Source of the DNA: Falciphora oryzae
Lineage: Eukaryota; Ascomycota; Sordariomycetes; Magnaporthales; Magnaporthaceae
Direction: 5' to 3'
NCBI GenBank assembly: GCA_000733355.1
Contig: JNVV01000008.1
Span: 349,244-413,243, forward strand
DNA length: 64,000 bases
Shown here one piece after another: positions 1 through 64,000 of the stretch. The position numbers and the translations under genes are program-made. Position 1 is the first letter of the stretch. Every line of letters starts with the position of its first letter. The notes below the pieces were generated by a model. It was not told the DNA's origin and ran no database searches. It saw nothing but the letters and a program-made list of their open reading frames with translations.

Positions 1-111
1 GCCTTTGTGTGCCATCAAATGCCCGCTTCAAATCAGCCTTGCCACGCCTCACTTATCATCTGGTCTCTTAACTCGCTCGGTTTTCTTTTCCCAATCTGAC
101 ACATGATATAG

Positions 112-620
112 CTCCAAGCCACCGGCGCAAACATTCTGGAGGTCGACTATTTGGAAGAGTCGACGATCGAGAAAGCCGTCACCAGCTATGGCGAGGACAA
201 GAAGCTCGACATTCTCGTCAACGTGGGCGGTAAGACAACATGCTCCAGCTGCTGGTAAAACTTGATACTAACCACACAGCTAGGTCTGACCCCGAACCCA
301 AAGCCCTGGAGCGAGCAGACCGGCGATCTCCTTGTGGAGAGGTTCTGCGTCATGGCGGTTGTACGTAAATTTCTTGTGGCGCTTGCTTTGTCTTTCTGCG
401 AAACCCTCATTTCTAACACGTACTTTTGTCGTCTGACTGGCAGGGCCCTTTCCTTGCCATCAAGCACTTCCTGCCACTGCTCGAGCGCGCCCCAGAGCCC
501 AAAATCATCAACATCTCCTCTACTTTCGGCTCAGTGACCGACAACACCTTCGCCACGTGCATGGCATACCGGGCGGCCAAGGCGGCCCTGAACCAGGAAG
601 TCGTGACCCTGGCGCCTTCA
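112..620 (+). pseudogene. Short-chain dehydrogenase (SDR) fragment, 5' end outside window
   Basis: Three exons splice in phase: 112-229, 284-360 and 444 to about 615, with introns of 54 and 83 bp. The product shows the end of the Rossmann half (LDILVNVGG, at the place of the usual NNAG), then PKIINISS and the catalytic YRAAK, so this is a classical NAD(P)-dependent SDR. After ALNQEVVTLA the expected PG motif and substrate-loop sequence is not found. The frame continues into unrelated sequence and stops near 750. The first exon starts right after an intron-like 3' end (ATATAG at 106-111), so more gene lies left of the window. The C-terminal half appears lost or scrambled, hence the pseudogene call. 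An unseen third intron is the alternative. Confidence 0.6.
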
Positions 621-779
621 TTAAATGGGATGGCGGTCGGCTGCGGTTCTGAGTATCCTCCGCCGGAGCGGGCCGGAAGAAAACCAGAGTGCTTAGGGGC
701 TTCGAGAGCACAGAATTGTAGGAGAGCGTACGGATGGCCCACTAAACCTTGACGCTACAATCACCGGACGTATCCAGTC

Positions 780-1033
780 TCAACTGCATCTAATCTGCCC
801 CGGTCCTCGAAGCGCACCTCGTGCTGCGTCCAAGCACAGCAGAGCCCGCTGACGTCGTCGACTGGATTAAAGAGCACAAGATGATTCCTCCGCTTCAGCG
901 GCTGGCTGTTACCGTCGGCCTTTTCGACCGTGCTGCCATGACCCCCACCCCTTTCCTGCCACCGCAAGACTGGATGATGTACGTGGCCGTGTCATCCGCT
1001 GTTCGAGGTGCCCGCAGCTTGCAATTTAGATGA
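780..1033 (+). pseudogene. Coding-like fragment, family not recognised
   Basis: One open frame across this stretch reads like real protein (PADVVDWIKEHKMIPPLQR, then LFDRAA, PFLPPQDWMMYVAVSS) but has no clean start. It lies between the SDR fragment and the NLR-like gene, and stops at 1033. I do not recognise the family. It may be a remnant of a separate gene or a displaced piece of a larger one. The composition resembles the neighbouring exons. Confidence 0.25.
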
Positions 1034-1066
1034 ATCGACGGAGGATGTCCTGCGATAGTCAACGGG

Positions 1067-2861
1067 CTATAGCGAACCCCCGCGCCGCGGGTTCATCCCG
1101 CACGCCATTCCCGTCTGTGCGCGCGCGTGCTCGGTACTGTCCAGAAGCTTGAGACGCAAGTCGTAGTGGGCCTGCGCGAAGCGGAGCGACTCTTCCATGC
1201 CCTCACCCATCTGGTTGATCACTGCGGCAAGCGCAAAAAGGACGTCGGCGTGGACTTCGTCCAAGGCAGATCCCTCCTTCTGACGGATCTCGTGCACCTC
1301 GAGGTAAAACTCTTTGGCAGCATACGCGTCGTTGCGTTCGAAAAGATACCTATGCCCGATAGAGACGATTAGTCCCATTACATATCTGAGAAACTAGGCA
1401 GGTGGTAGTGACCCCTGGGCGTGTCTCAAAGGCTGGATAGATTGATCGATCGAATTTTCCCCTGTTCGATTGTTTTATACGCACCATCCAGCGAAAAGGA
1501 GGAGCTTAGCAAAGAGTGCTTTCGTGGCTGAGTCCCTGGGGCCTGGAACTGGCGACTTCATCACATCTCTGACATGTTGGATGTGTGGCAAGAGCTCTTC
1601 AGATGCATCCCATGTTGCCGTGTTGTGACCGAACTGAAGGAACCCAGTTGGCCAGGCCTCGGCCAAGAGGGACATGGTGAAACGGATCGTCGAAGTTATT
1701 TCGGTTGCTGACATCTGGGTTTGCACAACATCTTGAACCAGACGGTGAAGTGCGATCTTGGCCCCGACCTTGTCCCTCTTGACTCTCTTGACTAGAGACA
1801 CACTTAGAAGATCGGTCCGTCCGTCAATGAAGCTATTTTCGGTTGCTGGAAAGTCCACCGGTTGGTTTTCCAACTTCTTCGGCTGCAGCAGCTTTTCTCC
1901 GATGGCGTCAGGATTGAGGAAGGAGAGGACCTTCAGGAGCGCTAGCGATGATGGAGTGAGGGTTTCCAATGCCCACACGGTGGCGAGAGAGTGCTTATAG
2001 TGGTCCGCTGTCAGATCCGATGCTTTGGCTTCGGCAATCGACTTGATCGAGCTTTGGTTCTCAAGATATCCGGTGAACTCTTCCAGAGTCATGTCCCGTC
2101 TCTCTATTAGATCCGCAATCTGCGTTAGCGCGAGAGGAAGGCCACCGAGTCTCCTGGCAAGCCTCTCGGACCGGCCAATGTTCTCGTCGGTTCCCCCGAG
2201 CCGGAGCAACTCCCGGAGGAATCTTGCCGCCTCTCCATCGTTGAATGGCTCCAAGTCAACACCGACGTGTCTCTCGCGGCTCTTCCCCAATGGATCTCTT
2301 GTTGTTAGCAGTACAGATCCCCTGCTGCCGTACGGGAAATAGCCTTGCGGCAGCTTCAAGTTGTTGGCGTTGTTGAAGATCAGCAACCATGTTGCTTCCT
2401 CATTCTCGCCAGGGTCGCCAGGGGGTGTGTGGGAGTGGGCGGCCGGTCTCTGACGCTTGAAAGGCTTTGACAGCCACTTGCGAACGGCATCGCGACTGGC
2501 CACGTGGTGCTGGGTGATGTTCTTGTCGAAGCCCAGCTGCAAAGAAATTGCAGTGAAACCTTCCATCAGATGCGCGTCGGTTTCGGCTTCGACCCGGAGA
2601 ACGACGTCAAATTCATCCTGCCGAGAGAAGGCGTATTTGTGGCGACTTGTGTCTTTCCAACCCTCCTAAGCCGCAGACGGCAAATATGCTAGGCGTTGGG
2701 CTTGCCGATCCTCGAAGAACCTGGGCAGTAGGGAGGAGGAACTCGTCGATCTTCTTGAAGAATCCGGGATTGGACTGGGCATCGGGCGGCATGAAATGAG
2801 GAACTTCAAGAGCGCCTTGCTCTCGAATGGCCAGCATTTCGGACATGCCGATCTCCTCCAT
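1067..2861 (-). pseudogene. NB-ARC/TPR NLR-like gene with broken P-loop
   Basis: Starts at ATG 2861 with a leader (HFMPPDAQSNPGFFKKIDEF) typical of fungal STAND proteins, then IFAVCGLGG, the front half of Walker A. Here the frame breaks. About 20 bp downstream the reading resumes in another frame as HKYAFSRQDEFDVVLRVEAE. Restoring one base in each of two places would give a standard GKTQ P-loop. The rest is normal NB-ARC: Walker B-like TWLLIFNNAN, SVLLTTRDP, GGLPLALTQIA, then a winged-helix region and an AGW-type entry to TPRs. A 130 bp intron (1352-1481) with GTGCGT donor joins AGW to YLFERNDAYAAKEFYLEV, the first TPR. The gene stops at 1067 after roughly two repeats, short for this family. 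NLRs of this kind control cell-death/non-self responses in fungi. Without the P-loop the ATPase switch should not work, so I call it a pseudogene. Confidence 0.75.
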
Positions 2862-3814
2862 GCTCAGTCGCTGGGATATTGTTTCAAGGCTGTTGATAGA
2901 CCCCGTCCCTGAAGGGGCGACGCGTCGTCAGCATCGAGTTCACGAACCTTTTTTCGAAGGTACGGCAGCCTTGAAAGGTGCTGGAGGCAGCCACATGGCT
3001 CAGGTCAGTTTGGAATAAGACGAACCTTCTTCAGATCTCAGGTTCATCCACGACTCTTGATCGATCTCGTTTCCCACTTCGTCAATTGAGCCTGATGCTA
3101 AATAGGTAGGTAGATAGGTAGGTAGATAGGTAGGTAGATAGGTAGGTAGATAGGTAGGTAGGTAGATGGATAGTGGTTGGTTGATCAATTAACCTTTTTT
3201 CATGATCGAGAACGAAACCTTCGAAGCGTAACAATAACTCCAAAAGTATGTGGGTTGGGGTAATTACTCGAGCTATTGGAGGAGCTGCGATCGCCTCAGG
3301 AAGCGGCGAGCCGAAAAGCCACGCGGCGGAATAGGTTTTGGATGTTGTGAAATATGGGGCCTTGGAGAGGGACAGCGAATATATCGCTGTGGTCTGCGCC
3401 TTGCTCCAGCACTTTTTCAAAGGGGACTTTGGCCTCGCCAAACTGTTTTTCGAAGAGCCGTATATGAGTTATATTTAAACATACCATGGAATTAGCAAAG
3501 GAATGATGTAGTAAAGGCTATGAAACTCGAATGGTAGTGATAGATTCTTGGAACCGTTTAGAAACGGTTGCAACTTTGGTGTTATTCAATTCAGCCTCAG
3601 CGAATGGGCTCCGTTTGAGATTCGGGCGGCTGGTAGTTCTCAAGATGAGACTCAATCTTGGTCAGAGGTCACGCTGCTGACGCGTAGGATGGGGCGTCCC
3701 GAAGAAGACGGTATCGCAATGAATCCTGGAAATTGGAGATGGAGGCTGAGATCGATATGCCAAGACCAAGGCCTACAGAGTTGAACCGGCGTGAGAAGGT
3801 TCAAATATCACATA
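2862..3814. other. Gene-free stretch 5' of the NLR-like gene
   Basis: No supported gene. It holds the upstream region of the NLR-like gene and a microsatellite (listed separately). Short minus-strand open frames near 3300-3487 have a faintly TPR-like look but no second supporting exon. Confidence 0.5.
3104..3168. repeat. Microsatellite, 12-bp unit GGTAGGTAGATA
   Basis: Five or so near-perfect copies of GGTAGGTAGATA in direct array. It is not the TTAGGG telomere repeat. It creates artificial repetitive open frames on the minus strand. Confidence 0.9.
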
Positions 3815-5060
3815 AGTCAAGACCCCTACTTTGCGCCACCCCCACTTCCGGCCACCCCGATTCCCATACTAAATCGCCAAAACGCACCGTTTTCAATCAG
3901 CAATAGCAAATCCAAATAAAATCGCACAAATGCAATCCCAAAACCAATCGAAAGCCGTTTTTTAATGCTTTTCAAAAATATTAATTTTGGATTTCTTAGG
4001 TACTGATGAATCCGGAAATTTAAATTTGAAAACAAAGGTCCAAAATACATACTAATTTTACGACATTACACAGTTAAATAAATCTTTAAATTTATATCCG
4101 ATTAGGCTTTGGTATTTTATATAATATGGAGTTTAGAAAGGACTTTTTAAAAATAAAACCGTATACTTTAACCTATTTTTTTCTATTTAATTAAAAAATA
4201 TTTTATATTTTACTAACAAACTTTTTATATAGGAAAAACTTTTAACTTTTTTATTTAAATGAAAAAAATAGTTATAAATATACGGTTTTACGTAACGGAA
4301 AGCCCTTTTAAAACTTTATATTAATATAAATACCCGGGTTTCATTCAATCCAAATTTAAAGATTTATTTTACTTTATATTTTCGTAAAATTAGTAACGTG
4401 GTTCACAAGCGAGCCGCGCACACAAGCGAGTCGCGCACTTCAAAATCCCATACTAAACGCAATTTTCGACATCCTTGCTAACTCGACCAATTTTGATCCA
4501 AATTCGATGCAATTTTGTATATAACGTTTTAACTATATACCTGATTTTATGTAATTATCTTCAAATTTACAACCCTAACCCGGATGAGATATTGAAAATG
4601 CAGGGGTTAAATTAGCGCATTTCTTAATATCTCACCCGGGTTAGCGTTATAAATTTGAAGATAATTACATAAAATCAGGTATATAGTTAAAACGTTATAC
4701 ACAAAATCGCATCCAATTTGGATCAAAATTGGTCGAGTTAGCAAGGATGTCGAAAATTGCGTTTAGTATGGGATTTTGAAGTGCGCGACTCGCTTGTGTG
4801 CGCGGCTCGCTTGTGAACCACGTTATGTATTTTGCACCTTCAACTTTGAGCCGGAATCCCTAGCCCTATAAGGCTTTTAAAAATACAAACTTGCCTTGTT
4901 ACAAAGCCTTTAAAAAACGCTTTCGATTGGTTTTAGGTTTGCATTTGTGCGATTTTATTTCGATTTGCTATTGCGGATTGAAAACGGTACGTTTTGGCGA
5001 TTTAGTATGGGAATCGGGGTGGCCGGAAGTGGGGGGTGGCGCAAAGTAGGGGTCTTGACT
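3815..5060. mobile_element. Non-autonomous fold-back DNA transposon with Fot1/pogo-like ends
   Basis: The left end AGTCAAGACCCC and the right end GGGGTCTTGACT are exact inverted copies and are flanked by TA on both sides (3813-3814 and 5061-5062), the target duplication of Tc1/mariner-pogo elements. The inverted repeats extend about 155 bp (3815 to about 3970; about 4908 to 5060) with few mismatches, several of them C/T. From memory, the Fot1/pogo group of fungal transposons also starts with AGTCAAG, so I infer that family. No transposase frame is present. The interior is very AT-rich, as expected after repeat-induced point mutation. A second fold-back element (4396-4823) is inserted inside. 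Without it the element would be about 816 bp. Confidence 0.85.
4396..4823. mobile_element. Second fold-back element nested in the first
   Basis: A nearly perfect palindrome: arms of about 195 bp (4396 to about 4590 and about 4625 to 4823) separated by a loop of roughly 30 bp. Its ends read ACGTGGTTCACAAGCG and its inverse, flanked by TA on both sides (4394-4395, 4824-4825). Each arm begins with two direct copies of CACAAGCGAGYCGCGCAC, which could be paired transposase-binding sites. No coding capacity. The end sequence differs from the host element, so it belongs to another family; TA duplication again points to the Tc1/mariner superfamily. Insertion inside the outer element dates it as younger. 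Confidence 0.8.
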
Positions 5061-6049
5061 TATTTGTTAGATCGAATCTTGTTCTAGTCATGAATATCAA
5101 CGTATAGCATTTTGATTACCTCCTCAACTACAAAACCCCCTAAGCCGTGGCTTATGAAGATAATGGGAGGCCAGGAAGACGGGTGCAGCTGCACATTGTT
5201 TGTAAGGATAGATTTTAAACCTATTTTTTGCGCGGCCAATTACGACCTATACGGACCTGAAGTTAGGGAACCCTGTTCCAAGAGAGTCGATAAGGCGAGA
5301 TGCTTCCGATATAAGAAAATCATACAGAATTAGTTTATGTATTAAGGTGATATTCGTAGCCGAGAACTCCAATGCGCAGATCTTCGTCAGCTGGGATGGC
5401 TCCTCGGAGGAACGCCCAGGCACTTTCGAGGGATGCTTTTGGACTTTTGGAGCACAGGTCCGGGACAAGCACTAAGCTAATAGGGGTTGGCTATGGTTAT
5501 GTACTGTAATTATCGAGTTTGGGGCCAATGCTTTTAGCGCTTGGTGTAATTACAAACCAGATATCCAGCAAAGGCTTAACTATTAATGAGAGCTTTTCCG
5601 GCGTTAGCCAGCGCAGTTTGTTGGGTGGCGCTATAGATGTTGGGGGCGGGATGCGTCGGTAGTAAACCGGGTAGGAGGAGGCTACTAGGCGGTCCTTTGG
5701 GCTTGCAGCTTTGAGTGGCGCAGGTCCTTAAGTGCAGTGAGGCCCAAACCGGCCAGCAAGCCCGAGAGCGGGCTGAGGAGTACAAAGCTGCACCGCAAAC
5801 AGGACGTGAGCTAAGCGTTCCCGTTATGCAAACACGACTTTCAGCGGCTGCGTAGGTAGGTAGGCACATATGATCAGGCAGCAAGTGGCACCTAAACAGA
5901 GGTAAACATGAAACAAACGATTGTGCTTGGCCCAAAAGATCCCCGACCTGCAGTCTGGGAGCGCTCTGCATTTCTGAGTTGCATTGATTAGAACATTCCA
6001 CGTGGCTACATGGGAGCAGATAAGGCGGATGGGTTGATCTGATGATGCT
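5061..6049. other. Gene-free stretch right of the fold-back element
   Basis: No open frame here shows recognisable protein features. Base composition rises from AT-rich to mixed. I see nothing functional. Confidence 0.4.
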
Positions 6050-6057
6050 AGGTGCAT

Positions 6058-6600
6058 ATGTGCAGTTCCGCCGACGCAGCCCTCTCGTCAGTGGCCGGAT
6101 ACCTCCGCGAGCCCTGAAGGACATTCGCCATTTCGCCCTCCCGACGGGCGACGCTGTGCACACGGGTGAGCATCCTTGCCTCAAAGCTCCAAGTCTGGCT
6201 CTCGCCCTACGTTGCTGATTCCATACTCCTGCAAGACTACTCTGTTTCCGGGGGCAGTGACCGGCTTAGGATCCAGCTCTTGCCTTCGGAGATGGCGGAG
6301 TTCGAGAGAAAGGGTCGACGAGCAATGATAGTAAAGTAAGTCAGGTCCCTCTTTATCCTTCCCTTCGATAGAATTGAATCGCTTTTGCTTATACACAGGA
6401 TAAATCGGTAGCGTCTAGTGACCCCTCAACGCCGTGGTCAGGAACACGCCGTTGTTAATGTGTGATCGCAGGTCAGTGCTGAAAGAGGACCCGATCAAAG
6501 TGGACAAGGCCCTGTCGGACAAGGTCGAGAAGTCATACTTCATGCTTCACAGGCAACACCATCGTCGGTTCGGCCTTCCTTCACAAAGGTCAGATGAGGT
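6058..6600 (+). pseudogene. Coding-like remnants, family not recognised
   Basis: Three overlapping frames each contain a patch that reads as protein: LVSGRIPPRALKDIRHF (near 6090), KLQVWLSPYVADSILLQDY (6185-6245) continuing to LRIQLLPSEMAEFERKG, and KVDKALSDKVEKSYFM (near 6500). Moving between them needs frame changes, and stops lie between. This suggests an old, decayed gene on the plus strand. I cannot name it. Confidence 0.3.
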
Positions 6601-7680
6601 TTGCATCTTCCCTACATGGCTGTCGCATACGGAAGATAGAACAACCGCCGGTAAGTTTCTCGGCCCCCCCCCCCAACCCCCCCCCTTTGTTGAACTGCTC
6701 ATTAACTGATAATTTTTGCCAAACCTCGAAAGACTGGAGCCCTTACGGAGCCGGCGGCTCGGCGGAGGACGGCCCGGCAGATACACGAGAGAGCATCGAG
6801 GTCAGGTTGATCGTCATTTAGGAAGTAAAGGCAGTTATTTAGTTCTAAGAAATCAGGTTGTGCAGTTTGCTTGTAGTGCTGCCCTAATATAAAGTATACC
6901 GGGCGTATACTTACGTTTGGGATGCCCCAAGTGGCAACAGCGCATACAGTTCGACCCACTAACAGCTTATAACAACCAGTGATTATGATCGATTCCTTAA
7001 AATTTTATGCTTTTGTTAATGATGTATGTGCATGGAGGATTTTATTTCGCAGATACTCACGGTCTAGCAGCTTTTGCTGTCCGGCTCTTGAAAAAGTCGG
7101 ATGGGCGGGTGGCCTTTGTCCGTTTGAGCTTTGTCAGTAGGCGTCTTGGTAAAAAAAAAAAAAAAAAAAAAAGCCCGGCTGCTCGTTGGATGCTATGGGG
7201 TTGACGATGTTTCTCTATGGCTGCTTCTTCGTAATGGGCTCGGTTGTGGATTCCATCTGACAGGAGCCCCTTGGACATCGGGATCAGTTGTTGTACGTGG
7301 TACAGGATTTGATTAGTCAGGTGCACGGGTTATAGGTAAAATTTGCAGGAAAACTGTCCAGGCAGATATGGCGCATTATCAAACAGACAGAACACATAGT
7401 TAATCAATCCAATCAGACTAATTCATTACTCGTTACGCTGTACCCCAGTCGCTTTCGCCCTCTCGAACGACCACTTCCACGTTCAGGAACTGATTCCCGC
7501 GTATACAGCAAGCACTACGACTACTTCCAGTGCGCAACCGAGACATAAATCCTCCAGCACCAAGCCACGGTCCATAACACAAAAATGCTAACGGGCGTTC
7601 CAATGCGCCACTGCGTGAGGCATGCCCAAACAGCGGCAATGCCCGGAGGCTGGTCAGCTACCACAGGCTTGATAACTACC
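6601..7680. other. Gene-free stretch with low-complexity tracts
   Basis: Contains a C-rich run (about 6662-6685) and a 22-A tract (7151-7172). No gene supported. It is the 3' flank of the Hce2 effector gene, which ends at 7681. Confidence 0.5.
7151..7172. repeat. Homopolymer A tract
   Basis: 22 consecutive A. One of several long A/T runs in the window (9122-9145, 13030-13058, 20757-20777, 33645-33672). Confidence 0.9.
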
Positions 7681-8437
7681 TTAGGTGTTCTCGCAGCGGT
7701 ATATGTTCCAGTACGTCTGAAATAAGTATATAAGGCGTCAGCGTCACTGCAGGCCGCTAGAGCATTTGCAAAAGCGTGGATCAGCAAAAAAAGGAGGCAA
7801 AGGGCCCGTCAAGACTTACCCCTCCCATGACGTTCTCGATCCGGACGGGGCACTGCATGGCACCCGAGGCGGACACGCGGCCGTTGTTGCCGCAGCGGTT
7901 GATAGAGTCGCGCGTGAGGTCGGCGACGTCGAGCCCGCCGATGTACTCGGTCGTCCAGAAGCGGTAGTTGTTGGCCGCGTTGAAGCAGCAGGTGCCGACC
8001 CAGGCGATGGTGCGGAAGGACAGGGTGTCGGGCGCGTACTGGGCCAGGTCCCACTCCTCATTGCGCGACATAAGGAGGTTATACATGTAGAAGCAATCGA
8101 CAATCTGAGGCGCCCCGTCGTTGGTCTGGCAGATGAAGCTCGAGTCACCGCAGAAACCGCTTGGGCCCCGGGCCTCGAGGCTGCTGCTGGCTGTCTGCTT
8201 GGTCGTCGGAGGGGCCGCGCCGTCGGCGGTGCCGCTGACCACATGCGGGTGCGTCGCGACGCCGTAGCTCTTGCCGGCCAGGCCCTTGGCCAGCTCCTCG
8301 GGGGTCAGCAGCCGATTCCAGTCCAGGTGCGCGGGGTCGAGCTCCGTAGCCGTCGTCGGGGCCGCTGCCGCAAAGGACACGGGCCCGACAGCAGCGAGGG
8401 CCAGCGAAGTAGCGAGCGTGCGCCAGAAGGCAGGCAT
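7681..8437 (-). CDS. Secreted Hce2 (Ecp2-type) effector-like protein
   Basis: Two exons, 8437-7820 and 7716-7681, joined across a 103 bp intron (GTAAGT donor, TTTCAG acceptor); 217 residues. The N-terminus is a signal peptide (LATSLALAAVGPVSFAAAA). A variable pro-like stretch follows, then the Hce2 domain: CGDSSF near the start, DCFYMYNLL, VGTCCF, DLTRDSINRCGNNGRV and a final MQCP. Hce2 proteins (homologues of the Cladosporium effector Ecp2) are small secreted cysteine-rich proteins that can trigger plant cell death; some are fused to other domains for fungal antagonism. The mature part has eight cysteines. The last lies in the tiny 11-codon second exon (TYWNIYRCENT), so an unspliced reading would miss it. 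The gene looks intact, unlike its neighbours. Function in this species is inferred from the domain only. Confidence 0.85.
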
Positions 8438-8576
8438 TATGGCGGTGCTTCTCGGGAGACCGAGGGGAAGCGATCAACGAGGCGAGAGGGGTCTCGGCCT
8501 AAGGCTATTGCAGACCGGCTCTGGGGCGATGCCGAGAGAAGGCTTTCCCACAGAGTTCCGCGTCCGGGGGAAGCCT

Positions 8577-8585
8577 CTATATAGA
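8577..8585 (-). promoter_or_regulatory. TATA box of the Hce2 effector gene
   Basis: TCTATATAG-type sequence about 140 bp upstream of the effector start codon, a plausible core-promoter TATA element. Confidence 0.45.
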
Positions 8586-8864
8586 CGGTTTGACTCCCTC
8601 CTTTATCGATCAAGGGTGTTGGCCAAGGGACCATCTCCAAGTCTTGAACTTCTGTTGTCGGTGGAGTCTGAGCCGTGAGGCTGACTGCGGTCCGTGCGGT
8701 CATCTTGCCCACCGCCATGCTTACATGCACTTTAATACGAGATATTGCAACTTCCGGTTTGGCCCAGTCTGTTAGTTAGTGGATTCTATCGCGACGTTAC
8801 GATTACGCCGATCTCCGCAGTCGCAATACGGCCCCCGGAAAAGGCAACGGACCGACTGCTGGCG

Positions 8865-8932
8865 GCGTGAAGGGGACCTTGCAGGAGGGCGTGAAGGGCC
8901 TTGCAGGAGAGCGTGAAGGGCTTTGCAGGAGG
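8865..8932. repeat. Three tandem copies of a 22-24 bp unit
   Basis: Units begin GCGTGAAGGG and end TTGCAGGAGR: 8865-8888, 8889-8910 and 8911-8932. Copies differ by a two-base indel and a C/T change. Confidence 0.85.
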
Positions 8933-9796
8933 GTAAGCCCCTTGCTTTGACCCTACTGGGACCCATCCTGACCCTACTCTGATCATCGCCTTCCATAGGT
9001 GCTAATACAGTCCAGGTTGGCCCCCAAGACCCCGTTTACCAACACTTGGGATATACGCCGCTTCGTCTGCAATTGCGACATTTGCCGCAAATTTGGTTCT
9101 GGTAACTTTACACTGTTTCCCAAAAAAAAAAAAAAAAAAAAAAAATTGGCTTTGCGTGCTGCAAAAGGGGTCGGTCTGGACCGGACCGGCGACGTGTCCG
9201 CGCAAGCGGTTGCGGACTCCCCTGGGAATTTCCTTCCATCCTCTGGCTAAAAACCGCGACAGGTTTGTGCAGATGTCGTTTGCGAAACAACGCCCTATGC
9301 TGGTAAGCGAAACGATCTGCACCCTCGGCTGCCGGTCATTGGTCCTCAGAAGCTCCTTTTCACTGCAAGCAGGAGGGGCTTGGGCGTCCTGGCCGATAGA
9401 TCCGGGAGTTTGCCAGGAGGCTGGCTGGTGGATTCCTACATAAGGAAAACCACGAGCAACGGCACTAGATCGTTGCACCGATTACGATAGGCGGCAGGTT
9501 CCATTTCGTGGTCCAGAGCGTCGTTGGGCGCGACAAACATGAAAGCAATGCCGGCGACGCGACGTCAAAGCCTTCCGTGCTGACGACACCAGCAAGGGCT
9601 GACGACGGCGGCTCCGGCTACTTGCCGCTGGTCTGCTTCGGTACTGCCGCTACCCAATGGCCTTTCACAGGCGCGCCATTAGCCGATAGCCACAGCAACA
9701 TTTCCATTACTGCAGCTCGGTACCACGAAATTCCGGATATTTCGTGCGGCTTGTAGCGAGTGTGCCTCAACCCATCAGAACTCCGCCTACGAGTCG
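8933..9796. other. Gene-poor stretch with a long A tract
   Basis: A 24-A tract sits at 9122-9145. The sequence right after it (TTGGCTTTGCGYGCTRCAAAA) recurs near 14890. Open frame 9508-9756 has no recognisable domain. No gene supported. Confidence 0.4.
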
Positions 9797-10500
9797 GTGG
9801 TCTCGTCCGCCGTGCGACGCAGCAGCGTCGCTCACTCCCAATTTAATACATTTCACCCCGCCAAGCCCATGGGTAATCCATCGGAGCTGACAGCCTGGGG
9901 GCTTGACGGCGCGCAGCCAGAGGACGGCGGGACTTACTGGCAGGGCCGCTTGGCCCATTGGCTGCTCGACGCGGTCCGGATCACGCCGGCCGGCCTGGCC
10001 GTGCCGCGCCATCTGCGACCGAGTCCGCGCCAAGAAGTTCCAAGCCGGGAGCAGACGCCGTACGTTGTCGACGACGTGGACACCTTCAGCAAGGGCGTGG
10101 AATCCAGACCTTAGGAGGCGCTAGGGACCGCGACTACGGCGGGCGGCCGGACTGTCGATTTCGTATAATATTGGCGCTCGACGACCCCGCCTTATAACCA
10201 GCGCCCTGACTACGATGCGCTTCTGGACAAAAGTCGATGAGATCGCCCGCGTCCAACCCTGCGGCTTAGGAACTATCAACCAAAATGTCCATTTACGAGG
10301 AGACACGTCGGCGTATCCATCGAAACCAAAAAGTCGAGCGACCTCAACAAAGGCGGCATCCAGCTAGCCATCTGGGCCGCGGCACGGCACCGGCGTATCC
10401 GCACGCTTTGCGGGGATGGCCAGAATGTGGGTGGTGGAGGCCTTGGGCGTCTAAAGGAGGCCGCAGTGCTCAAGTTGTCGAGAAGCCAGCGTGAGCAGGA
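9797..10500 (+). pseudogene. PD-(D/E)XK nuclease-like fungal gene relic
   Basis: An open segment (9797-10114; LAHWLLDAVRITPAGLAVP, YVVDDVDTFSKGV) is followed, after several frame changes and stops, by VSIETKKSSDLNKGGIQLAIW at about 10310-10372. The pattern SIETK followed by a short gap and QLxIW matches the core of the fungal PD-(D/E)XK nuclease-like family, where E and K belong to the active site and the helix after it carries Q and W. The expected upstream acidic strand (VDF) is present near 10156 in another frame. The frame breaks rule out a working protein. These genes are common next to HET genes, as here. Confidence 0.4.
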
Positions 10501-10756
10501 TTGAGCTGGTGACTTAGCCAGGTTGACAGACCGTCATTGAAGCGCAGGACTCGGACGAGCGGTTGCTGGCCACGGAGTCCATAATACGGTATCTCTGAGA
10601 TTATAACACCGACAAGTAGCTCCGTTAACATGTTCATCTGTCTCCTACGCGTACATGCTCCGTTGCCTACCGGCATCGACACCAGGATTCCATCCCATAA
10701 ACCGAGAGTTGCCACGCAGACCGCATCGCGCGACTGTAGTCGCTATCTCCGACTCA

Positions 10757-12669
10757 TCAAACGAGCACGATCTCTTCACTCTCTGGACCGTCCCGCACGT
10801 AGCTCTCCCCATGCATTATACCGTGCACGTAAACATGCGTCAGCAGCCTATAGCCGCCCGGTGCCGGCCGCAGCAATTGCGGTATCTCCAGGCCGTCGAC
10901 GACCGCGATCTTGTCTCCAGGCTTGACGACGACGGGGAGAGGGTCGGGGGCGACTCCGATAAAGCCACGTTCCGTGTAGAAGAGACACTTTTTCAGGTTT
11001 AATTGAAGTGCCAAACAGAAGAACCCAGAGCCCGGCCCTTGTTGGATGGCAGCAAAACTGCCCGGGTTCAGGGGCTTGGAAAGAACGTCGTACCAATGGC
11101 CAAAATTCTCTGGCCTTGCGCCGTCGTCCAGGAACTCGGGATGGTCCATGACCAGGGTTCGTGTAGGGCCTCCTTCGGGGCCTCTCCGGTGGGGTAGTCG
11201 GACCGTTGGCTCAGCCTGATCCAATTTTGGAACACCAGGTGCGCCTGGAAGCGGAGCAGGTGAAGCTCCATCAGGTGCTCCCTGTCCTGACTGAACACTC
11301 CATCTTTTATTCGCTGCACCTCCGGGTTGTCTCCATCAAGCGACTCCCCTCGGTCTTTGATCGAGTCCACGACCTTGCCCCGAATAATTAGGTTCTGGTT
11401 CGCATCGTCGGAGGAGAAGCGCCAGCGAGGTGCGACCGTTCCCCCGGCCGAGGGATGGTTTTCAAAGAACGGCGACCTCATCTCGTGACGCCATGCAGGG
11501 CTGCTCCAGTCCGGGACCCAGGAAGGGAGATCCTCGCGGCGACTGTCAGACGGTACATGGTACAGGACACGCAAGTTCTTGTCGTGATCAATGCAGGCCG
11601 CGGTGGCCTCTCTGTAGACAGTCGCGATGGTCTTTTGGTAATCAGGCACCGGGAAGGGAACATCCAGCTCCTGAAAAAGCCCGTACAAGGCGAAGACCTT
11701 GTCCTTCGGGTCGCGCGAGCGCTTTTCTCGAGCACTTCCCAATATGGCAGTCATTTTAGGATAATGCTGGATCCTACGCTCGGTAGGGAGCGACTCTGCA
11801 GACCTTTTGACAGCAAGGTACGTCACCAACTGGGTCTGCAACGCCATCGCTTTTATCCAGTGACGCCAGGGATAATCCGCGCGAATTAGAGCCGCGATGA
11901 AGGCGTAAAGGCACACCCACGAGATCGCGTTGTCGCCACAATATATAATAACGCGATCGGCGAACGATAGTGTAACTTCTTGAACGGTCCACATGCGATG
12001 GAACCAGGACCGCTCGAAAATCGCGATGAATGGGTCATCGAAAGAAGTCTTCGCCTCTGGTTTACGCATGTTAATAGCCGAACCCCTTGTGTGTTTCCGG
12101 CGGCAAGTACCCAACGTACGGCGACCGACAAGCCGCAGCTGTTCTACTGCGGGCAGCATCACGTCGTCCAGAGGTCCTTCGGGCAGACGGCCGAGATTAT
12201 TTGGGTTAATCTTGGCAACCACTGCTCTCAAATGCTCTAGAAACTTCTCGAACTTCTCGTCGCTTTCGCCGAGCCAGACGACGACGGAGCTCGCCTTCTT
12301 GAATATCTCCTCCATGATGGCGACCTGCGCGCTCCGCTCGGCGACGGCGCCTTTGCTCTGGTCGATGCAGATGCCGTCGATCCACAGCGCACGTTCCGCC
12401 TCGCTGATCCGGAGTCGGCGCATGGCGGCCTCGCAGTTTGGGGTGACGAGCAAAGTTTCGCCGTTGCACTCGACCGGCCGGGACGGAGACTGAGCATCCC
12501 AGGCGTACGACAAGGCCGTGTAGCCCTCCCTTGCGTCCTCGGGGACGTCGAGGGAAACCTCGGAAAGTCTGCAGCAGAGTGGCGCCGCTAAATCCGGTGA
12601 CGGTTTCAAAAACAGAATCCGCGTGTGTCGTGGGCTGGAGGTAGGAACGTAGCGAAAGGTTCGATCCAT
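10757..12669 (-). pseudogene. HET-domain (heterokaryon incompatibility) gene with one frameshift
   Basis: Single exon from ATG 12669. The HET domain is complete: YTALSYAWD, LWIDGICIDQ, VVVWLGE, RSWFHRMWTVQEV and DPKDKVFALYGL, in canonical order. The frame runs to a stop at 11068 (533 codons). The expected C-terminal part (CLFYTERGFIGVAPDP, GDKIAVVDGLEIPQLLR, YVHGIMHGE) lies in another frame ending at 10757. The change point is near 11161-11166, just after YPTGEAPKEA, where a single lost base explains everything. HET proteins start a cell-death reaction when incompatible fungal cells fuse. The frameshifted product keeps the entire HET domain and loses about 135 residues, so partial activity cannot be excluded. 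A base-calling error is the other explanation. Confidence 0.85.
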
Positions 12670-13027
12670 AGTGGTCAATCGGTTTCGGTTGCAGAAGCCT
12701 GGAGAGGTGAGGACGAAGAGAAGAGGGGGAAATGGAGGAGCGGAACGGAATTTTTTTTTTTTTTGTATTGGGAGATCGGGAACACGTCTAGACGCAGGAG
12801 CCGGTAATGCTCCAAGGCTTTCCCATTTCGGTTTACCGAGCCTGGCCATCAGTTGGTCGGGCAAGAGTTCACGCGGTCGTCTGCCTGGACGGGAGGGCGG
12901 TGCATATAGCACAGTAGAAATGCAGACGGAGGCCTGGCAGACAGTCTGGATGTGGGGGGGTGCTGCCACATCTAGAGCTGGCTGTTCACGGCGGTAGAAA
13001 GATCCTCCCATACCATTCGAGGGATCT

Positions 13028-13060
<33 letters not shown>

Positions 13061-13650
13061 CTGTGTATCATGCGTCGTGTCCGGCGAGCATATCTAGTCT
13101 AGTTGGGGGAAAGAGGAACCCCAAAGAACGAAATACAGCGCCTTGGGTTGGACGGACATGGATTGGAAAACATCGCAGTCTACTGAAAGAACGCCCGCAC
13201 TCACCCGGATGACTTGCGATCCGCCTGGGCCGTTTCTGCTCTGGCGGCCCCCTGGTTCCGGGCGGCGGCTGGCTATGCTGCCGCAAATCCCCGGCAGGTT
13301 TCGTGATACATATTTTCACCTCGACCTCGGCTCCCGTCCGGTCCGGCTGCTCGATTTTGCGACGCCGCCCCTACCACCTAGCATCACAATCAGCTCTGTC
13401 AACCGCCGATTCCCCGCCGCCAAGCCATCCCGCCCCGTTCGACTTCGACCGCATTGGATTGGGTGGCAGTGGCAGCGACCACGCTGTGGCGGCCGTTACA
13501 GCCACCGCAGCTGCTCTTCGTCTCGTTTCGGATCCGGGCGGCGGTTAGGGTTTTGGACGCGGCGACCGCCGCTAAAATCTCCGTAGGGCTTCGGAGTCGC
13601 GCGGTCCCGGCGCTCGACGCTCCGTTCCGCGATATCCGTTGACATAGTGG
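12670..13650. other. Upstream region of the HET gene, poly-T tracts
   Basis: Holds a 15-T run (about 12750-12764) and a 29-T run (13030-13058). No gene supported; the open frames are GC-rich artefacts. Confidence 0.45.
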
Positions 13651-13659
13651 CACTTCCAC

Positions 13660-14870
13660 ATCATTATCGTCGCCCCCAAACTCTCATCGAACTGCCCCAT
13701 AGGCCAGTCCCCCACGATCCTGGACCACGCAGCGGCCGATACGGCACAGGAGTTCCGCGACCACGAGCAACGATACCACGCCCACCTCGATCGACACCGT
13801 TTTCGCAGGCTGTCGCGCGTGCCAACGCACCCGCCGTCTCGCCGCCGCTCGTCTCCGTACTACGCGCCGCTCCTCGGTATGGCCGGTAGCTCGGGCCGGG
13901 GCGCCGGCGAGGCACGGCTTGGAACTGCCGAAACCGGAAGCGGCCACCGAGATGCTCGACTCCCTGCGCTGCGTACGGCGATTCGGGTTCCCGCAGCCGT
14001 TGGGCATGCTGCATAAACCATGCGACGCGCGGTGCGTTCCGAGTACGACTACTGGCACCGCTGCTCGCTCGCTGCCGCTGGCATGCCGGAAGCCCTGGTG
14101 GCTGCGTTGGCTAATCGAGATCTAGAGCATCCGGACCGTGTAAGTAATGAGCACGACAAGCTGAGTGATAGCTTCGGCCCCATCGATCGTAGCCTGGCTC
14201 GCGGGCCGCCCAGGTGGCACCTTCCGCCCGAAGCCGGAGGATCTTACCTCGTGCTACGTCGGGCCCTCGCTCACGGACCCGGCCGCCTGAGTTTGGCAGC
14301 CTCCTGCACCCAGGCCCCCCGCTCGAAGCTCGAGGCGCTGCGGGAGGCGAGGAGGCACTTGTGGCAGGGTGACGGGGGCTGTAACGGCTACCGGGCGACG
14401 GGCACATCCCAGGGTCACCTCGCCGTACCGGCACCTCGGCGCGTCCGGCTCCGGCACGTCGTTCCATTGCGAAAACGCCGAGCTCTGCCCCCGTCAATGT
14501 CAACCCGCCCGGGTGGAAGCTGTAGACCCCGATCGCCCACGAGGGCACGGCTAAGTTCGAGGATTTCGTGCACGAGCTTTTCGGCGGCGGCGGCGGCGGC
14601 GACGGGCTGCGTTGCGACCAATGGTTGCGCCACTATGGCGTGGTTGTTGGGCCGTCGGAGCTGGACGCCGTGGGCACCCGTCATTAGCTCCGCGCGGGGC
14701 CGGGGGGAGGTGGTGGTTACCCGGCCGGAGCAGCACCACTGCGTCATCAACGTGACGTCGTCGTCGGCCGCCGCCATCAACGTCCTGCTCCTGGGCGAGC
14801 CGACGTTCCCCGACAGGGGGCTGCTCGCTTGCGAGGCTTACGTCGCACACAACCTTGCTTAGGATGAGTG
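13660..14870 (+). pseudogene. GC-rich decayed coding region, family not recognised
   Basis: Several patches look translated but sit in different frames: EYDYWHRCSLAAAGMPEAL (14040-14096), AKFEDFVHELFGG (near 14550), LRHYGVVVGPSELDAV (near 14625) and RPEQHHCVINVTSSSAAAIN (14730-14789). The longest single open frame (14020-14862) joins unrelated patches and is low-complexity in between. I read this as one or more dead genes. No family can be named. Confidence 0.3.
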
Positions 14871-15179
14871 CGGCGGCGAGAACCTCGAAAATTGGCTTTG
14901 CGCGCTACAAAAGGACTATTTCGTTCCGTTCCTCTTTCTCGGCCTCTTTGCCGCTGCTAGTCCCCCCGTTGACGGCATGCCCAAGGTGGGCCGATAGCCA
15001 GCGATGCTCAACTGGCACCCACATTCCTTCGAAAATAAAGCCGTGTCGTCCCGCAAATGATGGCTTTCGAGCCCCTGGGAAAGGCCTGTTCCGGGAGCGA
15101 AGGAACATCCCTCGAGAGGTGCCTGTAGGTAAATAGCTACCTAAACCATGCCCATGCCAGCGAGAATCGAAAGGCATGT
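14871..15179. other. 3' flank of the caspase-E2 gene
   Basis: No gene seen. Near 14890 it repeats about 25 bases found after the A tract at 9146. Confidence 0.4.
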
Positions 15180-16845
15180 TTACTTTAATCTATCGGACAC
15201 CCCTTTTTCTCCCTCATGCGGCGCGTAGTCCCCCGTTGTGTTATAAAACCCATCAGCTCTCTCGCCCGGATTGATGATATCCCCCACGGCATACATCCTT
15301 GTCCATTTCCGAGCCTCGGCTCTGAACTTGCTATGATCCGGATCACGAGCCGTAAAATGGGCAACTACGGGATCGACGACGGGGTCGGACCATCCGGGGG
15401 AATCTAGCAACGCCCGAATAGATAAAAGTGTGTGGTGGATCATAAGCGCCGGAGACCATTGGTCCCCGAGTATATCGACGCAGATAGCGCCGCGCTTGTC
15501 AATATTTGGATGCAAAATTTTAGTGATGAACCAAATGTTAGGTGGCATCACCGGGTAATCCCTCAACCTGATCTGCAGATGGAAGATGCCTCCTTCGTAG
15601 GGGCTGTCTGGCGGGCCTTGGATCGTGCCGTGCACGGCAGTCATGTTGCCCTCGTCGATGAACTTGAAGGTGCAACCTCCGGTTTCGGCTGCGCTCCATT
15701 TTGATAACAATCTGAGCTCGTTCATGACACGCTTGGTTAGTCCCAGCGACAACGGAAAGGCCTCCGTGGTGAGTTTGGTCGCGTTAAGCCGGTTTGAGGA
15801 TACTAGGTGCTCGAAATCCGGCGAGGAGGGCCCGTTGCCCGTCGGTGCGGATTGCGTGGCGCTGCCGGTGTCGGTTCCGCTCGTGCCGGGGTCTCGCTCT
15901 TCAGGTGCGGTATGGAATGTGAAGCGACTCCCAACCGTCCTACCGCATGTATCGAACGGCTGTTCATTCTCTCCACTTGGATCTCGATATCCTCGCAACA
16001 ATGCTGGACGGATAGAGCTCGTTGTCACCATCGCTGACGTGTTGCTCTTGATTGACTGGGCCCTGTTTCCGGCTGCCGATTGTTGGGCGGAGAACCGGGA
16101 CTTGACGCTGAAGAAGCTCGGCATCCTGCGGAGCCAGGCAGTACGGGTCTGCTTTCCTTCGTGGAGGTGGACAGGAGGCGACGATCGTTGCGTATGGGGA
16201 CCGGACAGGTTGTAGTCCTGGGACAAGCAGTGGTATATGTCGTAAACGTGGATGCCGTCTGCGAAGCACTCCTTGAGCTTGTCGGCCACCTTTCTGGTGA
16301 AGCAGCTCTTCCCGGACCTTGGCGTCGTCATGTCGACGCCACAGGCCAGCAAGAGTTCGACCATCCCCTCGTGCCGCTCGCCGACCGCGCTCCCTGCGGA
16401 ACAGCAGTCGAGAATCATCAAAATGTCGGCCTGTTTTTGAGAGAATTGCTGGCGCAGGGCGGACCAGTCCACCGCCGGCTGTCCGTCACTGTGGCTGTTG
16501 AAGCCTTTCTGTTAGGCCGTGCGTTAGGGGCGGGGAGGCTGGCACTTACAGCGACCAAAGGAGATGCCTGTCCGAATTTGTGTATCCGTGTCCGCCGTAG
16601 TAGAGGACGAGCAGGGTCTCTGGCCCGTCCCTCCCAAGGAAATCGAGCAGCCGCTTTGTCAGCTCCGTGGTCGAGTTGGTACCGGGTATCTTCCACTTCT
16701 CGGTGATGAAGTTGTAGTCTTCTTGAAACACGTGCTGGATCCTGTCTAACTCCTCGTCGAAGCGACCGTCACCCTTCTCCCAGCTCAAGAGCAGCACGTG
16801 AGCGTAAAGATACGGGTATTCCCGCTCCGAAGCATGGTCGGCCAT
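15180..16845 (-). CDS. Caspase-like protease domain fused to an E2 ubiquitin-conjugating domain
   Basis: Exons 16845-16550 and 16494-15180, joined in phase across a 55 bp intron (GTAAGT / CAACAG); 536 residues. I chose ATG 16845 (MADHASEREYPYLYAHVLLL) because the open frame further upstream has no ATG. Residues 10-230 are a fungal C14 caspase-like domain: VLLLSWEKGD, then the histidine motif YYGGHGY (His 86) and the cysteine motif LMILDCCSAGS (Cys 130), followed by GVDMTTPRSGKSCFTRKVAD. A serine/threonine-rich linker leads to a complete E2 fold (about residues 365-515): IQGPPDSPYEGG, IRLRDYPVMPPN, then HPNIDKRGAICVDILGDQW with the thioester cysteine, SPAL and a terminal helix FRAEARKWTRMYA. 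Caspase-like domains cleave proteins in cell-death pathways, and E2s pass ubiquitin to targets. One polypeptide carrying both, each with its catalytic residues, is not an arrangement I know as described. It is divergent from the gene at 17360. Confidence 0.85.
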
Positions 16846-17359
16846 CCTTCCTGGAGACGGCCAGTGTGGGGGACAACGGCGACAACCGAATCGCCTTGCC
16901 GGGGTCGGCGGACTGGATGTAACGAGGGCCCGATCGGGGGACTTGGAAAATGGCTTCAAATTGCGGATAATCTTTCGGGACCTCGAGCGGCGCTCAAGGA
17001 ACAGAATCCACAGGATCCCGACGGTTTACGGAGGAGGGTTAAATGGACACACAGCCCAGGCGGTGTCGTTGGTTCGAATCCCCGTCGGGGACCTCCGAGG
17101 GTGGCGTGGGCGCTAACAGCCTCTTGTGGCCAATTACAGTGACCTTATATCACCTCCGTGTGACCGAGAACTTGAGAGGACGTATGGTCCGCGCTTTGCG
17201 CCCGGCAATGCTGCCTGCTGATCAAGCCCGTACATAGCCTCAGTTAAGATCCTGGGGTCAAGGTGGGAGGTGGAGGGGTCGCAACCCTCCAGGGCAGAGC
17301 TCAACTACCAGGCGCTCCACAGCATTTATCCAACAGCTGCCATCTCGACCTTTGAGCAA
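16846..17359. promoter_or_regulatory. Divergent intergenic region of the caspase-E2 / 301-aa pair
   Basis: About 514 bp between two divergent start codons. It contains a perfect tRNA B-box-like GGTTCGAATCC at 17079-17089, but no complete tRNA cloverleaf can be folded around it. Confidence 0.4.
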
Positions 17360-18383
17360 ATGCCCACCCACCCCACCCTCGCCAAGTCCTACGCCGAGGA
17401 CATGAAAGCCCTCGGCCGCGGATATGGCTTCTACGAGCCCGAGGCGGCGGGCAAGGTTCGGCGGGGTATGTGCGGCTACATCGACAACACCGGCGCGTGG
17501 AGACACATCGTCGACCTGACGAGCCGACGAGAGTTGGAAGAACAAGGATTCGCTTCGCCGGGACATCTCGTCGAGGCAACCCCGCGAAAGGACGAATGGG
17601 GCGACGTGACTTCGGAAGGCGTCGACGCCATAAGGTCCGAGTTCGAGGCGGGAGGCGACGCCGGCGTCGTCGGCGTGCAGATCCAATTCGTCCTCGGTGC
17701 TTCCAGGACGTCCGGCGCCGCCTTGATCTGCAACAAGCCCGCGTACCGTGAGGGCTTCGAGCACGAGGGCCCGCTGAGGAGGTGGGCAAAGGAGCACGCG
17801 GCCAGGATCGCCAAGATGTTTCCCGAGGTGAAGACGTACGGATTTCACGTGGTGCAGTCCACGTGGGTCTCGGAGGACGTTTGGATCAATGCGTGGAGAG
17901 GGGCTCAGTCCGAGGTCTCGATCCGTTTCAGTGTTCGCGCCGTCAATGTTGGCGAGGTTGCTCCGGCCCTGTCCTACACCCATAGCCAATCCATTGGTTG
18001 CTGGGTTCATCCGCTCAAGCCCGTAGGTGTTCTCGTCGTAGCATCTCTTATGGCTTGGGCACTGATGTCAGGGTTCAGGACGAAGATGAGCCGGTCCCCG
18101 CAAAAGTAGTCCTGTTTTTCAAGGGGCTCGAGTTCCGTATCCGCGGGACAGTTGCAAACAAGGTTTGGTTTAACTAATCGCAAGATTGATTCGACCGAGT
18201 GGTTGTTCTAACACAGAAGCTTAGGCCTGGATCCACGAGACGCGGGGCGAAGACAGAGGTGAAAGCTTCATCGCCACCAACCCCGAAGACCCGACAATGG
18301 TGTACGCAGTCGAGTGCTTTAGAATCGGGGGCGATGACAGGGACGAGGACGACGAATGTGACGAAAATAACGTCGACGATTAA
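17360..18383 (+). CDS. Fungal protein of unknown function, 301 aa
   Basis: Exons 17360-18022, 18079-18162 and 18225-18383 splice in phase (introns 56 and 62 bp, the second with a CTAAC branch site). Upstream in-frame ATG 17270 is possible; I prefer 17360 (MPTHPTLAKSYAEDMKALGR). Recognisable as a conserved fungal family by the order: YAEDMKALGRGYGFYEPE, CGYIDNTGAWRHIVDL, LICNKPAYREGF, WAKEHAARIAKMFPEVKTYG, VVQSTWVSEDVWINAWRG and a strand-rich second half ending in an acidic tail (DDRDEDDECDENNVDD). No catalytic motif, signal peptide or membrane segment is visible. The family seems mostly beta and uncharacterised. The gene is intact beside several dead neighbours and faces away from the caspase-E2 gene across a shared upstream region, which hints at joint use but does not prove it. 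Confidence 0.7.
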
Positions 18384-19281
18384 TACGGACGGCCTATAAG
18401 GATCACACTCGTGCATTGGTTTCCAATATTAAATCAATGTTCATGTCGTGCACGTTGCTGGGGGGTTCTGGTTCCGGTAGCATCGACGAGATGCTTGTCA
18501 AGCAGGTTCCCACAGTAGGCAAAAATGGTCGACTTGTACCCACATCGATTCCGGCTCATTTTGGTGGCCCTGTCTTCAGACTGGAGGTTGCGCAAAACTC
18601 AATATTTCCTTTTTAGAAATGTCAGTCTGGGCTTGTGGATACTCCAACCCTCATCGAGGGATAGGATGGAGGTGAGTCTTTGTTCTGGCGCTTTTATTAC
18701 AATTTAACTAGGTAGGTAGACATGCCCTGATGGGTGCATTTCCAACTCTGTGATTGCTGGCGTGATGCTTGGCGGAGTAGTGAATTCGGACTGTCAGCTA
18801 CCACTTCCGAGTGACGCAACTGGCTTGCCAGCCCGCGCTATAAAAGCAAGCACCACAGCCCTCCTTCCTTAGGCGATGCCATAGACATGAAGTTTCGAGT
18901 TCAAATACCCACTAGGTACCTCAACATTTTGCCTTCCAACACGAGAGCACCGTGCGACTGGTACTGGTATATAGATTTATTTACCCTTTTCGACTTCTAT
19001 AAGCCATAGGGAGTATCTGCTAATCTAGGTAATATTGGGATAAAAACCGTGCCTCCGGTGTTATAACCGTTTAATAAGGTCGGGTAAAAAGGTCCCGTCG
19101 AGCTACTAGCGAGTCCTCTTCGTGTGCTTGGACTGGTACTGGTAAGTGTTCTGCTCGAAGCCAAAGTCTTGGCTAAAAAATCAGGGTCAGGTCAGGATCC
19201 GTGCTTACGAGGCCCTGTGGCCGTCGAATTATCCAGATCCTTCAATACTTCTGCCTCTCTACGTGCATCATCCTGATCACC
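18384..19281. other. Gene-free boundary between accessory and core regions
   Basis: No gene supported. The 14-mer GACTGGTACTGGTA occurs twice (about 18957 and 19132). The region separates the decayed left arm from conserved genes. Confidence 0.45.
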
Positions 19282-20633
19282 ATGTCGGGTGCAAACAAAA
19301 AGCAAAACGGCATGGTCAGTTTCCTAACGCTCTTGTGGATAGCGGCCCGATGATGGTGACAACTGACTTTGGGCTGCTTGACTCCTCCATGTAGCAGACC
19401 ACCAATTTCCCGCTCGCGAGAATCATTGACGAGTATCGACCCGATCTCGGCGTCTACGAGGAGTTCTACCGCCAGGTCCATGCGGACCCCGAACTATCAG
19501 GCGTCGAGGCCGAGACGGCGAAGGTGGTGGTCAAACACCTCAACGAGCTCGGCTTCGAGGTTCACGGCGACATCGGCGGGCACGGAGTTGTGGGTGTGCT
19601 GAAGAACGGCCCTGGCAAGGTCGTGCTCATCCGAGCCGAGCTCGATGCACTGCCGACCAAGGAGCAGTCCGATGTTCCTTACAAAAGCACCAAGCACATG
19701 ATCGACCGCTACGGAAACGAGCGGCCTGTCATGCACGCTTGCGGCCATGACATGCACATGGCGACCCTCCTTGGGGCGGCGGCACTCCTAAAGCGAGCCT
19801 CGGAAGAGTGGAGCGGGACCCTGCTGGCGGTGTTCCAGCCGGACGAGGAGGAAACCGGTGGCGCGCAAGCGATGGTAGATGGCGGCCTCTACGACCTAGT
19901 CCCGGTTCCTGACATCATGCTTGGCCAGCATCTCGTGCCCCTTCCCGCCGGCCAAGTAGCGATCCGGTCCGGCCTCGCCCTTGTGGCTGCAGATGCGGCC
20001 AACGTCCAGGTGTTTGGAGCCCCAGGCCCGGGGCTTAACCCGCAAATATGCGTGGACCCCGTAGAGGTGGCTATCCGGATCGTCATGGGAATTCCGGGCT
20101 GGGTCTGCGAGGAATTCGCCGACGAGGATGCCACCGTGGCATGCTGGGGCTTCCACGCAGGCGTCCCGGGCAGCGACTTCGTCACATTCGCAGACCTGCT
20201 CCTGGACATCAAGACGGCCAAGCCTGAGGTCCGCAGGAGGGTTCTTGACTTTGTCGAGAAGAAGATCCAAGACGAGTGTCGCGCCGCGGGGTCCCCGAAG
20301 GACGCAGAGATCAAGTTTTCAGTCAGGGCGCCTCTGACCATCAACGACCCCAGCATCACCTTCAAGGTCGCCGAGAGTTTCCGGGAGTATTTCAAGTTGG
20401 ATTCGGTCGAGATGAGGTCTGCGCGCGCCACCGAAGACTTCCCCGCCCTCGGTGGTCAACACGGAGTTCCATATTCGTATTGGAACTTTGGCGGCTCCAA
20501 ATACGCGGCTGAGGATGATTCACAGCCGACCAATCATTCGCCCTTCTTCGCACCGGAGATACAGCCAACGCTGAAAGCTGGCACGGATGCCATGGCGATT
20601 GCGGTGTTGACGTTCGTGGCCAAGAGACAGTAG
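19282..20633 (+). CDS. M20 family amidohydrolase / metallopeptidase
   Basis: Exon 1 (19282-19314) encodes 11 residues; an 80 bp intron (GTCAGT donor) leads to exon 2 (19395-20633); 423 residues. Metal-site motifs of the M20D group are present: IRAELDALPT, HACGHDMHMA, QPDEEETGGAQ, LGQHLVP and, near the end, TNHSPFFAPE. Such enzymes hydrolyse N-acyl or peptidic amides with two metal ions. In the lid/dimerisation domain, where relatives have a GGHGS-type histidine that helps bind substrate across the dimer, this protein reads VFGAPGPGLNPQICVDPVE and lacks the histidine. It could be a substrate-shifted or weakened enzyme. No secretion signal, so probably cytosolic. Confidence 0.85.
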
Positions 20634-20946
20634 ATTCCAGTCTCACGGTTCGTATGGTGTCGCTTCGAAGGATTTTTCTTAGAATTTGTGATTGACAGTG
20701 ATGGTTTGCTGGTTTAAGATTTGGAGTCCAGGGGGTGAAAGTGAAAGAAAATGACGAAAAAAAAAAAAAAAAAAAAGTAGTTAACTATGCGGACGCGGAT
20801 TTTGCAGTTTTGCCCCGCCGCCATACGTCACTGCGCGGGTTCACACTGCGCGGTGGCCGCAGAACAATGCTGGAGCCCCAGTTGTCGCGTAGAATCATAA
20901 TGAGAGTCACTCCATCAACGTACTGGTAAACAGCACAAGAATCAAA
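20634..20946. other. Short intergenic stretch with an A tract
   Basis: A 21-A tract at 20757-20777, then the ELP5 upstream region. Nothing else seen. Confidence 0.5.
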
Positions 20947-22140
20947 ATGGCTCCTTCAGCACAGGCGCATAGACGGTCCCACAGCTTGCTGCTCCTACAG
21001 AAGCTGCTGAATCTGAGAGACGGCGCGAGCCCTTTGACGCTTATCCTAGACTCCCTCGAGCAAACCGCCGCGCCGTTGATACGCGAGTTCACTTCACGGG
21101 CCAAGGTCTGTGGGCTGCAGCTCCCGCAGTGAACCCACCCGCTACCCCCAGTAGATTGACTCCCCCTTTCACGTAGATATCCCGGAACAAGGTCGTGCTC
21201 GTGTCGTTTGCAACTCTGAAGAAGCCGCGCGACGTCGATGTTTTCATCAAAGCCCGCGGCAAGCCACTCAAGTCCCTGAGGTCCGAGATCGCCGCTCACT
21301 TCCCCGACCCCAGGGCGGCAGCCGATGCCCAGGGGAAGGGCACGCTGGGCCAGCGTAAGCTACCGCGCCCATACTCTCAACTACTACTACTCAACCGCCG
21401 ACCTCGCTAACACAACCCACGCCAAAGGCGCCCTCGTCATAATCGATTCCCTCAATGCCCTAGCCGCGTCCGAGCCCCAGCTGCTAGCCGCCTTCCTGTC
21501 CGGGATCGTGACGCCTTCCTCCTCCGTCATCGGCGTCTACCACACCGACGTGCCCCTGGTCCTGCCCCCCGCCGGCCCCTCCTTTGGAGAGTACGAGCCG
21601 GACCCCCCGACGGTGCTGCGCCACCTGGCCACCGCCGTCTTCCGCGTCTCGAGCCTGCACCACGCCGCCGCCGCGCGCCGCGCCCAGAACCGGAGCGAGC
21701 AGGAGCCCGAGTTCGGCCTGCGCGAGGGCCGCGAGGGCGTCCTGGTCGGCCTGCGCGACGCCGCCCCCGAGTACGATGGCGTGGTCCTGGACATGGAGAT
21801 GAGGCGGCGCAGCGGGCGCGCCGTCTCGGAGCGGTTCGTGCTCGCCCCGGCAGCCACAGCGACGTCCAGGCTCGTCCTGCTGTCGGACCACCCGCTGTTC
21901 GCGGCGCCGGCGGCGGAGGAGGGTGCGGATGGGGCTGCTGGGGAGGGCGACGGCCGTGGGGACGGCGAGGTCGAGACGACTTTCAACCTGGGCCTGACCG
22001 ACAAACAGCGGCGCGACAGAGAGGGCATCGTGCTGCCTTACTTCGACGCCCAGACCGACATCGGGGGCGGCGAGGGAGGGCGAATTCTCTATGAGATGGG
22101 GAGAGAGGACGACTTTGACGACGAAGAGGACGAGATATGA
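20947..22140 (+). CDS. ELP5: Elongator complex subunit Elp5
   Basis: Exons 20947-21105, 21177-21354 and 21428-22140 (introns 71 and 73 bp); 349 residues. Features typical of Elp5/Iki1: LTLILDSLEQTAAPLIREF at the start of the RecA-like fold, LVIIDSLNALAA, and the conserved end FNLGLTDKQRRDREGIVLPY then GGRILYEMG with an acidic DDFDDEEDEI tail. Elp5 pairs with Elp4 and Elp6 in the Elongator ring that modifies wobble uridines in tRNA. Canonical Walker motifs are absent, as usual for Elp4-6. A glycine/alanine/acid-rich insert (about residues 265-290) is local. It converges on the glucosidase I gene with 198 bp between stops. Confidence 0.9.
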
Positions 22141-22338
22141 CTTCACGATACCAGGTGCGGGCCAACCTTTCGAGTGGCTTGAGCTAGAGGCCCCCCAAAG
22201 TAGGAGTGCTGTCCGTGTCATCCCCGGAGGGAGCCTATTATGCCCCGCATAAATGCAACGACTCGCCTCTAAAAAAGGGGGTATATTCGCGTCATACATT
22301 AAGGGCATCGCAAAAGAGTCCAAATTCGTGGTTCATCT

Positions 22339-24955
22339 TCACAGCTCGTCCTTAACTTGATGGCCCCTACTATCGCTGCCCAGATCATCCATGGTCATGA
22401 TTTTGACCACCAAGCTGGTCCATCCAGTAAAGTGCTGCGTTCTCTGCCCCTTGCCCGTCTCCGGGTTGTACTGTTCCCACGCGAAGCCCGTCTCCTCCCA
22501 GCTGTTGAAGATGGTATCAACCAGGTTCTTGCGGAGCCTGGTGTAGAGGTCCTTGGCTTTCGCTTGGTGAGGGCCCTCTTGCTTAGCCACGTTCTGAATT
22601 TGTCATAAGGCTTGTTAGTAGCTGTTTCAGAGCCAGTCGTGTCTGCCAGAGTCAAGAAGCGGCAATTCTCACCTGAAGTTGCACCAGAGCCAAGTAGTTG
22701 ATGTTAATCCAGACTGGACTCCTCCAATAGTTCTCGTTGGTGCCGTAGAGCGGGCTCTTCTTGCTCAGACTGCGGATTCCATGAGGACTGAAAAGCTCCT
22801 CTTCATCGCCGATGAGGTCCAGAACCTTGCCGAGCTTGGCGTCATCATGCTTGAGAAGGCCAGTCAAGAAGGGGAAGAGCGAGATGTAACCCTTGTGGCA
22901 GACGAGCTGGTGCTCCTCAAATTCGTCGATGGTGGCATCACAGTAGCAACCGTCCTCCTCAGACCAGTGGAGGTCATTGAGATTGCGCTCAATGGCGTTC
23001 AGGTTCTTCTCAAATTCGTGCACTTCTTCGGGCATACCGAGGGCGTCGGCAATGTTGCTGAGCGACTTGGTCATGAGCCCCATCCACGAGAGGAGGTCGA
23101 CGTGCAGCTCGCCGGGGTGTGGCACCTCGGCGCGCGGGTAGTCATCCAGCCCGCTGGTCAGGACGTGCATGACGGTCCGGCCGCGCCACCTGTAGGCCTC
23201 CTTGGAAGAAAATGCCTCGCGGTCGTACGACTTGACGTCTCCGGCTTGGGTCTTGCGGAACCAATCGTACTGGCGGCGGAGGAGCGGGTATAGGTTGCGC
23301 AAGAACTCAAGTCCAACGCTTGGGTTCTCAACGTGGGCGTTGCTCAACGAAACTCCTTGCGATAGGTGCTCCTTGGCCGCGGGTTGGCTTCCGTTGGCCT
23401 TGCGCAGCCTCTCGACAAAGGTGTCGATGATGAAGAAGAGTGTAGGTGGGTTCGCGTAGTGGGGGTACTGCACTTGGAACTCCGCTGGAACCTTGCTGCG
23501 GGCCTCTGCGCCGAGGATCTGCTCGCGGGCAATCCAACCGTCGTCATCCATGAGATTGAACCAGCTCTTCACAATCTCCAGCGTCAAGTCCATATCCCAG
23601 TCAGCGATAGGCAGCAGGTGGAAGCCCTCGTCCCAGAGGAAGCCCCGTGGGAAGAAGGGCCGAGAGGGGACGCTGGTGAAGAGTGAGCTCGGTCCCTCAA
23701 CCTTCTCCTGCTTGCGAGCTCTCGCCACCTCTGCCTCCTCCCAGAAGCCCTCATTCTCCTCGTCGTACTCGGGCGCATAAGAGCGATCCACAACCGAGTG
23801 GCCATGGAAGTAGCCGATGCCACCGATGAGGTTGGAAAACATGCTGCGCCCAAACTTCTTGTACTTGGCATCGGTGAAAGGAGCCTTGAAGTCGAATACA
23901 TCAGAGAAGCGCTCGCCGAAAGACTCGGTGGTTGACTTGATCCCCCTGGAAATGTCGTCGCTCGTGAGCTCCTTGCCAGCCGAGGCGCTGTTGAAGATAA
24001 CGTCGAACTCGAACGGCCCCTCGAAGACCTTCTGGACAATGTGGGCATTGCCGCCGCCAGCCTTGTGGGGCAGGGCATAGACGTCCCATGGCGGAGGGGG
24101 GGTGGAAGGATCGAACTGTGAGCTGACGCGGTCGACGTGCTCCTTCATCTGGTGGAACATCACTGGCTTGGCCTGCCAGAGATGCTCCTCGGGGAGCGTG
24201 AGGGACTGGACAATGGTCTTGTCGAGGTCGCGCTGCTCCTGCAGGCCAAGGTCACCAGGAGGATGCTCGCCGGTGCCCCTGGTGACGACAATCTTGTAGT
24301 CACCGAGAGCCTCCGAATTACCGTTAAAAATAACGTCGCCAGGGAAGCCGTTGGGGTCGCCTTTGTCAGCAGTCTCGAGGCTGCCGAGTCCTTCCTGGGT
24401 GACGTAGAAGAAGACACCGTACTTCGTATCGCTGACAGCATCGTCGCGGAGCTCGCCTTTGATCCTGGCGGCCCAGCTGCCGCCATGGGTGCCGCCGGGG
24501 ATCTTTACGAACGAGGTGGTGATGTCGAGCTGGTTTCCGGCATCATGGATGGTCTGGACGCCGCCTTTCCTGGTGTCGTACTCATCCCAGCCATAGCCGG
24601 CCATGCCCTCATGCTGCTCGCAAGTGTACCGTATGCCTAAGCACATTGACAAGAAAAATCAGCATTGCGTCCTCCAGGCTCAAGCTCGAGCATTGCCGGA
24701 GCACTGACTGTTCTGAACCTCATTGTAGCTGTCGAGTTTGGACCACATGAGGCCCGTCATCAGCGACTTGGGCGCGCGGGAGCGGACCCCAAAGTAGAGG
24801 TTTGGCCTGTAGGGACCCCATAGCAGACTCTGGTTGTTCAACCGGCCGACCTCGCTGTTCAGAATGGACCCTTCGTTGGCGGCGGCACCAGCGCCAAGCT
24901 GCAGAAGGGCGAGGGACGAGAGCAGCACGTCCCTCAATTGGCGGGCGATCGCCAT
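22339..24955 (-). CDS. CWH41: ER mannosyl-oligosaccharide glucosidase (glucosidase I, GH63)
   Basis: Exons 24955-24709, 24636-22673 and 22593-22339, all in phase (introns 72 and 79 bp); 821 residues, close to the yeast length. It starts with a signal-like [20 protein letters not shown] then [17 protein letters not shown], the classic glucosidase I entry. Further family marks: [27 protein letters not shown] (catalytic region), [10 protein letters not shown], and [20 protein letters not shown]. The enzyme removes the outermost alpha-1,2 glucose from the N-glycan precursor in the ER. The protein ends HQVKDEL, an ER retrieval signal, which with a cleavable signal peptide implies a soluble luminal enzyme rather than the type II membrane form known from yeast. 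Confidence 0.95.
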
Positions 24956-25560
24956 TGCGGATGGTTTTTGGCAGCTCTTCTACCGGTTCGAGAGAGCTGT
25001 TCGGGTGGGATTTGGCTTCTGAACTAGGTATGATTGCGGCAGAGGGAGCTCCCAGTCTCTTCCTCTGCGCGGTTGATGCGCGGGCGAAGTGACCACGTTT
25101 GAGATGCAGACGATTGAGGTGTGGTGGAACAGGGGTAGCTCGCTGTAGCTCCCCGCCGCTTCGGAGTGGTGGGGCAAACGGCTGGACGCCACTGTAATGG
25201 AGTGAACGGCGACGGGGATTCAGGTCCACGTTGACCGGGCGCTGACGTATTGCGCCAGCTGCCATCTGTAGAGCTCTCGGCTACCATGAACACCCTCGGC
25301 AGAGAAAAAAAAAAAGTAGAGACGGGCTGGTTTCCACACCAATGATCACGGCAAAACAGGATATGTACAGGGATCGCCAACAGACACCCTCACTGATACT
25401 CCGTATTAAACTCCCAAACTCCATGCCATACGTAGTAGGAAAAAAGACGGATACGCCTATCCGAAGGCAGTCACCTGGAAGCGATCCTTTCGCACTGTTG
25501 CCTATGCACGCACCTGCCTGGGAGGATGAGTCCAAAGCCGGCAGTCTTGCATGTGTCCGC
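24956..25560. other. Intergenic region upstream of glucosidase I
   Basis: Contains the glucosidase promoter and the 3' flank of the SNRNP27-like gene, plus a short A run near 25301. No gene seen. Confidence 0.5.
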
Positions 25561-26517
25561 CTACCTGCTCGGACTCAGGGGCCTGTTGAACCCACCCTGG
25601 CGGTTCATGTACTGTCGGTACTCGGTCTTCTTCTCCTTTCTGACTCCGCCAGCGTTGTTTCCAATAACCTTGGTGTTCTTCGTAGTGCCGAAGCCGCCGA
25701 AGCCCATCATGGCATGCATTGCCGCCATCCCGTTGTCGTCCACCTCCAGGTCATCATCCTCTGCGTCGCCGCTGCCCCCCATGGGCGTGTCTTCACCTGT
25801 TCCGCTGCCGCGGCGCTGTTGCCTCGACGCGGAACGACCGCGCTCCTCGTCGCCATTGTCGTTGGTGCCGACTTTGAAGGACATGGGTGCCGACTTCTCC
25901 GCCGCGCTGCTGACGGCGCCGTTCTTAGATCTCGTCGGCAGGCTGCTCTCCTTGATGTCGTTGTCCCTGCGGCTCCTGGTGGCTAATCCAGGGCTTGCGC
26001 TGCGCCGTGGAGAAGCGGAGCGGCGGCGGTCGTCATCGCGAGGGCGGTCTTTGGAAGAAATCCACCATGTCAGTATGTGGTCATCGACTTCCTCGAAAAG
26101 AATGTTGCCGCGCAAGAATGGATGGGAAAGCGGCTGTGACTTACCTCTTCTGTGGCCTTGATCACGGTCCTCGCGACCGCCCCGGCGGTGAGAATCCCGA
26201 TCCCGCTCCCTGTCTCGGTCCCGATCTCTATCCCTATCGCCCCTGTCCCGAGGCCGGTCCGCGTCGCGTGGTCCACGAGGCGGCTCGCGGCCTGTGTCGC
26301 GGCGCCGATCGCGGTAGGAACCGCCGCGACCGCCACCTGGTGACCTGGAGCGGGATCTATAGCGCCGGCTGCGGTCGTAGTCGTCGTCCTTCCGCCGAGG
26401 ATGGTCGCCGCCGCGGTCCCGCCTGTCCCTGTGTCCGTCTGGCTCACCACGGCCGCCACGGTATCCGCCACTATCGTCTCTGCCGTCATCGCGACGGTAC
26501 TGTTTGCCGCCTACCAT
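25561..26517 (-). CDS. SNRNP27-like U4/U6.U5 tri-snRNP protein
   Basis: Exons 26517-26145 and 26048-25561 (intron 96 bp, GTAAGT donor, in phase); 286 residues. The N-terminal two thirds is an Arg/Asp/Ser-rich RS-type domain (runs such as DRDRDRDRERDRD and RSRSRSPGG). The C-terminus carries the conserved SNRNP27 block: MMGFGGFGTTKNTKVIGNN then EYRQYMNRQGGFNRPLSP. In human cells this protein (27K/RY1) belongs to the U4/U6.U5 tri-snRNP and influences 5' splice-site choice. The stop falls just after RPLSPSR, as in relatives. Nuclear splicing role is inferred from the family. Confidence 0.9.
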   Translation of the reverse strand: MVGGKQYRRDDGRDDSGGYRGGRGEPDGHRDRRDRGGDHPRRKDDDYDRSRRYRSRSRSPGGGRGGSYRDRRRDTGREPPRGPRDADRPRDRGDRDRDRDRDRERDRDSHRRGGREDRDQGHRRGKSQPLSHPFLRGNILFEEVDDHILTWWISSKDRPRDDDRRRSASPRRSASPGLATRSRRDNDIKESSLPTRSKNGAVSSAAEKSAPMSFKVGTNDNGDEERGRSASRQQRRGSGTGEDTPMGGSGDAEDDDLEVDDNGMAAMHAMMGFGGFGTTKNTKVIGNNAGGVRKEKKTEYRQYMNRQGGFNRPLSPSR

Positions 26518-27945
26518 GGTCGCTAATTTGGGTGGAAGTAGATGGATCCGAAATTGACGTCGCGCGCGTGAGCACGGCGCGCATCAAATGCCGTTGAGTG
26601 GCGTGTTGCCCGAGTGTGGCCAACTTGGTTCCGATTATGCACAAACTTGAGCGAAGCCTCGGGCGCGAACTTGTCGCATGTAGATGGTGCTAGCGCAAAT
26701 CGCACCCAGTTCAACGGATATCTGCGGCTGAATTGAGGCAACGAATGACATGGACGTTCCGAAGGTCACAGCCCGGTGACTCCGCTCGCATGTGGGCAGA
26801 ATTGGCAGAGGGCCCAAAGGCGGTCTGGCCCGATTCGGCCAAAAAAAATGTTTGCAGGAAATATGCACGGACCATGGCCAATTTCCCTATTTAGGAGCCG
26901 CTTCCCTCCCCATCCTTTGGGATTTTCTTTTCTCTTTCTTCTCCATCTTGGTGCATGGGCTTTACGCATGCCAGTGAGGATTCGTCCGAGGCTGTGTTTT
27001 TGCTAGTTGAAAACTACTACATGACCACTCCAAGGGGACCTCGGTCCGCTTGGGAATTTTTGGCACATTACCCACTCTCTTGGAGATCTTTCTCATTGCA
27101 ACCGTTGCCTTGAGCAGCGCTGCGAAGAGGAAAACATCGGCTTGGTGATCCGAGTTGACGTCCGCGACCCGGTCACGTCATATCGCATTGATCCTTGGTA
27201 TTTACACAGATCTGCGCTGGTGTTTGTTGGTGCTTCCAAGCACCTAGCCATCCCTCATAAATCGTTTCTCGTCGATTTCTCACGTGTCAGCGTTGGTCAC
27301 GGTAGCCTGAGTGACTTCGTTCCTCACCTGGTATCCATTAAACGAGACGAGTAGCAAACCGATTCGCATTCGGCCCTCAGCTGGTGAGTCAGTCGGTGAC
27401 TTGCGACTTGTGAAAGACGAGCTCGGACTTTGTCTCTTGGCTCGCTCTTGGATCTCGTAACTCTTCACTCTTCTCCCACCCGTGACTCCGAGGTAGGTTT
27501 AGGCTTCCATCCAGCTACAGACTATCGCCGCGAACCAACCGCAATCTTCTTCGCGATGAAGAAGCTAGGTTCAGGCGCAGACCTGACAAGGTCCAGCCCT
27601 CCAAGTTAGACCTTCATCCAGCCTGTCGCCACCATCCAGCTCGAAGCCCGAGCTTGTCATGGCAAACGCCCCCAAAGACCCGTCTCCATGTCTCGGCGTA
27701 GCTGCGGCGGCCCAAGGTGCCTAATAAGGTGTTTATTTTTCGGCACAGTTCGCGAGTCCTGTCGCCTCTATCAAATGTCACCCAAGGGACTTCTAGGGTG
27801 TCCTGCCATGAGAGGCAACAATGACGCCTCCCGGCAGGATCGTTGCCTGAATCTTGCCCTTACCCACCCCGCGCCTTCTCCGATCCATCAACTATCGCTT
27901 TTGGTTTTGGCCCGGTTGCCCTGCTACCACGGCTGCCCAGACCCC
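26518..27945. other. Intergenic region, 1.4 kb, no gene seen
   Basis: Upstream region of the SNRNP27-like gene and 3' flank of the PAC3 gene. Open frames here are short and without family features. AGCTTCCATCCAG-like pieces repeat loosely around 27500-27640. Confidence 0.45.
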
Positions 27946-28471
27946 TCATATGACCTTCTGGACAAGCTCCAAAACGTCGAAGAAAGCCTCCCTGTCAGCT
28001 TCAGCCTTCCGCAAGCCCAGCCCAAGGATCAAGGTGCGCTTCTCGTCCGGGTTCTTCAGCGACAGAAAGTTTGCTATCTGCGCGGCGTAGAGATGGCCAA
28101 CCGTCTCGCGATCGTCGCTGCCCGCCCCGAGCAGTGTTGTGGCTGTCAGGTGAGCGGGCGGCAAGGAGCCGATGTTTGTTCTTGGGAGGGCCATCTCAAC
28201 CATGGCCGCGGACGGTGCTGAGAGTTGTACTTGGACCTGGATGCCTACGACGTCAGCAACAGCGCCAACGGATCCGGCTCGGCAGAACTTCGAGGCTGGG
28301 GAGCGCCACCGTGCGTACCCATTGTGCAAGGCGACCCTCCTGCGACAGCGTGACCATGATCTTGTCCGAGAATGCCATAGAGGAGGCCTCGGTTGAGACG
28401 CCGCCGACTGTCCCTATTGCGATCTTATGGGGTGCGGGGAACGCATCTTCCCTCAGAGCCTCTCCTTCCAT
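27946..28471 (-). CDS. Proteasome assembly chaperone 3 (Pac3/PSMG3-like)
   Basis: Exons 28471-28319 and 28236-27946 joined in phase (intron 82 bp, GTACGC donor, ATCCAG acceptor); 147 residues. The start is ATG 28471 (MEGEALREDAFPAPHK), fitting homologues that begin shortly before an FPAP block; the open frame further upstream lacks an ATG. Conserved Pac3 marks: GGVSTEASSMAFSDKIMVTL, SQEGRLAQWVQVQL and a C-terminal LLGAGSDDRETVGHLYAAQI. Pac3 with Pac4 guides 20S proteasome alpha-ring assembly in the cytoplasm. The gene is divergent from the ECM16 helicase gene. Confidence 0.85.
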
Positions 28472-28972
28472 TGTGATAGTATTAAAGACAAAGCCGATAT
28501 GTTCCCGTTTGCTTGTCGTGATGCTCTGTCTGGACAGGGGGAATGCGGCCTTGGGTGGCTTGTCCACGGGATCGAGGACGCTGCTGAAGAGACCCTAGGT
28601 TTGGAAGCACAGGTTCTCCGAGACACGACCAGTGTTGATTACAGTCTATCCGCGAGAGACAGCAGCGAATAAAAGAGCAGAAGTATTGAACGGCCTCGAC
28701 GAGACTGACATACGGGCCCAAACCTGCAGACGCAACATCATCGCTGCAGCGTTCAAGCTCCACCCCCACCCAAGCACTTGCCCCACCGTGATTGCCAGGA
28801 AAGACGCGGCAGAATTTTAAAGGCGGTCAAATTTTCGTTTTCACTCCGTCAGGGCCGCTGCTCATTGCTTTCTTCTTCCCTATTTGATATTCCTCGCCAG
28901 GGAAGCCTTTCTAAAGCGGGGATTTGGTACCAATTGAGGTGATAGCGCTTATTATACGGTGATCACAGAAAA
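28472..28972. promoter_or_regulatory. Divergent promoter region PAC3 / ECM16
   Basis: About 500 bp between two divergent start codons. No strong TATA box is visible, as is common for housekeeping genes. Confidence 0.5.
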
Positions 28973-31900
28973 ATGCCGCCAAAATTTGTGCCCCGTCAAA
29001 GGAAAAGGAAGGTCCTGGACCGGGAGAGAGCAGCCCAAAAACAGGGAGTGAGCGATGAGGCTCAGGACGGGGAGGCCGCTGTCGGCGGGTCCGAGGAGAC
29101 GGCCAAGCTCAAGGCGCAACTCAGGAGCCAGGGCGGCACCGTGAGCGGCAAGAAGGCGAAGCGCCTGGAGAAATATATTGAGCAGAAGCTCAAGAAGGAT
29201 GAGAACCGCGCGCTTCTGGCCCAGCTCGCCGCCAACAAGATCGACACTAGCCTCTTCTCCAGCAGCCGCTCGATCGGTCACACCAAGCAGACCAAGCGTC
29301 AGGCCCTGAGCCAAGCCCTCAGAGAGGAGCGCGCCGGTCTTCCCCTCGGGCAGGCCGCCAGAGAAGAGCTGCTTTACCAGAAGCGTGCAGAGCCTGACCT
29401 GGAGGATGGCGATAGCGAGGACGAAGGTTCAACGGCTGAGGACGCCGACCAACCGACCACCGAAGCCCCCAAGCCTTCTGTGGTTGCAGATGTCTCTGGC
29501 CCGGTGGGTAGTGCCTCAGTCGCCGCTGGATCCGGCCTGAAACGCCCGCTCGAGGTTGATGATGACGGCCGTCCGGTGATTCAAAAACGACAAAAGCGAG
29601 GAGGCGTGAAATCCAAAATCGTCATTGCGCAACCGCCGGTCCAGGAGTCCGACGACGAGGATGGCGAAGACCAATGGGGTGGTTTTAGCACAGACAACAA
29701 CGGTTCCCAGGGAAGCGATGATGAGTCTACCAACGGCGACCAAGACGAAAATTCGGACCAGGAAGGAAGCGAATCCGGATCATCTGAAGAGGATGGGGAG
29801 AATGGTGACGACGACGAAGACGACGACGGCGACGACGACGACGAAGAATCAGATTCGGGGTCTGACGGTGGTGACGGCAACGATGTTGAGGAGAGGCGAT
29901 CCGCGTTCAAGGCGTGGGCACGCGCACAGCGGAACGAAGCCTTGGGATACAAACCGGCAGAACCAGGATCGAGCGTACTTGAGATTCCCAGGCCAGAGAA
30001 TTTCAAGCCACGGCCCATGGAGCAGGACCCTCTCCCTCTCGAGCTCCAGCCGACCAAGAACACAGAGCGCAAGGCCTTTAGCGTTGCGGTCGTTCGCACT
30101 CCCGAAATCCAAGAGGCGCGTCTCAAGCTGCCCGTGGTTGCCGAGGAGCAGAGGATAATGGAGGCGATCCACAACAACGACATTGTCGTAATATGTGGTG
30201 CTACCGGTTCTGGAAAGACTACACAGGTCCCCCAGTTTCTGTTCGAGGCGGGTTACGGATGTTCCGATTCGCCGACCCCAGGGATGATCGGAATCACACA
30301 GCCCAGGAGGGTCGCAGCCGTGAGCATGTCCAACAGGGTTGCCCAGGAGCTCGGAGACCACTCACAGACTGTTGGCTATCAGATCCGCTTTGAGGGCACG
30401 GTCAAGGCAGGGACTGCAGTCAAGTTCATGACCGATGGTGTCCTGCTCCGAGAGATTGCGCAGGACCTGTCTCTTCGCAAGTACTCGGCTATCGTTGTCG
30501 ACGAGGCCCACGAGAGGAGTGTGAACACGGATATCCTGATTGGGATGCTGAGCCGAATCATCAAGCTCAGGGTGGAGATGGCGCAGGAGGACCCGGCGGT
30601 CAAACCGCTGAAACTCATCATCATGTCCGCTACGTTGCGCATCGAGGAGCTCACCGAGAATCCCAACCTTTTCCCGACGCCGCCACCTGTCCTCGAGGTT
30701 AAGGGAAGACAATTTCCTGTCACCACACATTTCGCCAGGAGGACGCATCACGACTACATCGAGGAAGCATTCAACAAGATCAGCAGGGGTCACAAAAAGC
30801 TACCGCCCGGAGGCATGCTCGTCTTCCTGACGGGCCAGAACGAGATTGCCCAGCTCAGCAAGCGGTTGAAACTCGCCTTTAACGGAGTCAACTCAGTAAA
30901 CGGGCCCCAGGTCAGGATATCGACACAGGAGGCGCCGATGGAGGTCGAGGATGTTGACTTCGGTGGCGTGGATGATTCAAAGCCCGACGACTACGTTGAC
31001 GAAGACGAGGAATCCGACCAAGACGAGGACGAAGACGAGTTCAAGATCGAGGATGAGGAGTCGGGCACCGGGCCGACGCGCATGCACGTGCTCCCTCTCT
31101 ATTCGCTGCTGCCGACCAAGGAGCAGATGCGCGTCTTCGAGCCTCCCCCTGAAGGGAGCCGTCTTGTCATTCTGGCAACAAACGTGGCAGAGACGAGTTT
31201 GACGATCCCTGGAATTCGTTACGTCTTCGACTGTGGCAGGTCCAAGGAGCGTAAGTACGACCAGTTGACGGGTGTGCAGAGTTTCGAGGTTGGCTGGATC
31301 AGCAAGGCGAGCGCAAGCCAGCGAGCGGGCAGAGCTGGCCGTACCGGCCCGGGCCACTGCTATAGATTCTACTCGTCTGCAGTATACGAGCGGGATTTCC
31401 CTGAGTTCGCGTTGCCGGAACTTCTGCGGACATCTTTGGAAGGAGTGGTGCTGCAGCTCAAGGCCATGAACCTCCAACATGTCGTCAACTTCCCCTTCCC
31501 CACACCGCCAGATCGTCAGAATCTGGTCAAGGCTGAGAAGCTCCTTGCTTATCTGTCGGCCGTCTCCAGCGAAGGACGGGTGACGCAGGTCGGACACACG
31601 ATGTCAATTTTCCCCTTGTCACCCCGTTTCTCTCGCATTCTTCTGGTCGGACACCAGCACAACTGCCTGCCATACACAATCGCCTTGGTGGCAGCCCTCT
31701 CTGCCGCTGAGATCTTCATCCCCGGGAACCAGGCGATACCGGCTCTTGCGGCACAAGGGGAGGGTGTCGTCCGCACCAACGAAGATGTCCAGGCGGAGAA
31801 TAGGCAGGCCAACGTGCGGCGGGCGTTCAATGCAGTGCACAAAAATTTTTGCTACCTTGACGACAAATCTGACGCAATCAAGATGCTTCAGGTTCTCGGG

Positions 31901-32617
31901 GAATTTGCGCACGAACCCACGGAGCAGTGGTGCGAGAGTCACTTTGTCAGGTTCAAGGTGCTGAAGGAAGCTCAGAAGCTAAGGCAGCAGATCGTGCAGC
32001 TCCTCAAGACCAACATCCCCGCGTTCGCCAACATCACCTTCCAAGACAAGCTGGATGCGCCGAGCGAGAAGCAGGTCAAGGCACTCAAGCAGATGGTGGC
32101 TGCCGGCTTCATCGATCGGGTGGCCATCCGCGCAGACAAGGCTCCCAACCCGCCGGAGCTGTGGCGCAAGCCGAGGCGGGCAATAGATGTGCCTTACATC
32201 CCCCTATCGCCCCTGGCCGTCGATGGCAAGCCTTCGAGCGACGAGGAGAAGCTCGTCTACATCCATCCCGAGTCGCCTCTCGCCCACCTCAGCAGAGATG
32301 AGTGCCCTGACTACATTGTCTACTCGTACCTCCAGAGAGCGGCGCCATCCCCTGGAGACGAGGAGAGCGGCAAGAAAGCCAAGACCAGGATGCACTCGCT
32401 GACAGACATCAGCGGCGGGTTGCTGGCGGCATTGGCCAAGGGCACGCCGCTCGTCAGCTATGGGAAGCCAGTCAAGGTGGTCAGCGACGACGGGAAGAGC
32501 CGTGAGTGTTGGGTTGTGCCTTATCTCCGAGCAGAGGGCACCGGAGGCATGGGCTGGCCGCTGCCAATGCAGAAGGTGAAGCAGCGGAAGATAGCCGGCA
32601 GCTGGGTTGTCGAGTAG
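28973..32617 (+). CDS. ECM16: DEAH-box RNA helicase Ecm16/Dhr1 (DHX37)
   Basis: Single exon, 1214 residues, starting MPPKFVPRQRKRK. A basic, then strongly acidic N-terminal region (about residues 210-310, D/E/S/G-rich) precedes the helicase core: Walker A GATGSGKTTQ (about residue 408), DEAHERS (about 510), MSATLR, then RecA2 with TNVAETSLTIPGIRYV and QRAGRAGRTGPGHCYR, followed by winged-helix, ratchet and OB regions (FCYLDDKSDAIKMLQVLGEF; YVVYSYLQR-type end). A second acidic insert (DEDEESDQDEDEDEFKIEDE) sits between the RecA domains, characteristic of Dhr1. The enzyme releases U3 snoRNA during small-subunit assembly in the nucleolus. No introns. Confidence 0.95.
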   Translation: MPPKFVPRQRKRKVLDRERAAQKQGVSDEAQDGEAAVGGSEETAKLKAQLRSQGGTVSGKKAKRLEKYIEQKLKKDENRALLAQLAANKIDTSLFSSSRSIGHTKQTKRQALSQALREERAGLPLGQAAREELLYQKRAEPDLEDGDSEDEGSTAEDADQPTTEAPKPSVVADVSGPVGSASVAAGSGLKRPLEVDDDGRPVIQKRQKRGGVKSKIVIAQPPVQESDDEDGEDQWGGFSTDNNGSQGSDDESTNGDQDENSDQEGSESGSSEEDGENGDDDEDDDGDDDDEESDSGSDGGDGNDVEERRSAFKAWARAQRNEALGYKPAEPGSSVLEIPRPENFKPRPMEQDPLPLELQPTKNTERKAFSVAVVRTPEIQEARLKLPVVAEEQRIMEAIHNNDIVVICGATGSGKTTQVPQFLFEAGYGCSDSPTPGMIGITQPRRVAAVSMSNRVAQELGDHSQTVGYQIRFEGTVKAGTAVKFMTDGVLLREIAQDLSLRKYSAIVVDEAHERSVNTDILIGMLSRIIKLRVEMAQEDPAVKPLKLIIMSATLRIEELTENPNLFPTPPPVLEVKGRQFPVTTHFARRTHHDYIEEAFNKISRGHKKLPPGGMLVFLTGQNEIAQLSKRLKLAFNGVNSVNGPQVRISTQEAPMEVEDVDFGGVDDSKPDDYVDEDEESDQDEDEDEFKIEDEESGTGPTRMHVLPLYSLLPTKEQMRVFEPPPEGSRLVILATNVAETSLTIPGIRYVFDCGRSKERKYDQLTGVQSFEVGWISKASASQRAGRAGRTGPGHCYRFYSSAVYERDFPEFALPELLRTSLEGVVLQLKAMNLQHVVNFPFPTPPDRQNLVKAEKLLAYLSAVSSEGRVTQVGHTMSIFPLSPRFSRILLVGHQHNCLPYTIALVAALSAAEIFIPGNQAIPALAAQGEGVVRTNEDVQAENRQANVRRAFNAVHKNFCYLDDKSDAIKMLQVLGEFAHEPTEQWCESHFVRFKVLKEAQKLRQQIVQLLKTNIPAFANITFQDKLDAPSEKQVKALKQMVAAGFIDRVAIRADKAPNPPELWRKPRRAIDVPYIPLSPLAVDGKPSSDEEKLVYIHPESPLAHLSRDECPDYIVYSYLQRAAPSPGDEESGKKAKTRMHSLTDISGGLLAALAKGTPLVSYGKPVKVVSDDGKSRECWVVPYLRAEGTGGMGWPLPMQKVKQRKIAGSWVVE

Positions 32618-33406
32618 ACTTTCTCGGCGCGTCCTAATTTTGGCGAGGTGTTGATTATTGCCACAGCATAAGGCCGAGGCACATGCATGAAGCAAACGGA
32701 AATTGCAGGAGAGCTGGGGCGGGAAAGCCCCCCGTTGTGTTTATGTAGACGGAGACTAGGAGCTATTCTTGGTGCATGAAGACGCGATTCTAGGATACCT
32801 ATTCGTCATTTCTGTCCGAAACGGGTTTGATGTGAGACAGGTGCCTTTCGCAATATGGAAACGAGCTCTTGGGTGCACGGCTGTCAACGGCGGGGTGCTA
32901 CCCTGCCATCCCTGTCGCAGCTGCCCTGGACCCAGCAACCCGATTCCGTGGATCGTCTGACCTGGATCTCTGCATCTGCAGGCACCTTGGCATCTGTCTT
33001 TGGCGATTCCCTCAAAAGAAACATTATGGGTGCAATGGGGTCACCTGATCCCCTCGACCCGGCCCCAAAAGAGGCCTGAGCCTTCTGGACTTTTATTGGT
33101 ACTAGCGGCGGAAAGTGGAATGGCGGCAGGAACCGTCTACTGCCGAGCAGGAGCTTCCCATTAGAGGGAGGGTGGGGATGCGGGCACAAGAGGGCGAGGA
33201 CAACATCACACATTGACGCCAATCACTCATATGTCAGAAGAGGGTTGTTGGATAACACGACAAACATCCTTCTCAAGAGAGTGTATCGTCACACACGTTT
33301 TGTATTGTCTACTTACCTATTTAACGCATTTGTTTTTCTAGTTTTGTTTTTGTTCTTTGCTTCTGCTGCCTATCGCCGTTTTTTCTGTACGCCTACCTCG
33401 ACGACC
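32618..33406. other. Intergenic region, no gene seen
   Basis: ECM16 3' flank and SDR upstream region. Open frames are short, with no family features. Confidence 0.5.
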
Positions 33407-34891
33407 ATGTCAACCACAAGCTCAATGGTGCCGGGCGGGAGGTCCCTGTTCCCCGGCGTCGCAGTCATCACGGGCGCTGCTTCAGGTACGTCGTAGCGAG
33501 GTTACATCGATTCTCCTCTCTTGTTTGCGAATAAGGTAAAGAAAGGCGGGAAGACAACAGCAATAACCACCATCACATGGTAAACCCCAGTCAAAACACC
33601 ACGTCAAATCGCCCAGCTCCATGCTATTGCTGTTGCTGCCGCGCAAAAAAAAAAAAAAAAAGAAAAAAAAAAGGGTATTGATGGCGATGATCTCTCCACA
33701 AAACAGGTATCGGACGGCAGTGTTCCCGGATCGCGCTGCTCGATAAGGACGAGGACGGCATGTCGGAGACGTCGCGCCTGTGCAAGCTGAGCTCGGCCCG
33801 CGTCGTGAGCACCTTCATCATCCCCTGTGACGTCCGCGTCGAGACCGAGGTCGCCGTGTCGCTGGACGAGATCATTGAGGAGTGGGACAGGATAGACTAT
33901 GCCGTCAACTCTGCCAGTGCGTCTCTTCTGCCTGCCGGTCAATGTATGGTATGGTGGACATGCAGTGCAACTAATACATAAGTGGCCGGCCCCTTTCCAA
34001 GGTGTCTACCTGCCCGGCTCGTCGCACAGGATCTCGCCCGAAGAGTTTGACCGGGCCATGAGCATCAACTGCAGGGGCACCATGATATCGTCGCGAGAGG
34101 AGATTGCGCGCATGCTGCTGCAGGACCCGCTCGAGACGCACGACGGCCGGGAAGGGAACAGGGGCGTCATCGTCAACATCTGTAGCTCCGGTGGGATCGC
34201 ATCGAGGCCCAGCTGCCGTGCGTGCTTCCGTTATTCTCCAATCTCTCTCTTCCCTCCTCTGTTTCCACCATCCGCGCTGGAAAAGAAGAGCCGGCGCCAC
34301 TCGTGCCGGAAGCAGTCGTCGCTGACAACAGGAGCTCGTCGAGATAAAGCTGCCTATGCCGCCTCGAGGGCCGCCATTATTAGTCTGACCCGCAGCGATG
34401 CTGTTGACGTGAGTTTCCCGGGCCCGGCGGATATGGAAATGCTGGGGGTACACTCCTTTTTGGAGAGGGAGGCTGTTCTAACCAAGTGACGATACGTGCA
34501 GTATGCGAAAGACAACATCCGGATCAATTGTGTGTGCCCCGGCGTTATCGAGTGAGTCTTGCGCTCGGTTCTGCAGAGTTTCAGCGCCCTGGCTGACGCT
34601 GAGGGGAAAACCACCATGGCCGATTACTAGCATATCAGCCGAGATTCCTCATGACGACGAGTTCATATCTGGCACCCCGATGAAACGAGTAGGCACCTCG
34701 CAGGAGGTCGCTGATGCTGTACTTTTCCTATGCAGCTCAAAGGCGACGTTTGTTCATGGAGTAACTCTTGTGAGTCGTCGCTTTTTGGTTTCTTGGCTTT
34801 AGCCCCTGATTCGTTCATCGGGAAGAGCCCCTGGGACTGACAATGCGACCTGCGGATAAAGCCAGTGGACGGCGGCTATACGGCCTGCTGA
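33407..34891 (+). CDS. SDR family oxidoreductase with altered active site
   Basis: Seven exons: 33407-33485, 33707-33916, 34002-34217, 34344-34408, 34502-34551, 34631-34769 and 34862-34891; phases agree throughout; 262 residues. Family marks: AVITGAASGIG, CDVRVETEV, FDRAMSINCRGTM, IVNICSSGG, RINCVCPGVI and a C-terminal GYTAC. Two oddities. The helix after the glycine loop is about ten residues short (GIGRQCSRIALLD). The catalytic YxxxK reads YAASR, Arg for Lys, which one A-to-G change would explain. NNAG also reads NSAS. The first intron (221 bp) holds an A-rich tract. Expression cannot be judged. It may be an inactivated or regulatory SDR. Substrate unknown. Confidence 0.75.
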
Positions 34892-35246
34892 AGTGCAATA
34901 TCTGGGTGATTACACAGTGCCAACTGGGTAGGTAGTCTGGGATCAAGGAGCATTCATTGCTGGAGTTGGGCACACTGAGAAGAGAGCCGCATTCTTTGAA
35001 GCAAGGAGCTAGGTGTTGCATGCTTATTGGGTTTGCTTTTTTGTTTCTACTCCAACTTCTATTGCCCAAGGGTATCATAAACAAGCAAGAGAAAGCACGA
35101 AATCTGTGCTCAAAGTACCGCTGGTAAGAAATAACAGAAAATCAACCTACTCGTTGACCAGTGCCGCCGGATATGGCTGTCTGCGTGCCCATGTCCTTCC
35201 GCTTCGGCCGCTTATCCTTCTTCGACCGCCGCTTAGAGCCATTCTT
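34892..35246. other. Convergent 3' intergenic region (SDR / MED6)
   Basis: No gene. In the MED6 frame beyond its stop (35246 down to about 35145) a lysine/arginine-rich open stretch continues; see findings. Confidence 0.5.
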
Positions 35247-36316
35247 CTAGGACGGCGTTGTGGTGCCGCCTTTGCTCTTGCGCCTCTTGGGCTTTGGCGG
35301 CCCGCCCGCCTTGCCTGTTTTCTCGGGCTTTGCGTCCTTGCTGAGCGGGCTGTTATCTGGCAGGGTCTTGAGCACGGGGAGCGGGGTGACGCCGCCGCCG
35401 CCGGGCCCGCCGATGACGGGCACGGTGAGCTTGTCCTTGCGGCCCGTGGACGACAGGTGGAACTCGCCGGGCTTGCCCGTGATGGGGTTCTCGTCCATGT
35501 ACTCGCCGCCGTAGCGGGTGTGGATGGCGAAGGACTCCTCGGCCATGCGCGCGTCGGGCGCGGACCGCTCCGTCTTGGCCGGCGGTGCCTTGGAGGTGGC
35601 GGCGCTTGCGCCTGCCGCCGAGGTCAGGCTGTCGGGCATCGGGGTCGGCTCCTTGGACTCGAAGCCGCGGGGCCGCGGGGCCGCGGTAGGCGCGGCCGGG
35701 GTGGCGTAGCCGTGGCCCAGGGCTGGAGTCCACTTTTGTATGGCCGAGACGGCGGGGAACAGGTTGCTTATGGCGGAGGATATTGTGGCCTGGCGCGACG
35801 GGCTAGTATTAGCTTTACACGCATTTATGCATGCGCAACGTGCATAGCAAACTGCAAGGACAGACTCACGATGCGGGAGCTCAACACGTCAGACAGAGAT
35901 GGTGCCATGTAGACGTTATCGCCCATAACAAAGTAGTCGGCATGGACCTCGAGCTCGTCGGGCAGCGGGGTGCCGTCGGCGGCCTTGACCTTCTTCCTCG
36001 TCTGCTTGCGGATGACCCAGACGCCGGTGCCGACGCCGGGCCCCGTCTCGGCGGGCTCCTGGGCGACCATGTACTCGAGCCCGGCCATCTCGCGCAGGCG
36101 GCCCTCGAAGGCCTCGCGGGTGGCGACGATGTGGAGCATGGACTGGTTGCGCACGGCCTGGTTGAAGACGACGGCGTTGTTGGACGTGCGGTCGAAAAAG
36201 GGCGACTCGGCGAAGTAGTAGAGCACCGAGTTGGAGTGGATGCCCTGGAAGTTGACAACCGACTGCGGCGAGCTCCATTGGATCTCGTCCAGCAGCGGCT
36301 CCGTCTTGTTGTCCAT
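35247..36316 (-). CDS. MED6: Mediator complex subunit 6
   Basis: Exons 36316-35870 and 35789-35247 (intron 80 bp, in phase); 329 residues. The start MDNKTEPLLDEIQWSSPQ fits Med6. Strong family signature: SVLYYFAESPFFDRTSNN, MLHIVATREAFEGRLREM, GLEYMVAQEP, GVWVIRKQTRKK and DYFVMGDNVYMAPSLSDVLS. The second exon is a Pro/Ala/Lys-rich tail with KPKRRKSKGG before the stop. Med6 sits in the Mediator head and links activators to RNA polymerase II. The gene shares a 420 bp upstream region with the MMTAG2-like gene. Confidence 0.93.
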
Positions 36317-36738
36317 GGCGGCGGCGGCGGCGGCGGATGGGCGGGCTGGAGAGGCGCGTGTTCGCCTTGTCGCGAAGCCCGGGGCAGGTGAGTGGGATAG
36401 ATGGACAAAAAGGCGCGATAAGATCGTGCAATGAAATCGCAATGCGGCAAGGTGCCGGCAGCAGCGGCTTGAGGCTGATTCAGCGGGGGTTTCCAGCGCA
36501 GTTAAGCGAGCCTCGGCCCCTGGGGACCCACCAGACATCACTGACGTATTCTAGCCGCGTCGCATCAATGGTGGTTTGAAATCAAATCTCAGCCATCCAA
36601 TTCGCAACTGAAGCAGGAAACAAACATCATCATCCGAACCATCAATAGCAGCCGGATCTGGCCCTCATTTGCATCCGAGCGAGCCATTCACACTCGAGAG
36701 AGTCAATCAACAGCCGGGCAAGCCATCACAACGCGGCC
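36317..36738. promoter_or_regulatory. Divergent promoter region MED6 / MMTAG2-like
   Basis: About 420 bp between divergent starts. No TATA box stands out. A CGGCGG-rich stretch lies just before the MED6 start. Confidence 0.5.
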
Positions 36739-37626
36739 ATGGATCTCCTGTCAACGGTTCGCAAGACGGGCTCCCGCGGAGGCGTCAACTTCAGCTGGGA
36801 GGATGTCGCAACATCGTCGCATCGAGAGAACTACCTGGGCCACAGTGTCATGGCCCCGGTCGGGCGCTGGCAACAAGGACGCGACCTGACATGGTACGCG
36901 AAGGCAGACTCATCGGCGGCGCCGGCGGGCAGCGGCGACGGAGAGACAGACGAGGAACGGAGGGCGCGAGAGAGGCGCGAGGAACTGCGCAAGATCAAAG
37001 AGGCCGAGGAGGATGCTCTTGCACGGGCGCTCGGGCTGCCCGTGCCGCAACGAGATGCCTCTGGCGCCAACGCCGTCGAAGTGGGGCCGGCCCGGCCGCT
37101 GGGCGGCGCGGGGGAAGATTGGGGAGCCGGGAAGTCAAAGGACGCAGCCGACGATGACGCAGCAGCTCCTAATAAACGGGAAAGCCGACGCAGAGACGAC
37201 GGTGGCCGTTCTAGGGAGCATCGGGACGAGGATCGACATCACCACCACCGTCGACAGAGACACCGCGACAGGAGCCGCAGCCCAGATTCACGTCGCGAGA
37301 GGCATTCGAGACGGAGAGACGACGATGGCGCGGAGCGGTCACATCATGATCGGGACCGCCACAGGAGGAGAAGTCGCAGCCACGGACGCGACCGCGAGCG
37401 AGGCAACCGGGGCCCGGATCGGGACCGGCGCAACGACAACGACGATCGCGCAAGACATCGAGAGGACGGCGCTGCTACAGACGGCGGCCGCCACAAGAAA
37501 GAGAGGAGACACAGAAGTCGGAGTGGCAACCGGGACAGGTCAAGATCCCCGCGGAGGCGACAGAGCCGGAGCCCACGGAGGCACCGGGACAGGGAGGTGC
37601 ACACGCGGAGGGAGAGGGACTCGTGA
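36739..37626 (+). CDS. MMTAG2-like (multiple myeloma tumor-associated protein 2) nuclear protein
   Basis: Single exon, 295 residues. The N-terminus is diagnostic: [48 protein letters not shown], then an [20 protein letters not shown] helix and ALARALGLP. The remainder is a low-complexity Arg/Asp/His/Ser-rich region of RS type ([32 protein letters not shown]). The human protein is nuclear and linked to spliceosome-associated RS proteins, but its role is unclear. No introns. Nuclear RNA-related role is inference. Confidence 0.85.
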
Positions 37627-38563
37627 GGTTTCTTGTTTTTTTTTTTTTTTCTCTCTACCTGTAATGGATGCGAGGGTGATTGCCAAGGCTAGGTATCGAC
37701 TAGGCGTCGTGAATGGAAGCGGATGTTGGTGATCGAAGCATCTCGATGATATCAAGGGAATGGGGCACACAGGAATCATCTGGAGTTTTTACACTCATTC
37801 GAGAAATAAGCGGCACCCGGCCTACATAGAATGGGTTATGCCCTGCAGCCCGTTCGGTGCATTCCGACGCAGGCGGTTTGCCCGCATGCGTCGGTGCCAA
37901 TTCCGCGACGCACGAGGCAGTGTCAATCATGAGGCCAGGCGGCCCCACTCATGCAAAGTGACACATGGAGCAGGCTGATGTCAACACATTGAAGCAGTGC
38001 ATGTTTCCGGCTGCAGCGGAGCGAAGCGGTTTCGTGTCGGAACTTACAACGCCAACTCAAGAACCTGCCGTTGGTTCACGAAGCGACGCCGTTTCCTTGC
38101 TACTCCGTCGGGCTGGCCTCCCGTCTGCCATTGGCGTCTGCGTGCTTATATAAAGAAAATCCCGGGCCTTCCAGCTGCCTCGAGGCTGCCCAACGTGCGC
38201 GTTCTCGCCACAGCGGTCAATCATCTGTCATCTTCTCGACGCCTCACCAGCCGCCCAACCGAAACAGTCTAGTCTGGCACCTCCCTGGCACACCTCTGCC
38301 TTGGGAACAGGCTTTCCGCCGAGTCAATAGACGTAGCAGGCAGTAAATAAACCCAACTTCAGCCGCGGGCACAACTTTCCTCGATTTGCCGCAACTTCTA
38401 CACCGCAACAGCCCTCTCCGCTCCCTCTAACCCCTACTCCTACACCCAAGCGGCAGAACCACCCCGCGAGAAGACGAGCCGACTCACCCCACCGCCCGAT
38501 AATGCTTACGGCGACCAACGCGACGGCCGATCTGAACACCGAAACTTCCATCTCGAGCCGAGG
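37627..38563. other. Upstream region of the sacsin-like gene
   Basis: Contains a T run (37636-37650) and, near the gene, an upstream ATG (38502) opening a short frame that overlaps the main start out of frame. No separate gene seen. Confidence 0.5.
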
Positions 38564-41500
38564 ATGGACTACGCAAAGCTGCGGGATGCGGCTCTCCAGC
38601 ATGGCGAGGACGAGGAGGCCGTCACCGTCGACACCCGCGCCCTGATCGACAAGGTCCTTGCCAGGTACTCGGGCGAGTGGACCACGCTCCGAGAGCTCAT
38701 CCAGAATGCCGCCGACGCCCAGGCCACAACAGTCAAGGTCAAGTGGGAAACCCACCCGTCGACCACGGTCCCGCTTCCCCAGACCACGAACCAGACGGAG
38801 CTGCTCAAGCACGTCATCACCAACCACACTCTCAGGCGACTGCTCGTCAACAACGATGGACAGCCCTTCACAAAGACCGACTGGGCTCGCCTGAAGCGCA
38901 TCGCCGAGGGCAACCCTGACGAGACCAAGATCGGCGCCTTCGGCGTCGGCTTCTACAGTGTCTTCGCCGACTGCGAGGAGCCGTTCATCAGCTCTGGCAA
39001 CGAGGCCATGGCTTTCTACTGGAAGGGGAACGCCCTCTTCACGCGGAAGCTGATGCTGCCCCAGGACCAGAGTAGCTCCGACACCACCTTCGTTCTGGAC
39101 TACAGGAATTCCACCACCGCCCTGCCGAACCTCCTGTCGGTCGGGCAGTTCCTGGCGACTAGTCTGACGTTTGTAGCCCTGCAAAATATCGAGTTTTGGA
39201 TAGACGACTGGATGATATTGAAGCTGCAAAAGAAGACCTCGCCCAGCGTGGACGTTCCGATCCCGCGCGACCTTGAGGCCACCACCCAGGACCGCCTCAT
39301 GAAGATTGCCAGGGTTGACCGGGTCAGCACCCAGATCGATGCCACGGTCATGCGCGCCATCAGCTGGAAACCAAAGGTCGGAACAATATCAAAGTTGACC
39401 GAGACCTACGGCTTGAGCAACACAGAGATGGGCAGCTCGCTCAGAGGCTTCTTCTCTAGGCTCACCTCGAGCTCTTCACAAAGCGCATTGAAGGGCAAGA
39501 CAGCCAAAGAGGAGAAGGCGGTGCCCGAGACCACGACCGAGGACTTGACTGCGACGTCAACTTCGAGCATCTTCCTAAGGGTCACATCGGCGGCTGTCGC
39601 CACGAGCGTACAGGCATCATTTGCTGCTGAGCTTGAGCGTGCCACCAAGAAGCCGCCGCCAAAAACCACCAAGCTCGCCATCTTGACTTCATCTTACGAT
39701 GAAAGCCAAGCCACACAGAGCTCCAGGGATGCCTCCGCGGGCTCTGCTGATGTCTTCGCCTCTGTCCTGCCCACAAAGAAGCCTGGTGGCAAGATCTTTA
39801 TCGGGTTCCCTACTGCGCAGACCACGGGCGGCGGCATGCACATCTCAGCGCCGTCTGTGATCCCGACAGTGGAGCGTGAGGCCATTGATCTGAACGCCCG
39901 ATGGGTGCGAACCTGGAACATGGAGATGCTGCGTGCCGCCGGAATCATGACGCGGCTGGCATTCTCCGTCGAGATGGCGGATCTGAATGACAAGTTCCAG
40001 AGGGCCGTGGCAGCCGCTGGCAAGGGCGGCAAAGTCTCGGCCGCCGATGTGGCGAAGTTCACCCCTGAGGCGATACACATCCTAAACACGTACAGCTTCA
40101 AAGATTCGACTCCCAGTGCTAATGTCGGGCAGCTTATCGAGAGCTCATTCTGGACAGCGTTTAAGAAGGCGTCCATCGAGGTCTTCTCCAGCAGGGGTGT
40201 GCTTCCCTCGACAAAAGTGCGCGTGGGCTCTGACGAGCTGGGCAAGTTTGTCAACGGAATACCCGTTATCATCAAGGAGATGGAGGACCAGCCATTCATC
40301 AGGAAACTGCATGATTTCGGTCTGATAGAGGATATCACTGTCAAGGATATTCGGCAGGAACTCGAGGCCAAAGCCCTCAACAGGGACCAGCTTGTCAATT
40401 TCCTTGCTTGGGCTGGGAAGACTGCCGTCTCGGGCGAGCTGGATATGCGCAGCAGGCAGGCTCTGCTCGACGTCGCTGTCGCGACCATCGGCGACAACGA
40501 GGACCAGGGTGAAATCATCGCGCTCTCTAGCATCACGAGCTATCTGAGTGCTAACAAGATCCCGGCAAACCTGCCGCTCCCGCCCACTACTCTGCCTTAC
40601 TCCTTGACTGTCAACATCCCACAGGGCCATCTGCAGGCCCTGGGATGGCGTACGCTGGAGATCGTCCCTTGGCTGAGGTTTCTCATCGATACCGCCGGGA
40701 GCAAGGGTGATGAGCACAACATCACCAAGTCGGAAAAGTTCGCCGTGCAGGTCCTCACTGTGCTTTCAAAGAACTGGGACAACCTAAGCCCTGGCGACAG
40801 GACTGCGGTTATTTCCGGTTTGCAGGACAAGACCGTCATGCCGACCAAGGTCGGGATGAAGCGGCCGGCCGAGTCCTTCTTCACCTCGGTCAAGCTGTTT
40901 GATGATCTCCCCACCATACAAGGGTGCCAGAGTGTCAAGGAGAAGTTCTTGGTAGCCATCGGCGTGCGCAAGACCCTGGATCTCGAGACCATCTTCACCC
41001 GTCTGCTTTCCCCTCAACATGAAGGTGCTGTCAGGTGGAGTCACATGGAGCTCATCAAATACCTGGCCTCCGTCCGTGATGACATTCCTTCGGATGATAT
41101 GAAACGCCTGAAAGAGTCGCGCATCTGTCCCCGAGAGGCCGGGCCACCCGGCATGGAGGCAACAAAGGGCTCCAACCAGTTGTTCAAGGTCTCGGAGCTC
41201 TTCGAGCCCAAGGACACGCTGCGGGCGCTCCAGCTGCCAATCCTCCATTGGCCCGGGCCCCCCGGGAGCTTTAGGCCTAGCGGTGTTGAGGCGCGCTTCC
41301 TCTTCGGCCTAGGACTTCGGCCCTTCCCGACCGTGCCCGAGCTTGTGGATATGATGGCATCAGAGGACCCAACCATGAGGACCAACGCGATGACCTACTT
41401 CATCGCGAACCATCATATCAACAACTATGCCTCGTTCAATATTGCGGCAACCAAGAAGGCTATTCTTCCCATTCAAGGGAACGAGAAACTGCTCGTTACA

Positions 41501-43927
41501 CCGACCGAGTGCTACGTCGACAACGGAGCCGCCGTTCTAGGCTTCAACGTGCTTGACAAGAGCCTTCAGGTCCATGCGAACAAGTTTGGCGTCGCTCGGG
41601 ATCCTCCGATCACAGTCTGCGTCAACAAACTGATCGCCAAGCCGCCTCAGGATCAAGCATCGGCAGTGACCTTGTTCAGATACTTTGCCACGCGCTTGAG
41701 CGATCTCCACGAGAGCAGTCTGGCGAAACTCAGGGATGCGCCCCTGGTGCCGGTCACGAGGATCTCGCGGGGATTTGGTGGCAGCAAGGAGTCCACCAAG
41801 ACAACAATCTTCATGAAGCCGTCAAACTGCTACCTGGGGAGCTCATCCACTTACAGCGACATCTTCGATTTCGTGGACTTCGGCTCGGATGCAAACGCAT
41901 TCTTGTTCAAGTGTGGTGCGAAGAGCGAGCCCACCAAGGTTGAGATTGCACGCCTGGCGTGCAGCGAGCCAGCGCGTCTGCTGAGTATCCTCCAGAGCCC
42001 CGAGAAGTACCTCAACCTGCTTAGGACCCTGGCTGAGGAGATGTCCACGCTCAGGAAGGACAGGGAGCTCTGGGCCAAGATGAAAACTTCTGCCTTTCTG
42101 CTAGCGTCCAAGGAGATAGTGGCCCCTAAGGCGGCAGGTGCCGACCCGGACGAGGACGAGGCGCCGATCAAGCAGTATCAACTGGCAGCTCCGAACCAGA
42201 TTGTGATCCTGGACGATTACATCAGCTACCGCCTCTTCAAGGATTCGCTAGTGTGCGCGCCTGAGGAGGATCTCCTGGAAAGCTTCTACCTGGCGCTTGG
42301 ATCGCAGATGCTCGGCAATCTGGTACTGGAAGACCTCAAGATCGGACCCCACAGCGACAAGCAGGATATGGCTGTCATGTTGCGCAAGCACGTGTTGGAA
42401 CGCTCCAAACTCTTCCTATACGAGTGGACCAAGCACAACAGGGACCCTCTAAAACATGACGTCAAGTGGCTGGAGAAGAACCTTTCGGTCGAGACGGTCC
42501 GAAGCGTCGCGCTCAGGAGGTCGCTCCGCGGCCAGGGCAAGTCACATCTGGAGAAGAGGTCCGCGGCTAGCGCGCAAAGCCACAGCGGCTGGGTGCTCTA
42601 CGTCTCGGCAGAGGGCGGACAGCCAGACATGTACCAAGTCGGACAGGCCGTCTGCCAGCTCTTGCTCACGCGCCCGGGCCAGCAGGCCTACCTCTCATTT
42701 GAGCCGTTCCTGAAGCTTAACCTGCTTGATCTACGCGCTCGAGGCTACAATGTCGACCGTATCCTTAGGGCAAAGGCCGCCGAGGCTCGGATCGCGGAAG
42801 AGGAGAGGAGAAAGGCACTCGAGGAAGAACAGCAGCGCATCAAGGAGCGCGAAGAGGAGTGGCGGAGACAGGGCAATGCGCAGACGGTTGTGGCTGCGGG
42901 CAAACAGAGGGCGCCGACGCCGCCTCCAACCATGCCTGGCTCGTTCGGTGCCGACTCTCCGGATGATCACGGAAGGCGGTCTCCCCCGCCCAACGAGAAT
43001 CGGAAGTCTAAAGGTGGTCTCTTCTCGACCTGGTCCAAACGGCTGGGGTTTGAAAAGGATGACGACGACGACGAGTCCCAGAAGCAGCTGCAGAACTTCC
43101 TGCCGCCGCCACCAGAGCCAACCAAATCCAACGCGGGCGCAGGGTCCAGTGGTGGCGGCGCGGGAGCCGGACAACAGACGAATGGCGACGACGGACGTGT
43201 GACTTCGCCGGCGGTTGTGCAGCAGAACCTGCTCAACGCGATCAAGTCTACACGAGCTCACGACTCGTCCAAGCTCTTCTCGCCACCGCAGACGAGCGAG
43301 GTCAAGGAGCAGGCGACGTACTGCGACAGCAACGCGGCGCACGACCTCAAGTTCGTTGCCGAAGGGCCGGCAGGCATGCGCATCTTTGTGGCCAACGACC
43401 TGTCAGTCGACGCCGGCAGCTTCGTGGTGGAGAATCGGGCGAGGATCAAGGCGTTCGAGACGATGCTGCGGGAGATTGCCGACGTGTACGGGCTGTCCAA
43501 CAAGGTGTTGCACATCTTCTACGACGAGCGGGGCAGCACCATCGCCTTCAACAGCAACGGCAGCATCTTCTGCAACCTGCGCTTCTACGCGCAGCTGCAC
43601 GCCGAGCGCGTCCTTGCCTCGTACGCGGCGACGCGGCGTGAGGCCATGGTCGAGGCAGCCACGTGGTGGTGGGTCGTTATCGCGCACGAACTGGCGCACA
43701 ACATCGTGCAGGTGCACGACGCGCACCACAGCTACTACACCGAGTCCTTCATCCAGCAGTTCTTCCCCAAGATGGTGGCCAAGTCGGCCACGCTGGCAAC
43801 GGCGGCCGACCCGGCGGGCCCGGCTCCGGCGAGGGCATCCCTGCCACCACCACCGGCGGCGCACGACAGCAGCGTTCCACCGCCCTACAGCCGGCGAGCC
43901 CCAGCGCCGACGAACCTCCTCGACTAG
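38564..43927 (+). CDS. Giant sacsin-like GHKL-ATPase protein (DUF3684 family) with C-terminal HELAH motif
   Basis: Single exon, 1787 residues. N-terminal GHKL (Hsp90-type) ATP-binding fold: LRELIQNAADAQATTVKVKW (N-box), LLVNNDGQPF, and KIGAFGVGFYSVFADCEEP (glycine box), as in sacsin repeats. A long conserved middle follows without known domains. Near residues 1395-1445 is a basic/helical EERRKALEEEQQRIKEREEE coiled-coil, then a disordered Pro/Gly-rich linker. The last 150 residues form another folded part with WWVVIAHELAHNIVQVHDAH (about residue 1708), an HExxH zinc-peptidase-like motif. Fungal members are uncharacterised; a chaperone-like role is inferred from the ATPase. The N-terminal ATPase plus protease-like C-terminus is notable. 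Confidence 0.88.
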   Translation: MDYAKLRDAALQHGEDEEAVTVDTRALIDKVLARYSGEWTTLRELIQNAADAQATTVKVKWETHPSTTVPLPQTTNQTELLKHVITNHTLRRLLVNNDGQPFTKTDWARLKRIAEGNPDETKIGAFGVGFYSVFADCEEPFISSGNEAMAFYWKGNALFTRKLMLPQDQSSSDTTFVLDYRNSTTALPNLLSVGQFLATSLTFVALQNIEFWIDDWMILKLQKKTSPSVDVPIPRDLEATTQDRLMKIARVDRVSTQIDATVMRAISWKPKVGTISKLTETYGLSNTEMGSSLRGFFSRLTSSSSQSALKGKTAKEEKAVPETTTEDLTATSTSSIFLRVTSAAVATSVQASFAAELERATKKPPPKTTKLAILTSSYDESQATQSSRDASAGSADVFASVLPTKKPGGKIFIGFPTAQTTGGGMHISAPSVIPTVEREAIDLNARWVRTWNMEMLRAAGIMTRLAFSVEMADLNDKFQRAVAAAGKGGKVSAADVAKFTPEAIHILNTYSFKDSTPSANVGQLIESSFWTAFKKASIEVFSSRGVLPSTKVRVGSDELGKFVNGIPVIIKEMEDQPFIRKLHDFGLIEDITVKDIRQELEAKALNRDQLVNFLAWAGKTAVSGELDMRSRQALLDVAVATIGDNEDQGEIIALSSITSYLSANKIPANLPLPPTTLPYSLTVNIPQGHLQALGWRTLEIVPWLRFLIDTAGSKGDEHNITKSEKFAVQVLTVLSKNWDNLSPGDRTAVISGLQDKTVMPTKVGMKRPAESFFTSVKLFDDLPTIQGCQSVKEKFLVAIGVRKTLDLETIFTRLLSPQHEGAVRWSHMELIKYLASVRDDIPSDDMKRLKESRICPREAGPPGMEATKGSNQLFKVSELFEPKDTLRALQLPILHWPGPPGSFRPSGVEARFLFGLGLRPFPTVPELVDMMASEDPTMRTNAMTYFIANHHINNYASFNIAATKKAILPIQGNEKLLVTPTECYVDNGAAVLGFNVLDKSLQVHANKFGVARDPPITVCVNKLIAKPPQDQASAVTLFRYFATRLSDLHESSLAKLRDAPLVPVTRISRGFGGSKESTKTTIFMKPSNCYLGSSSTYSDIFDFVDFGSDANAFLFKCGAKSEPTKVEIARLACSEPARLLSILQSPEKYLNLLRTLAEEMSTLRKDRELWAKMKTSAFLLASKEIVAPKAAGADPDEDEAPIKQYQLAAPNQIVILDDYISYRLFKDSLVCAPEEDLLESFYLALGSQMLGNLVLEDLKIGPHSDKQDMAVMLRKHVLERSKLFLYEWTKHNRDPLKHDVKWLEKNLSVETVRSVALRRSLRGQGKSHLEKRSAASAQSHSGWVLYVSAEGGQPDMYQVGQAVCQLLLTRPGQQAYLSFEPFLKLNLLDLRARGYNVDRILRAKAAEARIAEEERRKALEEEQQRIKEREEEWRRQGNAQTVVAAGKQRAPTPPPTMPGSFGADSPDDHGRRSPPPNENRKSKGGLFSTWSKRLGFEKDDDDDESQKQLQNFLPPPPEPTKSNAGAGSSGGGAGAGQQTNGDDGRVTSPAVVQQNLLNAIKSTRAHDSSKLFSPPQTSEVKEQATYCDSNAAHDLKFVAEGPAGMRIFVANDLSVDAGSFVVENRARIKAFETMLREIADVYGLSNKVLHIFYDERGSTIAFNSNGSIFCNLRFYAQLHAERVLASYAATRREAMVEAATWWWVVIAHELAHNIVQVHDAHHSYYTESFIQQFFPKMVAKSATLATAADPAGPAPARASLPPPPAAHDSSVPPPYSRRAPAPTNLLD

Positions 43928-44821
43928 GATGGGGGTGGTTTCCTGGAGCTAGATGATTCCCCGGTGCTGCTACCTGGTCCCCTGGAGCTACCTGGTTTCC
44001 GGTAAATGGCGCGGTTGTTGCCCGAGCGTCACCCGCGCCCACCTTCTGGCTCCACTTGTCGACTGATAAATAGGGGGTCCACGGCCGACTACTACACTGC
44101 AAACACGCCACATTCCAGTCGCACCACATTCACACACCCGGCTGCGACATATCCATTTGCAACCTTGTCCGATGGCTGGCGGGGTATGGGGTTTTGTACG
44201 GGGCTGTGATAGAGTAGATCATTAAACAAACATGCGAGGCTGTAAGTAGGCATTATTCGGGTGTTTCGTTTCATTTTTGTTATTTTCTCGGGCTTTTGGA
44301 CCAAGCGTTTGGGCATGTCTGGCGCTAGAGGTTGTTGGTCATTGGACATTGTTTTCCTAGCGATAGACTCATAAACTTGCTTTTTTTTTTTTTTGGGGAG
44401 TGTTGCTCTTTTCTAGCGATCAAATAGCATTGTTCTCTTAGCTCCAAAGCGACCACCCAATTGTCACATGATCACAATTCATTTCACGTCAGTTTTCGGG
44501 GCCTAATGGTAAGAAAAAAAAATGGAAGCCAAATATTAGTGCCGTCTGTCCGTCCGTCTGTCTCTCTATGGGGTATAAGATATGCTAATTTATAGCAACG
44601 CGCCAATGATCCCATGAATTTCCCGAAGTCCCAGTCACCAAAACTAACGCCTTCCTTGTTTCCCGGCAGATCCTCGACCCATGGCCTGATCCCTGTCTCA
44701 AAGGTACCGTCTAACCCTTTTTAATCCATCCCTCTCCCTCGAACCACCTTTTGTCCTGTTGCGCCAAAACGGACGATGCTATTCCGAATCATGTCTGTCT
44801 CCTGTCTGCTGCGCGCCTAAG
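43928..44821. other. Convergent 3' intergenic region
   Basis: Between the sacsin-like gene and the methyltransferase gene; a 14-T run near 44381. No gene seen. Confidence 0.55.
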
Positions 44822-45916
44822 CTAGGCAGTAGCGGGCTTGCGAGCTCCCAGGATGAGGAAGCGAGGCAGGACGCCCTCGGGCCAGTCCGGGTGCTTGCGG
44901 CCCGTGTCGGCGGTGGCGCCCCACTCGGCCATGTCGTAGACCTCGAAGCCGGCGGCCGTCAGGGAGTTGAAGTAGGAGGCGGTGGTGCGGTGCTGCTTGA
45001 GCACGCTGGCGCCCAGCCAGGGGACGTGGCGGTCGCCCTCGGTGAAGTAGGACTCGACGGGCCAGAAGGTGTCGTTCTCGGGAGCCTCGTCGTCGTCGTC
45101 ACCGTGCAGAGACGGGGCCGGGGTCGGGGCGCGCGAGGGCATGGCGGACGAGGCGGGCGAGGGGGCCTCGGAGGAGGCGGCGGTCGAGGCCGTCATGGAC
45201 TCGGTGCCGACGGACGAGGAGGACTGCGAGGGCATGCCGAGGGAGGCAAAGGAGGTCACCGAGGCGTTGGTGCTGCGGCTGGGGAGGACCTGGGCACGCG
45301 GGGGCTTGGCGGCGCTCCCATCGGCCAGCTTGAGCTGCTTGAGCTTGTGCTCGGGCGTCTGCGGCAGGCGGTCGCTGTGCTTGAGGAAGCCGGGCTTCTT
45401 GGGCGCCGTGAGCATGGGGTGCTCGACCGAGAAGACGAAGCAGCCGCCGGGGCTCAGGGACGCGAAGACGCGCTCGACGAGCGTCTTGAAGTCGGCGACG
45501 TAGTGCAGGGCCAGGCCGCTGACGACGAGGTCGAAGGTCTCGCCGCCGAGCTGCAGGTCCTCGAGGTCCTGGCGGCCGTAGGTGGGCTTGGCCAGGGCGC
45601 TGTTGCCGGCGGCGGCGGCGGCGGCGACGAGCTCGGCGGCGTTCTGCTCGGCGCGCTCGAGCATGCGCTCCGAGAGGTCGACGCCCAGGACGCGGCTGGC
45701 GCCCTGGGCGGCGGCGTAGCAGCCGAGGATGCTGTCGCCGCAGCCGAGGTCGAGGACGCGCAGGCCGGACGGGTTGGGCCACATGGGGCGGAAGAGGGGC
45801 CACTCGGAGGCGCCGTCGAGCCCTTGCTTCATGCGGGGGAACTGGCTGTACTGGCCCCAGAAGGTGTCGTCGTTGTCGTAGACGTTCTGGGACTCGTGGA
45901 GCTGCTGGGCAGACAT
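44822..45916 (-). CDS. Class I SAM-dependent methyltransferase
   Basis: Single exon, 364 residues, start MSAQQLHESQNVYDNDDTFW. Rossmann motif I is LRVLDLGCGDSILGCYAAAQ, with VLGVDLSERMLERAE as the acidic strand and FDLVVSGLALHYV and FASLSPGGCFVFSVEHPM as later motifs (Methyltransf_11 group). A low-complexity Ser/Ala/Pro insert (about residues 205-270, ending DDDDEAPEND) interrupts the fold before the last strands (RHVPWLGASVLKQHRTTASY; AAGFEVYDMAEWG). The substrate is unknown; small-molecule methylation is typical. A TATATAA-like element lies about 110 bp upstream (near 46029). Confidence 0.88.
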   Translation of the reverse strand: MSAQQLHESQNVYDNDDTFWGQYSQFPRMKQGLDGASEWPLFRPMWPNPSGLRVLDLGCGDSILGCYAAAQGASRVLGVDLSERMLERAEQNAAELVAAAAAAGNSALAKPTYGRQDLEDLQLGGETFDLVVSGLALHYVADFKTLVERVFASLSPGGCFVFSVEHPMLTAPKKPGFLKHSDRLPQTPEHKLKQLKLADGSAAKPPRAQVLPSRSTNASVTSFASLGMPSQSSSSVGTESMTASTAASSEAPSPASSAMPSRAPTPAPSLHGDDDDEAPENDTFWPVESYFTEGDRHVPWLGASVLKQHRTTASYFNSLTAAGFEVYDMAEWGATADTGRKHPDWPEGVLPRFLILGARKPATA

Positions 45917-48900
45917 GGTTGCGGTGGTTCCCGAGTGGGAGATGGTGGGGGCTGGCTGTGTGTTGTTGGTGATGAACTGCTCGAAGTTGCCGAGTTCAAG
46001 TCCGGAGGAGGAGGACGACGCAGGTTGCTATATAAGCAAGCTGGTAGATGATGACGATGGGTGGTGTCGTGGTGGACTGACGAGTGGGGTTGCGTCGCTT
46101 CTCGGGAGGCTTGACTAGCAGATCGAGGGTTGGGAGCGGGTTGTGGGTTGGTGTGTGAGGAAAGGGGAATCTGAGAGCAGCCTGGGAGAGGAGCGAGCAG
46201 GGAGTTATATACACATCTCTCGGGAGTGTTGGCCGCTCAGGACAAGACGTTGACGACGTTACGACAGTCCTTGGACCTGGCTCAGCTGCTGGCGCAACAT
46301 CACCTCACACAAAGGGCCAGACTTCGTGTGTATTTTTGCCTGATAGATGGGAGACAGGGTCATTGGGATCCATCTGCCGGTGGCACCAAAAACACCCCAG
46401 ACGTCGTCTACTCTGCCGGGGGGGCATGGGCCGTTTCTTTGTGCCTCAGTCGAGGTCGGCACCAGTGCTCCGTCATAGCGGTTCGAGGGCAGCCGGTAGC
46501 CAAGTCGGGCAGACACCAAAAAGTCAACCTATAGTGCCGTGTAGGGGAAAAAAAAAGGGGTACTCTACACGGTTCTGGTCTGATGGGCATGGGCAGCACG
46601 AAAGCGAATCACTGACCCCAAACTGGGAGGTGACGGGGCGAGGAGCTTTCGGGTGTCAAGATGCCATCGTGTCCATGTAAGTGAGCTGCCGCGAGAGCTA
46701 CGGCAACGGACGGCAAAGGCCTAGCTGAGCTAGCGTCATGGCTTTTACCAACAGACGACAAAGGACTAGCTGAGCCAGTGTCATGGCCTTCTTAGGAAGC
46801 GATGTCCGGCCAATCAATAACGGACGTGTAGTCTTTGTCCCCTCAGCCGTCTGGAAAATTCTTCACGCCGGCCCACAGTGAGAGGGGGGGAAAACGTTGG
46901 GAAAGAGTGAGCAAGTCCATTCTGAGTGGAGGCTCTGGAGTGAAGCGGCCTGGATATCAGGCATTTGGGTGACCTCGGACCCGGCAATCAGGTACGCGGG
47001 CGTGTGTTGGACGAACCAGGCAAGGTAGCAGTACTGTAGTGCCGGGAGAGGGACTTTCCTACACCTGCCACAGCCGCAAGATGGCGTTCAAACGGCACAG
47101 CAAGCAAGCAGGCATGAACCGGCCTGAGCCGCAGGCACGGCAGTCTGGGACTGGGGTTGCGGGACTCTTTGAACGCCCCCATCCGGGGGGCTTGGCCAGT
47201 TTTGTGGGCTGATTGGGAGCCCCTGTTTTGTCATGACAAGACGCTCACTCGGAAACGAACAGTGGCGCCACAACATGTGTTTTCCAGAAAGAGAGCAGCG
47301 CGTGCGCCACTATTTCTTGTCTTATTTCGGAAATGGGCAAAAAAATGGATACGGCGCCCAGTGTGGAGGAAGCTATTCACAACCACCTGGTCCTAGCATC
47401 CAAGACACCTTTACCTTGTCAATACCTTTCGATGCACAGACAGACAGCGTCGCGCCAGCCCTTGCGTCCGAGAGCGGCAGGGTACGGGACGAGGTCGGGT
47501 CCCGAGGCGAGGCACACCCGTCCCGGAGTGGCACCGCTCGCCAAAGAAAACACCAAGGGGACGAGTCGAGCACTGTTTGGCTGGATCGCCCGGGCCGCAG
47601 TTCGCAAACATTTCGGGCCGCCTTTGACGGCCAGGCCGATAGCGCGATTATTTCCGCCTCTATGCCAAGCAGCCATGCGAGGGAGCACCAACATCTCGAC
47701 TCCCCCAGCGGCCTGGAGATGGTGTTTGGGGTTCCCGATTTCCGTGTAGCGGATGGAAGTTGTTGCCTAATGCCATCACCCAACAATCCAGGGGCGAGAC
47801 GAGCTGGCGGCTGCGAATCTTGCATTTCCAGATTCGTCGGAAGGGGTTGGGTAGTCCCGAGAGGGCGGGCTCAGGCCGTGTTGGGCAGCCCACGCGGAAA
47901 CCCGCTCGACACAGATGAACCCGCGCTTTTTCCCTTAGGCTGGGGAAGATTGAGCAGCCATGTTCTGGGTGAGACCTACCGAGTATAATATATTGTCAGA
48001 AAGAGTGTTCTTCTCCGAGACACAGGACCAACAAAAGGGGCTCGCTCGGAGATGCATTTTTCCTCAGGCAAATCGAAGTCAGCTGCCTCCCCTCGGCCTT
48101 TTACTGTCCTCGCCGAATCAATGGTAGGCAGGCACGCGGCCGGTGTTTGAAATCGGGATGCAGAATAGGATTGATGCACCCACGCCCAAGAGATGGAATG
48201 AAACCGCAAGGATGAAGCCAGCCAGCGTTTACGAGCATCTCAATGTCCATGATCTAGACTGCTCGAGCTCCCGTGGCCGGCACAGACTGCCCTCCACTCC
48301 ATTGACGGTCTCTCACAGCACAGGGAACCACATTACTGACGCAAACGCCCACCCGCCCTAGCCTTACCCCACACATGACCTGCAGGCCCAGCATGCCGAA
48401 CGTCGGCCGAGAAACTCCCGCCGCGCCATCTTCGGCGTCGCGGGGTCGCAGCGCAGTTGAACATGGAAAAAGCAGCATAGCTGCTGTGGAGACTAACCTG
48501 AAGCTGCAGTGAGGTGCAAGCTTCCCGACTCGCCAGCCCGTCGAGTCCCTGGCAGGATTGCTTTCCTGTTGAGGGGTAAATGCAGCTCCTCTCCTCCTAA
48601 TGAGACGAGTCGCGGCTTGACGCCCTCGTGAGCCTGGGCTCGGCGTCCGTGAGGGGATGAGGAGGGGGAGGGGGTGTTAGTTGGTAGGTATGCAGAGCTC
48701 TCAATGGACAGGGGTCCGCGCAGCTCCAACGAGTAAGCCTCTAGGCTCGCCTCTCACCAGGCAGGCCAGAGCCCAGCAAGGTGCCTGTTCGGGCCGAGGG
48801 GATTATCTGATACGCAGTGAATGGACGCGTCTCTCATATGGGGGCTCATGGTTCTTATTTGGGTGGTGTTTGCCATGTGCTTTCTCACAAACCAGCAACC

Positions 48901-49776
48901 AGCACAGATGAGAAGAAGATAGCCTCTGGCCATCAACGATCTCAGCCACTGGCAGCTGGATCAAGATGCCCAGATCTACCGTAGCCTTCCACAGAAGAAC
49001 TTAAATCACAGAACGGGAAAAACCTACGTGCAGGCTTATCCAGGGCCCACAACAGGAGGCCCCTAACCGCCAACGAAACATACAATGGTCATATATTGTG
49101 CTCCGGATGCGCTCAGCGGCGGCGGTTGCACGACAACCCAAAACACCCCTCACGCCCACGCACGCCTATGTAATGTAGGTATCCACCCGTCCTCTGCCCT
49201 CCCAAGCCCGTGGATGCCGACCTGCCCGCTGCCTGGCTCGGCTGATCAAGGGGCGTAGCCATCGGATCTCAGCTGGCGACTCGGGAATTCGGATTTGCTT
49301 GTTTACTGTGGCTCTCTGCTGCTGTGGCCTGCCCGTTTTCTCCTTTCCCCTTCTCGACTCTCCTTCCGAAACTCACCCTCCTTCTCTTCACCCTCGACAC
49401 CACTTCTCCTCCTACTGCTTCGCCAGATCTCCGAGAACGCCCATCCTCCCCTCGCCGACGCCACCGTTGCCGCATTCAGCCGGCTTCGACATCCCGCGAA
49501 CGTATAAGTAAGTCTTCGCCCGCCCTCCGCCCAGTCGGCCAGCTTTCCCACGATGTCTCCTTGATTTCTCTGTATCACGCCTTTGCCATTGTTGTACGCT
49601 CTGCACCTCTCCTCTCCTCTCTCTCTTCTTATATACCTCATTGAAGCTCTCTCTGGCCCGCAGGAGCCCAATAATCGGATACTGACCCGATCTACGCTCT
49701 CTTGTTCCTTTCCAAAGATACACATAAACAGACACACATAAAATCAGCGGGGAGACCCCAGAGAGATCCTTTCAAA
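45917..49776. other. Large gene-free gap, 3.9 kb
   Basis: No open frame here shows a recognisable family. The 251-codon frame at 47233-47988 has composition of chance GC-rich sequence. Contains the methyltransferase promoter (left), a diverged tandem repeat (46706-46791) and the CT-rich 5' untranslated region of formate dehydrogenase (about 49267-49776), where GTAAGT at 49508 could start a 5'UTR intron. Confidence 0.45.
46706..46791. repeat. Diverged direct repeat, two 41-bp copies
   Basis: Copies 46706-46746 and 46751-46791 share CAAAGGMCTAGCTGAGCYAG and TCATGGC; differences are mostly transitions. Confidence 0.7.
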
Positions 49777-51783
49777 ATGGTACTATTAGCCTCCTCCTCC
49801 CGCTCCTTCGCGCGCCCCCTCGGCCCCGTGGCCTCGCGCCTCCGGGGCTTCCACAGTAGCAGCAGCGCCTCGCGCCCCTCGCTCTCGGCCGCCGCCCAGG
49901 CCGCGCTGCGCAGCCAGACTGCCGCGGCGCGCGCGCCCCGGTCCTTCCTCGGCAGCAGCAGCAGCAGCATGAGCAAGACGTCGGTCAGGATGCTGACAAC
50001 CCAACGTGAAAAGGTCAAAGTTCTGCTGGTTCTGTACGACGGTGGACAGCACGCCAAGGATGTGAGTCTCGCCCTCTTGCCCCTCCTTCTATTCAGCAGC
50101 GTTCCTTCATCTTGCTTTCTTTTTCGTCCTGGCTTTCCTCCCCGTCGAGTCAGGCACCTTGCTCTTTTCATCGTCTGTCCTTGCTGCCGATGCCTCGGGC
50201 CCCTCCTTGTTTGCACCCCTCAAAAACGTGCTGTTGCCACCCGGACTCGAGACGAGGACTGCAAAAAGACCAGTCTGTCTGGTCTGGGCTGGCATCAGCG
50301 CGCATGTGCGGGGACTCCTCGCGACTGGCTCGCCCAGCCGAAGGAGGAGGCAAAAAGGGGGTTCGTTGGCTGCGGCTCGCGAGAATGGATGATGAAATGC
50401 GGGGTCGCAGGGGCTAAATGGCGATATCTCGGAAAGATATCAAACATGGTGTCACGGCAACGGCAATTGAGCTGGAGCTACTGCGGGGGAGAGGGGGAGG
50501 AGTGGAGCCCCCTGCCCTAATGATGCACATGGCGCGCGCTGAGGCAAGCCAGCGAGAGGCGAGGCGGAACGCTAATCATACCTGGCCTATTTTCCCAGGT
50601 GCCCGAGCTTCTCGGAACGACGGAGAACGAGCTTGGAATCCGCAAGTGGCTGGAGGACCAGGGCCACACTCTGGTCACCACCTCGGACAAGGAGGGCGAG
50701 AACTCCAAGTTTGACCAGGAGCTGGTCGACGCCGAGGTCATCATTACCACCCCGTATGTGAAAGCGAAAGAGGGCAGGGGCCCTGGGGGAGAGGCAGACA
50801 GAACGAGAACTGACCGGCAGGCAGCTTCCACCCCGGCTACCTGACCGCCGAGAGGCTCGCCAAGGCCAAGAACCTCAAGCTCGCCATCACGGCCGGCATC
50901 GGCTCTGACCATGTCGACCTCAACGCGGCCAACAAGACCAACGGCGGCATCACCGTCGCCGAGGTCACGGGCTCCAACGTGGTGTCGGTGGCCGAGCACG
51001 TCGTCATGACCATCCTGGTGCTGGTGCGCAACTTTGTGCCCGCGCACGAGCAGATCCAGGCCGGCGAGTGGGACGTCGCGGCCGCGGCCAAGAACGAGTT
51101 CGACCTCGAGGGCAAGGTCGTCGGCACCGTCGCCGTCGGCCGCATCGGCGAGCGCGTGCTGCGCCGCCTCAAGCCCTTTGACTGCAAGGAGCTGCTCTAC
51201 TACGACTACCAGCCCCTGTCGCCCGAGAAGGAGAAGGAGATTGGCTGCCGCCGCGTCGAGAACCTCGAGGAGATGCTGGCCCAGTGCGACGTCGTCACCA
51301 TCAACTGCCCCCTGCACGAGAAGACGCGCGGCATGTTCAACAAGGACCTGATTGCCAAGATGAAGCCTGGTAAGTATTTCCTGCCCACACATCTAGAAAG
51401 GCAAGAAACCAAGCTGACCACCCTAAACAGGCTCGTGGCTCGTCAACACGGCCCGCGGCGCCATCGTCGTCAAGGAGGACGTCGCGGCGGCGCTCAAGAC
51501 GGGCCACCTCCGCGGCTACGGCGGCGACGTCTGGTTCCCGCAGCCGGCCCCCGCGGACCACTGCCTGCGCACGGCCAAGAACCAGTACGGCGGCGGCAAC
51601 GCCATGGTCCCCCACATGTCGGGCACGTCGCTCGACGCGCAGAAGCGCTACGCCGACGGCACAAAGGCCATCCTGCAGAGCTACCTGAGCGGCAAGCACG
51701 ACTACCGCCCCGAGGACCTCATCGTCCACGGCGGCGACTACGCCACCAAGGCCTACGGCCAGCGCGACAAGATCAAGGCTTAA
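49777..51783 (+). CDS. FDH1: NAD-dependent formate dehydrogenase
   Basis: Exons 49777-50061, 50599-50753, 50825-51369 and 51431-51783, all in phase; 445 residues. An Arg/Ser/Ala-rich N-terminus ([16 protein letters not shown]..) reads as a mitochondrial targeting peptide. The enzyme core shows [54 protein letters not shown], the Rossmann turn [13 protein letters not shown] with LLYYDYQ (NAD-selecting acid), [17 protein letters not shown] (catalytic Arg) and [19 protein letters not shown] (catalytic His). It oxidises formate to CO2. The first intron is 537 bp, far longer than the others here. Confidence 0.95.
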
Positions 51784-52510
51784 GAGGGGAGGCTGGAATG
51801 ATGCTGATCTGATGAGCCTTGGTTTTGTGGTAGTGTTTTCTTGGCGGTCATGTCTCTCTGTTAGAAGAGATGGCGAGCCAGCCGGCGCATGATACCAGAT
51901 GCAGGCTTGAGATCGCGATTCCGGCAAGAGCTCCTTGCCTGGGATATATTGACGTCGAGCCTCGGGACAGGCCGGCATGCGATGCGCCGGCGCGGATCAG
52001 CGCTGTAGATAGCGCGACGCCCAGGAGTCCGTTGCCGGATCGTTGTTACTGGGTAACTGTCCGAGGAAGATATGTTGTTGCATATATCATTTTCAAATAA
52101 GCAGTTAATTTTTTTTTCTCGACATGTCTGGTTCTGATTCTACAGAGCAAATGTGAGGTGAAAAAGTCGAGTCGAAATTCTCAGCGGGATTTGCTTCCTC
52201 TCGAATTTGAATACTGTGTCTATACAGTATTTATAACGTTTGAAGGCCCTGGAGCAGGTTCCCAACGGCCTCGTACCGCATCTCCCTGCCTGCTCAACCC
52301 CTACATGGACTTATTCTGCCATTCACCGCTGGCACCAGCTACAATTGGTCATAATGCCGACGAGGTGATTTAATTATCTCCTATCCACGAAATAACCCTT
52401 CTCGGGGAGCGACCTCTAAGCCTGAACGAACAAACTGCTTCCGGCCTCACACTTCCCTTCTGGGTCAGACCCAAGGAGGCTGAGGCTGTCTGCCGCCAGC
52501 CCCCGAAGCG
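51784..52510. other. Intergenic region FDH1 / MTQ1
   Basis: No gene. Short T run near 52110. Contains the 5' region of the glutamine methyltransferase gene. Confidence 0.5.
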
Positions 52511-53881
52511 ATGCCGCGGCTGCCTCCATCGCTGCTACGGGCCGCCCACAGGCTCTCGCCTCATGCGGCGCTGCTGCTGCCGGTGTGCAGGAGTATACCC
52601 TCGGCCCTGAGCGAGTTGCGCTGGATCCGCGAGCACGTTGATGCTCTGCTGCGGCGGCGGCTGCACAGGAAGCACAGGACTGGGAGGATATACGAGAGCC
52701 GCCGAGAGGAGCTGACGGCCCGTCTGTGCCGCCGCCGTGGGCTCGGCGAGCCGCTGCAGTACATATTAGGGACGCAACCTTTTGGCGAGGTGGAGATCAG
52801 GTGCCGGCCAGGGGTGCTGATTCCGAGGTGAGCGAGTGATTTGCGATCAAGGGTCAGGTATAAAGGTGTAGTAGTGCAACACGCTGTACGAACAAAACAA
52901 AGGGGTGCCTGCCCAAACATAAACACTCTTGAACACCCTCGGCTGACAAACCCCAGACCCGAGACCGAGGCCTACACAGTCCACCTAGCAGAGCTGATCC
53001 GGACCAGGCGCCTGCACGCCCTCGAGTCCCACCCCGCCCTCTCGAGGGCTCCCGCCTCCAAGTCCAGGGGCCGTCCCCTCCGCATCCTCGACATCTGCAC
53101 GGGCACAGGCTGCATCCCCCTCGAGCTCTTCTCGCGCCTGAGCCGGGGAACCCACCCTCTAGCAGTCGAGGCGCGCGGCCTGGACATATCAACCACAGCC
53201 GTGCTCCTCGCCCGCGAGAACGCCGCGCAAAACTTCCCCCCGGCCGGCGATGGCGCCGGCCCATTCGAGCCAGGGGAGGTACCGGGTAGCCCCACGTTCG
53301 AGCTGGCCGACGTCTTCTGGCACGACTTTGTGCTCGCGCGGTCCCTGGTTCCCCACACCACATCACCATCGGCTGGCCCGCTCGGCTGGGACGTCGTGAC
53401 GTGCAACCCGCCCTACGTGTCCGAGGCCGGCTTCGCGCGCGAGACGGCCCGCAGCGTGCGCAACTTTGAGCCCAAGGCCGCCAACGTGCCGCTGCCTCAA
53501 TACTCCCAGGGACGTGATGATGGCGGGCGGCCCGAGGACATCTTCTACGCCCGCGTTCTCCATGTTGCGGCCACCATGGCGCGCGCCCGCGTCGTGCTCT
53601 TCGAGGTCGGCGACCTGGCGCAGGCTGAACGCGTCGCGGGTATGGCGCTGCGGATGCGCGGGCGGCGGCACTGGCGCCGCGCGGGTGCCGACGACCCGGC
53701 CTTGGTGGGCGAGTCGGTGTCGGGAGTCGACGTCGAGATCTGGCGGGACTGGCCCGACTACTCGACGCCTGAGGCTGGCGAGGTCGACCATGTCGTGGTC
53801 GACGGGACTCGGATTCCGGTTAGGGGCAGCGGGCACGGCAGGGCGGTTTTGATACAGCTTGGGTATGAGCCTACGGGTTAA
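52511..53881 (+). CDS. MTQ1: Mitochondrial release-factor glutamine N5-methyltransferase (HemK/PrmC family)
   Basis: Exons 52511-52827 and 52957-53881 (intron 129 bp, in phase); 413 residues. An arginine-rich N-terminus fits mitochondrial import. Domains: the helical PrmC N-domain with GEPLQYILGTQPFGEVEIRC and PGVLIPRPETEAY, then the SAM fold with RILDICTGTGCIPLELF and the catalytic VTCNPPYVSEAGF (NPPY binds the target glutamine). It methylates the GGQ glutamine of mitochondrial release factors. It lies next to another mitochondrial translation gene, the leucyl-tRNA synthetase, in convergent orientation. Confidence 0.92.
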
Positions 53882-54320
53882 TGGGCCGTGTTCAGCCACC
53901 CGGTTTGCGCATGCTCGTAAAACCCGGCGCTTACATCTTCGGCCGAGTGATATTCAAGCGACAGGACGGCAACAGCCCTTATATGTCTTCGTTCTCTTGT
54001 GTCTGCCGCCGCGGGAGCCCAAATGGTCGAACGGTCAAGGTCTAATGCGCTGTAAAGCGGGTCGGTGTCGCACGTCTGTACGGATGGGGTGGGCACTCGT
54101 TGGACCCAGAGTCCAACTCCCACCATTGGAACAACCAACTCCCGTGCTTTTATTCTTTGGTTTTTTTTTTTTATCTATTTCCTTTTATCTCCTTCAAGCT
54201 TGGTGAAACCCCGCCAGAGGGGGTTTGCGTATTACGACTATGTAAAAACACACTCATGCTGTTGAGGGGACCCGACGTTTAATGTACAATATTTCTTTCT
54301 CATGTTTTTATTGTATATAA
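53882..54320. other. Convergent 3' region with a tRNA-like hairpin segment
   Basis: Between the MTQ1 and LeuRS stops. 54014-54125 contains a D-arm-like TGGTCGAACGGTCAAGG and a perfect stem GTTGGAC/GTCCAAC followed by TCCCACCA; see findings. A 12-T run follows near 54160. Confidence 0.4.
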
Positions 54321-57300
54321 TTACAGCACAAAGTTGACGAGCTTCCCGCCTCGGACCACATAGGCCTTCGCCGCATCCAGCGACCTGCCCGCCAGCTTCT
54401 CCTTGGCCTCGCTGCTCGCCAGAACCTGCTTCACAACCCAGTCCTCGAGCTCCTCCTTGCTCGCCTGCAGGTGTGCCGGCGGCTGCGGGATCTTGGCGAC
54501 CACGACGAGCTTGCCGTTCACCTGGACGGCGCAGTTCTGGCGGCTCGGCTGCAGGCCAGCGAGGCTGCCGTCCGTCTCGGGGAAGCGCACTCTGCCATCG
54601 AAAATGGAACCGCCCGAACTGTGCAGGACGGCCCAGCACTCCTCGGCGAACGCCGGCGCGATGGGCGCCAGCATGCGGAGCAGAGACGACAGGGCAGCGG
54701 CGGTGATGAGCCCGCTGGCCGCATCTCTGTGCGCCAGGATCGTGTTGGTCAGGCTCATCAGGTCCGAGACGACCGTGTTCAGCGAGTACACCTTGTCGTA
54801 CGACGCCGTCACCGACGGTATGGTCTCCTGCACGTGGCGCCATATTGCCACATCGGCATCGCGCCTTGCCTCTGCCTCAGTGCTAGACTGGTTCTCCAAG
54901 TAGGTCTTAGGCGACACATCATCGTGGCTGCCGCTCTTAACGGCGCCGGCAGCACGGAGGACGGCCTCGTGCAGCCGGCCGAGCCACCTGGTGACGCCCG
55001 AGATCTTGTCCTCATCCCAGTTGAGGACATCGCCCACGGGAGCCTGGAAAAGCATATGCGCCCGCGTCGCGTCGGCGCCGTATTTGGATATAAACTCGGT
55101 GGGGTCCACGCCGTTGTACTTGGACTTGGACATCTTCTCAAACGAGACAGTTGCCGGCTCGCCCGTGGCTGCCACCTTTGGACGGCCCGGGTCCGACATG
55201 TCCGCCTCGTCGGGCTTAAGGAAGCGACCGGTGGCCGGGTCACTGAGGGTCTTGCCGTGCACCATACCCTGAGTGATCAGCCGCTTGAAGGGCTCATGGA
55301 CCACGGGGTTGGCATCATATTCTCCCCCGTCTTCTTCGGCCGTTTCCGTGGCTAAAGATGACGGCTTTGAGCCAGGGAGAAGAGTCGAAGACATGAGAAA
55401 CTTGTAAATGAAACGGGCGTAGAGCAGGTGCAAGATGGCGTGCTCGACGCCGCCAATGTACAGGTCAACAGGGAGCAGCCGGGCAGCCTTTTCAGTCGAG
55501 AAAGGCGCATCGCGGTTGTTAGGGTCGGCATAGCGCATATAGTACCAGCTCGAATCAACAAACGTGTCCATAGTATCCGTGTCGCGCTTCGCGGGGCCGC
55601 CGCAGCTGGGGCACGTTGTGTGTACCCAGTCCTTGGCCGTCTCGAGCGGGTTACCAGCCTTGCCTTCCGCCCAGTGGCCATCGACACGAGGGAGTTCAAC
55701 GGGCAGCTGGTCGTCCGGCACGGGCACCTCGCCGCAGCTTCTGCAGTGCACAATAGGGATAGGCGCGCCCCAGTAGCGCTGCCGGCTGACGAGCCAATCG
55801 CGCAGGCGCCACTTGGCCTCGGGGCGCGCCAACCCGGCATCCTCGAGGATCTTGACCAGCATCTGGCCAACCTCAGGTGACGGTTTTCCCTCGTACGGTC
55901 CGCCGTGCCCCGTCATGACTCCGTGGTCAAGGAAGGGCTCATCAGTGCCGTCTTCGGTCGGCATTGCCACCGAGGTGGTGGCTCCATCATCTGCCGGTGC
56001 CAGGACCACGCGGACCGGCTCGTCGCTGCGGTGTTCGCGCCAGAATGCGTGATCACGTGTGTCGTGTCCCGGCACACCCATCACTGCACCCTCGCCATAG
56101 TCACCCAGCACGTACGGAGCGACGTAGACGGGCAGAGACACTTTTGTGGCGTCGGGCGACTCGTCGTCGTAAGCGAGCGGGTTGATGGCCCGGACGTTGG
56201 GGAGCTGGTATCCGACCTTGGAATCGGGGGGTAGTCCGGGCAGCACGTCGAGGAAGGCTCGTAGGTCTGGGTCCCGGGCTGCCAGGTCAACGACGAGGGG
56301 GTGCTCAGCGGCAAGGGCAAGGTATTGAACGCCAAACAAGGTGTCTGGGCGAGTGGTGAAGACGTCAATGCTGTTGTGAACGTGGCCGTGGGCAATGATG
56401 GGGAACTTGACCAGGGCGCCCTGGGAGCGGCCGATCCAATGACGCTGCTGAGCCAGTACTCGCTCAGGCCAGGCGTCACCCTCGGCCAGGGTCGCGAGAT
56501 CGCTCAGCAGCGGCTCGCGGAATTGGGAGATGCGCAAGAACCACTGTTTGAGCCGGCGCTTCTCGACCAAGGCACCGGACCGCCACGAGCGGCCGTTAGC
56601 GTCGACCTGCTCGTTAGCAAGGACTGTTTTATCCACGGGGTCGTAGTTGACCTCGGCCTCGGCTCGATAGGCAAGCCCGGCTTCGTGGAGGAGGAGGAAT
56701 ATCTTCTGGGTATGCTTGTAGAACTCGGGATCGCATGTCGACAGCTCCTGAACGTCATATCGCATGCCGACGGGTCAGTTTGACGTCTGCAAGGCAAGGA
56801 TGTAGCAATTGGGTCTGGGGCCGGGGGCCACCAACACGAGACCAGTCCCAGGACCCATTCATGACTTCCAGTTGCCCCTTCATCTTAGCGATGTTCTCCT
56901 TCGTCCAGATGGCCGGGTCGATGCCCCTCTCGATGGCGGCATTCTCGGCGGGCAGGCCAAAAGCATCCCAGCCCATGGGCAGGACAACATTGCGCCCCTG
57001 CATGCGATGGAAGCGAGCGACGACATCTGCGATGGTGTATACGCGCAGGTGTCCGAGGTGGAGAGAGCCGGAGGGGTACGGGAACATGGGCACGATGTAG
57101 GACGAGTCGCCGCGCTCAGGAGCGGCGGCGGAGGGGGCAGAGGCAGAGTCGGAAGCTGACGCCTGGCTGGCGGCAGACCACCGCTGGCGCCATTTGCGGT
57201 CGAGAGCAGGCAGGTCCAGCCTGCTTCCCGGAGTAGCGGTGCTATAGGGGACGCAGCTCCGGCGCGCGGGCGTGGCCGGGACCGCTAGGGCGCGGCGGAG

Positions 57301-57366
57301 CGGCGCATGGCTGGAGCAGCCGAGCGGCCTCAGGCGACCGAGCAGTCTTGCGCTGGTCGAGTACAT
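54321..57366 (-). CDS. NAM2: Mitochondrial leucyl-tRNA synthetase
   Basis: Exons 57366-56836 and 56747-54321, joined in phase across an 88 bp intron (GTTGGT donor, GTTCAG acceptor); 985 residues. A basic Arg/Ala-rich leader suggests mitochondrial import. Class I signatures: [19 protein letters not shown] (HIGH motif, residues 103-106), [33 protein letters not shown], the editing-domain [41 protein letters not shown] and [14 protein letters not shown] (KMSKS, about residue 715), then an anticodon-binding helix bundle. Bacterial-type, as expected for the organelle enzyme; in yeast Nam2 also helps splice mitochondrial introns. Convergent with MTQ1. Confidence 0.95.
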
Positions 57367-58439
57367 CTCGGCAGCATTATGCCCCTAGCTCCAGGCGCAG
57401 CATCAATGCAGTGCGAAGCCTCGGTCGCTCTACTCTGTATTGCGCAAGGAAAGAACTGTTGTGGGGGTTATCGCATCTCGAGGCGACGGGTTTTTTCGTT
57501 GCCGCGATTTTCCATGCCTGCCATTTTCGAAGGCCCCCGCAACGCCTGACGTCTGGCGATGTTGAGCGCCGTGCGCCTCAGCCACACCCAGGGATCTGGG
57601 AGACTGTGGATCTGGTGCAGCCAAGCCCGCCTTTCCCACCGTCCGGGAGATATTCAAGACTGGAGCCGACCCTTGGCGCAGGCTCTGATGCGGGCAATTG
57701 TCTGCCCAATTGTTTGGAAGCCCCGCAGCCCAGGACCGTCTTGTGTTTGAGCGTCAGCGTCAACAGGAGTCTGCACCAGAAACTGCTCCTAGAGCGCCAA
57801 TAATGGCTTTCAAAAACGCTGTAGGCGGCTTTCAAGGCACTACGGGTACTTTCATTCCCCACCTGCCTTCACTCCCACGAGTGCGCCATTCATTGTCTTG
57901 GAAGAAGACGGTTAACTAGAAGAAATAAGGACCCTGCCCGGCACCTACGGGATCGGGTGGTTTCCCAACGGACAGAAATAAAGAGACGAAGAGGAAAGGG
58001 AAAAAGAAAACCCATGCCGAGACCGGCAGAGAAGAACAGAAGAGGACTGCCCCTGCAGTCGAAAGTCATCATAAGTGCCTGGGAACACATATGATGAGGG
58101 AAGAGCAGTGCTCCGCCGGACAAGATAAAACGAAAGATCACCCCGAATTTAGCCGATAGGATGGGTGCCGGACCGAGGTGTGGGCGGGTAGCAGCCGAAA
58201 ACTTGACCAGAGGCTACAATCCAGCTCCATGGAGAGCTGGTCAGGAGAAGAATAGAAACCGCTCACCCTAACTCCAAACTACGGCGCTAAAGCAACCGCC
58301 GCGTTGGTCTACGTCAGCGCAGCAAGGTACCTTCTAACAACAGACAACCCCTTGCAACGCTGCAGCTGGCGGGGGTCGGGTTCCCCGATCGCTGTGGAGG
58401 GCTGCCTTCATGGGTCCCAGACTGGACAGACTCCGGCAA
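57367..58439. other. Upstream region of LeuRS, no gene seen
   Basis: Open frames are short and without family features. It leads into the HET relic. Confidence 0.5.
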
Positions 58440-59312
58440 ATGCGCTCCGATGTCGTCTGCCCTCTGGGAGGAGTCGCAGGCCCGCAACTATTACAAGGCG
58501 GCCGCGGGCACCAAACCGGTCTTTGCGGCCGGCAAATCCAACCGGCGCGAGACGCTTACCCTTGCGTGTGCTCGCGTGGGCACCTTGGCACCTCGGCGAC
58601 ATACACAGCCCTCCCGTGGAGAACGACGAGTTTATTTCGGATTCTTCGGGTGCGGTTTACGACCTTCGAGACCTGGTGGAAAGCCATCAGTGGCACAAAG
58701 ATATGGTGTTTGAGCATGCGCTGGACCCGTACGCTCTAGGACACACGCTGACCGCCACCTCAACAACGTCCGCTCACACATCAAGCCCGCGTGCGGAACA
58801 AAGCAAGCCGGCCCAACAGAAACGGACAAAAAGCCAGCCGCTGCGGGAGGCCTTCTAGCGCGTCTTGACGGGCGACATCGACATGCACCGGATGATGCGC
58901 CCCGCCCCAGAGTCCAGGGGTGCAGACTACGCCAACTGGGTTCTTTTCTCGCCGAGATGGACCGTCAGCGGAGGCAAAACCAAGCACCTACCCGTGGATG
59001 ACGAGGCCTTCTGGCGCAGATACGACGCGGGCATCCCATTTGCCAACGCCATGGCTAGCTGCGCTGTGGGACGCTGCGTCTGTGTCACGGATGCCGGCCG
59101 CCTGGGCTCGTGCCGCCCCTGAGCCAAGTCGGGGACGGTGTGGTACTCACCCATGGGGCGCCCACGCCGTTTGTCGTCGGGAAGTTGGCCATAGGGGCTA
59201 CCTCCAATCAGGGTACCGATATAGAAGGAACTGGCCCCTTCTATGAGCTAGTTGGAGCCCGCTACATGCACGGGATCATGGATGATGAGGCGCTGGGGGC
59301 CGACGGCGCCTA
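58440..59312 (+). pseudogene. HET-protein C-terminal relic
   Basis: The patches follow the order of a HET protein downstream of the HET domain: SQARNYYKAAAGTKPVFAAG and SNRRETLTLA (58470-58570), FEHALDPYALG (58707-58739), RRYDAGIPFANAMASCAVG with CVCVTDAGRLG (59020-59108), then GDGVVLTHGAPTPFVV and YELVGARYMHGIMDDEAL in a new frame (59131-59300). The last frame change sits in a G run at about 59105, where one missing G explains the shift. The N-terminal HET domain itself is not found upstream (57.4-58.4 kb). A dead, truncated incompatibility-type gene. Confidence 0.65.
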
Positions 59313-59868
59313 AAACGCGGAGCATCTCGTCTTCGTGTAAAATGGGCACCACCGCGCAGACGCAGTGCTGCTAACCAAGTGTGATTAGCCGTCACGGTTG
59401 AAGTTTCAGGGCCTCAAATCTGCAGACAAGAAGCAGGCTCCCGGTCATCAACACCAATCCGAGCTGCCCATTTTCTGCGCCCCTCCATTTACCAATACAG
59501 CATAGCATGCAACGGCTCGGGCTGGGGCTCTCCAAGGCAGCCTGTCCAACCTTTGGGCCCATAGGAAGCGCCGGCTGTCTCGCCTCGCATTTTCTCTAAT
59601 GATGCGGGAGGCCCTCCATTCGGACTTGCGCACGAGGGTACATCATGCCTGCGCGGTCGGTCAAAGCTTGCAAACCTCTTCTCCTTCCTTCTGCCGGTGC
59701 TCTTCATTCAGGGCTGCCTTTTATAAACCCAGACAAACACAGCTGCTCTCCATGTCTCATTTCTTGCGTTTCCTTCTTCTCTTTCAACACGCCATCTCAT
59801 TCACTCTTTGACATTGAACTGCAGTCCTGACCATCCTTTTCTTCAACCAAGACTCCTCACAGCGCACC
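59313..59868. promoter_or_regulatory. Upstream region of the dynamin-like gene
   Basis: CT-rich stretch (59670-59830) ahead of the start codon, typical of fungal 5' untranslated regions. No gene seen. Confidence 0.45.
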
Positions 59869-62392
59869 ATGACCATGGGAGACGCGCTTGTGGCCGATCT
59901 CCGGTCCAAGGAGCATCGAGCGCTGTTCGACATCATCGACAGACTCCGCTCCTATGGCATTGGCGAAGTTATCGACCTGCCCGAGATCATTGTTTGCGGC
60001 GACCAATCCGCAGGCAAAAGCTCCGTCCTTGAGGCCATCTCTGGTCACCCCTTCCCGACTAAGGATGGCGTTTGCACCCGCTTCGTAACCGAGCTGGTCC
60101 TGCGGCGCGAGTCGACGCCCAAGTTCAAGGTTTCCATTAACCCCGGGCCTGAAAGGGCGCCGCAGGACGCTGAGCGGCTGCGCAGGTTCGCCAACTCCAT
60201 TGACGCGAGCGAGCCACTTAACGTCGTCATCGAATCCGCCAAAACAGCCATGGGGCTCTCGGACTCCAAGCGCTTTAGCAACGATGTGCTGCGTGTCGAG
60301 ATTAGCGGCCCGGATCAGGCGCACGTAACCATGGTTGACCTGCCAGGCATCTTCCGGGCCGGCAACTCTGAACAGTCGGTTAAGGACGTCAAAACGGTTA
60401 ACACTATGGTGCGGAAGGCCATGTCGCGGCCCCGCAGCATCATCCTGGCCGTCGTGTCGGCGAGCAACGAGTTCAACAACCAGGAGGTAACGGAGTTGGC
60501 GCGCAAATTCGACCCGACCCGGTCCCGCACGCTCGGCCTCATCACCAAGCCCGACAAGCTCGACGAGGGGTCCGAGTCCGAAAGGAACTACATCCGCCTG
60601 ACCCGCAACGAGGACGTGGTTTTGGAGCTCGGCTGGCATGTCCTGCGCAACCGGGGCAATGAGAAGAACGTAGACTTCGACCTCACGCGCGACGAGGTCG
60701 AGTCCGAGTTTTTCGCCAAAGGCGCCTGGCTCTCTGTGGATTCCTCGCATCTCGGCGTCAGCCCTCTTCGCAAGCGGCTGAGCGTCGTTCTCGGGAAGCA
60801 GATCCTGAAGCATCTCCCGACCCTCCATCAGGAGGTCGCCGACCGCATGCGCGTGTGCGAGGATGTCCTCACTCGACTTGGAGATCCCCGCGAAAGCCCA
60901 GAGGCTCAGCGCAAGTACCTGCTGGGCGTGAGCAGGCGCTTTTCGTCGCTAATGACCGCCGCTATCGAGGGCAACTACGATAACGTGTTCTTTGGAGACG
61001 CAAAGACGGACGAGGGCTACCAGAAGCGCATCCGGGCCATCGTCCAAAACACCCTCTGCGATTTTTCGAAGAAGATGAACGACGAGGGGAAGCTGCAGAT
61101 AATCGTGGACTACAACCCAGCTGAGATGGAACAGCCCGGGAACGATCCGCTTTCGGAGACAACCTCCCGATCCGAATACCTCAAGGGAGTGACCGAGCTC
61201 ATGGGAAGAAGCAAGGGCCGCGAGCTGCTGGGAACCTTCAACCCGCTTATCATTCGCGAGCTGTTCCTGGAGCAGTGCCGCCCCTGGCGGAACATCGCAT
61301 CACAGACCACGGAGTCCATCATCGATGCAGCCACCTACACCGCTCTTGCGATTCTCCGCCACGTCGCCCTGGCCAACACGCTGGGCGGTATTACCGCCAT
61401 CGTCACGGAGGCCATCGCGAAGCGCAAGGTGCAGCTGGGAAAGAAGGTCGACGAGCTTCTGGCGCCACGCTACGAGGGTCACCCAATCACTTACAACCAC
61501 TACCTGACAGACATGGTGCAGAAGGCCCAAAACGACCGGCGCGCCCGCGCCATGAGCACCCTGATATCATCGGCTTTCAAGGATTCCGGATATGGTCGGA
61601 TTCTTAACGACGCCAGGGGGGCATCAAGCTCTAACGGGGGTGGCTCTATCCCAGTTTCTGAAGTTGTGCGCCTCTGCTCAAAGTTCGAGAATTTTGAGCT
61701 GAATATGAAGGAGCATGGAAGCGGTCTGGTTGTGGACTATGCCGAGGCATACTACAAGGTAAGCATTTGCCGACCCCCATCCCAACATCACCACAGCTCA
61801 CTTACTTTGCCCGCGATCCGCAGGTATCGCTCAAGAGGTTCATCGACGAGATCAGCGACCTTGCCGTCGAGCGCGAGCTGATCCACCATCTCCCCGACCT
61901 CTTCACCCCGGAGATGGTTCTCGACCTGACGCAAGAGCAAGTCACTATCCTGGCCTCGGAGGATGAGGGCTCGATCGCCGAGCGTGTTCGGAACACGGAT
62001 CTGCTAGCCGCCCTTCATGCAAGCATGCAGGACCTGAAGCGGCTGGACGTGGCCCGAGCTGAGGCGGAGGCGGAGGATTCAGAATTCCCCGGCTATCAGA
62101 GTACGTCGTCATGTCCCTAGTGCTCTGACTTTGGTCCCCCTTCTCACCTTCACAACATCGTGTATCAATGTGTCTCTAACCAGTTTTCTTTTGCTCTGGG
62201 TTAGGTTCGTCAGTATCCAATTTCAGCCCAGCGTCCACTCCGCAGGCCCGTCCCGAGGAGCCTACGGAGGACCTGTCGGAGGAACCGCTAGCAGACGAGG
62301 TCGTTGAGGCAGCCCGTGCAGCCGCCAATGACCTATGGCCGCTGTATTTTACTAAACCCAAGAAGAATAAGAAGGGGGCTGCCTTTCCCTAA
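59869..62392 (+). CDS. Dynamin-like GTPase (Mx/DLP type)
   Basis: Exons 59869-61758, 61824-62100 and 62205-62392 (introns 65 and 104 bp), in phase; 784 residues. GTPase motifs: IIVCGDQSAGKSSVLEAISG (G1, residues 41-60), VCTRFVTELVLRR (G2), VTMVDLPGIFR (G3) and LGLITKPDKLDEG (G4). A helical stalk follows (NPLIIRELFLEQCRPW; LAPRYEGHPITYNHYLTD), then a GED-like end (VSLKRFIDEISDLAVERELI; IAERVRNTDLLAALHASMQD). No PH domain, so it is of the fungal cytosolic dynamin-like / Mx-type group, often located in accessory regions beside HET genes. Members remodel membranes or act in defence; here the role is unknown. The C-terminus ends KPKKNKKGAAFP at an early stop discussed in the findings. Confidence 0.9.
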
Positions 62393-62617
62393 ATCCAAGA
62401 AGAAGAAGAAGGGGAAGACTTTCCCGGCGACGTCCATCTTCGCCCCCGAGGTCTGAAGACGAGCTGCTTGGGCGGGGGCTCGCGATTGTCATGATAGGGG
62501 CCGGCGCGAGCTTGGGTGGCTTCCCTGGGCGAAGCGAGGGGAGCTGCTGGTTATCCTCAGGGAAGTCCATGGGCGAGGAGAGGTCCGGAAATGGCTGGTG
62601 GTGGTGCCGTTTAGGCA

Positions 62618-63700
62618 TCACAAGCCCCCATGGCCTCGGCCGCCAAGGCACTTGTATGCAGGCTTGATACCTCCGTAGCTCAAGCTCATCATCGCCAGAC
62701 ACCAAAGAGCCAGGTTCACTGTAAGCTGCCCAGAACCATGGCTGGACCAGGGGATCATGGCGCATTCTACCATGTACTCCCTAGATTGGAGATCCGCTTC
62801 GAAATCGTACTCTTCGATCCAGGCGGAGCAGATGGCCATGCTCGCGGTCGCCGCCGACAGATCCGCAAGGGACGTGTCGTCCCCGGTGTTTCCCGGAAGG
62901 GATGTCGTGCTGCGGAGCGGCCGGCCGGCAGCCGTACCGCTGGCGATGGGCTGAAGCGTTATTCGAAACACATATAACTCGTGGTCCGTAATAATGTAGC
63001 CATATCGACATCCGGCTGCTATCATGTATCCCAGGATCTGATAAACAGGGCGTAGCTATGCTTCGTGGTTGGTCGAAAACATTTCCATGTTCCATTTGCT
63101 TTGGGGCTTGCTGTCTCCGGGGAGGATGTTCGCATACTTGTTGTGCTCGCCTGGATAGTTGGGGCTGATAAGGCACCAATCCATCCCCTAGTCTGGTCCT
63201 TGCCGGAACAGCGTGATCCGCGGCCAAGATGGGCTTTGATCTTTGGCCTTTCCAGCGTCTCCAGAGCGACTGCGAGGGCGTGATTGATGATGGGGTGGTC
63301 GAATAACGTGAGAAAGTGGTCGAAAGTATTTTCGTTCAAAATCTCGATGTCGAATTGATATGCTACCGGTGCGTCCATGTAGAGCATTTCTGCTCAAGGA
63401 TGGGCTCGTAGATTGAAAGTAAGGTTTTGTAGCTGAACTCCTTCCAGTCAACCCAAGTTCTCGGCCAGGCAGGGGTCCATGGTGGGATTGTTAGCGACCC
63501 CGGCCCTGTAAGCGAGGCTCGCTGCACGTCAGGGGCAGTAAGGATAGAGAAGCGTGGTGGGCATAACGAAAAAGGGTAGAACATAGGGGCGAAATGCGTG
63601 AGGAAAGGCGAAATTCGGATGGAAAAGCGGAGGGCATGGGCGAGTGATCCAGGACGTGACAGCCTGGCCGGGGAAGCCAGTCGATTTGTCCGCGCTGGCG
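62618..63700 (-). pseudogene. Broken gene of unknown fungal family
   Basis: Readable blocks in three frames on the minus strand: TWVDWKEFSYKTLLSIYEP (63380-63460), then AYQFDIEILNENTFDHFLTL and ETLERPKIKAHLG (63220-63370), then DWCLISPNYPGEHNKYANIL (63122-63181), and, after a TAG, LRPVYQILGYMIAAGCRYGY then IITDHELYVFRI and LTVNLALWCLAMMSL to the stop at 62618. At least two frame changes and two in-frame TAG codons make it non-functional. One TAG (about 63057-63060) could come from CAG by C-to-T in a CpA context, the repeat-induced mutation signature. I recognise a recurring fungal protein pattern but no named family. Confidence 0.55.
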
Positions 63701-64000
63701 GCGGGGTTTTTTTGCTCGGGTGGGCGCTAACCTGCATGTTGTAAACGCTTGGAAATGGCAAAAAAAGGTGGCCAACGGGCGAAAAGATTCAGACACTGGC
63801 CGCACCAGGCGCCTGCGGCCTTTAAATTCTCCTTTCCGACGCAGCCACCATGGCAAGCCCGCGAGATGACTTGGAACTGGAAGCCACGGCGCTCAAATGT
63901 CCGCCGTTATAGGCTAGGCCACGGGCTGGATGCCGGTAGGTGTCAAAGTGATGTTGTTCTGTGAGATAAGGAGAGGGAAGGAGGAGTTGGAAGTGTGCGG
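63701..64000. other. Right edge of window, no gene seen
   Basis: No family features in either strand; short open frames only. Confidence 0.45.

Follow-up and report, generated by a model that had tools for sequence, protein, structure and literature searches.

A caspase-like domain and an E2 ubiquitin-conjugating domain in one predicted fungal protein, and the relation of its E2 to HeLo-E2 proteins

Can a caspase-like protease and a complete E2 ubiquitin-conjugating domain reside in one fungal protein, and what would such a combination be used for? The question is raised by a gene in a stretch of 64,000 nucleotides (the window; contig C8, 349244-413243, of a 50.2-Mb genome), for which an earlier note had claimed this combination with both catalytic sets intact. 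HET and HeLo domains as well as near homologues from fungi indicate that this genome is fungal. We find that the minus strand from 16845 to 15180 encodes, with one intron, a protein of 536 amino acids (caspase-E2) which indeed contains both domains and both sets of residues (His86 and Cys130; HPN 427-429 and Cys437). Its features, numbered within the window, are the following:

16550..16845, minus strand: exon 1, encoding the caspase-like N-terminus (residues 1-98 plus two bases of codon 99)
16495..16549, minus strand: intron of 55 bases, GT-AG; the protein around the junction is conserved with the homologue P0001
15180..16494, minus strand: exon 2, remainder of the caspase domain, linker, E2 domain, C-terminal tail and stop
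16095..16815, minus strand, interrupted by the intron: caspase-like domain, residues 11-232
16588-16590, minus strand: His86 in YYGGHG, exon 1
16401-16403, minus strand: Cys130 in DCC, exon 2
15744..16094, minus strand: Ser/Thr-rich linker, residues 233-349, 27% Ser/Thr, low model confidence
15285..15743, minus strand: E2 (UQ_con) domain, residues 350-502, Pfam E-value 4.6e-33
15504-15512, minus strand: HPN of the E2 domain, residues 427-429
15480-15482, minus strand: catalytic Cys437 of the E2 domain
15183..15284, minus strand: C-terminal extension, residues 503-536, with a GxIINPGERxDGFYN-type motif that is common, with variation, to HeLo-E2 proteins

The intron separates the catalytic His from the catalytic Cys and thus interrupts the caspase domain; it is not located at the seam of the two halves. 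An alternative acceptor is found six bases further (intron end 16489) and would shorten the protein by two amino acids to 534 residues; both acceptors are in frame. The first homology search covered approximately 5.8 billion proteins, scored the 7993 candidates sharing most words with the query, and gave 22 matches. One of them, P0001 (a predicted protein of 578 amino acids from Fusarium oxysporum), aligns end to end with 97% query cover and 194 identical residues out of 510 aligned. Identity extends over all parts of the protein, namely the caspase domain (96/222, 43%), the linker (31/105), the E2 core (55/145, 38%) and the tail (11/28). The start methionines of both models coincide, and 13 out of the 31 residues flanking the splice junction (residues 84-114) are identical. 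Since a homologue of the whole length exists in another fungus, caspase-E2 is one gene, as far as the sequence can say, and not a pair of mis-joined neighbours. The same two-domain order, for which the earlier note had proposed a search, is thus present in P0001, and its concern that homologues might all lack one of the domains is not borne out.

The intactness of both catalytic sets is true of the 536-residue protein and is not constant. P0001 has a Trp at the position of the E2 cysteine, and as three residues are missing there its gene model may be wrong around this position. The other 21 matches each reached at most 47% query cover, and none had Pfam calls for both halves. A further search with the caspase region gave no match among 513 candidates; it missed P0001 itself and is therefore too insensitive to be informative on rarity. 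Caspase-E2 and P0001 are the two proteins of this architecture found by our three homology searches. In prokaryote genome contigs and in viral contigs, patterns derived from the caspase part only gave 82 and 160 matches, respectively, none of which was confirmed.

A caspase-hemoglobinase fold was found for the N-terminal half, and a caspase fold also for P0001. By their position in YYGGHG and DCC, His86 and Cys130 form a His/Cys dyad, which we take from the motifs to be the catalytic dyad of clan CD. Both motifs are retained in all seven caspase proteins of an alignment (A2) consisting of the 536-residue protein, P0001 and five selected other caspase matches, with P0016, P0017 and P0020 left out. 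As the half scores 18.8 bits against the curated Pfam cut-off of 21.4 for Peptidase_C14, we use the label “caspase-like” only; the cut-off of Raptor_N was also missed (22.4 of 27). L020 1860-3260 and the proteins P0003, P0004 and P0011 represent further caspase-like proteins of this general kind, and by eye these apparently have another C-terminal region in common, which replaces the E2.

The C-terminal half has the UBC fold and the UQ_con family, and it carries the HPN motif (427-429), the thioester cysteine (Cys437), Asp439, Trp445, Pro447 and Asp469 as well as a WSPA motif. The structure model of exon 2 has a mean pLDDT of 49.4, with 61-85 in the E2 part (blocks of ten residues). UBE2N, UBE2K and UBE2D are among the 50 Foldseek matches listed for this model, and to single-domain chains the TM-scores by target are mostly 0.83-0.88; UBE2N is also among the best sequence matches. 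Phe421 and SPA 446-448 align with Ubc4 (9b55) and presumably take part in E3 binding; Asp439 and Asp469 presumably have a role in lysine transfer. From these residues the E2 half is predicted to be active and should be lysine-using.

Besides P0001, the nearest E2 domains are located C-terminal to HeLo domains. The second search, with the E2 region as query, gave eight matches, six of them with HeLo, P0030 with a VWA domain, and P0028 with only the E2 called. The E2 of P0002 is 47% identical to that of the 536-residue protein, and the E2s of P0023-P0027 and P0029 are 48-53% identical; P0028 has a similar E2, a late start and no HeLo call. Sources of the HeLo-E2 proteins include Fusarium and Cylindrodendrum, and where an annotation is given it reads hypothetical or ubiquitin-conjugating enzyme. 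With P0030 (845 amino acids), VWA joins caspase and HeLo as a partner of a C-terminal E2.

The extension following the E2 (approximately WT-x-x-[YF]A-x-G-x-I-x-NPGER-x-DGF, varying from row to row in alignment A3) is common to the 536-residue protein and the HeLo-E2 group, and it was not seen in the few E2 rows of the own genome which reach that far. Two trees were calculated. Of the 29 E2 matches in the genome they include those which could be fetched and passed an HPN-like motif filter (seven after removal of repeats); the filter removed no protein of the group described here. Five repeat rows of the own genome and the five near-copies P0006-P0010 were left out of the first tree, and P0030 and four own-genome rows additionally out of the second. 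Both trees recover one E2 group, with support values of 94/96 (first tree, P0030 also inside) and 95/93 (second tree). Ten rows make up this group: the 536-residue protein, P0001, P0002 and P0023-P0029. The E2s of the 536-residue protein and P0001 stand apart in the trees, and a common clade of the two is not rejected (p-AU 0.20). The 536-residue protein thus has the E2 clade and the C-terminal extension of the HeLo-E2 family, and no HeLo domain was found in it by a Pfam scan with E-values up to 1.

The HPN motif is kept in 10 out of 10 rows of this group and the catalytic cysteine in 7 out of 10; P0001 (Trp), P0024 (Tyr) and P0026 (Ser) lack the latter. Because of these three rows we consider that the module may occasionally be catalytically dead and catalysis not always needed. 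Judged from the alignments and trees, the E2 is a recurring module attached to two unrelated N-terminal domains, both of them known cell-death folds. A homology of the linkers of caspase-E2 and the HeLo-E2 proteins looked plausible by eye and was dropped, as 2 out of 100 shuffles exceeded the profile score of 16.0; with P0001 added, 6 out of 150 column shuffles exceeded a score of 15.1.

The genome also has a HeLo-E2 gene of its own on contig C4 (434476-436002; HeLo 6.2e-29, UQ_con 4.2e-29), whose E2 groups with P0014 (89/83, second tree) outside the group of the window's E2. Approximately 0.85 kb from it and convergent with it lies an open frame of 1041 amino acids with a CHAT match (436849-439971; L024, L025). 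With 15 CHAT matches in the genome, any particular gene would have one of them at 3 kb or less with a chance of about 0.002, computed post hoc. TPR was not found by Pfam in two scanned pieces of CHAT genes. CHAT proteins form a family of caspase-like proteases; one CHAT protein activates a gasdermin of Podospora anserina, and a het gene of Aspergillus fumigatus encodes a CHAT protein (PMC12881547, PMC11138114). Going by the predicted domains, C4 combines a caspase-type protease in trans with a death domain linked to an E2, and the window does so in cis. On the contig of the window, C8, no CHAT match is listed, neither within approximately 10 kb of the gene nor elsewhere.

Peptidase_C14 and CHAT genes repeatedly occur as neighbours in this genome. 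We merged 11 C14 match rows into 9 distinct loci, and 6 of these have a CHAT match no more than 11 kb away (L026-L031; on C41, C9 twice, C53, C78 and C59). About 0.007 per locus would be expected (binomial approximately 7e-12, computed post hoc). Two of the CHAT matches are partial, namely the one at C9 292382 and the one on C59, which also contains a stop. From the gene order this looks like a caspase-CHAT two-gene cassette. Another E2 match is located on C45, in the second half of an open frame of 792 amino acids without any other Pfam family (L035 874-3249).

In the surroundings of the caspase-E2 gene two frames are of interest:

11071..13056, minus strand: open frame of 662 amino acids with a HET domain (Pfam 1.4e-27), approximately 2.1 kb downstream of the caspase-E2 gene on the same strand
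1478..2665, minus strand: open frame with DUF7779 (Pfam 2.7e-25), further downstream than the HET gene

The HET domain is complete, and DUF7779 presumably occurs in NLR-like proteins. As HET genes are common in this genome (at least 151 matches), the neighbouring one would speak weakly in favor of an immune setting. Genes of housekeeping type (peptidase M20, Elongator Iki1, GH63, SNRNP27) follow on the opposite side of the caspase-E2 gene. At an E-value of 0.01, no Pfam family was found in 4 out of 10 frames of one set and in 10 out of 10 of another (0.2-15.1 kb). A plus-strand open frame of 295 amino acids (17222-18106), divergent from the caspase-E2 gene, has no Pfam family. The claim that the surrounding incompatibility or immunity genes are broken does not apply in general, the nearest HET gene being open over 662 amino acids.

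The analysis provides the architecture, the two-domain homologue, both folds, catalytic residues kept in the 536-residue protein, and an exchange of caspase for HeLo on a related E2. For caspase-E2 we infer, in addition, charging by E1, ubiquitination in cis, protease activity, expression and a role in immunity. We tentatively favor, as a plausible reading somewhat short of an even chance, that it is a modular protein of fungal regulated cell death whose E2 couples a death module to the ubiquitin system. The caspase-like N-terminal domain would be the death module and the C-terminal E2, from the clade common with HeLo-E2 proteins, the regulatory module. Charged by the ordinary E1 of the cell, the E2 might ubiquitinate its own death module, or partners gathered on it. 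Ubiquitination would then determine the lifetime of the death module in the cell as well as the moment of its firing, and the switch could be thrown by the condition of the ubiquitin system or by an attack on it. We assign the death arm to caspase or HeLo and the control arm to the E2 because fungal NLRs have their effector domains at the N-terminus (PMC9815663, PMC10197012).

Several observations argue for this modular reading: the end-to-end homologue P0001, the caspase and E2 folds with their motifs kept, the grouping of the E2 with those of HeLo-E2 proteins, the HeLo-E2/CHAT pair on C4, and the HET gene downstream. Against it stand the 3 out of 10 E2s without cysteine, among them the sole other caspase-E2 found, the score of the caspase half below the Pfam cut-off, the lack of a listed CHAT match on C8, and the unsupported linker similarity. 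A wider form of the proposal is possible and more doubtful. It holds that there is a class of fungal death switches with a built-in E2, in which an E2-plus-tail chassis would take interchangeable caspase or HeLo modules, cell fate would depend on the loading and functioning of the E2 or on tampering with it, and the HeLo-E2 gene beside CHAT would be a split version of caspase-E2.

The roles might also be reversed, with the E2 as the output arm: the N-terminal module would sense or oligomerize and thereby cluster the E2 in its charged form, and the signal would consist of targets ubiquitinated locally, as in the UBE2N/TRAF-type signaling of animals. The nearest folds among the matches listed (UBE2N, UBE2K, UBE2D), the sequence similarity to UBE2N and the cysteine kept in 7 out of 10 E2s would fit this; we nevertheless regard it as unlikely, given that both HeLo and caspase are known as executioner folds in their own right and that three E2s lack the cysteine. 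The latter absence, together with the HPN kept in all ten rows, would agree with the E2 being an integrated bait which mimics a ubiquitin-system target of parasites, so that tampering frees the death module and catalysis is optional. This appears less likely still, for there is no known attacker, most rows keep the cysteine, and its absence could be due to decay or a gene-model error.

The earlier note had suggested that cleavage at the linker could release the E2. In such a case the caspase would do the cutting and the E2 would become soluble, to which the long, Ser/Thr-rich linker of low model confidence between the two domains would lend itself. We consider this improbable, and it does not hold in general: HeLo-E2 relatives have a similar E2 and tail without a protease domain, and a control arm common to a protease and a pore-type domain favors ubiquitination in cis or of partners over cleavage as the common mechanism. 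That the gene is an artefact of two adjacent genes, or a dead or unexpressed relic, is very improbable in view of 536 open codons, the intron inside the caspase domain, and P0001, itself predicted, with both domains in one protein.

For the modular reading, the joining of the same kind of E2 to a caspase here and to HeLo in related fungi suggests, at the level of predicted domains, a little-noticed link of ubiquitin to fungal cell death. The word “ubiquitin” is absent from the main text of a 2025 review on fungal cell death and of a second review on cell death and immunity (PMC12881547, PMC10197012). In a survey of fungal NLR effectors it occurs twice, both times for the Ubiquitin clan of the Crinkler domain (PMC9815663). 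No paper on a caspase-E2 or HeLo-E2 protein was found in the open-access PMC literature. The statement that no such system has been described therefore stands for that literature and has to be qualified by close kin, the HeLo-E2 fusions.

These HeLo-E2 proteins resemble caspase-E2 in their related E2 (47-53%), similar C-terminal extension and common tree group; they differ in the N-terminal HeLo where the 536-residue protein has the caspase, and the linker similarity is unsupported by our test. The HeLo domain, which accompanies the related E2s, is also found in HET-S and other cell-death proteins, and HET-S differs in having a prion domain and not an E2 (PMC10197012). Fungal two-gene clusters of a gasdermin and a protease (S8 or CHAT) likewise encode a caspase-type protease together with a death effector in a modular way (PMC12881547, PMC10197012). 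In contrast to these clusters, caspase-E2 has protease and E2 in one protein, and C8 has no CHAT match listed.

PARP-UBC fusions are known in fungi and similarly carry an E2 in one frame with an unrelated domain, the partner being PARP. One such frame, of 1041 amino acids with an E2 match and a PARP catalytic domain match, is present on C11 (L036 2379-5501).

In animals ubiquitin acts on caspases via separate proteins. One of these, BIRC6 (BRUCE, Apollon), has an E2 domain and controls caspases both by ubiquitinating them and as a direct inhibitor (PMC10827748); it shows that an E2-bearing protein can restrain caspases. BIRC6 is a giant animal protein with a BIR domain and acts on caspases in trans, whereas caspase-E2 has the E2 fused to the caspase-like domain, and no BIR domain was found in it (Pfam scan, E-values up to 1). 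With one type of E2 attached to a caspase in some proteins and to HeLo in others, ubiquitin would be directly linked with fungal regulated cell death in a testable way, and caspase-E2 and the HeLo-E2 proteins are single proteins small enough for study. Modular fungal cell-death proteins are known; what appears to be new is the E2 as one of their modules.
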